This document shows, one piece after another, positions 1 to 64,000 of a stretch of 64,000 nt of DNA (the stretch's first letter is position 1; each line of letters begins with the position of its first letter). The DNA comes from Aureispira sp. CCB-QB1 (GTDB taxonomy: Bacteria > Bacteroidota > Bacteroidia > Chitinophagales > Saprospiraceae): NCBI RefSeq assembly GCF_000724545.1, contig NZ_JHBV01000015.1, positions 1 through 64,000 of the forward strand, given 5' to 3'. Under the pieces are notes generated by a model. That model had not been told where the DNA came from. It saw only the letters and a program-made list of their open reading frames with translations, and ran no database searches. Made by a program: the position numbers and the translations under genes.

Positions 1-1034
1 GAATAATAAAGCCTAAATCTGCTGATACAAGAGTTCGGTTTTGTCCAACGAATTGTATAACGACTGCAACCATATAAGGTATCACCTCCGTTTGATGCCG
101 TTACTCGTATCGGCGCTACTATGTTAAATGTTGCATCGCTAATGTCTAAGATTGTCGTATTTGCTACATTGCTTGCTCGAATTAAACATGTTGTCGAAAT
201 TTGAGTAGGAACTATCCAAGAATGACTGCCATCATTGCTCGTATTACTTGTGATTGTCGTCCATGACACACCATTATCTGTACTGTATTCCAAATATACA
301 TTTGAATAAAACGTTGCAGGATTCCAAGTTATAGTTCTAGTGCAGCCAGGAAACAAGTTTTCTCCCCCATTGGGACTCAAAAGTATCGGGTCATCTGGTG
401 TAATGGTAAAAGGCGCATCACTTTCATCCAACATACAAGTAGTCACATGGTCTCTGACACGAACTAAGCAATTGGAAGAAGGAATGTTGGGTACCGTCCA
501 GTTATAAGTCGCAGAACCTGTTGCATAATTTACTACAATGGTACTCCAAGTTGCTCCTCCATTTGTCGAATAGTACAAATCATAAGTATTGGATGTACCT
601 ATTGCATTCCAAGTAATGGTATGTACATCTCCTCCTTTTAGTGTCTCTCCCCCGTTCGGAGCCAACACTGTGACAGGCGTATTAATCGTAAAAAAAGCAT
701 CGCTTTGATCGACAATACCTCCACTCTGTGCATCCTTTACTCGAATTAAACAGGTGCTTGATTGTACAGGTGGTACCGTCCAAGTAAAAAGACCATTGGT
801 AGAAAGGTAATTCGTTGTTACAGAAGCCCAAATTGTTCCTCCATCTAAAGAATAATCAATATCGTAATAATCAGAGAGCGTTCCTGATGTATTCCAAGAT
901 ATTGTGTATTGCTGACAAGTGTGCAAAACCTCGCCGCCATTGGGGTCAACAATAGTGATGGTCTGTGCAGACGAGACCGTTGATAAGATGAAGCAGACTA
1001 TGAATATGCTCCAAAGTTTGTAAAATTGTAACAT
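1..1034 (-). CDS. Secreted repeat protein with Kre9/KNH-like Ig domains (C-terminus off window)
   Basis: An open frame runs on the minus strand from an ATG at 1034 to the window edge without a stop (344 complete codons), so the 3' end is missing. Residues 1-23 are a signal peptide ending in SSAQ. After it come about four repeats of roughly 95 residues, each with PNGGE near the start, then ITWN, YSTDGGxTW, a W-x-VP strand, CLIRVRD and a closing SDAxFxI. This pattern matches the Ser/Thr-rich Kre9/KNH-like beta-sandwich repeats common in secreted Bacteroidota proteins. The same module occurs once in the giant subtilase at the right edge. A T9SS sorting domain beyond the edge is likely but not visible. 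Substrate or partner is unknown. Confidence 0.85.
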   Translation of the reverse strand, partial: MLQFYKLWSIFIVCFILSTVSSAQTITIVDPNGGEVLHTCQQYTISWNTSGTLSDYYDIDYSLDGGTIWASVTTNYLSTNGLFTWTVPPVQSSTCLIRVKDAQSGGIVDQSDAFFTINTPVTVLAPNGGETLKGGDVHTITWNAIGTSNTYDLYYSTNGGATWSTIVVNYATGSATYNWTVPNIPSSNCLVRVRDHVTTCMLDESDAPFTITPDDPILLSPNGGENLFPGCTRTITWNPATFYSNVYLEYSTDNGVSWTTITSNTSNDGSHSWIVPTQISTTCLIRASNVANTTILDISDATFNIVAPIRVTASNGGDTLYGCSRYTIRWTKPNSCISRFRLYY

Positions 1035-1230
1035 TGTGTTTGTTTGTGGTAGGTAAAATAGGTTAAATTATACTTCTAATTTTTTGGGCACTTACGTTAA
1101 TAATCAACTACATTCATGAAATAAATGCCATCTAAGAGATGTATAGCCAACTAAGCAGAGTTAATCAGCAAAGTATTATTTACTAAGACTCAAAATTTTT
1201 TTAGAATTTATCTTCTGTCTATCTTTTGGG

Positions 1231-1238
1231 CAAAGATA
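1231..1238 (-). promoter_or_regulatory. Candidate -7 box for the 1..1034 gene
   Basis: Minus-strand TATCTTTG followed by C fits the Bacteroidota TAnnTTTG element exactly. It would start a transcript about 190 nt before the ATG at 1034. No TTG was found at the usual -33 distance, so this rests on the -7 box only. Confidence 0.4.
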
Positions 1239-1432
1239 GAGCATTTATTTCTAAAAATCCAGCCTAAATTTTAGATTTACACTAAATCTCTACTAAGCCT
1301 TCCTTTTCCTATCAACAACAATCAAAACCTGCTTTCAGAATTTTCTGCAACCGCTCTTTGGAAAGCAAGAAATTCTATTTTTTGAACAATTATTAGCTAC
1401 ACAAGCAAAAAACAAAGGTATTTTTTATTACA

Positions 1433-1460
1433 AAAACAAAAAAATGCATATTTTTGTTTT
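1433..1460. promoter_or_regulatory. 28-bp palindrome overlapping a -7-like box
   Basis: An AT-rich inverted repeat with one mismatch is centred on ATGCAT, with arms of AAAACAAAAA type. It overlaps TATTTTTG (1449-1456), a TAnnTTTG match on the plus strand about 135 nt before the ATG at 1589. It could be an operator, but low complexity lowers its weight. The rest of 1035-1588 shows no gene. Confidence 0.3.
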
Positions 1461-1588
1461 AATGTAATCGTTCAGAAAATTTTTAAAAATTACAATCTAG
1501 GTGTTGTGTCTACACACAACCTAACCCACAATTGGCAGTATGTTTCACTGCTTTATTCTTTTCGATACTAGCAATACATTATTATACT

Positions 1589-2734
1589 ATGGCAACATCT
1601 ATTTATCATACTAATCCTAAGAATGAACATGAGGTGCGTTCAAATATTGTCTTAAAGTATTTCTCAAAATGGTCAAAACAATTAGTTGCTACCATTAAAC
1701 AGGAAAACTTAGAAGAAAAATTTGCCTTTGTTGACTTTGCGGCAGGATGGGGTATTGATAACAATGATCCAACAACAACATCCATCGTTACTCAAGTCTT
1801 AACATTAGCCGTTAAAAATCGACTTACTAGAGAGATGTTATCAGTCATAATCAATGACAAACAAGAAGAAAAAATAGCCGCAATTACAGAATCCATTACA
1901 CAAATTAATCTGATTGAAACCTTCACGTTTCCTCCTTTTCTGAATTTTTCAGAGGTGGACGATAGCGTGTTAGGAAGCCTTTCTAGCATCAAAACACTTC
2001 CAACATTAGCCTTAATTGACTTGTGGAACTACGAAGGGGTGAACTGGAATTTAGTCCAAAACTTAGTGCAACATGGCAATGCGGATTGTTTGCTGTTGCT
2101 AGATTATCAAGCAATATATAAATCTATTCATAAAAAAAAGAAAGCGACTGCTCTACTCCAAATGTTTGGGCAAAGACAGGCAGATCAATTGCAAATAGCA
2201 TTCAAGGATAAACCTGCTCCCCACCAAAAAGAACGATTAATTTTGAATGCATTTGAACAATGCTTAGACACCATTACATCCTCAGATTGGATGTCTCCAC
2301 TTCGCTACAAGTTTTACAATACTAAAAACAAAACAAGCCACTTTTTATTTTTTCTTACTAAAAACAAGGACAACCATAGTCTCATGAGAGAAATATTTCG
2401 GATAGAGAGCCAAATTATAGAAGATGGTATTGGCAATTTGGAATTTAATCCCAACAACGGTCCTCAAAGAAAAATTACAAGCCAAACGCTTTTTGGTTCT
2501 ATGTTTAATCTAGAACAAGATTTATTACGCACCTACAAATCACAAACACTTCAAATTATTGATATTTATGAGAACCATCATTCAGGAAAAGCCTTGGTCA
2601 AAAAAAACTATATTGATGCCTTATTAAATTTGGAACGTAAAAATAAAATTACAGTAACTCGAAAACGTCAGCGAATGCGACCTCTAAATGATTCGGGGCT
2701 TAATGATAGTATTTTTGTCTCTTTTAACAAGTAG
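1589..2734 (+). CDS. TcmP-like (three-Cys-motif partner) protein
   Basis: A 381-residue protein if started at the ATG at 1589; an upstream TTG at 1532 is in frame but gives an unlikely leader. The layout resembles the TcmP family: an HE-containing N-terminus with KYFSKW, then FVDFAAGWG in place of the family's DGFAGxG, an IDLWNYEGVNWNLV segment where TcmP has DPFG...W, and a middle block (MSPLRYKFYN...HFLFFLTKN...LMREIFRIE) like the family's YyLiFaT...G...M. The C-terminal part is a helical tail. The family is described as a partner of a three-Cys-motif protein; no such partner gene lies nearby. The methyltransferase-like motifs are eroded, so activity is uncertain. Assignment is by motif reading only. 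Confidence 0.55.
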   Translation: MATSIYHTNPKNEHEVRSNIVLKYFSKWSKQLVATIKQENLEEKFAFVDFAAGWGIDNNDPTTTSIVTQVLTLAVKNRLTREMLSVIINDKQEEKIAAITESITQINLIETFTFPPFLNFSEVDDSVLGSLSSIKTLPTLALIDLWNYEGVNWNLVQNLVQHGNADCLLLLDYQAIYKSIHKKKKATALLQMFGQRQADQLQIAFKDKPAPHQKERLILNAFEQCLDTITSSDWMSPLRYKFYNTKNKTSHFLFFLTKNKDNHSLMREIFRIESQIIEDGIGNLEFNPNNGPQRKITSQTLFGSMFNLEQDLLRTYKSQTLQIIDIYENHHSGKALVKKNYIDALLNLERKNKITVTRKRQRMRPLNDSGLNDSIFVSFNK

Positions 2735-2870
2735 TTTTTTGTTAATCTACATGATTTCTATTTACCTTCGTGTTATTCTAAAACCTACCTGTTCACTCTA
2801 TTAATATGCTGTATCCATCAACTACCTAGTTTACATAGCTTTTCGGTTTTTAGTACTTCTTTTCAAATGG

Positions 2871-3683
2871 ATGCCATTTTGGTTTTTGTATCGATTGTCT
2901 GACGTGACTTATTGGATTGTGTACAAAATAATTGGTTATCGAAAAAAGGTTGTTCGGCAAAATTTAGCCAATGCCTTTCCACAAAAAACGACCGCTGAAC
3001 GCATTCTAATTGAGAAAAAGTTTTACCGTCATCTTTTTGACATACTCCTAGAAGGACTTAAAGGGTTTACACTTTCTATGGAGGAATTGCAAAAGCGGCA
3101 ACAATTTATGACGCCAGAATTGCCTCAACAAATCATTGACAAAGGCAAATCTGCTATTATTGTTGGAGGGCACTATGGCAACTGGGAATGGGGTGGAATG
3201 ATTGCCTCTACTCATACTAGTTCTGATGTTGTTATTCTCTACGCTCCTATTAAAAATTCTTATATTGATCAGTACGTCAAGGCTTCCCGTAGTTTGTACA
3301 ATACGTATTTTTGGTCTAGCCCCAAAGCTCCAAGAGCATTCAAAGCTTATCAAGATCAAGTCGCAACTTTTGTTTTGATTGCTGACCAATCTCCTAGCAA
3401 CCCTAAGCGAGCTCACTGGCTTTCTTTTTTAAATCAGGACACTCCCTTTTTAAAAGGACCAGCATCTTATGCTTTTAACTATGATATCCCTTTGCTTTTC
3501 ATAGATTTTGAACGAATCAAAAGAGGCTACTACACCATGACAATATCAGTCATTACAGAAACTCCTCGAAACTACACTCCTGAAGAATTAACGACTATGT
3601 ACGCCCAAAAATTAGAAGCTGCGATCATCAAATGTCCTGAATTATGGCTCTGGTCTCATAGAAGATGGAAACACAGTAGATAA
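2871..3683 (+). CDS. Lysophospholipid/lipid A acyltransferase (LpxL/HtrB family)
   Basis: 270 residues. The catalytic HxxxxE motif is seen as HYGNWE near residue 101, with the family's N-terminal YRKKVVRQNLANAFP and C-terminal WLWSHRRWK. These enzymes transfer acyl chains to lipid A or aminolipid precursors at the inner membrane. The start is ambiguous: in-frame codons from 2805 to 2870 encode a hydrophobic stretch (LVYIAFRFLVLLFKW) that looks like the membrane anchor usual in the family, but no ATG, GTG or TTG precedes it after the stop at 2802. The annotated ATG may therefore give a protein lacking part of its anchor, or a rare start (ATA/ATC) may be used. It follows the TcmP-like gene by 136 bp. 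Confidence 0.85.
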   Translation: MPFWFLYRLSDVTYWIVYKIIGYRKKVVRQNLANAFPQKTTAERILIEKKFYRHLFDILLEGLKGFTLSMEELQKRQQFMTPELPQQIIDKGKSAIIVGGHYGNWEWGGMIASTHTSSDVVILYAPIKNSYIDQYVKASRSLYNTYFWSSPKAPRAFKAYQDQVATFVLIADQSPSNPKRAHWLSFLNQDTPFLKGPASYAFNYDIPLLFIDFERIKRGYYTMTISVITETPRNYTPEELTTMYAQKLEAAIIKCPELWLWSHRRWKHSR

Positions 3684-3688
3684 CAAAA

Positions 3689-3713
3689 CAGCTTTCTCTA
3701 GAAGAAAAAGCTG
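3689..3713. terminator. Hairpin after the acyltransferase gene
   Basis: CAGCTTTCTCT pairs with AGAAGAAAAAGCTG with one mismatch, starting 6 nt after the stop at 3683. There is no immediate long T run on the plus strand, so termination is plausible but not certain. It lies between convergent genes. Confidence 0.45.
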
Positions 3714-3745
3714 CTGGTTATCTCATGGATTTTTATTTTTCCTAC

Positions 3746-5365
3746 CTACTTAACAAATTTTCGAGTTATTACTTGTCCTTCCTTATTCAACAATCGAACA
3801 AAATAAATCCCTGTTTGTAGGTTTCTACCATCTATTGAGTGACTTGTTTCATTTATATCCTCTTGATACAATATTTGTCCACTTACATTGATGATTTGCA
3901 CTTGACCATTCCACCTTTCTTCTAACTCAATATTAACGACATCTTGTACTGGATTGGGATATATTTTACAAGCAATAGAAGTTTTGGGAATTGTATGACT
4001 AGTTGAAAGTGGATACAAGGTTGTGATTTCTGCAGCACTTAATCCTCTACAATAAAAACGGACATCATCCAAACGACCACTTAATTCACGGTAAATTATT
4101 GGACCAGGATTGTAAATAGAACCTAATGTCCAAAAACTAGGAAAATTCATATTCGTATTACTTATTGCATCAGTTCCTACCAAAACATTGTCAACATACA
4201 ATTTGAGTGTGTCATTAGCTCTAACAGCTACAACATGATGCCATTCACTGGTTGTTTGCGCAGAAGAATTTACAGTAGCAATGGATGTTGAGGAGGTGCG
4301 CAAAACGCAAACAAATTCTCCCGATCCATTCACTCCCATATCAACCCCACCTTGTTCTGCGCCTGTTGCTGTATGTCTTGAGGTAACAAAGTATTGAAAA
4401 TTTTGAGAGGTATTGAATGAATCAACATTGACCCAATAAGAAATGCTAAAATCATTGTTTGGGTTAATTATTGGATGTGGGATATAAGTCGCTTGATCTG
4501 ACCCTACACCTGCTACTTTCAGAGCATTGTTTGAATTTCCATATCTATCATTCCCAAACGTTGCCCCATCCAAAACAGCATCTCGATTGCCCTTCTGATC
4601 CTCAACACTATTGTTATCAAAAGTATATTGAGCTACTAAACAACTTGTTGTATCAATTTGGTAATACAAATCAGAGATAGCAGTAGCCGATAATGTATCT
4701 CGATAAATGCTCACATCATCTATTTTTCCTTTAAAATGATTGTTAGAAACTATATTACCTCCAATTTCGAATGGTCGACCAGACACTTCCAACACCTGTT
4801 CATTTGAATTGCTATAACTTGTTGTTGAAATTAAAACATTGTCAAAATACATTTTTAATACTTGATCAACTGCATTATGAACCACTGCTAAGTGATGCCA
4901 GCCTACTGTTAAATTAGGCGAAGACAAAATTCTAGAAACAGGCATAATGTCTCCTTTGTGCAAAAATTTAATTGTATTTCCATTTCCTCCAAATTGTATA
5001 TCTGATGTAACAGATAGATTGTATTGATTATATGGACTATTCGGATTTCTTTTAACTAAAATAGTCCCAATATTTTGTCCTAAGGTATCCTCTATGTACA
5101 CCCAAGTAGACAGGGTGTAACTGCCATTGAATCTAAATTCTGACGAATCTCCAAAATCAATATAATCGTCTATACCATCAAATTGATAGGCAGCATTGGG
5201 ATTACCAAAACGATCTTCGGTCAGGACAGCCCCATAGACCGTACCATCATTATTTCCTATATTGTCATTGGCATTGCCTGTAAAGGAGTACGAAGAAGTT
5301 GCTGTTTGTGCAAACGCAAGAATAGACATGACTACAAAATAGGTTGTTAGGAACGCTTTTTTCAT
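3746..5365 (-). CDS. Secreted protein with two LamG domains and T9SS sorting tail
   Basis: 539 residues. A signal peptide covers residues 1-20 (ends LAFAQ). Two concanavalin A-like/LamG domains span roughly 25-235 and 242-455. Each has the typical YxFDGxDDYI or equivalent start, a middle SxWxxI strand, WHHLAVV or WHHVVAV, LKMYFDN or LKLYVDN, and a closing GKIDDVSIY or GRLDDVRFY. Residues about 463-539 form a type A sorting domain (KIYPNPVQDVVNIE ... GIYFVRLL...). Such proteins are exported through T9SS and bind carbohydrate or other ligands at the surface. No catalytic domain is present, so it is probably an adhesin or binding protein. Confidence 0.9.
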   Translation of the reverse strand: MKKAFLTTYFVVMSILAFAQTATSSYSFTGNANDNIGNNDGTVYGAVLTEDRFGNPNAAYQFDGIDDYIDFGDSSEFRFNGSYTLSTWVYIEDTLGQNIGTILVKRNPNSPYNQYNLSVTSDIQFGGNGNTIKFLHKGDIMPVSRILSSPNLTVGWHHLAVVHNAVDQVLKMYFDNVLISTTSYSNSNEQVLEVSGRPFEIGGNIVSNNHFKGKIDDVSIYRDTLSATAISDLYYQIDTTSCLVAQYTFDNNSVEDQKGNRDAVLDGATFGNDRYGNSNNALKVAGVGSDQATYIPHPIINPNNDFSISYWVNVDSFNTSQNFQYFVTSRHTATGAEQGGVDMGVNGSGEFVCVLRTSSTSIATVNSSAQTTSEWHHVVAVRANDTLKLYVDNVLVGTDAISNTNMNFPSFWTLGSIYNPGPIIYRELSGRLDDVRFYCRGLSAAEITTLYPLSTSHTIPKTSIACKIYPNPVQDVVNIELEERWNGQVQIINVSGQILYQEDINETSHSIDGRNLQTGIYFVRLLNKEGQVITRKFVK

Positions 5366-5470
5366 GTAAATTTAATTTTGAACTCTAAATAAGTTACTAC
5401 ATGGTAGTTATTATTCTTTTCTGTAGAGCTTTGTGTTAATTAATCATTGTTAGTTGAGTGGATTCTTTTA

Positions 5471-5478
5471 CAAATTTA
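5471..5478 (-). promoter_or_regulatory. Candidate -7 box for the LamG gene
   Basis: Minus-strand TAAATTTG fits TAnnTTTG about 105 nt before the ATG at 5365. No TTG is at a proper -33 spacing. Confidence 0.25.
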
Positions 5479-5602
5479 AGGCATCCTACTTAAGATTAAT
5501 TTGTCAATTGCTGAATTGTAAATTTCAACTTCTGAATTGCACTCTTTTTAAGTTAAATGGGAAAAACTAATCTTTAAAATAAAAAAAAAGAGGCCTTTTT
5601 AT

Positions 5603-5610
5603 TATTTTTG
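5603..5610 (+). promoter_or_regulatory. Candidate -7 box for the LytTR regulator
   Basis: TATTTTTG fits TAnnTTTG and would place transcription start near 5616. That lies downstream of the possible TTG start at 5608 and upstream of the ATG at 5644, so it supports the ATG. The -33 region is not convincing. Confidence 0.35.
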
Positions 5611-5643
5611 ATTTCCCAACCAAATCATTCATCAACCCACATT

Positions 5644-6396
5644 ATGAAAGCAGTCATTATTGACGATGAGTCAAAAGCAAGACATCTCTTATCGACCATT
5701 CTAACAGATTATTGCCCTCAAATTACACATATTGAAGAAGCCGCCAGCTTGATGGACGGCGTCCAACTGATTAGAACCTCTAAACCAAACCTTGTTTTTT
5801 TAGATATCGAAATGCCTGACTATTTAGGAATCGAAATTGGAGATTTTTTAGACGCTCATGAAATGACGTTTCATCTAATTTTCACAACAGCTTATAGCGA
5901 ATATGCCATTAAGGCATTTGAGGTTAATGCCGTAGACTATTTGTTAAAACCCATTCGCCCCAAACAGATTAAAAATGCTTTAAATAAAATAGAACAAAGA
6001 TCTCAATACAATACTATTGCCCAACAACTAACTACTTTGAAAGAGTCCATCCAAGACAATGCTTTCAAAAAAATTGCCGTTCCTGTCTCTTCTGGAATTT
6101 TGTTTGTAGACATCGAGGATATTATTTGTATGGAAGCTGATGGCATGTATACAAAATTGCATACTAATTCTAGTGGCACTCAAATTATCTCCAAACCTTT
6201 AAAGTATTTTGTAGAAATGTTGAGCCACAACGAGCATTTTTATCGAACACATCGTTCCTTTTTAATCAACATTCGCTTTGTACGACAATACATCAAAAAA
6301 GATGGTCATAGCATTTTGTTAGAAAAAAATATAGAAACACCACTTTCTAGAGATAAAAAAGAACCTTTTTTGGAGATCATCAATCGAATGACTTAA
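5644..6396 (+). CDS. LytTR-family response regulator
   Basis: 250 residues from the ATG at 5644. The N-terminal receiver domain has the acidic pair DDE at the start, the phospho-acceptor D54 in FLDIEMPD and the conserved lysine K102 in LLKPI. A LytTR DNA-binding domain (about 145-250) carries the FVDIEDIICMEADGMYTKLHT and HRSFLINIRFV signatures. It is the obvious partner of the sensor kinase at 6450-9530, which lies convergently with stop codons 53 bp apart. LytTR regulators bind direct repeats upstream of target promoters; the target here is unknown. Confidence 0.93.
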   Translation: MKAVIIDDESKARHLLSTILTDYCPQITHIEEAASLMDGVQLIRTSKPNLVFLDIEMPDYLGIEIGDFLDAHEMTFHLIFTTAYSEYAIKAFEVNAVDYLLKPIRPKQIKNALNKIEQRSQYNTIAQQLTTLKESIQDNAFKKIAVPVSSGILFVDIEDIICMEADGMYTKLHTNSSGTQIISKPLKYFVEMLSHNEHFYRTHRSFLINIRFVRQYIKKDGHSILLEKNIETPLSRDKKEPFLEIINRMT

Positions 6397-6449
6397 GTTT
6401 GAACTCTAACCACATTGTTGTAATATTTCATTGTGTACCAACAAATCAA

Positions 6450-9400
6450 CTACATTTTTATAGGAATACTTATCCGAACTTCTGTTCCTAGTGGCTCTCC
6501 ATTATCATCAACCAAATCAATAATTTTAGCTTTGATAGAGTTGGGTTGCCCATAATTCAGCAGTTCTAACCTAGAGTTATTGGCGACCGTAGCAAAAGAT
6601 TTGTGCCGATTCATTCTTTGCTTGGTATACCGAGCCGCCGCAGCTCGACCAATGCCATTGTCTCGAATAATAGCTAAAATAGAGTTGGTGCTACCTTGCT
6701 CAAAAACTATTTCAAGTTGCTTAGCGCCCTTCTTTCGAAATAAACCATGCTTAATAGCATTCTCAACATAAGGCTGTACCAGCATCGTTGGAATTTCGAT
6801 GTTATAACTATCTATAGTGTCAGCAAACCTGATGGAGTAACTAAAATCTTCCTCCATCCTAACAGCTTCCAGTTCTAGGTAAAGTTGAAGAGAATCAACT
6901 TCTTCTTTTAGAGAGAGTTGCCCTTCTTGGCTATGATTTAGATATAGACGCATCAAATCAGAGAACATTCCCAAATAATCACTTGCCAACTCACGTTCAT
7001 TTCGAATAATGTAGTCCTGAATGGAATTTAAAGCATTGAACATAAAATGTGGATTCAACTGTGCTTTTAGTGCTTTTAGTTCAGAAATTCGAATGTCCCT
7101 TTCCAAACGAGAACGCTCTAGTTTTTCCTTATTTTGAGCTTTTATTTTATTAATCTGAATTTTATAAATCCAACTAATGATCGCAATCACTAAAAGTATT
7201 ATAACAGCAATAAACCACCCTTTCATATAAAGTGGTGTTCTAATGTGAAAGAGGACATTAATTGGTTTGGAACGTGTCCCATCTGCTTTCACAAAAACGG
7301 CTTGAAAAGTGTAGTTCCCAGGGTTTAGATCAGGATAATTCACTCTATTGCCCGCACTAGAGACATTATTCCAGCCTTTTTCCACGCCTAGCAAGCGGTA
7401 TTCGTACCGAAAATCATTTTGGCTTCGGAAAGAAATTCCTCTAAATTGCAGTTTGAGTGTATTTTGATCATAAGGCAAGTCATAATGATTGTTGAGTGGA
7501 TAAATAGAGTCGTTGATCATAATTTGAGTCATCTTCAGAACCGTTTGTTTGCCCCTTGCTTTTAAATTGACAGGCATTGAAACCAACCCTTTTCTAGTCG
7601 CTATATAGATCGTATCTTTGACAAAAGCGATATCCAGTACGTTCCAAGAAGGCAAATTATTTCCTTTGTCCCAAATTTTAAGCGAATCAGACACTAGATT
7701 ATACTGAAGAATACCACTCTCGCTTACAACCCATAAAATACTATCTTTAATTTTTAGCTTTTGTATTTCATTGTAAGTCTCTATTCCGTCAATTTTTACA
7801 TGTTTAATAACTTTCTTATTTTGAACACAATACATACCATCTTTTAGAGTTCCTACCCAGAAAGTAGTATCATTCAAGGCTTCCATGTAAGTTGCTATAA
7901 TATCCTTTCCATTGTTATCTTTGACATCATACTGAATCCCATTCTCATAATACCTTAACCCTGTTGTAGTCCCTACCCAAATTGTATACTCAGGATGCCC
8001 CTGAAACAAGGTAGAATAGGTTCGTGTAGAACCTTTTGTTAGATAATAATGATTGTATTTTGATTGTTTTCGAGTTTTATATTTTTGCCACGTTTCTGTA
8101 TTTTTCCAACTTAAAGGCAAGTGAACACTTCCTAAATTATTGGTATCGGCAGCATATAAAATCGCACCATGCCCCATTGCAACAATTACATTCCCCAAGG
8201 GATCAAAAGTCATGTCATATACGGCCGATCCTGCAAATTTTGTTGATTTAAATTCTTGTTTCGAAGGGTTAAAAATATGAGTTGCCAGTTCTGCGGCTAT
8301 CCAATACTCATTTTTTTTATCGTTGTAAATAATAAACTGAATTCTCTTGTTAATTGGAAACGAATAATTGAACAAAATTTTACTGCGAATAGGATCCCAA
8401 TAAACAATACTTCCATCGTCGTAGCCTAACAATAAATTTCCGTGATGATCCGCCTCAATTTGATAAATTGTTTTTTCCTCCGATAGCTTACTATAAATCC
8501 GCAATCCCAATTGAGGGACAAAAAACAAACCTTTTTCTAATGATCCAATCCAAAGATTTCCTTCTTGGTCAAAAAAAGAATCGCTTAGTATTTTCCCCTT
8601 AAAAAAGTGCTGTACAGTATTCGTTAATATATTCCAAATAAACAACCCTTCCGAAGTAGCCAAATAGAGCGTATGTTCATCAACAATTTTTATTTTATTG
8701 ATAATCAAGTTCATTCCATATTGCTCTAAGAGAGGTGGAAAATGAATGGCTTTCACAGCTTTACCTTCTACAGCATAAACAAACGGAATTTTTACTCCAT
8801 CTTTTAGAAATGATCCGTTGGAACTAGTCCAGTTTTTATCCATATATTTATTGACATAAATCAGTTCTAAAGTCTCGTTTTTCACAAAAGAAAACTTAGG
8901 ATACCTTCTAGGAGTTGTTGTACTTGCTGACACATAAAAACATTCTGGACATTCAAAAGGTATTGTTTGTTCTTTTTCTTTGTAATAAGGACCTTTTAAT
9001 CCATGCAAAAAAATCTTTTCATGATTGTTCAAAAAGTAATAAATCCCCTCCGATTTTTTCAACGTTCTTTTTTTAATATCATACAGCCAAGTTTCTGATT
9101 TAGATTCAATTTTTAATACGTCTTCTTCCAAAACCAAATCTTGAATGACTCTACCACCTCTTTTTTGTTCCCATATATCTAATAAGTGAAGTTTTTCTTG
9201 TTGAATATAGTAAATTTGTCCAGCAAAATTATGACACCAAATAGTTTGGTTGGAGTCCTCATAAATCGCTGTAATAGACCTATTTCTTGCCTCTGGCACT
9301 TTATACTTTTTAAACGCAACTCCATCAAAACTAACCAAACCTTTATCACATCCTACCCAAAGCAGACCATTGCTTGCTTCTTTGATCCAGTACACTTCAT

Positions 9401-9530
9401 CTGATGGGAGACCATCTTCAAAAGTATAGTTAAACGTGTACATAGATTGGCCTTCAAGAGCTGACGATAAAGTAGTACAAGCCCCCCATAAAATGAGCAT
9501 GCATACTCTATAACAAATTATTGATTTCAT
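6450..9530 (-). CDS. Hybrid-architecture sensor histidine kinase (Reg_prop, Y_Y_Y, His_kinase)
   Basis: 1026 residues. A signal peptide is followed by a periplasmic beta-propeller of two-component-regulator (Reg_prop) repeats, seen as GLLWVGCDKGL, GNLWIGSLEKGL, YTIWVGTTTGLRY and similar. A Y_Y_Y domain spans about 700-765 and a transmembrane helix about 772-790. The cytoplasmic kinase is of the LytS/YpdA type: LKAQLNPHFMFNALNSIQ with phospho-acceptor H828, then a HATPase with PYVENAIKHG and DNGIGR. The enzyme should sense a ligand in the periplasm and phosphorylate the LytTR regulator encoded convergently at 5644. There is no receiver or AraC domain fused, unlike many Bacteroides hybrid systems. 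Confidence 0.92.
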   Translation of the reverse strand: MKSIICYRVCMLILWGACTTLSSALEGQSMYTFNYTFEDGLPSDEVYWIKEASNGLLWVGCDKGLVSFDGVAFKKYKVPEARNRSITAIYEDSNQTIWCHNFAGQIYYIQQEKLHLLDIWEQKRGGRVIQDLVLEEDVLKIESKSETWLYDIKKRTLKKSEGIYYFLNNHEKIFLHGLKGPYYKEKEQTIPFECPECFYVSASTTTPRRYPKFSFVKNETLELIYVNKYMDKNWTSSNGSFLKDGVKIPFVYAVEGKAVKAIHFPPLLEQYGMNLIINKIKIVDEHTLYLATSEGLFIWNILTNTVQHFFKGKILSDSFFDQEGNLWIGSLEKGLFFVPQLGLRIYSKLSEEKTIYQIEADHHGNLLLGYDDGSIVYWDPIRSKILFNYSFPINKRIQFIIYNDKKNEYWIAAELATHIFNPSKQEFKSTKFAGSAVYDMTFDPLGNVIVAMGHGAILYAADTNNLGSVHLPLSWKNTETWQKYKTRKQSKYNHYYLTKGSTRTYSTLFQGHPEYTIWVGTTTGLRYYENGIQYDVKDNNGKDIIATYMEALNDTTFWVGTLKDGMYCVQNKKVIKHVKIDGIETYNEIQKLKIKDSILWVVSESGILQYNLVSDSLKIWDKGNNLPSWNVLDIAFVKDTIYIATRKGLVSMPVNLKARGKQTVLKMTQIMINDSIYPLNNHYDLPYDQNTLKLQFRGISFRSQNDFRYEYRLLGVEKGWNNVSSAGNRVNYPDLNPGNYTFQAVFVKADGTRSKPINVLFHIRTPLYMKGWFIAVIILLVIAIISWIYKIQINKIKAQNKEKLERSRLERDIRISELKALKAQLNPHFMFNALNSIQDYIIRNERELASDYLGMFSDLMRLYLNHSQEGQLSLKEEVDSLQLYLELEAVRMEEDFSYSIRFADTIDSYNIEIPTMLVQPYVENAIKHGLFRKKGAKQLEIVFEQGSTNSILAIIRDNGIGRAAAARYTKQRMNRHKSFATVANNSRLELLNYGQPNSIKAKIIDLVDDNGEPLGTEVRISIPIKM

Positions 9531-9834
9531 ATCTAGACGTTACAGTAGACTTCTGGTCTAAAAAAAGCAGCTATTCATCTGACTTTTATTTTTTTTGAGG
9601 CTTCCTATTTGAATAGTTACTTTGAGTTTAGTATTTTAGAATTAGCTGTTCAGGCTTGCATCGAATAATAAATCTTCTTTTTACAAAAAAAATGAGTTCA
9701 TCTAATAAAACCAAGCAGCACTACTAAAACATATTCAATTAATTAACAATACCTTTAACACACATTTGCCCCGTTAAAAACCAATTAGAACCATCCAACG
9801 CCAGTCATTACAAAATATTATTAACACAAAGTAT
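9531..9834. other. Divergent intergenic region, kinase/subtilase
   Basis: 304 bp between two divergent starts, AT-rich. A CACATTTGCC element about 70 nt before the ATG at 9835 is a weak -7 candidate. No convincing LytTR direct repeats or hairpins were found by eye. Confidence 0.4.
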
Positions 9835-11502
9835 ATGAATATTTGTACAAATATTTTATTTCTAATTCTTTTTACTTTTTTATTTCAAGCAGAAACGGAA
9901 GCACAACGTAAATACAACATTTATTGGGTTAGTTTTAAAGATAAAAAAAACAATCCATATAGTATTTTTCACCCTCAAGAATATTTGTCTGCCAGGGCAA
10001 TAGAGAGAAGAAATCGCTTTGGCATTGCTATTGATGAATCAGACTTGCCTGTCAATCCTCAATACCTAGAACCTATTCTAATCAAAGGCTTCAAGATTCA
10101 TGCTACGTCAAAATGGCTCAATGGCGTCGCAGTTATCACAGAATCAGCTAGTACAGATGTCGAAGATTTAAAAAGCTTTGAATTTGTAAAGGAGGTTTTT
10201 CCTATCGGTTATAAAAGGGAACCTCAACCACCCAAATCTATTGGGCAAAGAGAATACAAAGATTCCTACAAAACCAAAAGCAATTATTATGGTATGGGCA
10301 AAAACCAAATCAATATGCTCAAAGGAGAATATTTGCACAAAATGGGTTATGAAGGGCAAGAAATGCATATTGCGATCATGGATGGGGGCTTTGAGGGCAT
10401 GCCTGAAACGCCTGGTTTTGATAGCCTCTTTGTCAATCAGCAAATACTAGGCACACACGATTTTGTAGAGGGAGATGATTATGTTTTTGAGTCTTCGAGT
10501 CATGGTAGAAATGTTGCTTCTTGTATGGCTGCCAATATGCCCTATCTTTTTGTCGGAACAGCTCCCAAAGCAAAATACTACCTTTTTAAAACCGAAGATG
10601 TAAAAGGAGAATATTGGATCGAAGAATACAACTGGGTGGCAGCAATAGAACGTGCCGACCAGCTGGGTGTTGATGTCGTCAATTCTTCCTTGGGATATTA
10701 TGATTTTGATGATAATGACATGGACTATGGTTATGTAGATATTGATGGTAAAACATCTGCTATGACTAAAGCGGCAAGTTTTGCAGCTCAAAAAGGCATG
10801 TTGGTAGTAACTAGTGCTGGTAATGAGGGAAATGACAAATGGAAACACATTACCGTTCCTGGGGACGCAGACAGCGTGTTAACTGTTGGTGCCGTTGACA
10901 GAGACGGCTATCATGCTAAGTTTAGTTCCTATGGTTTTGAAGAAAAACCTATTATCAAACCCAATGTCGTAGCAAGAGGCGCCATCGCTGTGGTAGCAGC
11001 TAAAAAACGTTACGATACTAGCTATAGCAATGGAACCTCCTTTTCTGCTCCTATTATGGCAGGTATGGTCAGCTCCTTATGGCAAGCATTTCCAGAACAC
11101 AACAACATGGAAATTATTCATACCCTAGAAGAACATGGACATTACAAAGATAAGCCAGATAACGCTTATGGCTATGGAGTACCTGACTTTTGGGCAGCTT
11201 ACAAAAGTCTTCGAAAATCTGTGGTTGAGTTGCAACCCAAACAAGCCTATTATTATCACCTTAGCAATGTAAAAGATCACTTAGATATTTTTATGTCTAA
11301 TGTTAGTGCTTATAAAGCACAAGTAAGTTTGCACAATACCGTAGGCAAGTTACTACATCAAGAAACTACTATTTTTAAAACGGAATCTGATAAATTACTT
11401 TGGTACCAAACTGTTCCAAACTGGAAAGATCTTCCTGATGGTGTTTATTTTGTAACGATTGAATTGGACGGCTTTGTACTGCGTATTTTGATTACTAAAT
11501 AA
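9835..11502 (+). CDS. Secreted S8 (subtilisin-like) peptidase with T9SS tail
   Basis: 555 residues. A signal peptide ends near AEAQ-type residues (ETEAQ). The N-terminal prosegment (YWVSFKDKKNNPYS ... LSARAIERRNRFGI) is typical of Bacteroidota S8 proteases. The catalytic triad is visible: D183 in IAIMDGGF, H223 in SSHGRNVAS and S402 in NGTSFSAPIMAG, with oxyanion N330 in TSAGNEGND. The C-terminal 80 residues form a sorting-domain-like beta sandwich ending GVYFVTIELDGFVLRILITK. It is probably exported by T9SS and active outside the cell. It lies downstream of the sensor kinase gene in divergent orientation. Confidence 0.93.
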   Translation: MNICTNILFLILFTFLFQAETEAQRKYNIYWVSFKDKKNNPYSIFHPQEYLSARAIERRNRFGIAIDESDLPVNPQYLEPILIKGFKIHATSKWLNGVAVITESASTDVEDLKSFEFVKEVFPIGYKREPQPPKSIGQREYKDSYKTKSNYYGMGKNQINMLKGEYLHKMGYEGQEMHIAIMDGGFEGMPETPGFDSLFVNQQILGTHDFVEGDDYVFESSSHGRNVASCMAANMPYLFVGTAPKAKYYLFKTEDVKGEYWIEEYNWVAAIERADQLGVDVVNSSLGYYDFDDNDMDYGYVDIDGKTSAMTKAASFAAQKGMLVVTSAGNEGNDKWKHITVPGDADSVLTVGAVDRDGYHAKFSSYGFEEKPIIKPNVVARGAIAVVAAKKRYDTSYSNGTSFSAPIMAGMVSSLWQAFPEHNNMEIIHTLEEHGHYKDKPDNAYGYGVPDFWAAYKSLRKSVVELQPKQAYYYHLSNVKDHLDIFMSNVSAYKAQVSLHNTVGKLLHQETTIFKTESDKLLWYQTVPNWKDLPDGVYFVTIELDGFVLRILITK

Positions 11503-11524
11503 TTCTTCACGCTAATAGAATATT

Positions 11525-11563
11525 AAATCATCTCGTTGAAGCATGCGTTCAACGAGATGATTT
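11525..11563. terminator. Bidirectional terminator, subtilase / 11581 gene
   Basis: A perfect 16-bp stem (AAATCATCTCGTTGAA and its complement) has a 7-nt loop GCATGCG and is flanked by A/T on both sides. It lies between convergent genes. Confidence 0.85.
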
Positions 11564-11580
11564 ATTTAGCACTAATACAA

Positions 11581-12219
11581 TCATTCGTGTTCAATAGGAA
11601 CTTCCCAGTTTTCAATATTTTGAGCTAGTAAGAAACCAATTTCAAAAAGCTCCATAAAGTAGTTTTTGCTTTTTCTAAACCATAAGGGATCCAACGTAGT
11701 CTCATAACGTATCCGATCTTTTAGAACAGTATATAACGAACAATAATTAATTTGGGCTAACATTTTTTCTTGAATCGGTAAACTCAATATATCTGCATAA
11801 GCATAACGATGATTGCACCAAAGGGTAAACGTTTTATCAAATTCTTTATGGTACACTCTTGTTTTAGCCCCTCCAAAAAGACGACTTATTTTCTGCCCCA
11901 ACGTAGCTTTCTCTAATGTTAATTTGATGTTGTTTGTGTTTTTTAGAAAGTAGAAAAACCTTATTTTCCAAATATACATATGTGGAAAATCGGCTCCTTG
12001 GTTTAGAGGGTTTTCATTATAAAGAGCTCCATTAAGCTCTTTTTTAAGTTCTAAAATAACCTTAAAAGCAATCGACGCCCTTTCTCCAGTTATTATTTTA
12101 CGGTCCAATAATTCCGACTTTTTATCTTCTATGACCATGCTGTTGGGGTCCAATCCCCATGTTAACAACTCTTGGTATAAAATATCTCCAATCGCATTAA
12201 ATTCTCGCTCTTTATTCAT
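11581..12219 (-). CDS. Hypothetical cytoplasmic protein
   Basis: 212 residues, with no signal peptide or membrane segment. The sequence is rich in aromatic and charged residues and predicted mostly helical (ERASIAFKVILELKKELNG, MYIWKIRFFYFLKNTNNIKL). No motif was recognised. Normal composition and a strong convergent terminator just past its stop support a real gene. It starts 348 bp from the divergent aspS. Confidence 0.7.
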   Translation of the reverse strand: MNKEREFNAIGDILYQELLTWGLDPNSMVIEDKKSELLDRKIITGERASIAFKVILELKKELNGALYNENPLNQGADFPHMYIWKIRFFYFLKNTNNIKLTLEKATLGQKISRLFGGAKTRVYHKEFDKTFTLWCNHRYAYADILSLPIQEKMLAQINYCSLYTVLKDRIRYETTLDPLWFRKSKNYFMELFEIGFLLAQNIENWEVPIEHE

Positions 12220-12356
12220 GCTTTTTATTTTAACTTCAATACAAGTTTCTTACCCTACCAACATCAAAACTTTATAAAATCGTTCACAAAATAGCTACAG
12301 TCGATTTATTTTTTAGTTTTTTGTCTTCCTTTTGGAACAAGGATTCTAATTAGAAT

Positions 12357-12389
12357 TTTGGTTTGCTCCAAACAAATCGTTACTTTCGC
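12357..12389 (+). promoter_or_regulatory. Candidate aspS promoter
   Basis: TTTG (12357-12360), 20-bp spacer, then TACTTTCGC (12381-12389), which is one mismatch from TAnnTTTGC. The leader would be about 175 nt long and contains a small hairpin (GTTTTTG 12466-12472 with CAAAAAC 12481-12487). The rest of 12220-12567 holds nothing else recognisable. Confidence 0.5.
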
Positions 12390-12567
12390 AAGTCTCACAA
12401 TCAAATTTATATTGATTAAAGAGTTACTAATTTGAAGTTGACTACTTAAATATAGAGTACTTCGTGTTTTTGGGTTGTCACAAAAACAAAACAGTAAATA
12501 TCATGAAGTATTGCTAGTATCTTAGTTATACTAAAACAATAAAAATTAATACAACAAATAACAAACA

Positions 12568-14340
12568 ATGTATAGAACGCACAATTGTGGCGCACTCCGC
12601 ATAGAGCATGTTGGTCAAAAGGTGACGCTATCTGGCTGGTTGAACAAAAATCGTGATTATGGATCCATGACATTCATCGACTTACGAGATCGTTATGGTA
12701 TTACACAATTGGTATTTAACACACAAACTAACGAAGAGTTATATAATGATGCCAAAAAATTGGGTCGTGAATATGTTTTGCGTATAGAAGGTGAGGTAGC
12801 AGAGCGTTCAAACAAGAATCCTAAAATTCCTACTGGTGAGATTGAAATTCTAGTAGAAAAATTAGAAGTATTAAACGAATCATTGACACCTCCATTTACA
12901 ATCGACGAAGAAACAGACGGTGGAGAAGAAATTCGTATGAAATACCGTTACTTGGATTTGCGTCGTCGCCCTGTTCAAGAAAACTTGTTCTTTAGATCAA
13001 AAGTGGCTATTGAGACACGTAAATACTTGTCTGATAATGGATTTATTGAGGTAGAAACACCTGTATTGATCAAAAGTACTCCAGAAGGTGCTAGAGATTT
13101 TGTTGTTCCTAGCCGTATGAACAAAGGGCAATTTTATGCCTTGCCACAATCGCCTCAAACCTTCAAGCAGTTATTGATGGTTTCTGGTTTTGACAAATAC
13201 TTTCAATTGGTCAAATGTTTTCGTGACGAAGACTTGCGAGCGGATCGCCAACCAGAATTTACACAAATTGATTGCGAAATGTCTTTTGTCACCCAAGAAG
13301 AAATTTTACAAACCTTTGAGGGCTTGACCAAATACTTGTTCAAAGAATGTTTGGGAGTTGACCTACCAACCTTCCCTCGCATGACCTATGATGAAGCACT
13401 AAAACGCTATGGTTCTGATAAACCAGACACACGTTTTGGGATGGAATTTGTCGAGTTTAATGATGTCGCTCAAGGTCATGGTTTTCCTGTATTTGACAGT
13501 GCAGAATTGGTAGTTGGTATTTGTGCTACAGGACAAGCTGACCAGTATTCTAACAAAGACATAAAGAAGCTAACGGAATGGATGCAACGCCCACAAATTG
13601 GCGCCAAAGGTTTGGTCTATGTAAAATATAACTTAGATGGCTCCATTAAATCATCTGTTGGTAAATTTTACACCGATGCGCAACTGATGAGTTGGTTAGA
13701 AAAAGCAGGTGCTCAAAAGGGTGATATGCTTTTAATTCTTTCAGGTGAAACGGACAAAGTTCGAGATCAGTTAAATAGCCTGCGTTTAGAAATGGGCGAT
13801 CGTATGGGATTGCGTTCGGGTGGTTTCAATCCTCTGTGGGTTGTTGATTTTCCTTTGTTGGAATGGGACGAAGACTCAGAACGTTTTCACGCTATGCACC
13901 ATCCTTTCACCTCTCCTAAAAAGAACGACATCGAACGCATGTTGACTGGAGATCATGATACGATGAAAGCTTTGCGTGCTGATGCTTATGACTTGGTTAT
14001 TAATGGCTGGGAAATAGGTGGTGGTTCTATTCGTATTTTTGATCGAGAGTTGCAAGCCAAAAACTTTAAATTACTAGGCTTTACAGAGGCAGAAGCAGAA
14101 GAACAATTTGGTTTCTTGATGGGAGCATTCGAATATGGTGCCCCTCCTCACGGTGGAATTGCCTTTGGTTTTGACCGACTTTGTTCCATTATGAAAGGCG
14201 CAGGTTCTATTCGTGACTTTATTGCTTTCCCTAAAAACAATCAAGGACGTGATGTTATGATTGACGCACCTGCTACCATTGACGAAACACAACTAGATGA
14301 GCTAGGGATTGCTTTGTTGAAAGAGCAAACAGAAGCTTAA
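12568..14340 (+). CDS. aspS: Aspartyl-tRNA synthetase
   Basis: 590 residues, the normal length for bacterial-type AspRS. An N-terminal OB-fold anticodon-binding domain ([24 protein letters not shown]) is followed by the class II catalytic core. Motif 2 is [17 protein letters not shown], the bacterial GAD insertion lies at about 300-420, and motif 3 is [15 protein letters not shown]. The tail has RDFIAFPKN. It charges tRNA-Asp. It is a single-gene unit: its own promoter candidate lies upstream and a strong terminator follows 19 nt after the stop. Confidence 0.98.
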
Positions 14341-14359
14341 TAAAATTAATATTTTTTTT

Positions 14360-14387
14360 AAACCTATCAAGTTGGCTTGATAGGTTT
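14360..14387 (+). terminator. aspS terminator
   Basis: AAACCTATCAAG, loop TTGG, CTTGATAGGTTT, then a T run. Classic intrinsic terminator. Confidence 0.92.
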
Positions 14388-14638
14388 TTTTTATTCTCTT
14401 TAAAAAGTTAAAGGACTTGAATCATACTAAAAAATAACTTATATTTATAGGAGAGTTCATTTTAATTCTAGCTAAAAATCCCCACATAATCATTTTCAGA
14501 AACATGTAATTGGGGCTATCAAAATTCTAAAGGATAGTACTAATAACATGTTAGAAACTGAATAATTTTTATTGTTATTTTTAATACTGTTACTACATGG
14601 TTTTAACCAACTATTGTAATATCTAAAGCTAAATTAAA

Positions 14639-16132
14639 ATGAAAAAAACATTCCTATTTTTACTAATTTTAGTAACCTTCAAACATGCCTATGCTCAAAA
14701 CTATGCCTTGATATCCCCCACTCAGGAGAAACACTTCAGGCATGTGAACAACTACAATATTGGTAGTCTTACAACCATAGAGTCAATTCGAATTGACTCT
14801 ACCAATCACTTGGGCAATCATACCTTTTATCGAAATCACCAAGTACTAACCCAAACTTCTTACACAGGGTCTTGCCAAATTATGGTACACGACTCATCTT
14901 GGGTCGGGCACCAAATTTTAGCTTATCCCAATGGAGATTATTTGTTTTTTAATCGCCACAACGACAGTATTCTAATAAAAACAATGGCGAACACCAACGA
15001 TACATGGCGGCTCTACACCTTCCCCAATCAAGATTATATTGAAGCCAAGGTGGTTGGTGTTGTTAATAGCTCCATTTTGGGAACAATGGACAGCGTTAAA
15101 ACCATTCAACTTCAAGTAAAAAATAGTTCCAATAACAATATTAATAACCCTTTTAACCAAAAAGAAATTAAATTTTCTAAGAACTATGGTTTAGTTAGCT
15201 TTTATGCCATGCCCAATTTTCCACTTGATACAAACAGTTATCATTTAGTAGGAAGTAGTGCACCTGACTTGGGTACTGTCAATGTAACAGCTAGTGATAT
15301 TTTTAATTATGATATTGGCGATATTTTTCACATAAAAGACTACTACCAGAGTTCTTCTGCACCTTGGGAATATAACTATAAAAATATTCGTAAAGTTGTC
15401 TTAGACAAAGTTGTTTCAAACAATCAAGATACGTTAACTTATACGATGGCTCGTTGCCAAAATCGTTATCATAGCCAAAGCATGAGTGCTACGCCAGACA
15501 CCACCATAACGGTCGATACCATTGTTGAAACGATTATCCTTTCTGAACATACCTACCTAAATCAGCTTTCTAATGAAATACGCTCAGATTCTATGAGTTA
15601 TTCAACTTTCTTAATAGATCCTCCAACCAATAGAAGATCGAAGCGAGTAGACAAACAATACTATCGAGTTGGTCCCAATTGTTGGTCAGAACTAATTGGT
15701 TCTTTTGCCACCTATCACACCTATATCGAAGGACTTGGTGGCGGATACTTTGTTAATTATGGAACTGTTTTGGGGGTACAAAAATATGAATTGGTCTACT
15801 TCTCTAAAAGTGGTACGACTTGGGGCACTCCCCTAAATATTGATTGTACAGTTAATACATCTACCTCTAAACTAGCAGCGTCCTCTAATGATATCCTAGT
15901 GTATCCTGTTCCCACTTCTGATAAAGTAACAATCGAAATTCAAAACTTTTCTCAATATAAGAATTGGAGTCTAGAGTTATACGATACTACAGGAAAAATG
16001 CTCCGATCTAACTCAATAACTAGCCGTTCTATTGTATTACAAAAATTGGATTTGCCCAATGGCATTTACTTTTATAAAATTCAGAACGAAGACACAGCCC
16101 ACTCTTATACTGGTAAGCTTATTTTTAGGTAG
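14639..16132 (+). CDS. Secreted T9SS cargo protein of unknown function
   Basis: 497 residues. Signal peptide MKKTFLFLLILVTFKHAYAQ. The middle 380 residues have no recognised domain; they are rich in Ser/Thr/Asn and beta-strand-like. Residues about 420-497 form a type A sorting domain (ILVYPVPTSDKVTIEIQ ... LELYDTTGKML ... LPNGIYFYKI). Several Bacteroidota proteins of this shape are annotated only as T9SS sorting-domain proteins. It is followed 14 nt later by a palindromic dispersed repeat and then the insertion sequence. Confidence 0.88.
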   Translation: MKKTFLFLLILVTFKHAYAQNYALISPTQEKHFRHVNNYNIGSLTTIESIRIDSTNHLGNHTFYRNHQVLTQTSYTGSCQIMVHDSSWVGHQILAYPNGDYLFFNRHNDSILIKTMANTNDTWRLYTFPNQDYIEAKVVGVVNSSILGTMDSVKTIQLQVKNSSNNNINNPFNQKEIKFSKNYGLVSFYAMPNFPLDTNSYHLVGSSAPDLGTVNVTASDIFNYDIGDIFHIKDYYQSSSAPWEYNYKNIRKVVLDKVVSNNQDTLTYTMARCQNRYHSQSMSATPDTTITVDTIVETIILSEHTYLNQLSNEIRSDSMSYSTFLIDPPTNRRSKRVDKQYYRVGPNCWSELIGSFATYHTYIEGLGGGYFVNYGTVLGVQKYELVYFSKSGTTWGTPLNIDCTVNTSTSKLAASSNDILVYPVPTSDKVTIEIQNFSQYKNWSLELYDTTGKMLRSNSITSRSIVLQKLDLPNGIYFYKIQNEDTAHSYTGKLIFR

Positions 16133-16146
16133 AACACATCCTCTAG

Positions 16147-16207
16147 TAGTTAGCTTTACTGCTACTTCGTGGTCGTTGAAACCACGCAGTAGCAGTAAAG
16201 CTAACTA
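16147..16207. repeat. Dispersed repeat, palindromic pair
   Basis: Two 27-bp arms (16147-16173 and 16181-16207) pair with one mismatch around a 7-nt loop CGTTGAA. Each arm is a copy of the family half-site ACCACGAAGTAGCAG...GCTAAC found elsewhere in the window. No T run follows, so it is a REP-like palindrome and not a standard terminator. Confidence 0.8.
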
Positions 16208-16273
16208 TTGATCCTCTACATCATTCATTTTATAAACATGAGTCATCCCGAATTTATGAGATGACAAAAAAAT

Positions 16274-16329
16274 AAAAACTCTTGCGTAAATTTGGGATTA
16301 ACGACAATTCCAAAACGACAAGAGTTTTT
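16274..16329 (+). promoter_or_regulatory. Hairpin in front of the transposase start
   Basis: AAAAACTCTTG (16274-16284) pairs perfectly with CAAGAGTTTTT (16319-16329) across a 34-nt loop, ending 2 nt before the ATG at 16332. A read-through transcript would sequester the translation-initiation region, as known for IS10/IS50-type elements. A transcript starting inside the loop would escape it (inference). Confidence 0.6.
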
Positions 16330-16331
16330 TT

Positions 16332-17678
16332 ATGTATAAAACATACTTACAAGATAAAATAGAAAAAGGAAAAATAAATGGTGCCGACAATTTTCTTTTG
16401 AAAAAAAGTTCTAAATACTTAGAAGGATTACTGATAAAACTAGATGAGCAAATAGATAGCCGTTTGGTTAGAACATTTTATAATCTATTCATTTCCATAC
16501 TAATATTAAGAAACAAGAGTAGCGGTTTACTTTTAAGTGAGTTAGGCGGGTACATTTGTGGATTTCGGAAGGCACCAGCAGGGACAAAGCGAATAAGCAA
16601 CTTGTTAAGGAGCAAAAAATGGGAACACAAGTTAATAAAAGACTATTTGTTTGAGAAGACAAAAGAGCGTATTGCCAGCTTGCAAAAAGAAGGAAAACGC
16701 CCTTTGTTGTTATGGGATGATTCTCGTTTAGAAAAGCCAGAAAGTTGGTGGAGTGAAGGATTGTGTAGTGTCTGGAGTAGTAAAGGCAAGCGATTAACAA
16801 AAATTAAACGCGGTTTTTACCGACCACCAAGTAGCAGAATATGTGTCCCTGGCTATAAGTGGACAGCTACGATGTTGTCTTGCCTAGGAGGAGTGCCAAG
16901 TGTTTGTCAAATGACTTGGTGGACAACAAGAGGCAAGCATAAAGAACTCGCTACTAATATCATTTTTCGTATGCTAAAACGATTAAAAAAGGAATTAAAT
17001 ACAGGAGTTCTACATGTTTTGGATAGAGGATATGCAAATATCTGGACAGTAGAGCATATGTTACATTTCCAACAAGATTTTCTGATCCGTTGGAAGAAAA
17101 ATCATCTACTTATCGCTACGAAAAAAGGAAAGAAGAAAACACATTTATTAGCCCGTTCATTTAAAGGAAAAAAACCTAGATTAATTTATGACAAGGAACG
17201 AAAAGAGCAACGTTCTGCAACTATAGCATGGGGAGAAGTCTTTCATCCAGAGTTACCCGATATTCCCTTATATTTAGTTATTCTTAGAGACAAAAAAAGA
17301 CAGACTCCTCCTATTTATTTTCTGACTTCTGTAATCATTACAAATGCCAGAACTGCTTGGGAAATGGCGAATAGCTATATGCATCGCTGGGAAATTGAGC
17401 AATCTTTTCGTTTCTGTAAAACAGAGTTAGCAATGGAATCTCCTAGATTGTGGTTTTGGGAAAACAAGCTTAAGTTATTAGCTATCGTTGCTTTGGTTTA
17501 TGATTTTCTTTTAACTCTACTTCGAAATTGGAGAACTTGGGTCAACCTTTTCCTCCGAAACTGGGGACATCGAACAGGAAATCGGTATAGAAATACTTCC
17601 ATACCGATTTACCGTCTTAGAGCTGCCATCTCCGTTTGTATTTTTTCTCTCTTTGCTCTATTACAAAATTCGGGATGA
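16332..17678 (+). CDS. IS4-family DDE transposase
   Basis: 448 residues. DDE residues can be placed: D129/D130 in LLWDDSR, D231 in HVLDRGYAN and E356 in the Y-x2-R-x3-E-x6-K signature (YMHRWEIEQSFRFCK), diagnostic of IS4 transposases. Basic N- and C-terminal regions (RNWGHRTGNRYRN) fit DNA binding. The frame is intact from start to stop, so the enzyme is potentially active. Codon and base use are not strikingly different from the neighbours. Confidence 0.95.
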   Translation: MYKTYLQDKIEKGKINGADNFLLKKSSKYLEGLLIKLDEQIDSRLVRTFYNLFISILILRNKSSGLLLSELGGYICGFRKAPAGTKRISNLLRSKKWEHKLIKDYLFEKTKERIASLQKEGKRPLLLWDDSRLEKPESWWSEGLCSVWSSKGKRLTKIKRGFYRPPSSRICVPGYKWTATMLSCLGGVPSVCQMTWWTTRGKHKELATNIIFRMLKRLKKELNTGVLHVLDRGYANIWTVEHMLHFQQDFLIRWKKNHLLIATKKGKKKTHLLARSFKGKKPRLIYDKERKEQRSATIAWGEVFHPELPDIPLYLVILRDKKRQTPPIYFLTSVIITNARTAWEMANSYMHRWEIEQSFRFCKTELAMESPRLWFWENKLKLLAIVALVYDFLLTLLRNWRTWVNLFLRNWGHRTGNRYRNTSIPIYRLRAAISVCIFSLFALLQNSG

Positions 17679-17687
17679 CTCATGTTT

Positions 17688-18424
17688 AATTGTCTCAAAG
17701 AGATATTTTTCACTCTACGTTATAGAGTAATTGTGCCAATTATATCCAAAATCGCTCTTTGCCATTTTTCCTCAATAATTTTAAGATATATTTAATAAGT
17801 CTTAAAAACGCCTATTTCGTATAGCCACAAACGCCTCATTATACGAAACTTATACTTACGTCTCAAATAACCAATGCCCAAATAGGTTGTATTTTTTTAG
17901 CTTATCAATATTAAGACTAATTATAAATAATAAAAACAACTTCTAAAATCCTTTATAAATAATTGATTTAAACTAACTTAATAAATTTTTTTATATTAAA
18001 AGTATATTTTAAAATCACTAATACTGCTCCTTTAGTTTTAACAATTTCGCAATTCAAAAGTTGTTCAAAACTTTCCTTCTATAGGCTAGAAGTTCTATGC
18101 TTTCCAAATGTTAACAAAACAGCATCCATCTCCTAATTTTCTCTTCATTTTTTGCTCTCAAAATTGCTGTCAATAGCTTGGCTTTAAATTTGACAAATTC
18201 TAATACCGGTATATGAACAGCTCTATTTTGAACTAAAAATCAATCAATTACACATAGTTCAAAAAAGAGAGATAGACAAAAATTTTTGGGACATGGTTTT
18301 GACTTTGTGTTTTCGTACAAAACTGAAGTTTTAGTTGTAGCTGACAAAGGTTTTGTCGTGTGGAGGAGAAGCACACGTTGCAGAGAAATAAGCTCATGTT
18401 TATCATTAAGGAAACAATTTTAGT
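17688..18424. other. 737-bp intergenic region with one hairpin
   Basis: AT-rich, no convincing ORF. TTTCGTATA (17815-17823) pairs with TATACGAAA (17840-17848), a 9-bp stem with a 16-nt loop. CGTGTG/CACACG near 18356-18376 is a second short stem in the leader of the LRR gene. No promoter with a full match was found. Confidence 0.4.
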
Positions 18425-20185
18425 ATGCAATTAACTTCTGAAGAGTTAAAGAATTTATCGTCTTTACTTTTGAGTACTGACGATAATAATACACAAATTG
18501 CTTTTGAAATTCTGGATGCCCAGAATTTTCCAAAAGAGCTTTTAACAGAAGCTTTCGTTGTCTTCAAGTTATCGGAAAATGAAGCTTTAAAACGAAAAGC
18601 AGCTGAGTTTTTACACCAACAAAAATTTAATTTTATTTCTGAGATTATGAACAGCGATCGACGCCTTATTCAAAAGGGGCAAGTTGTTCCTACAGAACAA
18701 ACCATTAAAAAAAATATTGATGCCTATGTAAAAATGAGTAAAGGAGCATTGGATGGAATGAAAATGGCACTGGCCATGTATCACAAATATGGTGTCGGGC
18801 TAAAATACCTGCTAGATCGCCTACCTACCAAGCTTAAAAAAGAACTACTAAGTACATTTATTACAGGTACGGTCTTTAAGATCAATGACTGCGCTTTGAC
18901 TGCCTTTCCTAGTGAATTATACAGCTTCAAAGAGTTAACGGAAATTGACTTAAGCAGTAATAAAATCAAGACAATACCAACCAAAATTAAACTTTTTCAA
19001 AATCTAGAGATCTTAAATGTCTCTAGTAATAAATTGGACAAACTGAACGAAGCTATTGTTCTCTTGCCTAAGCTAAAACATTTGGATATTTCTAACAATA
19101 AATTTGTAGAGTTTCCAATGGTCATTTGCAAACTAAAACAGTTGGAACACCTAAATATCATGGATCTCAACCATTTGCTATTGGGAGAAGGTATTGTTGT
19201 TCCGCCAGAGATTAATCAACTTAAAAACATCCAGACAATTATTGCTTGTAATGACAATTCAGGCTCTTCTCAAGGTTTGGTTTTGGATTTGAGGGATTAT
19301 CCTAATTTCACTGTTTTGAGAAGCAAAGACGGAAAAGGGCTCGATTTAACGCCTTTGGCTTTAGCAGAATATGCTTATCGAACAAACGGTAAGAGTGAAG
19401 GCGTACTCTATTTGTTTCAACACAGTCAAGATAGCAAACTTATCAAGCAAATTATCGAAGAACAATTTTACGTTCCAGAAAAAAAGTTGCTTGATTTAAA
19501 ATCAACTATTTTGGTTCAGTTTCCGATAGAAATTAAAGATTACGATATTGAGCACATCAATTTCAGTGCTTGTTTTCTTGGAATTGAGCACTATGCTAGT
19601 AGTACTTCTAATACGTATAAGAAGTCGGCTTTGCGAAACCAAGAAGCTATTGATGATTTATTTTCTCCTTTGGAAAAGTTTAAGGATATTAAAACGGCGG
19701 ACTTGTCTAGCAATCGCTTGGCGCATATCCCTACAATGATCAAAAATTGGAAAAAGCTAACTTATTTGGATTTATCTCATAATACGTTAAATAATATTGA
19801 TAATCTATTGAGTAACTATCCTGACTTAGAGGTATTGCACTTGCGGTATAATCAACTAAAAAAACTTCCTAAAGATGTTGTTCGATTAAGGAAGCTCCGT
19901 ATTCTTAGTCTTAGTGATAATATTTTTACTGAGATTCCTAAGGAAATTGGTTTCTTACCCACTTTGGAAGAATTAAAATTTAATAGTTGTTTACAGACTG
20001 TTTATGACAATGATGCCACTATATTTGAAATCCCCGATTCGTGGGGTAATTTAAAAAATCTAAAGAAGATACATTTTTATGAAAGTAGAATGTTTCACGA
20101 TCACCACGGTTTCAAAAAAATATATAAAAACCGTTTAGAAGAGTTGCTTCCAGAAGATTGCGAAATCTATATGGAATATGTTTAG
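18425..20185 (+). CDS. Leucine-rich repeat protein
   Basis: 586 residues, no signal peptide. Residues 1-130 are helical (ARM/HEAT-like look) with no named motif. LRRs follow in two blocks, about 155-260 and 410-545, with the pattern LxxLxxLDLSxNxLxxIPxxI (for example LTEIDLSSNKIKTIPTKI, LEVLHLRYNQLKKLPKDV). A non-LRR insertion of about 130 residues separates the blocks. Such cytoplasmic LRR proteins mediate protein binding; several Saprospiria genomes encode many. No catalytic domain is attached. Confidence 0.88.
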   Translation: MQLTSEELKNLSSLLLSTDDNNTQIAFEILDAQNFPKELLTEAFVVFKLSENEALKRKAAEFLHQQKFNFISEIMNSDRRLIQKGQVVPTEQTIKKNIDAYVKMSKGALDGMKMALAMYHKYGVGLKYLLDRLPTKLKKELLSTFITGTVFKINDCALTAFPSELYSFKELTEIDLSSNKIKTIPTKIKLFQNLEILNVSSNKLDKLNEAIVLLPKLKHLDISNNKFVEFPMVICKLKQLEHLNIMDLNHLLLGEGIVVPPEINQLKNIQTIIACNDNSGSSQGLVLDLRDYPNFTVLRSKDGKGLDLTPLALAEYAYRTNGKSEGVLYLFQHSQDSKLIKQIIEEQFYVPEKKLLDLKSTILVQFPIEIKDYDIEHINFSACFLGIEHYASSTSNTYKKSALRNQEAIDDLFSPLEKFKDIKTADLSSNRLAHIPTMIKNWKKLTYLDLSHNTLNNIDNLLSNYPDLEVLHLRYNQLKKLPKDVVRLRKLRILSLSDNIFTEIPKEIGFLPTLEELKFNSCLQTVYDNDATIFEIPDSWGNLKNLKKIHFYESRMFHDHHGFKKIYKNRLEELLPEDCEIYMEYV

Positions 20186-20190
20186 GTAAA

Positions 20191-20252
20191 TAGGTCGAAG
20201 GTTGGAGGCTAAAGGTTTGTTCATATACTCCTAGTCTCTGACCTTTGACCTA
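20191..20252. terminator. Imperfect long inverted repeat between convergent genes
   Basis: TAGGTCGAAGGTTGGAGGCT (from 20191) pairs with the complement of TAGGTCAAAGGTCAGAGACT (ending 20252), about 16 of 20 positions, loop near 20214-20230. It lies between the LRR and WG-repeat stop codons. Probably a bidirectional terminator, though it lacks strong T runs. Confidence 0.5.
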
Positions 20253-20288
20253 CTTATTCTACCCTCTTAGTAAGAACAACAATTTCTA

Positions 20289-21737
20289 TTAATCTTCAAA
20301 ATACTCTGTTCCATCATAAGTGATGTAGCCTACTTGAAAGTTCTCATTTTTGACAAATGCTAAGCCATATTTGAAACGGTGTGCCAAAATGTATTTCCTT
20401 GGAATCACCTCTCGACCTTCTTCATTAATAAAACCATAATTAAAAACGCCTGATAAAGAACCCGTTTCTTCTATAGAACTAGGGGTTTTATCTCCATTTA
20501 ATTTAGGGTCCAACGTCGCAACCAACGATCGTCTTTCACAAAAAGGGTCAACAATCACATATTGAGGGGGAACAACTTCCTTGCCTTCCAAATTGGCAAA
20601 GCCTAACAAGGCTCCTTTCTTGATTGGAATCATGCCATTCTTAATTTCATTTAACACCTGCCCCATTGCTTTTGGCAAATCGTATTGAATGGGTAAGACA
20701 AAAGAATGATTGGCTTGTACAATCCCCCACTTATCTCCCTTCATTACATGCATCCACAAATCTTCATTGGGACCAAACAGTGCCCTGTAACGCTCGCTAA
20801 CGATAGTTCCCGCATCATCAATAAAATAAATCTCTTTTTCCTCCAAAACCGCACAAACCCCATGACTAAAATCCAACACATAAGGATATTGAAAATCTAT
20901 CTGTACAGCACCATATTCATCAACAAAGCCATACAAGCCATTTTTTTGAGCCGCAGATAAACCTTCTTTGAACTCCCCTAATTCTGTAAATTGAGGTTCA
21001 AATATCCAATGTCCTGAAAGATTTACAGCTCCCCAAAGTCCGTCCTTTTGGCAAGCAGCTTGACCATTCGAAAAGCCTCTGGCGGCATCATACTGAGCAG
21101 GTAGAACTATATTTCCTTCAAGGTCTAACAAGCCCCATTTGTCCCCTTCTCGAAAAGGCCAATAGTCGTTTTCTAAATCCTCTATTTCATCATAAGTAGG
21201 CGTTAACAACAGTACTCCTTTCTCCGTCATTAAGCCCCATTTATCATTTTGCCGAAAGCGAAGAATTCCCTTTTGAATTTTCTTTACAGCATGGATTTGG
21301 TTCAAAACAGTTGCCTCGATTTCAGGAAAATCATCCTCCACAATTCCACCTTTCCAGCCCCGTTCAGCAGCAGCATGAAATGCTTCTTCCTCAGAATTAT
21401 AAATCATTTCTGCCCATATCACGCCATCTGTAGAGACTAATCCATATTTTTCATCTTTTATAATCGTGCAAGAATTATCCTCATTCAACAAGGAGTGATC
21501 ATACTCATTACCAATAAAATCACAAACAATTGGAACAACAATACTTCCTGTTTTATCTATCAATCCATATTTATCGCCTAACATAACCCTAGCGATTGTT
21601 CCTACAAAAGGCGCCGCTTGATCGTACTGGGGAGTGATAATAAAATCTTTGTCTCTAGTGCAATACCCCCATTTCTCTCCTTGGCGAAAAGGAATTATAG
21701 CAGGATAATATTGTGTTTGTTGTGGTGTGTTATTCAT
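20289..21737 (-). CDS. WG-repeat protein
   Basis: 482 residues made of about eight to ten WG (KWG) beta repeats: GEKWGYCTRDKDFIITPQYD, GDKYGLIDKTGSIVVPIVCD, NDKWGLMTEKGVLLLTPTYD and others. No signal peptide or lipobox, so probably cytoplasmic. WG repeats form a beta-propeller-like or solenoid surface for protein interaction; the partner is unknown. The final repeats carry REVIPRKYIL and a C-terminal acidic end. Confidence 0.92.
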   Translation of the reverse strand: MNNTPQQTQYYPAIIPFRQGEKWGYCTRDKDFIITPQYDQAAPFVGTIARVMLGDKYGLIDKTGSIVVPIVCDFIGNEYDHSLLNEDNSCTIIKDEKYGLVSTDGVIWAEMIYNSEEEAFHAAAERGWKGGIVEDDFPEIEATVLNQIHAVKKIQKGILRFRQNDKWGLMTEKGVLLLTPTYDEIEDLENDYWPFREGDKWGLLDLEGNIVLPAQYDAARGFSNGQAACQKDGLWGAVNLSGHWIFEPQFTELGEFKEGLSAAQKNGLYGFVDEYGAVQIDFQYPYVLDFSHGVCAVLEEKEIYFIDDAGTIVSERYRALFGPNEDLWMHVMKGDKWGIVQANHSFVLPIQYDLPKAMGQVLNEIKNGMIPIKKGALLGFANLEGKEVVPPQYVIVDPFCERRSLVATLDPKLNGDKTPSSIEETGSLSGVFNYGFINEEGREVIPRKYILAHRFKYGLAFVKNENFQVGYITYDGTEYFED

Positions 21738-21983
21738 TATAGTTTTAATTAGTAGTCATTAAACGATTCTCTAGTATTGGTTGTCAAGCTGAACGTCAAA
21801 ATGTTTATTCGCAATAACTTCAAAAGGGCATTTGTCCTACAAACTTTTAAGCAATTTAAGAAAGATTTTGTTAGGAAGAAGCTTCTTATATAAAATTAGT
21901 AGTTGGCTGTCTTGTTACTACCTGGCAGCACCACAGGTAAGTATTAACGAAACAATACCTTTTGATTAAAAAAGAATTTACCC

Positions 21984-22012
21984 TTTGTTTTAATAAGAAT
22001 CTATTATCTTTG
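21984..22012 (+). promoter_or_regulatory. Promoter for ABC-F leader or a small RNA
   Basis: TTTG (21984-21987), 17-bp spacer, TATCTTTG (22005-22012) followed by CC: a full match to the Bacteroidota housekeeping promoter. The next plus-strand gene starts 486 bp downstream, so the transcript has either a long 5' leader or is a separate RNA. Confidence 0.65.
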
Positions 22013-22117
22013 CCCCAAGTTTGGGCTACAACATACAAAGTAGTTTTATAAATCTTTGCCAATTTAGTAACGTTCAAAAATAAGTTTTCAAAAATTTGCA
22101 GTAAGATTTTGGTTCCA

Positions 22118-22174
22118 TTTTTAGTTAAAGTTGCAAAATGTAATGGATTACGTGCCCAAAACTTTAGCTAAAAA
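22118..22174 (+). promoter_or_regulatory. Structured element in the ABC-F leader
   Basis: TTTTTAGTTAAAGTT (22118-22132) pairs with AACTTTAGCTAAAAA (22160-22174), 15 bp with one U-G pair. The 27-nt loop holds a second small hairpin (GTAA TGGA TTAC). It lies about 110 nt after the promoter at 21984-22012. Could be an attenuator of the ABC-F gene or part of an unidentified RNA. Confidence 0.4.
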
Positions 22175-22273
22175 TAGGGCAAAAGATTCAGCAAATCGAA
22201 AGATGCTTTTTTATCGTTACTTAACTTGATCTTTATTTTTTCTATTCAATTTGATGTAACAACAGTTCGTTAA

Positions 22274-22300
22274 AACCACGTAGTAGCAGCGAAGCTAAAC
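22274..22300 (+). repeat. Dispersed repeat, single half-site
   Basis: AACCACGTAGTAGCAGCGAA followed by GCTAAAC matches the family half-site, same orientation as 25079-25105. Confidence 0.75.
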
Positions 22301-22365
22301 TTTATTAGATTGATAATTAATAAGTTAAAAACTCATTGTATTTTGTGTCAAAATTTTGATTATCA

Positions 22366-22462
22366 ACTGCGCAGCACTCACGAAGTAGCAGCGCAGCTAA
22401 CTAAAAGCGCAGCGCTCACGAAGTAAACTAATATAAATGTGCTTTTTTATCTTTTTAGTAAA
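22366..22462. repeat. Dispersed repeat, long copy
   Basis: Two partial units in tandem (GCGCAGCACTCACGAAGTAG... and GCGCAGCGCTCACGAAGTAA...) are followed by ATATAAATGTGCTTTTTT. The whole stretch aligns, in reverse orientation, with about 75 bp at 48160-48244. It ends about 35 bp before the ABC-F start. Confidence 0.8.
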
Positions 22463-22497
22463 AAAGTAAAAAATCAACGAACTACTAATATAACAAT

Positions 22498-24450
22498 ATG
22501 CTTGGTATAAATAATGTTTTTATAAAATATGGTGATCGAACTGTTCTTGATAGAATTTCTTTGGCTATCAATGATAACGATCGAGTGGGCCTAGTAGGTC
22601 TTAATGGTGCTGGTAAATCAACATTATTAAAAATCATGGCTGGAGATGTTACTCCTCATGAAGGAAATGTAGTTCGCCCGAATGGTACAACCATTGGATT
22701 TCTACATCAAGATATGAGTTTACCGAAAGGAAAAACTGTTCTAGAAGAAACCTTAAGTATCTTAGCAGAGGTACAACAGTTGGAGGCTGATATTGATCAG
22801 GTCAATCATCAAATTGAAACTCGTACAGATTATGAAAGTGAATCTTATCTGAATTTATTTAATGAATTGGATGAGTTGAATGAGCGTTATCGTGTCATGG
22901 GTGGAAAAACAATTCAAGTTGATGCAGAGAAAATTCTTATGGGATTGGGTTTTATGCCAACCGATTTTAACCGTTTAACAGATGAGTTTAGTGGTGGTTG
23001 GCAGATGAGAATTGAGCTAACTAAGATGTTGCTACAACGTCCAGACTATTTGCTTTTGGATGAGCCGACCAATCACTTAGATATTGAATCTATCATTTGG
23101 CTAGAACAATTCTTAGAAACCTATGAAGGTGCTGTTGTTGTTATTTCGCATGATAAAACATTCTTAGATAACGTTACCAAGCGAACCATAGAAATAGACT
23201 TAGGAAAAACTTACGACTATAAAGCCAATTACTCTAAGTATCTAATTCTCCAAAAAGAGCGCAGAGAATTACAACAAAATGCTTTTGAAAACCAACAAAA
23301 AGAAATTGCTAGAAAAGAGCAATTGATTGATCGTTTCCGTGCGAAAGCCAATAAAGCAAAAATGGCTCAGTCTCTTATGAAGGAACTGAATCGAATGGAA
23401 AGAATAGAATTGGATAGTGTTAATAGTGCCAAAATGAAATTAACCTTTCCTCCCTCTCCTCGCTCTGGCGAAGTTGTTGTAAAAGTAAAAGATGTTACCA
23501 AAAACTATGGTGAACGCAACATTTTAGATGCCGTTAATTTGGAAATCATTCGTGGTGAGCGTATTGCTTTTGTTGGTAAGAATGGTGAGGGAAAATCAAC
23601 ACTTTCTAAAATTATCTTGGGGCAAATCCAAGCAGAAGGAACAGCAGAACTGGGGTATAATGTAGCAGTTGGGTATTATGCTCAAAATCAAGCTGAAACA
23701 CTCGATCCTAAACTAACCGTTCTGGAAACCATTGATCAAAATGCTCCTTTTGAAATGCGAACTAAATTGCGCAATATCTTGGGGTCTTTTTTATTTTCTG
23801 GCGAAGATGTCGACAAAAAAGTATCGGTTCTTTCTGGAGGTGAACGCGCTAGATTGGCGTTGGCTTGCATGATGCTACGTCCGATTAATTTATTGGTACT
23901 TGATGAGCCGACCAATCACTTGGATATTCGTTCTAAAGATGTTTTAAAAGATGCCATTATGCGCTATGATGGGACGTTAATTATAGTATCCCATGATCGA
24001 GATTTCTTAGAAGGTTTAACCGATAAAGTTATTGAGTTTAATAATAAAAAACTAAAACCTTATTTGGGAGATGTCAAATATTTCTTAGAAAAACGTGCCT
24101 TAGATACTTTTAGAGAAGTAAGTTTAGGAAAAGCAGGTAAAAACGAAGTTGACAAAACCAATACAACCAGCAACAAGACAATCAAAAAACCTAAGTTGGA
24201 AGGCAAAGAGTATCATCAACGCTTAAAACAACTGAAAAAAGATGTCCAAAATGCAGAACGTAAAATTAATCGCTTAGAAGAAGATTTGAAAAAATATGAA
24301 GCGACTATGGCTGATATGTCTATTTTTGGAACCGTAGAATACGATACGGCTGTTGCTAAATATGAAGCAACTAAAGTTAAACTCGCTGAGACAATGGAAA
24401 AATGGGAAGCTGCGGAATTAGAATTAGAAGAATTGGAGAACGAAGCTTAG
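22498..24450 (+). CDS. ABC-F family ATPase
   Basis: 650 residues with two ATP-binding cassettes and no membrane domain. NBD1 Walker A is GLNGAGKST (K40) with signature FSGGW; NBD2 Walker A is GKNGEGKST (K366) with signature LSGGERARLALACMML. Both have Walker B LLLDEPTNHLDI or LVLDEPTNHLDI. The linker (about 240-320) is charged and helical (QKEIARKEQLIDRFRAKANKAKM), and residues about 560-650 form a C-terminal coiled coil. Such proteins act on the ribosome E-site in translation or antibiotic protection. It resembles the Uup/YdiF-like housekeeping type with a C-terminal coiled coil. The leader is long and structured (see 21984-22174). Confidence 0.94.
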   Translation: MLGINNVFIKYGDRTVLDRISLAINDNDRVGLVGLNGAGKSTLLKIMAGDVTPHEGNVVRPNGTTIGFLHQDMSLPKGKTVLEETLSILAEVQQLEADIDQVNHQIETRTDYESESYLNLFNELDELNERYRVMGGKTIQVDAEKILMGLGFMPTDFNRLTDEFSGGWQMRIELTKMLLQRPDYLLLDEPTNHLDIESIIWLEQFLETYEGAVVVISHDKTFLDNVTKRTIEIDLGKTYDYKANYSKYLILQKERRELQQNAFENQQKEIARKEQLIDRFRAKANKAKMAQSLMKELNRMERIELDSVNSAKMKLTFPPSPRSGEVVVKVKDVTKNYGERNILDAVNLEIIRGERIAFVGKNGEGKSTLSKIILGQIQAEGTAELGYNVAVGYYAQNQAETLDPKLTVLETIDQNAPFEMRTKLRNILGSFLFSGEDVDKKVSVLSGGERARLALACMMLRPINLLVLDEPTNHLDIRSKDVLKDAIMRYDGTLIIVSHDRDFLEGLTDKVIEFNNKKLKPYLGDVKYFLEKRALDTFREVSLGKAGKNEVDKTNTTSNKTIKKPKLEGKEYHQRLKQLKKDVQNAERKINRLEEDLKKYEATMADMSIFGTVEYDTAVAKYEATKVKLAETMEKWEAAELELEELENEA

Positions 24451-24461
24451 GAGCTTAATTT

Positions 24462-24499
24462 AAACCCCAATCTAAATCTTTCAACTTAGATTGGGGTTT
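24462..24499. terminator. Bidirectional terminator after ABC-F
   Basis: AAACCCCAATCTAA pairs perfectly with TTAGATTGGGGTTT; T-rich flank follows. Lies between convergent genes. Confidence 0.88.
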
Positions 24500-24534
24500 T
24501 ATCTTTCTTTTTGCAAGAAATACGTTTGATCTTA

Positions 24535-25008
24535 TTATCTAGGATGATGGATTGTTCCCCATTTTTTTTCTAATGTCTTAAAACGATAATCAAAAATTCC
24601 TTCCAATTGCCGCTTTACAAACAAAGCATGCGCAATATTCCCCAAGGGACCTAAAGGCAGTCGATAATGTACAATATCTTCCATTTCCACCCCTCCCTCA
24701 ATTCTTTTAAAAAAATGCTGATGGTGCCACATGGCGTAGGGTCCCACACGCTGTTCGTCAATAAAAAACTCTAATTCTCGAACCTGTGTGATTTCAGTCA
24801 TCCAATACATAGGAATGCCCAATACTGGCTTTACTGTATACTCTATAATCTGCCCAGGATAAGTTCGCTTATCTGCACCTGACAGAATATTAAATCCCAT
24901 GTAATCGGGTGTAATTGCTTTTAAATTTTTAGGGCTAGAAAAAAAATCCCAAGCTTTTTCTAAGGAAATGGGTAGTTGTTGTGTTCTCTGTAAGGTATAG
25001 GTTGACAT
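24535..25008 (-). CDS. SRPBCC-fold ligand-binding protein
   Basis: 157 residues from the ATG at 25008 (MSTYTLQRTQQLPIS). A longer frame reaches 25122, but that extension runs through a dispersed repeat and is unlikely to be coding. The START/SRPBCC features are clear: LEKAWDFFSSPKNLKAITP at the start, then GQIIEYTVKPVLGIPMYWMTEI, and a C-terminal helix ALFVKRQLEGIFDYRFKTLEKKW. Family members bind hydrophobic ligands; the ligand is unknown. Confidence 0.9.
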   Translation of the reverse strand: MSTYTLQRTQQLPISLEKAWDFFSSPKNLKAITPDYMGFNILSGADKRTYPGQIIEYTVKPVLGIPMYWMTEITQVRELEFFIDEQRVGPYAMWHHQHFFKRIEGGVEMEDIVHYRLPLGPLGNIAHALFVKRQLEGIFDYRFKTLEKKWGTIHHPR

Positions 25009-25078
25009 TGTAATTGATTGTTTTAGTTTTTGGAATAATATAGCTAGAATTAAGTAATCGTTCAGAAAAAATTCTATA

Positions 25079-25105
25079 AACCACGAAGTAGCAGCGCAGC
25101 TAAAC
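25079..25105 (+). repeat. Dispersed repeat, single half-site
   Basis: AACCACGAAGTAGCAGCGCA then GCTAAAC: close to the family consensus. It sits in the 5' region of the SRPBCC gene, on the opposite strand. Confidence 0.8.
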
Positions 25106-25153
25106 AACCTTCTTTTTTGCACTACTCTTCATCAGAAAAATTTGCTTTAGCTC

Positions 25154-25183
25154 GCTACCACGCAGTAGCACCGCAGGTAAAGC
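25154..25183 (+). repeat. Dispersed repeat, variant half-site
   Basis: CTACCACGCAGTAGCACCGC then AGGTAAAGC is a diverged copy 49 bp from the previous one. Flanking GCTTTA and TAAAGC can pair around it. A more degenerate relative lies at 21917-21941. The rest of 25109-25449 holds only the ribA terminator. Confidence 0.6.
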
Positions 25184-25387
25184 TGTACTTTTCCTCTTCG
25201 ACTAGCACTAAAAATAAAGCTATTTTTTAGCTATAATTTTTTATGCCCACTTACTTATCAAAAAAATCTACGACCACAAATTGAGTTTCCAAATTCACGA
25301 CCGAAACAATATTCCAATAATAGTGCAGCTAAGTATTATTTAAAACAACCCCATAACAATTATGTTGAGTAGATAAGACAATAAAAA

Positions 25388-25424
25388 AGCACGAACAGGG
25401 AATAAATACCTCCACACTCGTGCT
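25388..25424 (-). terminator. Terminator after ribA
   Basis: On the minus strand AGCACGA pairs with TCGTGCT across a 23-nt loop that has its own short AGG/CCT pairing, followed by TTTTTT. It starts 25 nt past the stop at 25450. Confidence 0.7.
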
Positions 25425-25449
25425 CTAATATGAAATTATGCTTAGGTAC

Positions 25450-26082
25450 TTACTTCAAGCCATGTTGAAATAAGATATGCCCCATTTTATCTCGCTTAGT
25501 TTTGAGATAAAAATTGTTGTGCTCATTAGCTTCTATTTCCAAAGTTACGTTCTCTACGACCTCCAAACCATGTTTTTCCAATTCCTTTTGTTTTAAAGGA
25601 TTATTAGACATCAATCGAATTTTTTGAACGTTTAGCAACTGCAAAGCTTGTGTTACAGATTTGTATTCACGCTGATCCGCTTCAAATCCTAGATTTAGAT
25701 TCGCTTCTACCGTATCTAAGCCTTCTTCCTGCAATTTATAGGCTTTCATTTTACTCAAAAAACCAATTCCTCGTCCCTCTTGCTCCACATAAATAATAAC
25801 TCCTTTGCCTACGGCTTCTACTTTTTTCATAGCAGCTTGTAATTGAGGACCGCAATCGCAACGCAAGGAACCAATAATATCGCCTGTAATACACGAAGAA
25901 TGTACCCTTACCAAAATTGGCTCCTCTGCTTCCCAACTACCTTTTGTCAAAGCAAAAAGTGTTTTTTTTGCTAATTTATCATCAAATGCAACCAACTCAA
26001 ATGTTCCATATTCTGTTGGCATATTAATTCTAACAACTTCTTCTACCTCCATTTTTGTATCTTGAATTCTACCTTTATTCAT
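25450..26082 (-). CDS. ribA: GTP cyclohydrolase II
   Basis: 210 residues, full length for RibA. It converts GTP to 2,5-diamino-6-ribosylamino-pyrimidinone 5'-phosphate, the first step of riboflavin synthesis. All three zinc cysteines are present (C64, C75, C77 in SSCITGDIIGSLRCDCG), together with EQEGRGIGF, ADQREY and MSNNPLKQKEL and the C-terminal YLKTKRDKMGH. It lies next to a RibB whose own GCH II domain has lost these residues, so this gene is probably the only active source of the activity here. It shares clear sequence with that domain (VVRxxxPTEYGxFxxxxFxDK). Confidence 0.95.
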   Translation of the reverse strand: MNKGRIQDTKMEVEEVVRINMPTEYGTFELVAFDDKLAKKTLFALTKGSWEAEEPILVRVHSSCITGDIIGSLRCDCGPQLQAAMKKVEAVGKGVIIYVEQEGRGIGFLSKMKAYKLQEEGLDTVEANLNLGFEADQREYKSVTQALQLLNVQKIRLMSNNPLKQKELEKHGLEVVENVTLEIEANEHNNFYLKTKRDKMGHILFQHGLK

Positions 26083-26234
26083 CTTGCTTGTTTGTTCGTC
26101 TAAAAATATAATTAAAGGGATTCTAAATTTAGTCGCTTTACAATTACGACTCCCCTATTAAAGCTTTAAAAAGAAGCTACTTTATCCAACTTTAAATAAG
26201 TTACACCCTAACAACATAAAGCAAAAGATGTTTT

Positions 26235-26281
26235 ATAAAAAGGAAAAAAGATTGCATCAGACAATCTTTTTTCCTTTTTAT
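26235..26281 (-). terminator. Terminator after ribB
   Basis: About 20 bp of stem (ATAAAAAGGAAAAAAGATTG and its complement) with the 7-nt loop CATCAGA, 10 nt past the stop at 26292. Confidence 0.85.
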
Positions 26282-26291
26282 GACAATATGA

Positions 26292-27524
26292 TTACTTAGG
26301 TCCAGTTTCGTAGATGATGCGCTCATCGTCAGGCACATTATTTAGTTTGCCCTCTACTTCCAAAGGAACATTTTCTACGATTTCCAATCCATATCCAATC
26401 AGACCTATACGTTTTTTAGGATTATTTGTCAATAATCTTAATTTACTAACGCCTAATTTTCTCAAAACTTGTGCTCCAATACCATAATCTCTCTGATCCA
26501 TTGGCGCTCTTAATCTACTGTTTGATTCCGTAATGCTTAGTCCTTCCTCTTGGAATTTTTTATACGCTTTTAGTTTATTCATCAAATCAACACCACCACC
26601 ATCTTGTTCAATATACAAAACAACACCTTTACCTTCTTCATTTACTTGTTTCATAGCAGCATGTAGTTGAGATCCTGAATCTCCCATCAATGCGCCAAAA
26701 ATATCTGTCGTTGTAAAAGAAGAATGTACTCTTACTAAAATCGGCTCGTCTTTTTTCCAAGAACCTTTTGTTAGTGCAAACAAGTTTTTCTCAGTTGTTT
26801 TATCTTCAAAACCAATCACATCAAATTCACCGTATTCCGTTGGGGCAGTCAAACGAACAACTTCTTCAATTAGTGTTTCCTTATCTAGGCGATATTTAAT
26901 CAAATCCTCGATAGAAATAATTTTTAAATTGTGCTTATCCGCAATTTTAAATAAATCTGGTAAGCGAGCCATCGAACCATCTTCATTTAAGATTTCTACC
27001 AAAACCCCCGCAGGTTTTAGACCAGCTAATCGTGCTAAATCAACAGCAGCTTCGGTGTGTCCTGCTCTACGCAATACACCACCATCTTTTGCAATCAAAG
27101 GGAAAATATGTCCAGGACGAGCATAATCACTAGAAACGGTTTTAGGATCTGTTAGCTTCTGAATTCCAGTTGCTCTATCATAAGCAGAAATACCCGTAGA
27201 ACAGCCATAATTAAGCAAGTCAATCGAAATTGTAAAAGCCGTTTCGTGTACCGCCGTATTTTGTTGTTGCATTGGGCGCAACTCTAGTTCATCACAACGT
27301 TTTGCTGTTAGTGGCGTACATATTAAGCCACGACCATGCGTTGCCATAAAATTAACAATAGATGGAGTTATTAGCTCCGCCGCGCAGATAAAATCACCTT
27401 CATTCTCTCTATCCTCATCGTCTACAACAATGATTACTTTACCAGCTTTGATGTCTTCCAAAGCATCTTCTATCGTGTCAAGCTTGCGCTTAGGCGTCTC
27501 GTTTTGTGGGTTGCCAGATACCAT
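26292..27524 (-). CDS. ribB: 3,4-DHBP synthase fused to a degenerate GTP cyclohydrolase II domain
   Basis: 410 residues. Residues 15-212 are an intact RibB: DDEDRENEGDF, ATHGRGLIC, ARPGHIFPL and RRAGHTEAAVDL, forming dihydroxybutanone phosphate from ribulose 5-phosphate. Residues 220-405 are a GCH II domain, but its three zinc cysteines are replaced by F270, G281 and S283, and the EGRGIG loop reads DGGGVD (308-313). This domain cannot bind zinc in the normal way and is probably inactive, structural or regulatory. The start lies inside the upstream glycosyltransferase (35-nt overlap), which suggests coupled translation. Confidence 0.94.
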   Translation of the reverse strand: MVSGNPQNETPKRKLDTIEDALEDIKAGKVIIVVDDEDRENEGDFICAAELITPSIVNFMATHGRGLICTPLTAKRCDELELRPMQQQNTAVHETAFTISIDLLNYGCSTGISAYDRATGIQKLTDPKTVSSDYARPGHIFPLIAKDGGVLRRAGHTEAAVDLARLAGLKPAGVLVEILNEDGSMARLPDLFKIADKHNLKIISIEDLIKYRLDKETLIEEVVRLTAPTEYGEFDVIGFEDKTTEKNLFALTKGSWKKDEPILVRVHSSFTTTDIFGALMGDSGSQLHAAMKQVNEEGKGVVLYIEQDGGGVDLMNKLKAYKKFQEEGLSITESNSRLRAPMDQRDYGIGAQVLRKLGVSKLRLLTNNPKKRIGLIGYGLEIVENVPLEVEGKLNNVPDDERIIYETGPK

Positions 27525-28758
27525 TTTGAACTCCTTTTAAATATTTAAAAAATCCATTAAATAATGCCAAATTCATCGCATTAAAATAGGTTATATATCG
27601 TATAATAACTACGTTAAGATTTATTTTTTTGAAGCCCCAATCTAACAAGGGGATTCCAAATAAACCAAATGTCTCCATTAAGAACAAACATAAATAGAAT
27701 TGGTTCTTGTATACAAATGCTAATATTGCCAAACAAAGATAAGAAGCCAGAATAAAAAAGGGACCATACCATCGTAATACTTTGTGTGACAAGAAAGCAA
27801 AACTCATGGATCCTGGTGGCCAAAGTAGGTGCTTAAATACAGCTAAGTTAGCAAAATTGCCTGCTGATATGCGCGTTTTTCTTCGAAACTCTTCGCTCAT
27901 ATCATTGGGAACTGCTTCGTAACAAATGGCTCCCAAATCATTAATTGCCAAGCCTCCTTTTTCAAAAACTTTCATTGCAATGTAAAAATCATCCACCAAA
28001 AAATTAGGTGGAACAGGCTCGAACAAACTGGCTCGAATGGCATAACATCCTCCCAGAGGTCCCATTGTTCGTCCCCAAGCTCTCCCTTCTAAATTTTTGA
28101 TATACACCTCTCTAGAAATATAGTTTTTTTCGGAAGCTGCAATCCCTTCTTCTCCTAATTTTTTGGACGTTGGATTTTGTATATTAGAATCTACCAAACC
28201 AATATCCGAATTCTTAAAATGTTTTACCAATTCGTAAATCGTAAATGGCTCTAACATTACATTGGCATCTGAGATAATCAAAATGTGTTCGTTCTCATTC
28301 GGGCAAGCCATTTGAGCCTTATGGATAACATCATTGATAACGCTTGGTTTTCCTCTACGTTCTGTAAATGGGAAGAAATGGAAGGAAGGATTTTTGTTCA
28401 CAAAGGCAGCAACCAATTCATTGGTTTTATCGGATGAACAATCTGAGCCAATAAAAATACGAAGCTTCTCTTTTGGGTAGTCGCTATTAGCTAACGTAGC
28501 TAATTTCTCTTCAATGACAGATTCTTCGTTGTACAAAGACATAACAAAAGAAACATAAGGAAGAGATTCTGTAGGCGCATAGATTTCTTGATTGTTAGCT
28601 TTTGAGGAAGCGACAATTTTTAGTATGATTGGATACAACACATAGGAGTGAAACAAACAATACACACAGAGCCAGAAGATGATGGCACCTATTAACATAT
28701 AAAATCTATAACGCTTAAACAATAAGGCATTTGAACCGTTCGTTTTTGACTTATGCAA
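27490..28758 (-). CDS. Membrane glycosyltransferase, family 2
   Basis: 422 residues. One N-terminal transmembrane helix (about 20-45) is followed by a GT-A catalytic domain: SFVMSLYNEESVIEEKL, IFIGSDCSSDKTNE, ILIISDANVML and VDDFYIAMKVFEKGG, with RRKTRISAGNFANL as the Q/RxxRW-like element. Several C-terminal hydrophobic segments (about 310-395) follow. This matches processive or polysaccharide-type GT2 enzymes that build a surface glycan or glycolipid. The sugar is unknown. It overlaps ribB by 35 nt and follows adk by 84 bp, giving an adk-GT-ribB gene run. Confidence 0.9.
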   Translation of the reverse strand: MHKSKTNGSNALLFKRYRFYMLIGAIIFWLCVYCLFHSYVLYPIILKIVASSKANNQEIYAPTESLPYVSFVMSLYNEESVIEEKLATLANSDYPKEKLRIFIGSDCSSDKTNELVAAFVNKNPSFHFFPFTERRGKPSVINDVIHKAQMACPNENEHILIISDANVMLEPFTIYELVKHFKNSDIGLVDSNIQNPTSKKLGEEGIAASEKNYISREVYIKNLEGRAWGRTMGPLGGCYAIRASLFEPVPPNFLVDDFYIAMKVFEKGGLAINDLGAICYEAVPNDMSEEFRRKTRISAGNFANLAVFKHLLWPPGSMSFAFLSHKVLRWYGPFFILASYLCLAILAFVYKNQFYLCLFLMETFGLFGIPLLDWGFKKINLNVVIIRYITYFNAMNLALFNGFFKYLKGVQNGIWQPTKRDA

Positions 28759-28842
28759 CTGCTAACAACTCAATATCTCATCTAACACTGGCTCTTAGTC
28801 AAAAATTGTAAAAGTAGTTGAGTTCAAATGCCTTACTAAAAA

Positions 28843-29421
28843 TTAAACAGTAACAGCATCCAAAACACTGCAAATGCGTTCAAATATTTCTTCGATTGTA
28901 CCAACTCCATCAATACGCTTCGTTTTATTCACTTTCTCATAATGGTTAGCAACGGGTGATGTCTGACTTTTGTAGATATTAATTCGGTTTTGTACCGTTT
29001 TAGGATCTTGATCGTCTTTTCTTCCTTCTATTTTACCACGTCCTGTAATACGCTGAATCACCTCTTCGTCTGCAACAATTAGCTCCACCAACAAGCTTAC
29101 TTCTGTACCTTCCTCTGCCAAAAAGGCATCCAAAGACTCTGCTTGATTGACATTACGAGGAAAACCATCAAAGATATATCCTACTGCATCTGGCGTTTTG
29201 TCCATTTCTGCCTTCAAAAGACGAAAAGTGATGGAATCTGGAGCAAGCTCTCCTTTATCGATATAGCTTTGAACCTCTTGCCAAATTGGGCTATTGCTTT
29301 TTTTTTCTCTTCGAAACAAATCCCCTGTTGAGATGTGCACCAAGTTATATTTGTCTACCAATTTAGCTGCTTGGGTACCTTTACCACTACCCGGAGGGCC
29401 AAAAAGAATTAGATTTAACAT
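28843..29421 (-). CDS. adk: Adenylate kinase, short-LID form
   Basis: 192 residues. P-loop GPPGSGKGTQAAK at residues 7-19; FDGFPRNVNQAE for the AMP site; a short LID (GRGKIEGRKDDQDPKTVQNR) without the zinc cysteines of longer forms. It interconverts ATP, ADP and AMP. It is the first gene of the run ending with ribB. Confidence 0.96.
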   Translation of the reverse strand: MLNLILFGPPGSGKGTQAAKLVDKYNLVHISTGDLFRREKKSNSPIWQEVQSYIDKGELAPDSITFRLLKAEMDKTPDAVGYIFDGFPRNVNQAESLDAFLAEEGTEVSLLVELIVADEEVIQRITGRGKIEGRKDDQDPKTVQNRINIYKSQTSPVANHYEKVNKTKRIDGVGTIEEIFERICSVLDAVTV

Positions 29422-29598
29422 ATTTTCTTATGATTTGATTGATGATTAATTGTACAACGATTTGTGTTTGTAAGAATAGACAATCACTAATGCATCCTTA
29501 TTTAATTGCGAATGATTTTACTTAACAATCAACCTTTTAACTTTTAAACTAGCAATTTACCAATCTGCACATCAATAAGGTTGAATCCTTAACACGCT

Positions 29599-29607
29599 GC
29601 AAAGGTA
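29599..29607 (-). promoter_or_regulatory. Candidate adk promoter (-7 box)
   Basis: Minus-strand TACCTTTGC is an exact TAnnTTTGC match about 180 nt upstream of the adk ATG. No TTG was found at 17-23 bp. The rest of 29422-29769 holds nothing recognisable. Confidence 0.45.
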
Positions 29608-29769
29608 CGAATTTTATATTTTAAATGCTAGTTCTACAAGAAATTGTAGCCCCTTTTAGCAAACAAAATAAAGAACACGATAACACAGTGCTTTTTGTTT
29701 GTGCGAGACGCACGCCCCATTTATTTTTTTCTCGGTTTTGTCATTCGCAATAAATAAGAGTCAACCATA

Positions 29770-30300
29770 CTAATAAAGTATGATTCCATATTTTTCAGCA
29801 AACTTTTCTTGTTCTTCTCCAAACTTACCATAGGCTGCATTGAGTTTTGATTCAAAACCGACCAATAAATCTACCACTGATGAAGAGTGGACGGTTGCTC
29901 CAGCATTAATCATCTTTTTAGCTTCTAGGATTTCATTTTGTCCTCCTTCATGATAAACATCCAAAACTTGTTTGGCAGCATCTTTTATTTGTTGAGCATA
30001 GGCATTGTGCTCCTCTGTGCTTTCCCAAATTTTTATTTTTTCTAATATTTCTAATTCTTCATCAAAAGTCTTTATCATCACATCATAAGCACTATTTACA
30101 CCAATATTGCTGGCAATATCATGTTTTTCTGGAATCAAATTAGTAAAAGTTTGATAGACTTGACGACATAAACTCATTCTCAGCATGACTTTTTCACAGA
30201 ATTTATCCGCCTGATCTGAACTAGGGACGGAAGGACCACCGCAAGCATTTATAACGAAACAGAATAATATCAAAAAGAGTGATTTTGTAGCGTAGTTCAT
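29770..30300 (-). CDS. Small lipoprotein of unknown function
   Basis: 176 residues. Signal peptide with lipobox VINAC (Cys at about 20), so probably membrane-anchored. The mature part is helical and charged (LEILEKIKIWESTEEHNAYAQQIKDAAKQVLDVY); no named domain was recognised. It follows the alpha/beta hydrolase by 14 bp, so the two are one operon. Confidence 0.8.
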   Translation of the reverse strand: MNYATKSLFLILFCFVINACGGPSVPSSDQADKFCEKVMLRMSLCRQVYQTFTNLIPEKHDIASNIGVNSAYDVMIKTFDEELEILEKIKIWESTEEHNAYAQQIKDAAKQVLDVYHEGGQNEILEAKKMINAGATVHSSSVVDLLVGFESKLNAAYGKFGEEQEKFAEKYGIILY

Positions 30301-30314
30301 TTTTATTTAAGTAT

Positions 30315-30986
30315 TTATGAATTAATTAACTCTCCAGTTGCTTGATTAATAATTGCAGCAATCTCCTCGGATCGATCCAATACCATATTGTGCGTCCCTC
30401 CTATTATCAAGTGCGTTGCTCGTTGATTGGCTTTCTTAAAAAGATGATCCTTCGTTCCATTAATATGAATACAATTCGGTGGATATACCTTATTTTCCCA
30501 ATGAACAATGGCCTCTCTTCCCCAAGAAAAATGGTTAGCTGATCGAGCTTGTAGCATTAATTTTATAAGTTGACTATCTTCTTTGGTGCAAATGCCCAAA
30601 ATCCAAGCTAAAAATGGCAATATTAAACGAATACACCATGCAGGGAAGAACCGATACAAAGGCAATATTCGAGCTATTTTGAATAAAAAAGGTACTTCTG
30701 TCTGATGCTTAAAAGATGAGATTAAGATCAATTTTTTATAAGGCATTCTCTTTGCCATTTCTGTCGCTACAGTTCCTCCTAAAGACATACCAATCAAAAT
30801 AGGAGGTTCTTCTACCTCCCCAATACTATCGACCAATCGCTGAGCATAATCCTCAATAGATTCTATTCGACTTATTGGCTCCAAATATTCCAAACAATAA
30901 ACATCTTTTTCCAACAACAAAGGAACCAACCTAGAAAAAATTCTTTCATCATTTCCCAGACCAGGAATTAAATAAACTTTTGCCAT
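30315..30986 (-). CDS. Alpha/beta hydrolase
   Basis: 223 residues. The nucleophile elbow is GMSLGG (serine about residue 92), the acid residue is probably D in NGTKDHLF and the histidine in GGTHNMV. The opening VYLIPGLGNDERIFSRL is typical of small carboxylesterase-like hydrolases. A hydrophobic cap segment (about 130-150) may contact membrane. Substrate unknown. It is the first gene of a two-gene operon with the lipoprotein downstream. Confidence 0.9.
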   Translation of the reverse strand: MAKVYLIPGLGNDERIFSRLVPLLLEKDVYCLEYLEPISRIESIEDYAQRLVDSIGEVEEPPILIGMSLGGTVATEMAKRMPYKKLILISSFKHQTEVPFLFKIARILPLYRFFPAWCIRLILPFLAWILGICTKEDSQLIKLMLQARSANHFSWGREAIVHWENKVYPPNCIHINGTKDHLFKKANQRATHLIIGGTHNMVLDRSEEIAAIINQATGELINS

Positions 30987-31031
30987 TTAGGATAATTTCA
31001 TCAACCAGCTTAAAAGCAACTAAAAGAGTAA

Positions 31032-31066
31032 CAAAGATAATTCATAGACTGCTAATAATTTACAAA
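31032..31066 (-). promoter_or_regulatory. Promoter of the hydrolase-lipoprotein operon
   Basis: Minus-strand TTTG (31066-31063), 23-bp spacer, TATCTTTG (31039-31032). Transcription start would be about 40 nt before the ATG at 30986. The -33 box overlaps the end of the upstream gene. Confidence 0.55.
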
Positions 31067-31644
31067 CCGTCATCAACCATACTCGCAGGAGGTTGTGTTC
31101 CTACAAAAAGGCTACTGTAATTAACAGCCTTCCAAATTCCTTTATTATTTTTTCTCAGGGCGATAGGTCTTGGAGTGGATGCCCCAGTACACTTAATAAA
31201 GACCTTGACATCTCCATTAGATTGTTCGCTATAAGGGTTTCTTGTTAATTTAAATGATAATTTAGAAGGGAGTTTATACCCATTTTGGGGACTTGTCTCT
31301 AATACATATGAACGAGCAATATAAGGCTTTCTAAGTAAATTGGTCAAATGGTAATTGATACTATTTTGGGGCTGAAACCCTTTGTATATATCTCCTTCTG
31401 ACAACTGAGTACGATCCAAGGCTATTGTTAGAGCTTTTAAACCAACTTCCTTGTTATTGGTATACATCATCAATGCCATAGCAAATACAACTGCTCCCCC
31501 TTCAGGACTTTGAGCAACTCGGTTTCTAAATGTTAAAAATTCCTCTATAGTACTAGGGACTTTTGCAGCTTCAATTGTCTTTTGTGCGGATATATTTTGA
31601 GCAAACAGAATCATGCTCATTGTGATAAGAAAAAAGGTTTTCAT
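31060..31644 (-). CDS. Secreted protein resembling DUF6935
   Basis: 194 residues. Signal peptide MKTFFLITMSMILFAQNISAQ. The mature chain (VPSTIEEFLTFRNRVAQSPEGGA, LGLKALTIALDRTQL-like block, LLRKPYIARSYVLETSPQNGY, and the terminal PPASMVDDGL) looks like a family of small Bacteroidota and Spirochaete proteins labelled DUF6935; function unknown. It is not fused to a sorting domain, so it probably stays in the periplasm or is lost to the medium. Confidence 0.65.
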   Translation of the reverse strand: MKTFFLITMSMILFAQNISAQKTIEAAKVPSTIEEFLTFRNRVAQSPEGGAVVFAMALMMYTNNKEVGLKALTIALDRTQLSEGDIYKGFQPQNSINYHLTNLLRKPYIARSYVLETSPQNGYKLPSKLSFKLTRNPYSEQSNGDVKVFIKCTGASTPRPIALRKNNKGIWKAVNYSSLFVGTQPPASMVDDGL

Positions 31645-31818
31645 TTTTTGTAGTTTAATGCAAGTATTTAAATGCCTAATCTAAATTTATAGCAATTCGT
31701 CTTCAACTTAAGTTTCCTAACTTTAACGACCTCTTATTAAAATATTGGCAAATAAAGTTAATGAATAATAAACATTAAAAACAAAAATAGCACCAATAAA
31801 TATCTTATTCTGAAATAC

Positions 31819-32700
31819 TTATATTTCTTTCTTTGTGCTCCACCACAAAAGCAACGGAATTCCTCCATGTACCAAACGGTATAATGTTTCGTACGCATGT
31901 TGGTGCAATGATACCCAAAATATGTCTATGTAAAAATTTCCAACCAAACGCGCCAAAGAAGTCAAGAAGCCCCAAATAATACAATACCAAACTGCGATAG
32001 AAAAGGTCCATTTGAAGGGAATAAACAATAATATTGCCGCAAGAAAATCAAGAGCGCCCATGATGATCAAAAATTGGCTAGCAGCTTCGTCATTCTTAAA
32101 AAATAAGATATCCATACACCATTGTATCCAAACTCCTGGTTGTGGGTAGTAAGCATAAGCATACAATCCATGACAAATAAAAGTTGTAGCAATGATTACT
32201 TTGAGTGTCGTTCTAAACAAAGGTGTATTTTGTCCTCCATAAAGCGCGTGTACTAAAATTAAAGGTGCTGTTATTTGAGTAGCGTATTCAAAAAATTGCC
32301 CTACTTGCCAAAACTTATCTTTGAAGTACAATAAAGCCAAAAGTACAAAAGAAAAAGAAGCAAGATAGAGCAACCATTTTCCTAACTTCCAAGCTTCTTT
32401 CAAAAAAAGAACGGCAACAGCACATAACATCCAGAAAATGCCAATCCCCACACCAAGTCCATCAATAAATTGATCAACATTAAAACTTTTATTCGTCACA
32501 TAATTCTGCCAAGTATCTCCTGTCAGACTGGTAACAATTCCTTCTAATAAAGATTGATCCCAAAAAAATGTCCGAAGAGGCAAGTCCCAAAATAATCCTT
32601 GCCAACCTCTTCCTAAGAACAAACAGAAAACGAATATTCTCAAAAAAAGTATTTCTTTAGTATCAAATGCTCGTATAAATGTTTTTCTTTCTAATCCCAT
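31819..32700 (-). CDS. Polytopic membrane protein
   Basis: 293 residues from the ATG at 32700 (MGLERKTFIRAFD); a longer frame to 32802 has an implausible N-terminus. About seven to eight hydrophobic helices are visible, for example ILFLRIFVFCLFLGRGWQGLFW, LLYLASFSFVLLALLYF, FLIIMGALDFLAAILLFIPF and the last IPLLLWWS. The layout recalls DoxX-like membrane proteins, but no signature is firm. Function unknown. Confidence 0.75.
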   Translation of the reverse strand: MGLERKTFIRAFDTKEILFLRIFVFCLFLGRGWQGLFWDLPLRTFFWDQSLLEGIVTSLTGDTWQNYVTNKSFNVDQFIDGLGVGIGIFWMLCAVAVLFLKEAWKLGKWLLYLASFSFVLLALLYFKDKFWQVGQFFEYATQITAPLILVHALYGGQNTPLFRTTLKVIIATTFICHGLYAYAYYPQPGVWIQWCMDILFFKNDEAASQFLIIMGALDFLAAILLFIPFKWTFSIAVWYCIIWGFLTSLARLVGNFYIDIFWVSLHQHAYETLYRLVHGGIPLLLWWSTKKEI

Positions 32701-32847
32701 ATCTAGTATTTTATACTTCTTATATTTCCAACAATACAGTTGAATCAACTTTGTTTTGTCTATGGTCATTATCGCTAACAGATACAAGCAACTTATAACC
32801 AATAGACAACACCAAAATCAAATAATCTTTTAGTTCAAAATTTGGGA

Positions 32848-32855
32848 CAAATATA
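32848..32855 (-). promoter_or_regulatory. Candidate -7 box for the membrane protein gene
   Basis: Minus-strand TATATTTG is an exact match about 140 nt before the ATG at 32700, and favours that start over one at 32802. No TTG at normal spacing. The rest of the 523-bp divergent region (32701-33223) holds nothing else recognisable. Confidence 0.4.
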
Positions 32856-33223
32856 CAAGAAAATAAGATTTTATCTAGAGACAAAAAAAATACTAGAGAT
32901 TGACCACCGGTTTCATTCCTTATTTTTCAATTGCTACTAGCTAATAAAAGCCATTTTTTGTCCTCACCTTCAAGTTTTTTAGGGGTTCTTAGTCCTTATT
33001 TCGACCATAGATTAAAAGCGTACAACTATTTCTTTGAAAATTGCATCTTTTTTAGTAAATTGTATGGTTATCTATTCCCCCAAGTAATAGTAACGATCTT
33101 CATTTAAGTAGATACCACTTACAAGAATTATAGAATTATTGCTATAAAATAATAATTGGCGAACCAATTTATACACAAGTCACTTTAGCTTGTTTTGAAT
33201 GAACTATTGATAAAATAACCTCT

Positions 33224-33415
33224 ATGAAAAAAGAAATACGGATTGACCTCAGTGTGTCTCAACACCCCAATAGAAACAATCCTGTTCAAGTTAACTCCTG
33301 GGTAAATAAAGCTTTGGATGCTAGAAATAATATCAACACCCCCAAAGAACATTCGTCAGGACGAAAACTACAGCTTAATATGACGTTTTGTAAAAGTATT
33401 TTAAACCGTCGTTAA
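33224..33415 (+). CDS. Small basic protein of unknown function
   Basis: 63 residues, rich in Asn, Lys and Arg, no signal peptide or membrane segment. The ATG follows ACCTCT. Support for a real gene is the intrinsic terminator 23 nt after its stop and the absence of any overlapping gene. No homolog was recognised. Confidence 0.6.
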   Translation: MKKEIRIDLSVSQHPNRNNPVQVNSWVNKALDARNNINTPKEHSSGRKLQLNMTFCKSILNRR

Positions 33416-33438
33416 GTACTAAATAGCACAACTTAGTT

Positions 33439-33469
33439 AGAGAGGAAATAGATGATCTATTTCCTCTCT
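33439..33469 (+). terminator. Terminator of the 63-residue gene
   Basis: AGAGAGGAAATAGA, loop TGA, TCTATTTCCTCTCT, then TTTTT. A perfect 14-bp stem. Confidence 0.9.
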
Positions 33470-33583
33470 TTTTGTATACTGGGCGGTTAAAGCTAAACAG
33501 CAACAAAAAACATTTATTCTTTTTGAATGTTCTATAAATTGCAATTCATAACAGAAAAGTTTAGTGTTCAATTCAAAATTGCA

Positions 33584-33591
33584 TACATTTG
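33584..33591 (+). promoter_or_regulatory. Candidate -7 box, 33764 gene
   Basis: TACATTTG followed by C is an exact TAnnTTTGC match. TTTA, not TTTG, lies 20 bp upstream. Leader about 165 nt. Confidence 0.45.
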
Positions 33592-33763
33592 CAATAGTGG
33601 TATTATATAACTAAAGACATCATGTTCATACAAGGCTTTATTTGTATATTTTTATCTTATTTATTGAACATGCTTTAGATACCCTTGTTAATTGTGTCTA
33701 AAAAGAAAAGAAAGTATACGTACGATTCTTTTATACTCATTCATCCTCATTCATTGTTCTTGT

Positions 33764-35308
33764 ATGAAGTTCTCTGACGATTTATATCAACTTATTAGTT
33801 CTCTCAATCAATCCGAAAAACGATACATAAAACTAGTTGCTAAAGCATTTACAAGCAAAGGGACAGAAAATCAACTTGCTCTTTTTGATGCTTTTGACCG
33901 ACAACAGCAATACAATGAAGATAAAATCCGAAAGGATTTTGAGGATAAAATTCCTGCCAAAAACTTCCATGTTGCCAAAAACCGTCTCTACAATCTCATT
34001 CTAAAAGCGCTGTATTTATACCATTTAAAAAATTCTGATTATCAAAAAATCAATCAATTGATTTATCAATCTGAAATTTTACAAAAAAAGGGATTGTACA
34101 AACAAGCTGATGTTCTCAATGACAAAGCGATACAAAGCGCAACGAAGTCAGAGCTTTTTCCTCTTGCAATAATAGGCTTATCTGGGCAAGCAAATTCGTT
34201 TATGAATCAGCGAGATTTAACAAAAATCAAGAATTATTTAGATCGTGAATTAGAGGAAGAATACGATTTGTTAGAGCGTTACAAAACAGACCTTACTTAT
34301 CAGTATTTGCAACTAAAAACACTCTTTATTACCCACAAAAAACAAGCTGTCAGAAGTGAGGCTGAAATGGCGCAAATTCAAGCGTTAAAAGAACACCCTT
34401 TATTAAAAGATTCATCCTTAGCCAAATCAAAAAGTGCGTTGGATATGTATCGTTTCTTAAATGGTTTTATTTGCCGATACGAAGGCGATTATGTTCGCGC
34501 CTCTGAATATTGGCAAGAATTTGTTGATGAATTAGAACAATTAAAATCTATTCCTAAGAATAGAATCGAGGAATACATTTCCAACCTTAATAATTTAATG
34601 TTCTTGCAATTAGAAGCTCTATTGTTTGATAAAGCTTGGTTCAATTGTCAAAAAATGGTGGACTTACTAGGACATGATCATGTCAAAAACAATGCACATC
34701 TCATTGTTAAAGTCAAGGAACGTATCATTGAATTTAAATTAGAGTACTATTTACTTTCTTATCAATACCAAGAAGCTTTACAATACCAAACAAACAATCA
34801 TGACGAAATTCTTGCTATTTATGAGCAAGTAGGCGATTTTAGACGATTGGTTATTGATTATGTCCAAACATCTATTTACTTGTGTAACCAAATGCCACAA
34901 GAAGCAAGCTTCAGCATCGAACAAGTGTTTGCCAACAAAGTATTAAAACAACACCAATACATCTATTCGGGAGCCATGATTATTAACTTACTAATTCACT
35001 TTGAATTGGGTAATTATCAGTTGTTAGAATCATTGCTACTCAACACCTATCGAATGATGTATAAACGGAAGTTATTATACAAGAGTGAAAAAATCATTTT
35101 TAAATATCTGAAAAAATACCTTCGGATGTTGACCAATGAAGAAATCATGGAATCTTTTAAGTCCTTAAAACAGGAATTGCAGGAAGTTCGAACGGATAAA
35201 TTTGAACGCAACTTTTTGCCAAACTTTGATTTGGTTGTTTGGATTGAAAGTAAAATTCAGGAAAAAAGTATGTCCGAAATTATTCTAGAAGGAGGATTAA
35301 CCTTGTAA
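33764..35308 (+). CDS. Helical-repeat (TPR-like) protein
   Basis: 514 residues from the ATG at 33764 (MKFSDDLYQLISSLNQSEKRYIKLVAKAF). A TTG at 33692 is in frame but gives an odd hydrophobic-Cys leader. The protein is almost wholly alpha-helical with loose 34-residue periodicity (YKQADVLNDKAIQSATKSELFPLAIIGLSGQANS and later YQEALQYQT). No enzymatic motif. Related proteins occur widely in Saprospiria and Cytophagia with no known role. It probably forms an operon with the glycosyltransferase 19 bp downstream. Confidence 0.8.
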   Translation: MKFSDDLYQLISSLNQSEKRYIKLVAKAFTSKGTENQLALFDAFDRQQQYNEDKIRKDFEDKIPAKNFHVAKNRLYNLILKALYLYHLKNSDYQKINQLIYQSEILQKKGLYKQADVLNDKAIQSATKSELFPLAIIGLSGQANSFMNQRDLTKIKNYLDRELEEEYDLLERYKTDLTYQYLQLKTLFITHKKQAVRSEAEMAQIQALKEHPLLKDSSLAKSKSALDMYRFLNGFICRYEGDYVRASEYWQEFVDELEQLKSIPKNRIEEYISNLNNLMFLQLEALLFDKAWFNCQKMVDLLGHDHVKNNAHLIVKVKERIIEFKLEYYLLSYQYQEALQYQTNNHDEILAIYEQVGDFRRLVIDYVQTSIYLCNQMPQEASFSIEQVFANKVLKQHQYIYSGAMIINLLIHFELGNYQLLESLLLNTYRMMYKRKLLYKSEKIIFKYLKKYLRMLTNEEIMESFKSLKQELQEVRTDKFERNFLPNFDLVVWIESKIQEKSMSEIILEGGLTL

Positions 35309-35327
35309 TTTTATAAACACAAGCTAC

Positions 35328-36233
35328 ATGCTATCTATCCTAATTCCTGTTTATAATTTTGATGTCCGAAAATTAATACACCAATTGCATCAGCAAGGGG
35401 TTTTGCTGACAATTCCTTTTGAGATTTTATGTGTAGAAGATGCTTCTGACCGAGTATATATTGACTTAAATCAGTCTATTCAAGCACTTCCTAACGTTCA
35501 TTATCGAGTACTCCCAAACAACTTCGGGCGTTCCAAAATTCGCAATTATCTAGCTTCTCTAGCTCAATATCCATACTTACTTTTTATGGACTGTGATTCT
35601 ATGCCTGTTGAGCCAACTTATCTATCAAATTATGTAGAGCACCTCCATCCCAATCGCCTTTTGTATGGCGGACGTTGTTACCAACCTCAAGCGCCACAAG
35701 ATGCCATACTTTACTTCCATTGGTATTATGGCATTCATAGAGAGCAAAGTTCTGCCAAAACCAGACAAAAAAACGCCTACCAGTCTTTTATGACTAATAA
35801 TTTCTTGATTCCCAAAAGCATCTTTGAATCCATTCGTTTTGATGAGACCCTAACACAATATGGTCATGAAGATACTTTATTTGGATTAGAGTTGCGAGAC
35901 AGAAAAATCCCAATTCGACACTTAGACAACCCACTAGAGCATATCGGCTTAGAATTAAATTTCGTTTTTCTAAAAAAAAGCGAACTTGCTGTCCAAAACT
36001 TACATACTTTACACTCTAAATATTCTGTAGAAAAAGAAATTAGACTACTTCGTTTTTTTATACAAACAAAAAGATTATATTTACATAACCTTATTATAGT
36101 AATATATTTTTTATCAAAAAACCTTATAACAAAGAACCTCTTTTCTCACCACCCCCAATTACTACTATTTGACTTCTATAAACTTGGGTATTTAATCCAC
36201 TGGACTAAAAAACATTCCAAGCATAGTCGTTAA
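35328..36233 (+). CDS. Family 2 glycosyltransferase
   Basis: 301 residues. The GT-A fold is clear: MLSILIPVYNFDVRKL, ILCVEDASD, NFGRSKIRNYLA and LLFMDCDSMP with the DxD metal site. FDETLTQYGHEDTLFGLEL is the usual galactosyl/N-acetylgalactosaminyl-type C-terminal block. No transmembrane anchor in the catalytic part; the C-terminus is basic and hydrophobic (FFIQTKRLYLHNLIIVIYFLS). Donor and acceptor unknown. Confidence 0.92.
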   Translation: MLSILIPVYNFDVRKLIHQLHQQGVLLTIPFEILCVEDASDRVYIDLNQSIQALPNVHYRVLPNNFGRSKIRNYLASLAQYPYLLFMDCDSMPVEPTYLSNYVEHLHPNRLLYGGRCYQPQAPQDAILYFHWYYGIHREQSSAKTRQKNAYQSFMTNNFLIPKSIFESIRFDETLTQYGHEDTLFGLELRDRKIPIRHLDNPLEHIGLELNFVFLKKSELAVQNLHTLHSKYSVEKEIRLLRFFIQTKRLYLHNLIIVIYFLSKNLITKNLFSHHPQLLLFDFYKLGYLIHWTKKHSKHSR

Positions 36234-36707
36234 CTCCAATTTATAAAATAATCACCTCAACGTATCTTGAGTTTTGTTCGCCAATCAACCTGATAACTAT
36301 TTGTTCTTAATAGTTATTATAATACTGATTGCAAAGTTTTATCCTATTTGTATAAATATTCTAAACAAATAAGACGGTCCATGCTATGATCATAATTTGG
36401 CTCAAAAAAACAAAAATATAGTGCCCTTCTTGAACATTATAAAATGCACTTAAATTGTATTTATATACTGGCATTTGCTGTCATTTTTTTTTTCAAAAAG
36501 TAAATATCAATACACTCTCAATACTTAAAATAAACAAACATAATATTTTAATTATCAAAATAAAGCTATTCAAAAGAACTTCCTTTCTTACCTTTTTTTT
36601 GTCATATTAATGATATGGGTTTGAACTTGTAGTTGGAAGTTCTTAACTTAGGGCTACCTAAAAATTTATAAATTTCTAACATTATTTAACTAATTTAACT
36701 TATTAGT
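36234..36707. other. 474-bp intergenic region before the adhesin
   Basis: AT-rich. CTCAA/TTGAG with TTTTG near 36257-36275 is a weak terminator of the glycosyltransferase; ATAACTATT/AATAGTTAT (36293-36317) is a 9-bp hairpin. No clear promoter match. Confidence 0.35.
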
Positions 36708-39700
36708 ATGAAAAAAAATCTAATATATTTTTTATCTTTTTATTTGATAATGTTGAGTGCGACCACAACATCTGCTCAATATTGCACCACCAACGTTGGA
36801 CCTTCCAGTGCGGGAGACTCTAGTGTTGATAGTATAGGTTTGACTGGTGATGCAGGAACAACGATCACTTATCAAAAAGTTTGTGCTGCTACAAGAGTGG
36901 AAGACCTCACAGCAACACAAAGTGCTTCTGTAACAGCAGGCAGCAGTTACAACCTAACTGTTATCTTTGGCACTTGTGGTTCGACTCCCTATGCTGGTGC
37001 TGGTGAAGTTTGGATTGATTGGAACCAAAACGATGCTTTTGACCCAGCAGAATCTATAGGAACGTGGACAGGTTCCCCTACAGATACGAGTGTATTTTCA
37101 TTTACAGTTCCTAACAGTGCCTTCAACGGAACAACTCGCATGCGTGTGATGCAGCAAGAAGGATCATCTGTCACTCCTCCTCTTAATCCTTGCGGATCAT
37201 ATCTTTGGGGGTCTGTTGCTGACTTTAGCATTGTAATTTCTGGTGGTGTCACCATTACTTGCCCTGTTCCATCCGCACTCACTGCCAACAACCTCACAGC
37301 TACTTCTGCTGATTTGGGGTGGACAGAAAACGGAACAGCCACCAACTGGCAAATTAGCTATGGTGCGCCTGGTACAGCTGCTGGCGCTGGCGTTACTATG
37401 ATGACCACTACCAATCCTACTAATGTAACAGGTTTAAATCCTAATAGTCCTTATGATTTTTATGTACGATCTGTTTGTGGGGCTGGTGACTCTAGCCTTT
37501 GGGTAGGTCCTTTTAATTTTGTAACACCTTGTGCTGCTCTTACGGCTCCTTATTCACAACCTTTTGCCACCAATGCTCTACCTGCTTGTTGGACTCAAAT
37601 GGGTGCCACTAACTGGGAATATGGAAGTAATGTCACAAACCCAACAGGTTTTGCAGATTATGGCGCAGATAATGTTCCTGATCATAGCCTTGGAGGTGGT
37701 GGAACATTCATTGGTATGGATGGTTCTGACAATACCAACGGAGAAGTAAGTACCTTGATGTCTCCTATGGTTGATATCGCCCCACTTACCAATGCTCAAT
37801 TAAGCTATTGGGTCTTTAGTAATAATGTTACAGATGCTGCTCAAAACAAATTGATTGTTGAATTTTATGATGGTGCTAACTGGACTGTTGTTGATTCCAT
37901 TCAAGCCAACTTAGGTACTACTTGGGTAGAATTCACAACGGATCTAACTACGTTTACAGTTACTGGTAACGTTCAAGTTCGTTTTACAGTTACTGGAGAC
38001 AACTCTGCTGGTGGGTTCACTTATCACAACGATATTTTGATTGATGATGTTGCCTTCCGCAATGCACCTACCTGTTTAATACCTGCCTCTTTAACTGCTA
38101 ACAATATCACAGCTACTTCTGCTGATTTGGGGTGGACAGAAAACGGAACAGCCACCAACTGGCAAATTAGCTATGGTGCACCTGGTTCGGGTGCTGGTGC
38201 TGGTGTTACTATGATGACCAACACTAACCCTGTCAATGTAACAGGCTTAAACTCCAATAGTCCTTATGATTTTTATGTACGATCTATTTGTGGTGCTGGC
38301 GATACTAGCATGTGGGTAGGTCCTTTTAATTTTGTAACACCTTGTGGTGTCTTTACAGCTCCTTACTTACAGCCCTTTGCCACCAATGCTCTACCTGCTT
38401 GTTGGACTCAAATGGGTGCCACTAACTGGGAATATGGAAGTAATGCCACAAACCCAACAGGTTTTGCAGATTATGGTGCAGATAACGTTCCTGATCATAG
38501 CCTTGGAGGTGGTGGAACATTCATTGGTATGGATGGCTCTGACAACACCAACGGAGAAGTAAGTACCTTGATGTCTCCTATGGTTGATATCGCCCCACTT
38601 ACCAATGCTCAATTAAGCTATTGGGTCTTTAGTAATAATGTTACAGATGCTGCTCAAAACAAATTGATTGTTGAATTTTATGATGGTGCTAACTGGACTG
38701 TTGTTGATTCCATTCAAGCTAACCTAGGATCTGCTTGGGTAGAGTTTACGACTGATTTAACAACCTTTACAGTTACTGGTAACGTTCAAGTTCGTTTTAC
38801 AGTTACTGGTGACAACTCTGCTGGTGGGTTCACTTATCACAATGATATTTTGATTGATGATATTGCCTTCCGCAATGCACCTACTTGTCCAGTACCTGGA
38901 CTGTTGACTGCCAACAACATCACAGCTACTTCTGCTGATTTGGGGTGGACAGAAAATGGTTCGGCTACCAACTGGCAAATTAGCTATGGTGCGCCAGGTA
39001 CAGCTGCTGGTGCTGGTGTTACTATGATGACCACCACTAACCCTACTAATATAACAGGTCTAAACTCTGATAGCCCTTACGATTTTTATGTACGATCTGT
39101 TTGTGGCGCTGGTGACTCTAGTCTTTGGGTGGGTCCTTTCAACTTCAGAACGCCTTGTGCAGTTCTTACTGGAGATGTATCTAGTGATGCCATTTCTATT
39201 GGAAGTCTTCCTTATTCTACAACAGGTAATACAGATTCTTGTTATATGAATACTAGTAACAATGCAAGTGCAGATGTTTGGTATCAATATGTTGTAGAGC
39301 CTTGCACCGATTCTTTAACCATCTCTTTGTGTGGTTCTAGTTTTGATACTTACCTTCGTGTATTTGCTAGCGATGCTAGTACACAAATCTTCTTTAACGA
39401 CGATAATTCAGCAGCATGTGGTACTGGTGGAAATTCTCACTTAGCAATTGATGTAACCAACTCATCTTCTATTAATCCTGGTGATACAATCTACATTATG
39501 GTAGAAGGTTATCTCGGACGTCAAGGAGTTTACAACTTGAATGTATCCAATACAGTTATGTGCCCTCCAACAAACCTTGTCATCACAGAAATCATGTACA
39601 ATCCACCAGAAAGTGGCACAGACTCTTTAGAATTTGTTGAAATTTACAACAATGGTACAACTGCTGCTAACTTAGGTGGTTATACCTTATCTGGAATTGC

Positions 39701-41567
39701 TTATACCTTCCCTAACGTTAGCTTACCTGCGGGGGGGTACTATGTTGTTGGTGTAAATGCTTCTGCATTTAATACTGTATACGGAATGCCTGCTGATGGT
39801 ATTGCTAGTTCAGGTGGTTTGTCTAATGGTGGCGAAGCTGTTATTATCAGAAACCCAATAGGCATGGTGGTCGATTCTGTACGTTATGATGATTCAGCAC
39901 CTTGGCCAGCAGGTTCTGGTGCGGGAATGCCTGACGGAGGTGGAGCATCTTTGATCTTGTGTGATACTGCTGCTGACAATGCTGATGCAGCTAACTGGAA
40001 TGCTTGTATAACAAGCACAGGTGTTACAATTAACGGTAATGTTGTTTTGGCTAGTCCAGGTGCAGCAAACTCTTGTCCAATGCCATTGGATGTAGCCGTA
40101 GCATCGTTCTACAACTTAGATTCTATCTATTGTAATGCAGGTACTATCTCAGGTTCTGTTATTATTACAAATATGAGTAATACAGACGCAACAAACGTAC
40201 CTTACACCATTACAGCGAATGGTACTCCATTGGGTGGCGGAACTATTTCATTGTTAGCAGGATTCGCATCTGATACAATTACAGTTGGTCCTTTCCCTGC
40301 TGCTACAGGCGCCGCCAATATTGTTGCGATGACTTCATTGACAGGTGATGCCAATACAAGCAATGATATGCTTTCGATGATGGTATATGTTTCTAATACT
40401 GCTGCTGCTGCTAATATCGTAACAGACATCACTTGTAATGGTGATTCTACTGGTGTTGTAGCTGCTATGGGATCAAATGGAATTGGAGCATATGGTTACA
40501 TGTGGAACTCAGATGCAAACCTTACTACAGATACCTTGATGAATCTTCCTGCTGGCATGCATACAGTTGTTGTAATGGACTCTGTAGGTTGTACAGATAC
40601 TGCTATGGTTACTTTGACAGAACCTACTGCAATCATGTTGACAGATACTGTTGATAATGTATTGTGTAACGGTGATTCTACTGGTATGGCTATTGTTATG
40701 GCAACAGGTGGCACTCCTGCTTACTCTTTTGCTTGGTCAAACGGAGCTACTTCTGATACCATCATGAACCTTCCTGCTGGTACTTATACTGTAACCGTAA
40801 CAGATGCGAATGGCTGTATGGAAATGCTTACGGCTACTGTTTCTGAAGCTACTGCAATTATGTTAACAGATACTGTTGATAATGTATTGTGTAACGGTGA
40901 TTCTACTGGTATGGCTATTGTTATGGCAACAGGTGGTACTCCTGCTTATGCTTTTGCTTGGTCAAATGGAGCTACTTCTGATACCATCATGAACCTTCCT
41001 GCTGGTGCTTATACTGTAACCGTAACAGATGCAAATGGTTGTATGGAAATGCTTACAGCTACTGTTTCTGAGCCTACTGCTCTTGATGTAACAATTACCG
41101 ATAACGGAGATGGTAGTGCTTATGCTACTGCTACAGGAGGAACTCCTGGATACACCTTCTTATGGGATGCTGCTGCTAACAACCAAACAACAGATACAGC
41201 AACTGCTTTAATTCACAACGGCACTTATGTCGTAACCGTGACAGATGCGAATGGTTGTACAGATACAGCTTCTATTGTTGTTAATATTAACAGTGTAACG
41301 AACATTGCTAATGTTGCCAACTTGAGCTTATTCCCTAATCCTACTAATGCAAATGTATTCGTAGAATTGGAATTGGTTAAAAATACAGATGTTCAAATTA
41401 ATGTTACGAACGCTATTGGTCAACTTGTTATCAACAAAGAATTGACCAATGTACAATCTGAAAAAGTAGAGTTAAATACATCTACACTATCTTCAGGTGT
41501 TTATATGGTTCAGTTCACTATTGGTACTGAATCAATTACTAGAAAATTAATTGTTAGCAAACAATAA
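36708..41567 (+). CDS. Giant T9SS adhesin with FN3, MAM-like, LTD and SprB repeats
   Basis: 1619 residues. Signal peptide to about 24 (TTSAQ). Domains in order: GEVED-type (about 70-178; AGEVWIDWNQNDAFDPAE); FN3 (185-275); MAM/jelly-roll-like (280-455); second FN3 plus MAM-like copy (456-726); third FN3 (727-813); PPC-like domain (815-953); lamin-tail domain (955-1095; LVITEIMYNPP); CARDB-like (1125-1228); three SprB repeats (1239-1480; VLCNGDSTG..GTPAY); type A sorting domain (1539-1619; LSLFPNPTNANVFVELE). SprB repeats are known from the gliding-motility adhesin SprB of Flavobacterium. A cell-surface adhesin is the best inference. Confidence 0.93.
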   Translation: MKKNLIYFLSFYLIMLSATTTSAQYCTTNVGPSSAGDSSVDSIGLTGDAGTTITYQKVCAATRVEDLTATQSASVTAGSSYNLTVIFGTCGSTPYAGAGEVWIDWNQNDAFDPAESIGTWTGSPTDTSVFSFTVPNSAFNGTTRMRVMQQEGSSVTPPLNPCGSYLWGSVADFSIVISGGVTITCPVPSALTANNLTATSADLGWTENGTATNWQISYGAPGTAAGAGVTMMTTTNPTNVTGLNPNSPYDFYVRSVCGAGDSSLWVGPFNFVTPCAALTAPYSQPFATNALPACWTQMGATNWEYGSNVTNPTGFADYGADNVPDHSLGGGGTFIGMDGSDNTNGEVSTLMSPMVDIAPLTNAQLSYWVFSNNVTDAAQNKLIVEFYDGANWTVVDSIQANLGTTWVEFTTDLTTFTVTGNVQVRFTVTGDNSAGGFTYHNDILIDDVAFRNAPTCLIPASLTANNITATSADLGWTENGTATNWQISYGAPGSGAGAGVTMMTNTNPVNVTGLNSNSPYDFYVRSICGAGDTSMWVGPFNFVTPCGVFTAPYLQPFATNALPACWTQMGATNWEYGSNATNPTGFADYGADNVPDHSLGGGGTFIGMDGSDNTNGEVSTLMSPMVDIAPLTNAQLSYWVFSNNVTDAAQNKLIVEFYDGANWTVVDSIQANLGSAWVEFTTDLTTFTVTGNVQVRFTVTGDNSAGGFTYHNDILIDDIAFRNAPTCPVPGLLTANNITATSADLGWTENGSATNWQISYGAPGTAAGAGVTMMTTTNPTNITGLNSDSPYDFYVRSVCGAGDSSLWVGPFNFRTPCAVLTGDVSSDAISIGSLPYSTTGNTDSCYMNTSNNASADVWYQYVVEPCTDSLTISLCGSSFDTYLRVFASDASTQIFFNDDNSAACGTGGNSHLAIDVTNSSSINPGDTIYIMVEGYLGRQGVYNLNVSNTVMCPPTNLVITEIMYNPPESGTDSLEFVEIYNNGTTAANLGGYTLSGIAYTFPNVSLPAGGYYVVGVNASAFNTVYGMPADGIASSGGLSNGGEAVIIRNPIGMVVDSVRYDDSAPWPAGSGAGMPDGGGASLILCDTAADNADAANWNACITSTGVTINGNVVLASPGAANSCPMPLDVAVASFYNLDSIYCNAGTISGSVIITNMSNTDATNVPYTITANGTPLGGGTISLLAGFASDTITVGPFPAATGAANIVAMTSLTGDANTSNDMLSMMVYVSNTAAAANIVTDITCNGDSTGVVAAMGSNGIGAYGYMWNSDANLTTDTLMNLPAGMHTVVVMDSVGCTDTAMVTLTEPTAIMLTDTVDNVLCNGDSTGMAIVMATGGTPAYSFAWSNGATSDTIMNLPAGTYTVTVTDANGCMEMLTATVSEATAIMLTDTVDNVLCNGDSTGMAIVMATGGTPAYAFAWSNGATSDTIMNLPAGAYTVTVTDANGCMEMLTATVSEPTALDVTITDNGDGSAYATATGGTPGYTFLWDAAANNQTTDTATALIHNGTYVVTVTDANGCTDTASIVVNINSVTNIANVANLSLFPNPTNANVFVELELVKNTDVQINVTNAIGQLVINKELTNVQSEKVELNTSTLSSGVYMVQFTIGTESITRKLIVSKQ
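37262..39148 (+). repeat. 813-bp direct repeat inside the adhesin gene
   Basis: Units at 37262-38074 and 38075-38887 are offset by 813 bp (271 codons) and a third, FN3-only copy runs 38888-39148. Long stretches (for example 37557-37905 against 38370-38718) differ at only a handful of bases, which indicates recent duplication or ongoing gene conversion. Confidence 0.9.
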
Positions 41568-41591
41568 TTTGACTAGTTCAAAATAACTAAC

Positions 41592-41626
41592 AAGGGTTGT
41601 ATTTTCTTTAGGAAGATACAGCCCTT
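41592..41626 (+). terminator. Terminator of the 1619-residue adhesin
   Basis: AAGGGTTGTATTTTC pairs with GAAGATACAGCCCTT (two wobble pairs), T run after; 24 nt past the stop. Confidence 0.85.
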
Positions 41627-41682
41627 TTGTTTGGTAAGCAAAAAGAAACATACAATTATGCAGTTGTACATAGACAGATCTT

Positions 41683-41867
41683 CAAATTAACATTACAAAT
41701 ATTAATAATCAACTTGCCATTCATAAAGAATTGACAATTGTGCCATCTAAAAAAGTAGAACTAAATACGTCTATACTCCCCTGAGCTACTCATTTATTTG
41801 GTTCATTCTATAATTAGTATAGAATTACTCTCTAAAAGATTAATGGTTCTTAAACAATCATTTAGTT
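41683..41867 (+). pseudogene. Decayed duplicate of the adhesin's sorting-domain tail
   Basis: The stretch aligns with the last ~200 bp of the upstream gene (41395-41565): TCAAATTAACATTACAAATA.., CAACTTGCCAT..AAAGAATTGACAA, AAAAAAGTAGAACTAAATAC.., ATTAATGGTTCTTAAACAAT. Internal stops and small deletions show it is no longer coding. The homology continues into the terminator that follows. Confidence 0.75.
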
Positions 41868-41885
41868 AGTTTAAAATGACAAATA

Positions 41886-41917
41886 AAGGCTGTGTTCTCT
41901 CTAAGAGGACATGGTCT
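41886..41917 (+). terminator. Duplicated, degenerate copy of the adhesin terminator
   Basis: AAGGCTGTGTTCTC and GAGGACATGGTCTT still pair partly and a T run follows; matches the arrangement at 41592-41626. The following 41920-42174 shows no feature. Confidence 0.6.
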
Positions 41918-42174
41918 TTTTATTTAATTAAAACAAAACAAAAGTTTACAATTATACATATATAAAGTACAAAATGCTTCTTTTTGTCAAAAAACTAACT
42001 TTTTATACCTCAAAACAAAATAACTAGCAAATCAATTTAAAATCCTGCCAATAAAACTTTATCTTTCCATTAAATGAATGCCCCCTCTACCCTTATAATA
42101 CATTTTCATGAATGGAGACTTAATTAAAATTGTCTACCTCAAAACAATATTCATTTAATTAAAATACGTACCTT

Positions 42175-44793
42175 ATGAAAGTTTTTTTTACAACTTGTGT
42201 GCTATTTTTTGTAGCATGCTCGTTTACAAGAGCCCAAACCGTTTTGCTAGAAACATTCAATGGCACTTCGACCCCAAGTGGATGGACCAACACAGCTACA
42301 GCAGGACCAGGCTGGCTATTCAGCACGAATGCTGGATATGACGTCTCTAGTATCACCGACCATACTAATAATGGTGGTAATTATGCATGGATTGATTTTT
42401 CAGGAACAGATGCAGGAGTCGTTTTACAAAGTCCTGTTATTGATGTTTCTACCTTAACAACCCCTTATTTACAGTTTTATTACGAAAGCCATTATTCTGG
42501 CTCCTTGAGTCCCTTCAATTTTGTCTATCTAGAAGCATGGAACGGCTCGTCTTGGGTACTTGTCAATACTTTTCAAGGCAACACTCCTTTTGGTTGGGAC
42601 GAATATGGCTTTAATATGTCTAGTTTTACATTTAATGGTGGCAATGATCTTCAGTTTCGTTTTCGGGGCGAATCTGGTGGAGCTAGCAATGACTTTAACA
42701 ACGACCTCTTGTTAGATGATGTAGAGGTAATGGAATTGCCAACGTGCCCTAAACCAAGTAACTTAGCTGTCAACAACATTACGGCTACTAGTGCCGATTT
42801 TTCATGGGTTGAAAATGGTACAGCAACTGACTGGCAAGTAGAATTTGGTCCTCAAGGATTTACCCAAGGAACTACGGCAGGGACAGTAGTTTTTACTTCT
42901 ACCAACCCATACAATCAGACTGGCTTATCTCCTAGTACAACATTTGATTTGTATGTACGCTCTATTTGTGCTCCTGGTGATACTAGTCGATGGGTGGGTC
43001 CTATTAATTTCACAACGCTTTGTGCTACAGCTGTTGCTCCATGGTCTGAAAGTTTTACAGGCAACAGCACTCCAAACTGCTGGAACGAATCAGGTTCAGA
43101 GCCGTGGCGTTATTCAACAAGCGCAGGATATGCTGCCGCAAATGCAGGAGATCATACTGGAAATGGCGGTAACTATGCGTGGATTGATGGTTCTTCTCCC
43201 AGTGGTCCTAACCAAATTAGTACTTTGGAGAGCCCTCCAATTGATGTGAGTGGTCTTACTGTTCCACTACTTTCTTATTGGGTATTTTCTCACAATCCTA
43301 CTGATAACTCTTATAACACCTTAACAGTTGAAGTATACGATGGTGCTGCTTGGAATATCGTAAGTACCATTAACTCAGATCAAGGAAATGGATGGAATCA
43401 CATTATCGCTGGTTTACAAAACTTAACCATAACAGGTCCTATCCAAATTCGTTTTACGATTGCTGAAAATTCGCCAGGAACAGCTTTCTATAACGACATT
43501 CTAATCGATGACATAGAAGTTAAAGAGGCCCCTAATGTATCAGCAGATACCCTATTGGGCGTTCAATCCCTTTATTGTAATGCTGCGGTTAATGTAACAT
43601 TGGTTGTTTCCAATAAATCAGGTAATCCAGAAACTGATGTGCCGTGGACAGTCGAGTCTAATGGAACAGTGATTGCTAATGGTGTTATTCCTGTATTGGC
43701 ACCCAATGGATCTGATTCTATTCCTTTATCTTTGGGAGGAGTTGGTCCAGCAGGACCTAATGCGATGATTACAGCCTACACCCATTTTGCTCCCGATCAG
43801 ACAAGTTCTGATGACACTCTAATTGTAACAACTGGAATGTCCTATACTGGTGTTAATGCAACTATGACAAGTCCTGTAGGTTGTGCTGGCGCTTCCAATG
43901 GTGAAATTGAAGCTGTAGGAAATAATGGAATTGGAGCTTACACCTATCAGTGGGATGCTTCTGCGGGTAGCCAAACAACAGCTACTGCAACAGGTTTATC
44001 AGCAGGAATGTATACACTAACCGTAACCGACTCCATAGGTTGCTCTACAGTAGCATCACTAACGTTAGTTGACCCTCCTGCTATGACTCTAACTAGTTCT
44101 GGAACAGATTTAAATTGTAATGGTGATAACAGTGGAGCTGCTGTTGCAACTCCTAACGGAGGAGTCCCTGGCTATACTTATATGTGGAGCAATGGAGCAA
44201 TGACCAATCAATTGGCAAATGTTGCTGCTGGAACATACACCGTTAGTGTTACTGATGCTAATGGATGCGAATTAACAAGCACCGTTACCTTAAATGAACC
44301 TGCAACAGCCATACTTGCTTCTGTCACTGATAATGGAAATGGAACTGCTCTAGCCAATGCAACTGGAGGAGTCGCTCCATATAGCTATCAATGGGATGCT
44401 TCTACTGGTAATCAAACGACTGCAATGGCGACAGGTTTAACACCTGGAAATGTTTATTATGTAGTTGTGACAGATGCTAATGGATGTTCTGATGTTGTTT
44501 CTTTCAAAGCGATAGCTCTAGATGTTACGACCATTGATGATGATGCTAATTTGAGTATGTATCCAAATCCAACGAGTGGAAATATCTTTGTTGATTTAAA
44601 TTTAAATGAACAAATGGATGTGCAAATTCAAATTGCAACGGTAACAGGTCAAGTTTTAATGACTCATCAGTTTAATCAAACGCAAAACAGTAAATTTGAA
44701 TTAGAAACTGCTCAGTTGCCTACAGGAGTTTATATGGTTACCTTTAGTATAGGTTCTGATCAGTTAACAAAAAAATTAATTGTTACTAAGTAA
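42175..44793 (+). CDS. Large T9SS adhesin, related to the 36708 protein
   Basis: 872 residues. Signal peptide to about 21 (SFTRAQ). MAM/jelly-roll-like domain (about 22-190; YESHYSGSLSPFNFVYLEAW), FN3 (191-285; ATSADFSWVENGTATDWQVEFGP), second MAM-like (286-455), CARDB-like (455-560), three SprB-type repeats (565-780; LNCNGDNSGAAVATPNGG) and a type A sorting domain (793-872; LSMYPNPTSGNIFVDLN). Module order is a shortened version of the gene upstream, and several motifs match it, so the two are paralogs. Likely a surface adhesin. Confidence 0.93.
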   Translation: MKVFFTTCVLFFVACSFTRAQTVLLETFNGTSTPSGWTNTATAGPGWLFSTNAGYDVSSITDHTNNGGNYAWIDFSGTDAGVVLQSPVIDVSTLTTPYLQFYYESHYSGSLSPFNFVYLEAWNGSSWVLVNTFQGNTPFGWDEYGFNMSSFTFNGGNDLQFRFRGESGGASNDFNNDLLLDDVEVMELPTCPKPSNLAVNNITATSADFSWVENGTATDWQVEFGPQGFTQGTTAGTVVFTSTNPYNQTGLSPSTTFDLYVRSICAPGDTSRWVGPINFTTLCATAVAPWSESFTGNSTPNCWNESGSEPWRYSTSAGYAAANAGDHTGNGGNYAWIDGSSPSGPNQISTLESPPIDVSGLTVPLLSYWVFSHNPTDNSYNTLTVEVYDGAAWNIVSTINSDQGNGWNHIIAGLQNLTITGPIQIRFTIAENSPGTAFYNDILIDDIEVKEAPNVSADTLLGVQSLYCNAAVNVTLVVSNKSGNPETDVPWTVESNGTVIANGVIPVLAPNGSDSIPLSLGGVGPAGPNAMITAYTHFAPDQTSSDDTLIVTTGMSYTGVNATMTSPVGCAGASNGEIEAVGNNGIGAYTYQWDASAGSQTTATATGLSAGMYTLTVTDSIGCSTVASLTLVDPPAMTLTSSGTDLNCNGDNSGAAVATPNGGVPGYTYMWSNGAMTNQLANVAAGTYTVSVTDANGCELTSTVTLNEPATAILASVTDNGNGTALANATGGVAPYSYQWDASTGNQTTAMATGLTPGNVYYVVVTDANGCSDVVSFKAIALDVTTIDDDANLSMYPNPTSGNIFVDLNLNEQMDVQIQIATVTGQVLMTHQFNQTQNSKFELETAQLPTGVYMVTFSIGSDQLTKKLIVTK

Positions 44794-44801
44794 TAATAGT
44801 A

Positions 44802-44900
44802 GTTGCCTACCGTGCTACTTTGTGATCGTTAGGTCGTGAGCTCGTAAGCGTAGTTACCAAAAGACAAAAGCACGTTTATATCGTTTTTTAAACGAAGTGG
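44802..44900. repeat. Dispersed repeat, degenerate long copy
   Basis: Read on the minus strand, GATCACAAAGTAGCACGGTA matches the family core, and ATATAAACGTGCTTTTGTC matches the ATATAAATGTGCTTTTTT tail of the copy at 22366-22462. It begins 9 nt after the adhesin stop. Confidence 0.6.
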
Positions 44901-44925
44901 TCGCTTAGGAAAACAACTAATACTA

Positions 44926-44960
44926 GCCTATCTGGATATAAAACTCTAGATGGGCTTTTT
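44926..44960 (+). terminator. Terminator of the 872-residue adhesin
   Basis: GCCTATCTGGA pairs with TCTAGATGGGC, followed by TTTTTT, about 130 nt past the stop, beyond the dispersed repeat. Confidence 0.8.
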
Positions 44961-44981
44961 TGATGTCATGCCCCGAAAAAA

Positions 44982-45017
44982 AAGGAGTCAATAACAATAA
45001 ATTGCTATTGACTCCTT
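44982..45017 (-). terminator. Terminator of SRP RNA copy 1
   Basis: AAGGAGTCAATAGCAA and TTGTTATTGACTCCTT (minus strand) form a 16-bp stem with one G-U pair and loop TTTA, followed by TTTTTTTT. A second T run directly follows the RNA helix itself. Confidence 0.92.
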
Positions 45018-45028
45018 CATAAAAAAAA

Positions 45029-45122
45029 GAGCAGAAACACACCAGCTGCTACAACCACCTACCCTTGCTTGCGTTAACACCTGGGGGATTTAATGGGAGC
45101 TTGCCATGCATCTCCAACTCTG
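45029..45122 (-). ncRNA. ffs: Signal recognition particle 4.5S RNA, copy 1
   Basis: About 94 nt. The apical SRP signature reads CAGGU GU(UAAC)GC AAGCA: the universally conserved AGGU and AAGCA sides of the symmetric loop, spaced exactly as in E. coli 4.5S RNA, closed by a UAAC tetraloop of the URRC class accepted in SRP RNAs. CCCCC upstream pairs with the following GGG. The 5' GAGUUGGAGAUGCA and 3' UGUGUUUCUGCUC ends pair over 13 positions with one bulged U. The RNA binds Ffh (SRP54) for co-translational targeting. A perfect promoter and terminator flank it. Confidence 0.9.
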
Positions 45123-45126
45123 GTTG

Positions 45127-45157
45127 CAAATATAGAATGCTTTTTGGGTTTCACAAA
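45127..45157 (-). promoter_or_regulatory. Promoter of SRP RNA copy 1
   Basis: TTTG (45157-45154), 19-bp spacer, TATATTTG (45134-45127) followed by C: a full match to the Bacteroidota consensus, with the RNA starting about 5 nt later. The 260 bp to the second copy hold nothing else recognised. Confidence 0.88.
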
Positions 45158-45401
45158 CTTTTTAATGAAATAAATTAAACTTTTTTTAGCTTAGTTTTAA
45201 TTAATCATTAATAATCAAGCAAAAAGGTTGTATTAAAATTCCCTCTCAATAATTTTCGTTACTTACGACTGTCTTTTATGATCAAGAAGTACATTAAGTC
45301 ATCGTCCAAAATTTCTTGTGCTTCCACTAAAAACTATTTTTATGATACGATTCCTTTAGATCGTTTTATTAAAAATAACCAATTTACAATTACCAAAAAA
45401 A

Positions 45402-45437
45402 AAGGAGTCAATAACAATAAATTGCTATTGACTCCTT
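45402..45437 (-). terminator. Terminator of SRP RNA copy 2
   Basis: Same hairpin as copy 1 (16-bp stem, loop TTTA, long T run on the minus strand). Confidence 0.92.
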
Positions 45438-45446
45438 CATAAAAAA

Positions 45447-45540
45447 GAGCAGAGATACACCAGCTGCTACAACCACCTACCCTTGCTTGCGTTAACACCT
45501 GGGGGATTTAATGGGAGCTTGCCATGTACCTCCAACTCCG
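45447..45540 (-). ncRNA. ffs: Signal recognition particle 4.5S RNA, copy 2
   Basis: About 94 nt, 418 bp upstream of copy 1 in the same orientation. The apical core is identical to copy 1. The terminal helix differs at four positions, two on each side: GAGAUGCA/UGUGUUUC in copy 1 becomes GAGGUACA/UGUAUCUC in copy 2. Every change keeps pairing (G-U to G-C, A-U to G-U, U-G to U-A, G-U to A-U). This shows both copies are kept as folded RNA. Own promoter and terminator are present. Confidence 0.9.
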
Positions 45541-45543
45541 GTG

Positions 45544-45574
45544 CAAATATAAAACGCTTTTTTAGTTTTCACAA
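45544..45574 (-). promoter_or_regulatory. Promoter of SRP RNA copy 2
   Basis: TTG (45574-45572), 20-bp spacer, TATATTTG (45551-45544) followed by C. Confidence 0.82.
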
Positions 45575-45666
45575 GCTTTTTCTAGAAATAAATTCAAGAC
45601 AACTTGCAACAAACTGACTATCAATCTTATTATTTTTTCTTTTTTTTAAAAAAAGTGAATCCCTTT

Positions 45667-46425
45667 CTAAAAGGTAGCTCCAACCCTTAATGTTAGAGCA
45701 AATAATGTCGTCCGCTCTCCTCCAAAACCAGTTGTTCTACCCATTTGTATTAAATAACCTAGATCTAATGTTGTATGTCCTTTTCGAGTGGAAGGAAAAC
45801 GAACTCCAATTGCAGGATGAAGATGTAACCCTCCACTTGTACTCCCATTTCCATTTATTCCAGATAATGAATTTAAAGATAATCCATAGCCAATATTCAT
45901 GTCGTAATAAGGACTCACCGATTTTTCCATCAAATAGCCTCTAAAATTAGCGCAGATCGGTACCGTGCCATCTGCTCCTGCTGCTAAGAACCCAATATGA
46001 AGTCCTACTCCAAACAGTTTATGAAACTTGTACCCGACGGAATATTCTAATTTAAACCCTAATAAATTAAACACACTAAAAAAACCTGGTCCTGTAAAAG
46101 GTGCTGGAATCACATTGCTCCCTGCAAAAGAATGATACCATCCCCTACTTTGGGGCACGTGCAATGTTCTAGGTTTTTCAACAGGTTGAACTTCATTGGT
46201 GCTTTTTTCTTTTTCTATTTTTAAAATCGTTGAGCTTGGATACACTAGTATACTTCCTCCTCTTACCTGTATTTTAATCTCACTTTTAGGAGTATATTCC
46301 AAAATTTGACCTCGAAGTATTGAGCCATCTTTAAAGTAAACGACATCTTCTGTAGTAGTTTGCCCTAAAACAGCGCCAAAACTTAGGCAGATTAGTAACA
46401 AACTAATAAAAATTTTATCTTTCAT
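45667..46425 (-). CDS. Envelope protein, paralog 3 of a tandem triplet
   Basis: 252 residues. Signal peptide (LSFGAVLGQ). Residues 24-75 form a small beta domain: EDVVYFKDGSILRGQILEYTPKSEIKIQVRGGSILVYPSSTILKIEK, an SH3/LSm-like strand pattern. The rest (about 90-252) is rich in aromatic beta strands (YSVGYKFHKLFGVGLHIGFLAAG, HPAIGVRFPSTRKGHTTLDLGYLIQMGRT) and ends LRVGATF. That pattern fits a small outer-membrane beta-barrel with a final aromatic. It is the last gene of a three-gene operon, 52 bp from the previous one. Confidence 0.82.
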   Translation of the reverse strand: MKDKIFISLLLICLSFGAVLGQTTTEDVVYFKDGSILRGQILEYTPKSEIKIQVRGGSILVYPSSTILKIEKEKSTNEVQPVEKPRTLHVPQSRGWYHSFAGSNVIPAPFTGPGFFSVFNLLGFKLEYSVGYKFHKLFGVGLHIGFLAAGADGTVPICANFRGYLMEKSVSPYYDMNIGYGLSLNSLSGINGNGSTSGGLHLHPAIGVRFPSTRKGHTTLDLGYLIQMGRTTGFGGERTTLFALTLRVGATF

Positions 46426-46477
46426 GTATTGTATTATTTGTGTTTTACCTGAGAATCATTACTGGAGTTTTGGAGGC

Positions 46478-47203
46478 TTAAAAAGTAACACCTACCTTAG
46501 TTGTAATCGCGTAGACACTGTACTCATGGACTCCACCCATTTGTATCATATAGCCTAAGCTTAACGTAGCATGCCCTTTTCTGGTAGAAGCAAACCGTAC
46601 TCCTATTGATGGATGCACATGCAGCCCACCTTTTCTAGTCCCTACAGTAGTCAATCCATTCAAACTAACACCATAGCCTACATTCATATTATAAAATACA
46701 TTAGTAGAAGTTTTTAGGAAATAGCCTCTTAAATTAACACAAATGGGGGCAAAAGCTTCAAAACTAGGAACAAGCAACCCAACACTAGTCCCAACACCAA
46801 AATAGCGATTAAATTGATGCCCCCATGTATAATCTACCATCGCCCCAAAAGGCAAATTCCAAATACCAACACTACCTCTAGCATACACCTTAAAAGTCGT
46901 CCCGAATGCAATGGAGTGATACCAACCTGTTTCTTTTAAATGCAAAGGACGTTCGCTATTATCTGTCTGATACGCTCTTTTGAGCTTCGTTTTTTCAATT
47001 TTAGTAACTTCTGAGCTCTTGTAAACAATTAGGCTTCCCCCTTTTATTTTTATCTTAATTTTGTCTTTGGGATCATAATGGACGATTTCACCTTGTATAA
47101 TTGTTCCATCTTTTAAATGAACAACATCTTCTCTAATTTCCTGCCCTATTACAGTTGATGTTAAAAACATCAATGCTATAACTATATATATTCTATAAAT
47201 CAT
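46478..47203 (-). CDS. Envelope protein, paralog 2 of a tandem triplet
   Basis: 241 residues. Same layout: signal peptide ending VIGQ, a strand domain (EDVVHLKDGTIIQGEIVHYDPKDKIKIKIKGGSLIVYKSS), then a barrel-like half (VDYTWGHQFNRYFGVGTSVGLLVP; HPSIGVRFASTRKGHATLSLGYMIQMGG; terminal TKVGVTF). Closest to paralog 3. Middle gene of the operon (68 bp to paralog 1). Confidence 0.82.
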   Translation of the reverse strand: MIYRIYIVIALMFLTSTVIGQEIREDVVHLKDGTIIQGEIVHYDPKDKIKIKIKGGSLIVYKSSEVTKIEKTKLKRAYQTDNSERPLHLKETGWYHSIAFGTTFKVYARGSVGIWNLPFGAMVDYTWGHQFNRYFGVGTSVGLLVPSFEAFAPICVNLRGYFLKTSTNVFYNMNVGYGVSLNGLTTVGTRKGGLHVHPSIGVRFASTRKGHATLSLGYMIQMGGVHEYSVYAITTKVGVTF

Positions 47204-47271
47204 TCATCTTATTTTTATGGTCTGAATAATAGTAGCTTGCTGCGAGCTTAATGATGTTTTAATAAAACAAC

Positions 47272-48054
47272 TTAGAATGTAACACCAACACGAAGAGAAG
47301 GTCTATAGATGGTTCTTTTCTCAAAAATTGAATTATTATTCCAATCGCGATATTGAGCACTTGAGAATTGTATCACATATCCGAAATCTAAAAATACGTG
47401 CGTTTGTCTAGTAGAAGGTAAACGAACTCCAATAGAAGGTCTGAGATATAAGCCCCCTTCTGCAGCTTCCATTCTCCCCAAGCCATTTGAAGCCAAAGGA
47501 TTAACAACACCAATTCCATATCCGACATTAATATCGTAAAATAAACTAGCCGTAGACTTCATAAAATTTCCTCGAATATTGGCAAAAACAGGGACAAAAG
47601 TTGGACCTCCTAAATTCATCATTCCAACACCTCCACCGACACCAAGCAACCGATGAAAATACCACCCAACAGCTCCTTTCAAGCTAATCCCAGGAGTCGG
47701 TTCTCCCCAATCACTTAATCCTCCTAGTGTTCCTACTGCTACGGTTCCATAAATCCCTGTATTGGGCACTTTATGATTAGGTCGTTTCTTTTTCTTTACT
47801 TCTAATACAATTTTTGCCGTCTCTTTTTCTATCTTGACTACTTCTGAGCTCTTGTAGACCAAGACACTTCCTCCATAAATTTCAATCTTGATATTACCAT
47901 TAGGGTCGTATTCTATTACTTGACCTCTTATGACACTCCCATTTTCCATGTAAACAACATCTTCTTTTGCCTCTTGTGCCCAAGTATTGACAGTTGTCAA
48001 ACATACTAAAACAACAACACTTAATAAAGAGCAGATTAACTTTTTGTAGTTCAT
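47272..48054 (-). CDS. Envelope protein, paralog 1 of a tandem triplet
   Basis: 260 residues. Signal peptide ending NTWAQ; strand domain (EDVVYMENGSVIRGQVIEYDPNGNIKIEIYGGSVLVYKSSEVVKIEKE); barrel-like half (GAVGWYFHRLLGVGGGVGMM; RPSIGVRLPSTRQTHVFLDFGYVIQFSS; terminal LRVGVTF). First gene of the operon; a terminator-like hairpin lies 24 nt upstream of its start. Family and ligand unknown. Confidence 0.82.
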   Translation of the reverse strand: MNYKKLICSLLSVVVLVCLTTVNTWAQEAKEDVVYMENGSVIRGQVIEYDPNGNIKIEIYGGSVLVYKSSEVVKIEKETAKIVLEVKKKKRPNHKVPNTGIYGTVAVGTLGGLSDWGEPTPGISLKGAVGWYFHRLLGVGGGVGMMNLGGPTFVPVFANIRGNFMKSTASLFYDINVGYGIGVVNPLASNGLGRMEAAEGGLYLRPSIGVRLPSTRQTHVFLDFGYVIQFSSAQYRDWNNNSIFEKRTIYRPSLRVGVTF

Positions 48055-48077
48055 TTATTCAAGTTTTGATTTAAAAA

Positions 48078-48110
48078 TTAACAGGTAGATAAAACGGCTC
48101 TACCTGTTAA
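48078..48110 (-). terminator. Terminator-like hairpin before the envelope-protein operon
   Basis: TTAACAGGTAGA and TCTACCTGTTAA pair perfectly (12 bp, 9-nt loop), with TTTTT after it on the minus strand, 24 nt upstream of the ATG at 48054. It may end the upstream LVIVD transcript or act as an attenuator/leader element of the operon. Confidence 0.55.
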
Positions 48111-48159
48111 ATATATGTCGATATATTTTATTAATACTTTGTATTTTTTACAAAAAAAC

Positions 48160-48244
48160 ACAAAGCACCTTTACATCAATTTACTTCGTACGTGCTACGC
48201 TTTTAATTAGTTGCGCTGCTCTTACGTGGTTTCCACGAAGTAAA
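48160..48244. repeat. Dispersed repeat, long copy
   Basis: Aligns over about 75 bp with the reverse complement of 22366-22462: AAGCACCTTTACATCAATTT, ACTTCGTACGTGCTACGCTT, TTAATTAGTTGCGCTGCTC, then TTACGTGG. Ends with an extra half-site (CCACGAAGTAAAG) in opposite orientation. Confidence 0.8.
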
Positions 48245-48415
48245 GTTTTATAATAGCTTACAAAATTATTATCTATAGCGCAAGACCATTTTTCTGTGTA
48301 AGTGCAATTGGCGCCATTAATAGAAATGTCACTAAATTGGTTTGTTGCATCCAACAGAAAGTAAAATTAGGTCTTAGTTTCTTTGCAAACTATTAGCAAC
48401 CTCTTAACAATCTAT

Positions 48416-49708
48416 CTATTTGTTAACAGGAATGTGACTAAGCAATTCTAAAGATGCTGGATTCGCTGTATTGTATTGATAGAAACCATCTTTTCCAATC
48501 ACCATAACTGCGTTTGCTCTAGGAATTGTGATAGCGTCATATGCTGGGAATGAATTATCATGGAACAATTGATTTTGCCCAATAGCATTTTTATCAGCAA
48601 CATCAAATACCTTCAATCCATCAGAACCATCGCACAAATACAATTTATCATCATTTACGGTCAAGCCATGAGGATTGTGCATGTTTGTTGAACTAACAAG
48701 TGTTGGATTGGTGATATTCGTAATATCTACTACGTCCAATTGGTTGCTAAAGCCTTGGCAATTTGTTCCACTACGCAATGTTACATAAGCAAAATTTCCG
48801 TCAACAAAAACAGGATCACAAACATCTGCATGTATAAACTCGCTTAGGTAAGTTGGATTTTGTGGATTGCTGTTGTCATAAATAAACATTCCTGTGTTGC
48901 TACCAATAAACAATTTGTCTTGGTAAGGGAAAATTGTTTCGATACCCCAACCCATTCCTACTGTTACTTGATTTACACGAGTAGGATCTTCTGAATTAGA
49001 AATATCAAAAATATGCATATCTTGGTTGTCTACAACATACAAATGCTGTCCATTGATGCCAAAACGTGCCATCGACCCACCAATACCAATTGCTTCACGA
49101 CCAGCACCACCTACATTAGCCGATACACCTGCATTGTTGACTCCATTATTAGCCATCATATCAATATTTTGCATACCTCCCCATTGATTTCCTTGCATAG
49201 TACTATGATCATCACAACGAACTTCTTCTGTTACTTCTTCGCTGTTGTATGCTACCAATATCCCCAATTCTGGGTCTGTTCCATAATCTGGAAAAGCATT
49301 TGGCACACGCTTTTTCAAACGAGCATTTTGAATATTAGACACATCAATTGCCAATAAATCAATGTAGTTGTCCGCATACAATGTATTTCCACTCATAGCA
49401 ATATCTATATTACCAGGAATAGAAATAAAAGCCAACTTGTTGGGAGAACTTGGATTGGCATTATCAATGACATGAACACCTTCTCCTTTTTCATTAATCA
49501 GAATTAAATTACCATATAGATAAATTTTTCCAGGATTCTTTAAATCTCTTGCAGGTTCTACGGTCGGATCGACACGAATTTCTTCCAAAGTTTTATACAC
49601 TGGTGTATGTTTAGTGTATGTCATAACTCTGGTGCAGTCGTCCTTGACGCAGCTAGCCATTAAAAATAGCATCGCTACTGCTGCAAAAAACACATTTCTT
49701 TTGTACAT
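48416..49708 (-). CDS. LVIVD-repeat lipoprotein
   Basis: 430 residues. Lipobox LMASC with Cys20. The chain repeats the pattern I/LYLYGNLILINEKGEGVHVIDNANPSSPNKLAFI, LYVVDNQDMHIFDISNSEDPTRV and LDVVDITNITNPTLVSS, typical of LVIVD repeats that fold into a beta-propeller. Membrane-anchored surface or periplasmic protein; ligand unknown. It is followed by a 361-bp gap and the triplet operon, and preceded by a clear paralog at 50038. Confidence 0.92.
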   Translation of the reverse strand: MYKRNVFFAAVAMLFLMASCVKDDCTRVMTYTKHTPVYKTLEEIRVDPTVEPARDLKNPGKIYLYGNLILINEKGEGVHVIDNANPSSPNKLAFISIPGNIDIAMSGNTLYADNYIDLLAIDVSNIQNARLKKRVPNAFPDYGTDPELGILVAYNSEEVTEEVRCDDHSTMQGNQWGGMQNIDMMANNGVNNAGVSANVGGAGREAIGIGGSMARFGINGQHLYVVDNQDMHIFDISNSEDPTRVNQVTVGMGWGIETIFPYQDKLFIGSNTGMFIYDNSNPQNPTYLSEFIHADVCDPVFVDGNFAYVTLRSGTNCQGFSNQLDVVDITNITNPTLVSSTNMHNPHGLTVNDDKLYLCDGSDGLKVFDVADKNAIGQNQLFHDNSFPAYDAITIPRANAVMVIGKDGFYQYNTANPASLELLSHIPVNK

Positions 49709-49963
49709 AATTTAACTAAGTTTTGTGTGGTTATGAAAATAAATTATAAAGTAAAATTGGGTGCATCTTCCTAAAAATAATTCAGTAACTTCAATATTTG
49801 GTTCGTCCTAACAAACGGAACTCAAGGAATATCTGCTTACTAAATATTAAATTTTAACATAAAAATTTTGTTAAAATCTAACATAACTCTAACATCATTT
49901 ACTTAACCGTATGAAAAAAAGAATACCCTCCTTTTTTTCTTATTTTTCTTTATACAAATAAAA

Positions 49964-49993
49964 AAAACCTTGCAGCTATTGCCACAAGGTTTT
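49964..49993 (-). terminator. Terminator between the two LVIVD genes
   Basis: AAAACCTTG pairs with CAAGGTTTT (12-nt loop) 45 nt past the stop of the 50038 gene. Also in the gap (49709-50037): ATTTTAAC/GTTAAAAT at 49851-49877. No full promoter match. Confidence 0.75.
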
Positions 49994-50037
49994 CATAATT
50001 TACTATTTAACAACAAATTACACAAACAGTTGCTATC

Positions 50038-51231
50038 TTAAGCTTCTATTGTAATTTCGCTAATACGTTCTATATTGCTTGGATCCATTGCATCATATTG
50101 GAAGATTCCATCTTTGCCAACAACGATAAGAGTGCCATTGTCAGGATTTGGAATAACATCGTATGCTTTGCGAATATTTCTATCCGCATCTTTCAAATTG
50201 TCCAAGATATTAGTTTTATCTGTCACATCATACACTTTTAATCCTTGGTTTCCATCACACAAATACAATGTATTTTCTTGAACACTCAATCCATGTGGGT
50301 TGTGCATTTGGAAATTTTTCACCAAAGTTGGGTTTTTAATGTCAGAAATATCTACAACATCCAACTGATTAATCGCACGATCACAAGGGCCTCCACTACG
50401 CAAAGTTACATAAGCATGGTTGCCAGCAACAACAACAGGATCACAAGCTACAGCATGCTCAAACTTACTCAAGAAGCGAGGAGCCGAAGGATCAGAATTG
50501 TCATAAATATACATTCCTTCTGTTCCACCAATAAACAATTGACCTTCATGTGGGAAAATCGTTTCTACATTAAAATCCATTGCAATTTCGTTCACTTTCT
50601 TAGGATTGTCAACCGTTGTAATATCGTAGACAACCATATTGTTGCCATCCAAAACATACAAATTGTTATCAACAATTGTAAAACGCGCCATAGACCCCCC
50701 AGTACCTACTGGGTTTCCAGCGCTTGATGGTGTTCCATTAGAGACTGCTTGAAATTGAGTTGCTCTCATTCCACTCATTGGCTCTACTCCATTGTTCATC
50801 GCCAAAAGCTGTTCTCTACGTTGTTTTTCAAATACTTTAAAAGCATTTTTTACACGTTTAATTTCACCAGTTTTGGTATTTAAAGCAACTAAGTCCATGT
50901 AATTATCAGCATAAATTACATCTCCTTTCACAGCTACGTCAATATTACCAGGAATTTTAATAAAACCAACTTTTTTAGGTTCTGCTGGATTTTCATTATA
51001 AACCATATGAATCCCTTTACCCATTTCATTAATCAAAATCATATCATCTTTGACATAAATTTTGCCGGGGTTGGTCAATTTTTGAGCAGATTGCAATTCA
51101 ATAGATTGCTCACGCATCTCTGCCGATGATTGATAACTTAGTGTATCTTCTGAATTGGTGTCATTGCAACCAATTAATAAGGAACTTGCAATCAATGCTG
51201 CTCCAAATATAAACATTCTATTCATGTTCAT
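50038..51231 (-). CDS. LVIVD-repeat lipoprotein, paralog
   Basis: 397 residues. Lipobox LLIGC (Cys22). Repeats as in the neighbour (IYVKDDMILINEMGKGIHMVYNENPAEPKKVGFIKIP, MVVYDITTVDNPKKV, LDVVDISDIKNPTLVKN). The two proteins share long stretches, for example NPHGL, LYLCDG, LKVYDV/LKVFDV and VTLRSG, so they arose by local duplication. Both should be inner- or outer-membrane-anchored propellers. An 18-bp perfect palindrome lies 22 bp upstream of the start. Confidence 0.92.
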   Translation of the reverse strand: MNMNRMFIFGAALIASSLLIGCNDTNSEDTLSYQSSAEMREQSIELQSAQKLTNPGKIYVKDDMILINEMGKGIHMVYNENPAEPKKVGFIKIPGNIDVAVKGDVIYADNYMDLVALNTKTGEIKRVKNAFKVFEKQRREQLLAMNNGVEPMSGMRATQFQAVSNGTPSSAGNPVGTGGSMARFTIVDNNLYVLDGNNMVVYDITTVDNPKKVNEIAMDFNVETIFPHEGQLFIGGTEGMYIYDNSDPSAPRFLSKFEHAVACDPVVVAGNHAYVTLRSGGPCDRAINQLDVVDISDIKNPTLVKNFQMHNPHGLSVQENTLYLCDGNQGLKVYDVTDKTNILDNLKDADRNIRKAYDVIPNPDNGTLIVVGKDGIFQYDAMDPSNIERISEITIEA

Positions 51232-51253
51232 GCTGAGTTTTATTATTTGTTAG

Positions 51254-51271
51254 TAAACAAAATTTTGTTTA
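51254..51271. promoter_or_regulatory. Perfect 18-bp palindrome upstream of an LVIVD gene
   Basis: TAAACAAAATTTTGTTTA reads the same on both strands, 22 bp before the ATG at 51231. It could be an operator or a start-proximal RNA hairpin. The rest of 51232-51627 shows nothing else recognised. Confidence 0.35.
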
Positions 51272-51627
51272 TTTTAATACAAGCTAATATGATGATTAAA
51301 GCTTGATTTATTTTTTCTTCAGTGATTTTTAACAAACACTACTATTGAGTATAGCTTTCTTTTATTGAATAGTTAGTTAATCTTTTGAAGAATTGCCTTT
51401 TATGCTCTCAAAAATAGTTTTGTGTACAAACCATACTATAAATATACGCATTTTTATCCAAAAGGATTCTCTTTTACTTAAGATATTCTATTAACATTTT
51501 TTGCTAACTTCATCTTTTTTAAGTTGTTAGAAGATCAAACTACAAAAACACTTACAAAGTAGAGCTTTTAGATTAACAGTACAACTCTATCTACCTACTA
51601 AAAGTTTCCTTTTTACAGACTTTAACA

Positions 51628-52224
51628 CTAAAGCCCTTGCTGCACTTCTGTTTTCCAGCCTCTTTTTTCGATTGTTCTAACATTTGTTTTATTTTTTAAT
51701 GTTTGCAAATAAGCAGCTAGATGCAAGAGTTCATCATCTTCACTATTGCCTGTGTATTCAGTTGGATAAATTGCATTCCCATAATTATTTTGTACTTTTT
51801 CTGGAGAGTCATCTACAATCAATATACGCTCCAATCTAAAGCCCTGCCGCTTTACTTTTTGCAACGGTTTTAGATAAAAAAAAGGCGTTTCATAATCCGA
51901 CAAATATCGACCATAATCTTTGGAAAATCGTTTTGATCGGTAGACACACCGCTTCCGCCCCCAAACAAACTCCAAAGGATAATCTTTAGGAAAAATATGA
52001 TCAACGATTTTTTGCACATAATCCTCCGAAGCAGATGACCAAACTGCTATTAAAAAATCATCTCTAATCTGCTTCAAAAAATCATTCAAATAAGGACGCA
52101 AATAAACATAGAAATGGAATGCTTTAAATGCTTCTTTACGCTCTAAAGGTGTTTCTCTAGCATGAATTAAGGTTTCATCTAAATCTAATATTAATAAGGT
52201 TTTGTTTTTATTTCTAGCCTCCAT
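51628..52224 (-). CDS. FCP1/NIF-like HAD phosphatase
   Basis: 198 residues. Starts with the catalytic DLDETL motif (ILDLDETLIHA), followed by YLRPYLNDFL, IAVWSSASEDYV, FVWGRKRC and RILIVDDSPEKV. This order matches the NLI-interacting-factor-like (FCP/SCP) phosphatase family, better known in eukaryotes but present in some bacteria. No membrane or signal segment. Substrate unknown; in bacteria a phosphoprotein or small-molecule role is possible (inference). Confidence 0.9.
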   Translation of the reverse strand: MEARNKNKTLLILDLDETLIHARETPLERKEAFKAFHFYVYLRPYLNDFLKQIRDDFLIAVWSSASEDYVQKIVDHIFPKDYPLEFVWGRKRCVYRSKRFSKDYGRYLSDYETPFFYLKPLQKVKRQGFRLERILIVDDSPEKVQNNYGNAIYPTEYTGNSEDDELLHLAAYLQTLKNKTNVRTIEKRGWKTEVQQGL

Positions 52225-52450
52225 GTTGACAAGTGTGTTTCAATTTGATCAAGCTTATAAACAGATCAATAGTACTTTGAGAAGTTTCTCAAGCAATTTC
52301 CTATCAAAACGATTATTTGCATTACGCCAATCGCTAAAATTACTAGGTTAATCATTCTGATATCGTTCCTTTTAACCTTTAGAAAACAGATTGCTTCCTT
52401 CTTAAGTTCACTTTAATACAACTTTTACCCCCTCTAACTAAAAACAACTC

Positions 52451-53581
52451 TTATTGATTTAATTGATAAGGATTCTTATTTTTATCCCAAGTAAGAATTG
52501 TACTATCTCGTACCAACATAGGATGCTCTGGAACAGCTTTATAATAAGGCTCTCCTACATTAAACCCCCTCGATTCTAACTCCAAAGTACCATCACTTAA
52601 GACATTAATGATGGTATAAACAAAAAATTGAGCCGGTCCTGGGCTCCCACCATTGCCAGCAATAATTTGATAAGTTCCATCTCCATTGGGTTGTTCTCTA
52701 TTATAATCATGTACATGAGCAGATAACATCGCAACCACACGCGATTGATATAACAAAGGCCATAATTTAGGTCCATCTGGAAATCCTTTGTGTCCTGTTT
52801 GCGGTTTGCCATCAACATAATAAGGCTTGTGACCTAAAACAAAAACATGTTCAATGGTAGGATCTGCTTGGAGTGCCTTTATCTTTTTTTCTATCCAATC
52901 TAATGGAATCATCCCCTCTAAACCATATGGAGCTTGCTCAGTTGGAGCATTATAGGTGTCGGTATTCATGACAACAAAACCTAAATTATTTCGAACAAAA
53001 GAGAAGGTTGCTTGATTATTGATGCTATCCGTTCCTGTTACATGCTCACAATCCAGTGGTATAAATGGGCCCATATGCTTCATCCATAACTCTGTTGCTC
53101 CTTTCAAAGGCCACTCATCGTGTTCAGGATCTCCATGATCGGCATACGTTAACATTTCATGGTTGCCAGGTACTGCAACCAGTTCAATACCTGATTCACT
53201 AATTTTACTAAATGTAGTATCCTTAAACAGCTGAACCCAAGCTTCCAATTGATTGTCTAGCTTTTCTGTTGTCGATTCGCCTAGAACTAAGTCTCCCAAA
53301 AAAAAGAATAAGTCTGGTTGATGTTCTAATTCTAAAATATCATCATAAATTCGTTGTAAAGCGGCTAAATTTGCGGTTGACGCATCCGTGGCATTGGGAT
53401 TTTTTTCATCTGAACGGTTTACTCGATTGCACCCTACAAATACAAAACTAGAAACAATGGTTGTTGACAATGTATCTTCCTTTGTCTCTGTTGGTGCGAC
53501 CACACGGTTTTCAGTTGGATTGTCTACTTGATTGCAACTTATTATACAAGCTAATAAACATAAATAGAGTACGTTTTTCAT
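52451..53581 (-). CDS. Metallophosphoesterase lipoprotein
   Basis: 376 residues. Lipobox CIISC with Cys16. Dimetal motifs: FVGCNRVNR, LGDLVLG, PGNHE, LGHKPYY and SAHVHDYNRE, in the order of purple-acid-phosphatase-like metallophosphoesterases. FFFLGDLV and VVAMLSAHVHD fit a surface-exposed enzyme. Two Cys near the middle may form a disulfide. The phosphoester substrate is unknown. Confidence 0.92.
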   Translation of the reverse strand: MKNVLYLCLLACIISCNQVDNPTENRVVAPTETKEDTLSTTIVSSFVFVGCNRVNRSDEKNPNATDASTANLAALQRIYDDILELEHQPDLFFFLGDLVLGESTTEKLDNQLEAWVQLFKDTTFSKISESGIELVAVPGNHEMLTYADHGDPEHDEWPLKGATELWMKHMGPFIPLDCEHVTGTDSINNQATFSFVRNNLGFVVMNTDTYNAPTEQAPYGLEGMIPLDWIEKKIKALQADPTIEHVFVLGHKPYYVDGKPQTGHKGFPDGPKLWPLLYQSRVVAMLSAHVHDYNREQPNGDGTYQIIAGNGGSPGPAQFFVYTIINVLSDGTLELESRGFNVGEPYYKAVPEHPMLVRDSTILTWDKNKNPYQLNQ

Positions 53582-53724
53582 AGGACAACTTTTTTAATTA
53601 GAAAAAATACCGAAGTGCAAGTATGACAACCTACTACACAACTATATCTTATAAATATATAAAATCTACCCTATGACTAAAAACAAAGTCTGCCGTTTTA
53701 GTTATTTACCAATGCTTATTTTCT

Positions 53725-54633
53725 TTACCTTTTATATTTAATCAAATACAATTTGGTCCGATTATCCGTTCCCTTATAAGACTCTTGCCGTATTTTTTGC
53801 CCTTTATTATTATACTTAGAAACTTGTTTTCCATTGATATGCTTATTGGTATAGTAAACTTCCTCTACTTTCCTCAATTGACCATTGCAGTGATAAACAT
53901 ACGTTTTTAAATAGCTTCTTGGATTTTGATAAGGGGCTAATTGAGTGGAGTACTCTTCGACTAGAAGACCTTTTTTATTATAAGTATATGTCGCTTTTTT
54001 TATTTCTTCTCCAGCAGCGTTAATTGTCCAACGAGTAGTTAAACGATTGTTTTTGTAGACTAGAGAATCTGTTTCAAACACTACTTTGGTTGTTACAGCT
54101 GCTCCCTTTTCCAGATTATGCGATGCCGTTTTAATAAGTTGTTTTTTATCATTATAAAAATAATTATAATAAGCACACCAATCATGATTGTTAAAAGGAG
54201 CTAAACAATCTTTGCACCGAATCAAATCTCCATCATCATCATAGGTATACACTACGTGCATATCATTTTGTCGATCTACGACATAATAACGGAGTTTTTG
54301 TTCTGGAGTAAATGCATAAGTCACAATACTCGAATCTTCTAAATTGATTCCTGTTGCGGTTCCATCTTGTTGGTAATTGATCTCAATATTATACATTAGT
54401 TGGGGATAATCAACGTACATCATATCTTTAACCAATCTTCCCTGTTCGTATTTCTGATATTGCCGAAGTTTTAAGTCACTACTTTTTCCTGATTCACTCC
54501 CATACACCCTTTTTTCTTTGCAAGTTTCAAGCAAATGTATTCCTGAGCCTTCTTGTATTGCTATCCATCTAGTATAAGCATCTTGAGCATAAATAAAAGT
54601 AGGAAGAAGAAAAAGAAATATCAATATTTTCAT
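53725..54633 (-). CDS. Secreted RHS-like/YD-repeat protein
   Basis: 302 residues. Signal peptide MKILIFLFLLPTFIYAQ. The chain consists of short strand pairs (YNIEINYQQDGTATGI, VVYTYDDDGDLIRCKD, ATYTYNKKGLLVEEYS, KTYVYHCNGQLRKVEEV, YNNKGQKIRQESY) like the YD/RHS-type or WG-like repeats. No toxin domain is attached and it ends with a basic tail. Function unknown. Confidence 0.78.
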   Translation of the reverse strand: MKILIFLFLLPTFIYAQDAYTRWIAIQEGSGIHLLETCKEKRVYGSESGKSSDLKLRQYQKYEQGRLVKDMMYVDYPQLMYNIEINYQQDGTATGINLEDSSIVTYAFTPEQKLRYYVVDRQNDMHVVYTYDDDGDLIRCKDCLAPFNNHDWCAYYNYFYNDKKQLIKTASHNLEKGAAVTTKVVFETDSLVYKNNRLTTRWTINAAGEEIKKATYTYNKKGLLVEEYSTQLAPYQNPRSYLKTYVYHCNGQLRKVEEVYYTNKHINGKQVSKYNNKGQKIRQESYKGTDNRTKLYLIKYKR

Positions 54634-54782
54634 TTGATGGTCGTAATTTTCGAGTGAGAATCTGGCGTTAAAACACTAGTCCTTTACTAATTTTTATACA
54701 AAACGTTAGCTTAGTGCTAGTAACATAGCATCAAATGTAAGCTTTCTACCTTTAATAATAGAAAACTTGGTTTTAAAAAAGT

Positions 54783-54821
54783 AGCAATGCTAATTTAAAG
54801 CTAAAAAAAATTAGCATTGCT
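54783..54821 (-). terminator. Terminator of the DUF1761 gene
   Basis: AGCAATGCTAATTT pairs perfectly with AAATTAGCATTGCT, 14-bp stem, 11-nt loop, 7 nt beyond the stop at 54828. Confidence 0.85.
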
Positions 54822-54827
54822 ATTTAA

Positions 54828-55337
54828 CTATACATTATAGCCCCATTGTCCGATGACACCGCCCATCAAAGCTAGAGAAAGTGTCCAGTATCCTACATTG
54901 ATAAATATATATTTCCAAGTTTTTTGCTCAAACAAGGCATTAATTCCTAAAATAGGTAATGCGACCACAATCCCATAAAATAGACCATGAAAAGCTCCAT
55001 GGCTAAATGTTAGGTGCCGATCGCCAACAATAGCCATAATGCTCTCAAATGATTTCATTACCTCAGAGCCTGCCTCTCCAAAACCTTCCTGGCTTGCAAA
55101 TAGCTGAAAAATTCCAAATTGGTGCACAACGGCTCCTAATAAAGCAAACGAAAGAAACAAAGAAAAAATATACGTACTTCCAAAAATAACCAACATATTC
55201 CCTTGTTGTGCTTTTTCCTCTGTCATCCCCGTTTCTTGCATCCAAGCATTTCCCATTACTTTAGGATTATACCATATGAAGCCCACGATAAGAGGGATTA
55301 AAGCAACTGCCGGGAGAATTATAAAGTTAGGTCCCAT
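54828..55337 (-). CDS. DUF1761-like membrane protein
   Basis: 169 residues with four hydrophobic helices. The N-terminal block LIPLIVGFIWYNPKVMGNAWM is the DUF1761 signature. Function is not established in the family. Confidence 0.82.
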   Translation of the reverse strand: MGPNFIILPAVALIPLIVGFIWYNPKVMGNAWMQETGMTEEKAQQGNMLVIFGSTYIFSLFLSFALLGAVVHQFGIFQLFASQEGFGEAGSEVMKSFESIMAIVGDRHLTFSHGAFHGLFYGIVVALPILGINALFEQKTWKYIFINVGYWTLSLALMGGVIGQWGYNV

Positions 55338-55856
55338 AATTCATTAATTTTAATTTGAGTGAATAAAATTCCTTACTTAAGCAAGTTATACATTTTATGT
55401 ATAGAAACAAAAATATTCATAGATAAAAACAAAAATGTTTATGTTTTTTTTTTATTTACTACCTTGTGTTCTAACTGACTTGTTTCCAAGCCTAAACCAA
55501 TGGACTAGACCTATCATCCTTGATCCATAATTTCAACAAAAAAGAATGCCCACGGTCGATATTCACAAAATTATCTGTATAAATTAACTCATGATCATAG
55601 GTTTTCAAATGACAAAACATAAAAAAGAGTTGCTTGAAGAAGAAAATATGATTATTTTCATAGTTTCAATAGCCTAATCCATTAGAAAATCGTATTAAAC
55701 CATTATCTCACTCTTCAACCGTCAATTACTGTAATTATTCAACTATACTCCATAAAACCAAACACACACCCTTGATATTAAAACTATTAATTCAGAGTAT
55801 CAAAACACGAATCTGTTTTTTAAATACAGCATTTGCTTAAAAATAATACCTACTGT
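55338..55856. other. 519-bp divergent intergenic region
   Basis: AT-rich. GAAAATA/TATTTTC near 55642 is a short hairpin; CAAAAATA at 55408 (minus TATTTTTG) is a weak -7 candidate. No ORF or known motif. Confidence 0.35.
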
Positions 55857-56240
55857 ATGGCAAACGAGAACAAAAATCTTTGGCCTGATTTTGACATGAA
55901 TCCAGTTGTTACTCCCAAAGCTATTTTATTAGAACAAGGAAATTTTCTTAATGAAAAAACTAAAAATGTACTCCATGTTGATGTTTCAACTGTAACGCAA
56001 GCTAATGGCGATACCGTCCTACACTTTTACATTGTTGCCCCTAACATGAACAACTACAGGTATTTGTTGCTTAGCATTATGCACAAGATAACTCTATATC
56101 CATTAGAACTTGATTTTCATACTCCTGAAATCACCTATGAATGCGTGGATCAGGAAGATTTGTTGTCCGATTTAAAAGAAATTTTTAACCACGAATCAAC
56201 TATTAAAATAATACACTCTCTCTTAGCCCAAAGTAAGTAA
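55857..56240 (+). CDS. Small cytoplasmic protein of unknown function
   Basis: 127 residues from the ATG at 55857 (MANENKNLWPDF); a TTG at 55833 adds 8 residues but is less likely. Mixed alpha/beta with ALLxEQGNFLNEKTKNVLHVDVSTVTQ near the start and an acidic helix near the end. No motif recognised. The DUF255 gene starts 105 bp downstream. Confidence 0.65.
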   Translation: MANENKNLWPDFDMNPVVTPKAILLEQGNFLNEKTKNVLHVDVSTVTQANGDTVLHFYIVAPNMNNYRYLLLSIMHKITLYPLELDFHTPEITYECVDQEDLLSDLKEIFNHESTIKIIHSLLAQSK

Positions 56241-56345
56241 TATTATTCTTTTTATAGTTGAGCTAATAGTCCCTACTTGCCACTGGCTCACTTTATTTAG
56301 CTAACTTGCTGCTAGTGTGTTTTAACGGTCTATTGTACGTAAAAC

Positions 56346-58499
56346 ATGCACCATTCAATGAACTATATTCACCTACTTCTTTTTCTCCTAAGTTTTAACA
56401 TCATCAGTTGTGCCCAAAAACATCCTGACAAAAAAAATGCAACTCATTCAGAAGATCCTCCCTTATATACAAATGCGTTGATTCACGAAAGCAGTCCTTA
56501 TTTACTGCAACACGCTCACAATCCTGTCAATTGGTATCCTTGGGGTACCGAGGCTTTAGAAAAAGCCAAAAATGAACATAAAATGCTTTTAATTAGTATT
56601 GGTTATGCTGCTTGCCATTGGTGTCATGTTATGGAGCATGAGAGTTTTGAAGATTCGACTGTTGCTCAGCTTATGAACGATCATTTTGTGTGTATAAAAG
56701 TAGATCGAGAAGAACGTCCCGATGTTGACCAAATTTACATGACTGCCTGTCAGCTAATCAATCAACGTGGAGGTTGGCCACTAAATGCTATTGCATTGCC
56801 AGATGGAAAACCATTTTTTGCGGGCACCTACTATCCTAAATCAGATTGGACCAAAGTACTTAAGCACTTTATACGCCTTTACAAAGATAGTCCAAACAAA
56901 TTGCAAGAAGCTGCTCAACAAGTTACAGAAGGGCTTGCCCAATCGGGGGCGGTCAACCTCAACCCAACTCCTCCTTCTTATACGATGGACAAAGTATCGG
57001 TTTCTTTTGAAAAATGGAAAGCAACAATTGATTTTAAAGAGGGTGGTTTTAATAGAAGTAGTAATAAATTTCCGTTGCCTTCTACTTGGAATTACTTACT
57101 ACGTTACGCAGTGCTTGATAGCAACTCTCAAGCCCTAGAGGCTACGTTAACAACACTAGACAAAATGGCTTTAGGTGGTATTTATGACCAATTGAGGGGC
57201 GGTTTTGCCCGTTACTCTACTGATGCTATCTGGAAAGCACCCCATTTTGAAAAAATGCTTTATGACAATGGTCAGTTGGTAGCATTGTATGCTCAAGCCT
57301 ATCAACAAACTAAAAAACCACTGTATAAAAAAGTCGTTTACGAAACCTTAGAGTGGATTAACCAAGAAATGACAAGTCCTGAAGGTGGTTTTTATGCTTC
57401 GTTAGATGCTGATAGCGAGGGGGAAGAAGGGAAATTTTATGTGTGGACAGCCGAAGAAATCAAAAGTATCCTAGGCAAAGAAGCAGGTTTGTTTATGGAT
57501 TATTATAATGCTACTTTGGCTGGCAATTGGGAACACAAAACCAATATTCTATTCCGCAAAAAAAGTACCGAGCAAATTGCCGCAAGATACCAGTTGAGTG
57601 AGGAGGCCTTTCAGAAAAAAATCACCCATCTCAATTCTAAAATGCTTCAAGCTAGAAACCAACGCATTCGTCCTGGGCTAGACGACAAAATTCTGACATC
57701 GTGGAATGCTCTAATGCTAAAAGGATATGTAAAAGCCTATCGAGCTTTTGATGAGCCTAAATTTTTAAAAGCAGCTCTAAAAAATGCCAATTTTCTTGTA
57801 CAAAAAAGCATTCAAAAGGGATATAAAATTACCAGAAATTACAAGGATGGAAAAGCTTCAATTACAGGTTTCTTGGATGATTATGCTTTTCTAATTAGTG
57901 CTTTTATCGAACTGTACCAAGTGACATTTGACGAACAGTGGTTGCAGCGAGCAAAAGCATTAACTGATCATACTTTAGAGCATTTTTTTGACGAAGCTTC
58001 GGGTATGTTTAATTATACTCCAGATTATAATGCCAATTTGGTTGCCCGAAAAATGGAGGTAACAGATAATGTTATTCCTGCTTCTAACTCTGAAATGGCT
58101 AATAATTTGTATCAACTAGGTTTGTACTTTTATAATAAAGATTACGATCAAAAAGCAAAGCAAATGCTGGCTAATGTTAGTACTAATGTATTGGATAACC
58201 CTGGGTACTTTTCTAATTGGGCTAATTTAATGTTGTCCATTATTCAACCACCCTATGAGGTAGCTATTATGGGAGCTGACTATTCTATCAAACGCAAAGA
58301 GTTGGATCAATACTATCTCCCCAATGTGCTCTTAATGGGAGGAAAAGAAGAAGGCTCTCTAAGTTTATTAAAAGACAAATTAATCTCTGGAGAAACAACA
58401 ATTTATGTTTGTCAAAACAGGACATGCAAACGTCCTGTCAACCAAACAAAGGCTGCCTTAAAATTAATGAATATTGATGAATTGCAATTGACAAACTAA
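56346..58499 (+). CDS. Thioredoxin-domain DUF255 protein (SSP411/YyaL family)
   Basis: 717 residues, predicted lipoprotein (lipobox IISC, Cys22). Opens with the family block [16 protein letters not shown], then the thioredoxin-like CHWCH motif (C90, C93) in [58 protein letters not shown]. The large C-terminal part is a six-hairpin glycosidase-like fold (FGGI-like [57 protein letters not shown]). The mammalian homolog is SPATA20. Exact activity is unsettled. The lipobox would place it in the envelope, which is unusual for the family. Confidence 0.94.
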
Positions 58500-58602
58500 T
58501 ATCGGTTACTTGTCGACAATATATGGCATAGAATCACATCAACTTGTTTATTCATCTAAAGATATACTTTTGTGTCTTTTTAGCACCGTTAATGCCAATA
58601 AG

Positions 58603-58610
58603 TACCTTTG
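58603..58610 (+). promoter_or_regulatory. Candidate -7 box for the 58682 gene
   Basis: TACCTTTG is an exact match; the start would be near 58617, inside the longer frame from 58544 and thus favouring the ATG at 58682. -33 spacing is not normal (30 bp). Confidence 0.4.
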
Positions 58611-58681
58611 TAATAATTCTAATTATTTTTAGTTACTTTGATTTTTTTTATCAATTTCTTTATTCACATTTTGCCTACATA

Positions 58682-59323
58682 ATGAAAATCTCTGTTTATC
58701 ACATTACTATTCTTGCATTGATGCTGTCCGTTGGTCTATCTTGTAGTTCTTCTGAATCTTCTAACGATTCTGCACCAACCGCAGCCAAAGAAGAAAAAGG
58801 TTCTGTCAAAAATTTAGCGCACCTTATAGAACAAACCAAGGTCGTTGAATCTGGCACACCAATACCTTCTGACTTATGCCAACAATTTATACAACCAGCC
58901 CTTACGACTCAAACCTTGCATCCTTATATTGATACGCCCGATGCTACCTATAGCTATGGGCAAGTCTTGCACGAAGACTCCGCTATGGTTGCCTTTACAT
59001 TTTATTACAAAGCTATTGAAGATAAAAACCTTCTTGCAGCTTCTTTTATTGCTAGTTATAACCCCAATACGCAAGAGTTTATTGATTCTAAAATGGTTTT
59101 TGGAAGTTCTACTTTCAATTTTCAAGAAACCAAAGGATATAACTTAGGTTTCTCTTGCCGCTCAGACATGGAATTTATACAATCTGACGACTTAGTTTTG
59201 ATTTTAAAAAGTCAAATTAAACGGTTTTATTCTGCCTTTAAAAAAGGTGTTGCACCAAAAGCCAACTCCATAAATACACATCGTTATACCTTACTTAAAA
59301 ATGGGCAATTTGTGTTTGGATGA
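58682..59323 (+). CDS. Putative lipoprotein, unknown function
   Basis: 213 residues from the ATG at 58682 (MKISVYHITILALMLSVGLSC). The segment ending GLSCSSSES is a lipobox-like signal; the position -3 Gly is not ideal. A low-complexity Ser/Ala/Glu linker follows, then a beta-rich domain with no recognised motif (LHEDSAMVAFTFYYKAI, SKMVFGSSTFNF). It lies 182 bp after the DUF255 gene. A longer frame from 58544 begins with extra hydrophobic segments that are not required. Confidence 0.72.
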   Translation: MKISVYHITILALMLSVGLSCSSSESSNDSAPTAAKEEKGSVKNLAHLIEQTKVVESGTPIPSDLCQQFIQPALTTQTLHPYIDTPDATYSYGQVLHEDSAMVAFTFYYKAIEDKNLLAASFIASYNPNTQEFIDSKMVFGSSTFNFQETKGYNLGFSCRSDMEFIQSDDLVLILKSQIKRFYSAFKKGVAPKANSINTHRYTLLKNGQFVFG

Positions 59324-59340
59324 ATTTGCTAAAAACAAAT

Positions 59341-59376
59341 GTATATCGTATGTAAACAAACTAACATACGATATAC
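59341..59376. terminator. Bidirectional terminator, lipoprotein / giant subtilase
   Basis: GTATATCGTATGT pairs perfectly with ACATACGATATAC (13 bp, 10-nt loop) between convergent stops. Flanks are A/T-rich on both sides. Confidence 0.8.
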
Positions 59377-59387
59377 ACTTTAAAAAT

Positions 59388-62300
59388 TTAGTGCTGTATC
59401 AGCAATTTTTTAACTTCAATTCCTTTATTACTAATCAATCGAACAAAATACACAGCAGGATTTAACCTACTAACATCAAGGAAAATTTGTGTTTTTCCTT
59501 CTGGTATTGATTCGTTGATCAAAACATTCCCTCCTACGCCAACGACTTCTACTTGGTAATCTTCTTTTAGTGGAGCGTTAAACTTCAATACCGTTGTTTC
59601 TGTTGTTGGATTTGGTTGTATGTTCCAACCTATTGTATTCTCAATTTTAGGAACATCCACTATAGTTGTAACAATAACCGTATCTCTAAAACTACAACTA
59701 ATTCCATTGATATTCATACTTAATGTCACTTCGTAAGTGCCCAAAGCAGAATAAACATGGACGGGATTGGGTTGGGTAGAAATGCTACCATCTCCAAAAA
59801 CCCAAAACCAAAGGCTTGCATTAGGATTACTTGAAAAAGTTGCTGTATTTCCACTAACAGAAGTTGAAAAAGATGCTATTACATCTGCGGTAACGCTTGT
59901 CGGAGCACTTTCGCAAAAATCTAATCTAATTTCCCAATCGTAAAAGTAGTTATAAGAACTTGTGTTCGTTGTAGGCGCAACTGCACCACCACCATAAGCA
60001 CTAACAATAGAAACAACGTCGGTTATGGTATATGGATAACTTACTCCCGCCGTATTGCTCACCAAATCCATATTGGCGCCTACCAAACTATAATTGCCAG
60101 CAGCCGGCACTTCAAATGCTAAAGCAACTCGTTGCCCTCCACCTACTAAATTAATGGTTTTAGATTCCAATAAAGTATTGGTTGCTGTATTTCCATTAAA
60201 ACCATCCCACAATTCAATTGTTCGAGGACCTGCACTATTAGCCTCTACCCAAACAGAAACTAGATAAAAATCTGTTTCAGCAGTAAAGTTGAGTGCCGCA
60301 TATCCACCATTGATAGTAGTACTTGTTGCTCCTACAGTCGTAGGATCGGTAGGTCCCATTCTTATAATAGGTGATTGATAAACACTCTTGACTTGATAAG
60401 TTGTTGTTGTATCTAGCAATGGGGTATTAAAGTCTGTTCCTACATATAATAAGTTATTCCCACTATCATACCAATGCAAGTTAGTCTGCCAATTTCCATA
60501 AGCTCTCAAACGAGCTGATTCATCTTGACACACGGTATTCCCCTGTGTAGAAAGCACTTCAGGGTATTTCACTTCTACATATCCATTTCTCATAACAGTA
60601 TTGGTTCCTCCTCCATTCGTAACCTCCAAAGAGACGCTATAAACTCCTTCTGAGGTATAAGTATGTCTTGGATTCGCTTGTGTTGATGTATTTCCATCCC
60701 CAAAATTCCACAACCATTGCGTGGGTTGATTCCCTGATTCATCTTTAAATGAGACTTGACCATCACAAGAATAGACAACATCAGAAGAAAAGTCAGCTAT
60801 AGGAGACAACGTACCAAACTCTATATTTATATTGTCTATATACAAGTCATTCCCTGTTCCAAAATGCCCTGGAATATTAACAAATCTCAAAAGAACATCA
60901 TTACCAATCAAAGGCGTTAGATCGACATACTCTCGCCTCCAATCACTTGCGCTACTAGGCATCCAAAATTGAGTTCTAGAAGAACTTGTACTTAAATCTA
61001 AACCATCCTTGAAATAGAGTTGGTGAAATGTCTGCCCACAATCTATGGAATAATCAATCCTTAAGTCATCAGATGCTTCGGTACCAAAAGCCTGAGGGCG
61101 GTAAGAAACATCAAAAATTAATTGAGCAGCAGCGCCTGCTATTCCTGATGTCAAATCTATAGCACTTAAACCAAAAATATCGCTCCTCTCTTCATAACCA
61201 TAATTAAAAAACTCATTGTTCATTTTCATTACAGTAGTCACACTACCCGAAGCACCGATTACATTGATTGTGTCCCATGTCACATCGTTATTTACATCAA
61301 TTACATAAGCAAAAGATTCTGGAAAAACGCCATTATCAAAATTCTCTTCTATCGGAAAAATAGATGGTAATGTATCTATGGCTATAATCATTTGTCGAAG
61401 CGTATCATTACAATCTCTAGCATCTGTCGTCAAGCCTGTCCATACTTTCAACTCGTAAGTGCCTGGTGTAGGGATGTTAATTGAATTGATAAAAGAAAAA
61501 GTAGTACTATTCTGCGAAGACAATGTTCCTGTATATGTTTCTGTAACGATAGGATTGCTTCCTAACTGATAATAGATGGGTATGGTAGTTTCTGTAGCAT
61601 ACCCTTCATTAAAGAGCTCAACAGACAATGTTTTAGGGCTCAAATCACAATACCCCCAAACAGAATCAAGCATGTTAAATTGTTTTATCCCAACATCATG
61701 TATGCCACCACAGGCGATATAACATCCTTGATCAACGCCAAAACCTTCGTATAAAATAGCATTGGCTCTTAAACCAACAAGACCATTCTGTCCCCTAGCA
61801 CGTACAGAAAACCATGCCTCATTATTGATATTGGCAACTGTTAAATCAAAATTTAATGTGGTAGTAGTACCGATTGAGTCCATGTATTGGCTTCCCAGCA
61901 TAAAAACGTCGTACTCAATTGCTCCAGGGACACTATCCCAAACTAGACCAATTGTATTTGTTGTTGGACAAACTAAATTAACTCGCAAGTTAGGTACTTG
62001 ATCTATAATATTAAAATTAGCAACACTTTCACCACTTATTCCAGCTCTAGAAACACGCACTTTAGCAGCTCCTGTAACGGTAGTAGGTACTGTCCAGTCT
62101 ATAAAACGACTTGCTCCTGGTTCAGCCGCTTCAATTGTTATCCATGAATTTCCGTTGTCTACAGTATATTCAATCAAGAAAGTTCCAGAATTACCATAAG
62201 CATCCCAATAAATCCTATTGTTAGATCCAGGAATTAGCCCCTCGCCTCCCATTGGATAAACGACGGTAATGTCCTCCATCAAAAACTCATACACGACAAA

Positions 62301-64000
62301 GTAATCTTGTGTCCCCATTGGAATTGTCGTTCCTTTTACCTTCAAAGTATAAGTACCTGCTGTTGGGTTATCAATTGCAATTTCTTCTACGTTATTCAAA
62401 TGATCAACTCCTTTGGTAGCTGGCAAAGCTAACGTAGTTGGGTTTGGAGTATGGTTTAATAACCAAGGTAAATGTACTCCTGTATTGGGAGCAACTACGG
62501 TCGCATCCAAGTCATTTACCAATGCCGTTGCTGCTGCTGTCGAAGCTTCTCTATCTGCCCAATAGACCATAATTTTAGCCCGCTGTACTCCTACGGGAAT
62601 ACTAATAGAATGACTATTACTGTCACCATGAACCAATGTCCCACTCAAATAGCGGTTGTCTTCCAACAATTGAACCGCTCTCAAACCATTTACTTTTCCC
62701 CAACCATATATAAAATCAGGTCCATCGTTCCCCAAATCAGTGGCGGTATTTAGCAAGGCTGCTTTTAATAAGGCAGAAGGAGCTGTTGCTCCTCCATTCA
62801 AATTGCGATACGCATGGTGCAATTGAGCCATTACGCCAGTAATTCCAGGCGCAGCAGCGGAAGTTCCTCCTCCTGGTGAATAAACATTGTTGGGATCCGT
62901 AGACATTTGACCTGCTCCATGTGCTGCAATATCAGGCTTAATCCGTCCATCTGATGCAGGTCCGCGGCTGCTACTATTGACAATCGTATCATTGGCATCT
63001 AAATTCGCCGTTGCAATAACATTCTTTCCCATTTTATGACCGCCAGTAATATTCCCCCATTGGTTTCCTGCTCCATAACCGCAATTTTGGTTGTTGCTAT
63101 TTCCTGCGGAGAATACTTGTATTAGGGTTGGATTGTTGTAAATTTCTTGGTCAACCAAGGCTGTCGTGTTGGTATACCCAGCATTACAACCATTGCTATA
63201 AGAAGAACAAAAAACCAACACCGCACTATCTTGGTGTAATGGAATTGTTCCAGGCATAGCTGCATCGTATTGGCGAATATGGAGATAAGACCCCGTTGCC
63301 ATTCCTCGCATCAATGGATTTAAATTTCCTGCCCCTCCTGCAATACCAGCGACCATATCTCCGTGACTTCCCGTAAAATCGCCCGCTACTTCTTGCTGGT
63401 TGGCACGTCCTTTAAAATCAATATGTGGTCCTACAAATCCATCGTCGTTGATGGCTATGGAAACGCCTGTTCCATCATAATTTCGAGCACCGTAAAATTC
63501 ACCATCTATAGCATTCGCTCGGTGCAAATGGCGCCCAACATCTGATTCTGGCTTTCCTGGTTCTGAGATAAGATCTATATACCGGACCAACGCTGTTCCT
63601 GCTATCTTTTCTATTTCTTGAGGTAATAATTGAGCAACAATCATTTGAGCATGGTCCATTGCGTGTTGAACATTGATGCCCATTCTTTTCATTTCAGCCT
63701 TTGCTAAAGAAGGTGAAATATCTTGATGATAACGAATGATGACTTTGACAAATTCTCCTTCTTTTGCCCAATTTGGATAATCCTCATCCTCTAATCGTTG
63801 GCTTATTTTATACGTTCTTTCTATTGGTACAATACTTCTAATATTAAGATTCTTTAATACAGCTATATCTATTCCAACAGGAATAGAAGCAACATATAGT
63901 TTATTAGGAATGTATTCTAACAATTGAATACCAATTGCTCTGATTTGCTCTTGTTGAGCAACATTTGGTATCTCATTAAATTGTACAAAACGATAAAATC
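59388..64000 (-). CDS. Giant multidomain S8 peptidase with T9SS tail (N-terminus off window)
   Basis: The frame stays open to the window edge: codons upstream of the TTG at 63923 read RFVQFNEIPNVAQQEQIRAI, a normal protease prosegment, so the true start is beyond 64000. At least 1537 residues are visible. In order: prosegment; S8 catalytic domain (about 63500-62680) with D in AINDDGF, H in GSHGDMVAGIAGG, oxyanion N in FSAGNSNNQ and S in GGGTSAAAPG; Kre9/KNH-like Ig domain (PMGGEGLIPG, IEYTVDNGNSW); FN3; CARDB-like; MAM/jelly-roll-like; two PKD domains (WNFGDGN; WVFGDGS); and the sorting domain (NIQPNPTTETTVLKF). A secreted protease acting at the cell surface or beyond. Confidence 0.94.
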   Translation of the reverse strand, partial: FYRFVQFNEIPNVAQQEQIRAIGIQLLEYIPNKLYVASIPVGIDIAVLKNLNIRSIVPIERTYKISQRLEDEDYPNWAKEGEFVKVIIRYHQDISPSLAKAEMKRMGINVQHAMDHAQMIVAQLLPQEIEKIAGTALVRYIDLISEPGKPESDVGRHLHRANAIDGEFYGARNYDGTGVSIAINDDGFVGPHIDFKGRANQQEVAGDFTGSHGDMVAGIAGGAGNLNPLMRGMATGSYLHIRQYDAAMPGTIPLHQDSAVLVFCSSYSNGCNAGYTNTTALVDQEIYNNPTLIQVFSAGNSNNQNCGYGAGNQWGNITGGHKMGKNVIATANLDANDTIVNSSSRGPASDGRIKPDIAAHGAGQMSTDPNNVYSPGGGTSAAAPGITGVMAQLHHAYRNLNGGATAPSALLKAALLNTATDLGNDGPDFIYGWGKVNGLRAVQLLEDNRYLSGTLVHGDSNSHSISIPVGVQRAKIMVYWADREASTAAATALVNDLDATVVAPNTGVHLPWLLNHTPNPTTLALPATKGVDHLNNVEEIAIDNPTAGTYTLKVKGTTIPMGTQDYFVVYEFLMEDITVVYPMGGEGLIPGSNNRIYWDAYGNSGTFLIEYTVDNGNSWITIEAAEPGASRFIDWTVPTTVTGAAKVRVSRAGISGESVANFNIIDQVPNLRVNLVCPTTNTIGLVWDSVPGAIEYDVFMLGSQYMDSIGTTTTLNFDLTVANINNEAWFSVRARGQNGLVGLRANAILYEGFGVDQGCYIACGGIHDVGIKQFNMLDSVWGYCDLSPKTLSVELFNEGYATETTIPIYYQLGSNPIVTETYTGTLSSQNSTTFSFINSINIPTPGTYELKVWTGLTTDARDCNDTLRQMIIAIDTLPSIFPIEENFDNGVFPESFAYVIDVNNDVTWDTINVIGASGSVTTVMKMNNEFFNYGYEERSDIFGLSAIDLTSGIAGAAAQLIFDVSYRPQAFGTEASDDLRIDYSIDCGQTFHQLYFKDGLDLSTSSSRTQFWMPSSASDWRREYVDLTPLIGNDVLLRFVNIPGHFGTGNDLYIDNINIEFGTLSPIADFSSDVVYSCDGQVSFKDESGNQPTQWLWNFGDGNTSTQANPRHTYTSEGVYSVSLEVTNGGGTNTVMRNGYVEVKYPEVLSTQGNTVCQDESARLRAYGNWQTNLHWYDSGNNLLYVGTDFNTPLLDTTTTYQVKSVYQSPIIRMGPTDPTTVGATSTTINGGYAALNFTAETDFYLVSVWVEANSAGPRTIELWDGFNGNTATNTLLESKTINLVGGGQRVALAFEVPAAGNYSLVGANMDLVSNTAGVSYPYTITDVVSIVSAYGGGAVAPTTNTSSYNYFYDWEIRLDFCESAPTSVTADVIASFSTSVSGNTATFSSNPNASLWFWVFGDGSISTQPNPVHVYSALGTYEVTLSMNINGISCSFRDTVIVTTIVDVPKIENTIGWNIQPNPTTETTVLKFNAPLKEDYQVEVVGVGGNVLINESIPEGKTQIFLDVSRLNPAVYFVRLISNKGIEVKKLLIQH

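Follow-up and report, generated by a model that had tools for sequence, protein, structure and literature searches.

Escherichia coli possesses one ffs gene, and the RNA of this type (Rfam family RF00169), which directs newly synthesised proteins to the membrane, is a single hairpin without an Alu domain, carrying an apical tetraloop and internal loops that bind Ffh. The related Bacteroidales small SRP family (RF04183) likewise forms a hairpin, with a conserved CCCAGG...AAGCAAGG core. In SRP RNA, Ffh is bound by the apical core and FtsY is received at the tetraloop (PMC5454536, PMC5115805), while the distal region of the E. coli RNA houses the activated Ffh-FtsY complex (PMC5454536). A housekeeping RNA retained in two copies is known from Bacillus, whose duplicated 6S RNAs are dispersed and differentially expressed (PMC4342826). 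In the open-access literature searched, with subscription papers outside the scope, no report of a duplicated bacterial SRP RNA was found.

Here we describe two 4.5S-type SRP RNA genes arranged in tandem on the minus strand of a 64,000-nucleotide stretch of the Aureispira sp. CCB-QB1 genome (contig NZ_JHBV01000015.1, positions 1 to 64,000; hereafter the window). Both RNAs match RF04183 over its full length and differ from that family in a diverged terminal helix, a UAAC instead of a GNRA tetraloop, and the presence of two genes instead of one. In contrast to the Bacillus 6S RNAs, the Aureispira pair is tandem.

Two SRP RNA genes in tandem

Positions 45574-44981 of the minus strand comprise two successive units, each consisting of a promoter, an RNA of approximately 92-94 nt and a terminator (Table 1). 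The place and strand that a sequence-only reading had given for two RNA genes agree with the RF04183 matches, and its proposal of separate promoters is supported by promoter-like boxes found for both copies, each of which also has a terminator hairpin. The terminators fold with -22.7 kcal/mol (z about -8.4 to -8.5); weak matches to the plastid psbA 3'UTR coincided with these hairpins and were treated as chance hits. The promoter box TATATTTG precedes every readable SRP RNA promoter in the two-copy genomes of Aureispira and of a second genus described below; the upstream promoter of genome G122 falls in an assembly gap and was left out of this check.

Table 1. Features of the tandem SRP RNA locus in the window. 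RNA limits are approximate; those of the upstream copy were taken from its terminal helix GAG...CUC.
Feature	Position	Strand	Evidence or remark
Promoter of upstream copy, TTG...TATATTTG, Bacteroidota type	45544..45574	-	pattern scan
Upstream copy (U), 4.5S-type SRP RNA, UAAC tetraloop	45447..45538	-	RF04183 53.9 bits (E 7e-10); R1 63.3 bits
Terminal helix type of U, GAGGUACA/UGUAUCUC	45447..45538	-	
Intrinsic terminator of upstream copy	45401..45438	-	17-pair stem, then T run
Promoter of downstream copy, TTG...TATATTTG	45127..45156	-	pattern scan; homologous regions at the downstream copies of G126 and G122
Downstream copy (D), 4.5S-type SRP RNA, UAAC tetraloop	45029..45120	-	RF04183 50.2 bits (E 6e-9); R1 63.3 bits
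Terminal helix type of D, GAGAUGCA/UGUGUUUC	45029..45120	-	
Intrinsic terminator of downstream copy	44981..45018	-	stem-loop identical to that of upstream copy

An Rfam scan at the gathering threshold reported nothing. The RF04183 matches span positions 1-107 of the 107-position model (45545-45443 and 45127-45025) and lie 1-5 bits below the gathering score of 55.2 bits, a cut-off which the orthologue in the Aureispira genome G120 passes with 55.6 bits. The scan with RF00169 proposed in the sequence-only reading succeeded in part: a search of the whole genome matched one copy at 24.2 bits, below the cut-off of 40 bits, and missed the other. RF00169 is a poor model for this clade. To avoid circularity, we built a covariance model (R1) from 23 SRP RNAs of other Saprospiraceae genera; it matched U and D over their full length with equal scores and, together with RF04183, corroborated the earlier assignment as SRP RNA. 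The genome-wide search for further copies, also proposed there, revealed exactly two in total. The UAAC loop of both copies is of the URRC type, an alternative to GNRA in small bacterial SRP RNA that did not appear in the papers searched. The consensus fold of 13 Aureispira RNAs is one hairpin comprising a helix, internal loops and an apical tetraloop, and the partner protein Ffh is encoded in the genome of the window (one PF02978 match at G000:C29). Among 112 Saprospiraceae genomes with a match, 82 pass the RF04183 gathering score and about one quarter are missed. The tandem pair also shows that RF00169 and the RF04183 cut-off overlook real SRP RNAs in Saprospiraceae.

Copy number in Aureispira and its relatives

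The tandem pair was found in five of nine Aureispira genomes, corresponding to four of eight species: the genome of the window (G000), a two-contig genome of the same species (G121), the three-contig genome G120, G126 and G122. The other four genomes, each of a different species, have a single copy. The copies are spaced by 418-419 bases in G000, G121 and G120, by 478 bases in G126 and by approximately 1.2 kb in G122. As the window derives from a 184-contig draft, an assembly artefact was considered as the origin of the second copy. This explanation is refuted by the near-closed genomes carrying the pair (G121 and G120) and has practically no probability left: G121, assembled in two contigs, likewise has exactly two copies, set 418 bases apart, and sequence differences separate the two copies as well as their flanks.

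Two copies were detected in 10 of 284 Saprospiraceae genomes, Aureispira and the second genus included, and exactly one in 262 of the 272 genomes with a match. A survey of the class gave two copies in 2 of 246 genomes and exactly one in 240 of 242 with a match; the two-copy counts of both surveys are lower bounds because strict filters can lose weak copies. One copy is therefore the norm, as the sequence-only reading had assumed, and the departure from it is real but modest. Two matches were also seen in the draft genomes G459 and G536 (family) and G290 (class), which may reflect real duplication or contamination. Extra weak matches in G125 and G021 (E 1.2 and 4.3) were absent with the better model R1, and a partial match at the edge of contig C482 of G122, resembling the end of a copy, was left uncounted. 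No related plasmid locus was found. Conserved duplication of this housekeeping RNA is real, unusual for SRP RNA and, as far as known, ordinary in mechanism.

Structural conservation of both copies

The apical cores of U and D are identical, and their terminal helices differ at four positions (G-C to G-U, G-U to A-U, U-A to U-G and A-U to G-U). These had been described as compensatory base changes. All four do keep pairing, but none is compensatory because each alters one base only, exchanging Watson-Crick and wobble pairs. As approximately 67-69% of random transitions in the terminal helix preserve pairing, four of four are expected by chance with a probability near 0.2, and the retention of pairing in the window pair taken alone is weak evidence. 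The folding energies of single RNAs gave no support either, their MFE z-scores being unremarkable. The pairing-preserving pattern is significant only across species: in 13 distinct Aureispira RNAs, each with 33 pairs, all 429 of 429 cells are standard pairs and none is broken, a result matched by 0 of 500 shuffles and by no slid version of the alignment. Double-sided changes occur at 7 of the 33 pairs.

Each copy keeps the full structure in every two-copy species, so neither resembles a pseudogene. The description of both copies as apparently functional appears justified in so far as structural conservation across species can indicate function. That one of them is a decaying duplicate heading for loss, as a single copy in half of the Aureispira species might suggest, is highly improbable, since no copy of any species has a broken pair, the R1 scores are equal, both promoters and terminators are intact and four species have the pair in common.

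History of the tandem pair

In G000, G126 and G122, the copies cluster by position, helix type included. A derived helix type is common to the upstream copies of G000, G121, G126 and G122, while the downstream copies of G000, G126 and G122 have a common type nearer to that of single-copy species. Both copies of G120 are alike and downstream-like. Terminator likeness reaches 98-100% inside each of G000, G120 and G126 and amounts to 71-96% between these species. Among the promoters, likeness is 93% between the upstream regions of G000 and G126 and 85% between the two regions within G000. This opposite pattern suggests that gene conversion has acted on the transcribed part where the two copies lie close together; in G122, with more widely spaced copies, the terminators are 90% alike. 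A single clade for all upstream copies was rejected by a tree test (p 0.012), which is compatible with later gene conversion or with two duplications. Instead of gene conversion, a duplication of its own may account for the two like copies of G120. The tree of one flanking protein had too low a resolution to date the duplication. Three of four single-copy Aureispira species have a GAAA tetraloop, and most relatives have GAAA or GGAA. Two tetraloop classes were observed in one genome, G126 (L050 6421-7001), with UAAC upstream and GGAA downstream.

The pair of G120, G126 and G122 sits among the same flanking genes as in G000. Genes next to the pair encode an LVIVD/beta-propeller protein, a protein of approximately 260 aa and an SprB-repeat/T9SS protein and are common to most genomes with enough compared sequence. 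Just upstream of the SRP RNAs, the window encodes three tandem paralogous proteins of 252, 241 and 260 aa (45667-48054, minus strand), for which Pfam gave no match. Two such paralogues are present in G120 and one each in G122, G123, G124 and G126; this varying number suggests that the flank is likewise prone to tandem duplication. Downstream of the pair, a converging gene (42175-44793, plus strand) combines SprB repeats with MAM, fibronectin and T9SS C-terminal sorting domains, and its product is likely a secreted surface protein. The two SRP RNA copies of G122 are separated by a 229-aa reading frame (L051 503-1192, minus strand).

A second genus with its own pair

Four near-closed genomes of a second Saprospiraceae genus (G057, G393, G394 and G396) carry two SRP RNA copies, a and b, approximately 2.5 Mb apart. 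Both are orthologous across the four genomes. As in Aureispira, near-identical cores are combined with copy-specific terminal helices, and this arrangement is conserved across species. In contrast to the Aureispira pair, the copies are dispersed, their terminators are not homogenised, and the helices of a and b differ by three true compensatory pairs (G-C/A-U, G-C/C-G and A-U/G-C). In the RNA tree, the Aureispira RNAs form one group (support 100/100) and those of the second genus another (89/84), so the duplications of the two genera look independent.

Retention of two SRP RNA genes

One Ffh M-domain gene was found per Aureispira genome examined, with the exception of G124, for which none was found; both RNAs would hence feed one protein. 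We consider it probable that the two elements are functional ffs genes which arose by tandem duplication within Aureispira, were partly gene-converted and are kept mainly for dosage or expression control. Each gene would form a transcription unit bounded by a promoter and a terminator of its own. Both RNAs fold into the usual single hairpin, in which the core for Ffh binding is conserved, and would be bound by the single Ffh of the cell. The downstream copy would have retained an ancestral-like terminal helix, that of the upstream copy being derived, and gene conversion may have partly homogenised core and terminators, whereas the terminal helix would be free to vary provided that pairing holds. 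The pair would most likely be retained for SRP RNA dosage or for two separately regulated promoters. Against two working genes stand the RF04183 scores below the gathering score and the four Aureispira species which manage with one copy.

Alternatively, the two RNAs might be specialised, either by condition-dependent expression or by terminal helices that tune targeting differently. Three Aureispira species maintain copy-specific helix types, and so, separately, do four genomes of the second genus; the promoters are copy-specific, and the copies of G126 differ in their tetraloops. The terminal helix is close to the distal site at which the Ffh-FtsY GTPases dock, and in E. coli the distal region hosts the complex (PMC5454536); the differential expression of the duplicated 6S RNAs of Bacillus provides a precedent (PMC4342826). 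However, the core is identical in the genome of the window, the differing pairs merely exchange Watson-Crick and wobble pairing, and one Ffh only is available. The terminal helix varies among single-copy species too, so drift explains the helix difference. Specialisation is therefore a rather unlikely explanation, and somewhat more doubtful still is the proposal that two Saprospiraceae lineages independently evolved paired SRP RNAs, with a common core and copy-specific helices maintained across species, which form two functionally distinct SRP particles with one Ffh. Dosage or dual promoter control accompanied by helix drift is the simplest reading.

Because SRP RNA is nearly always single-copy, a conserved pair offers a natural test of whether its dosage limits membrane targeting or whether one Ffh can serve two SRP particles. 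Good natural comparisons are provided by G126, where UAAC and GGAA loops occur in one cell, and by the second genus with its compensatory helix changes.
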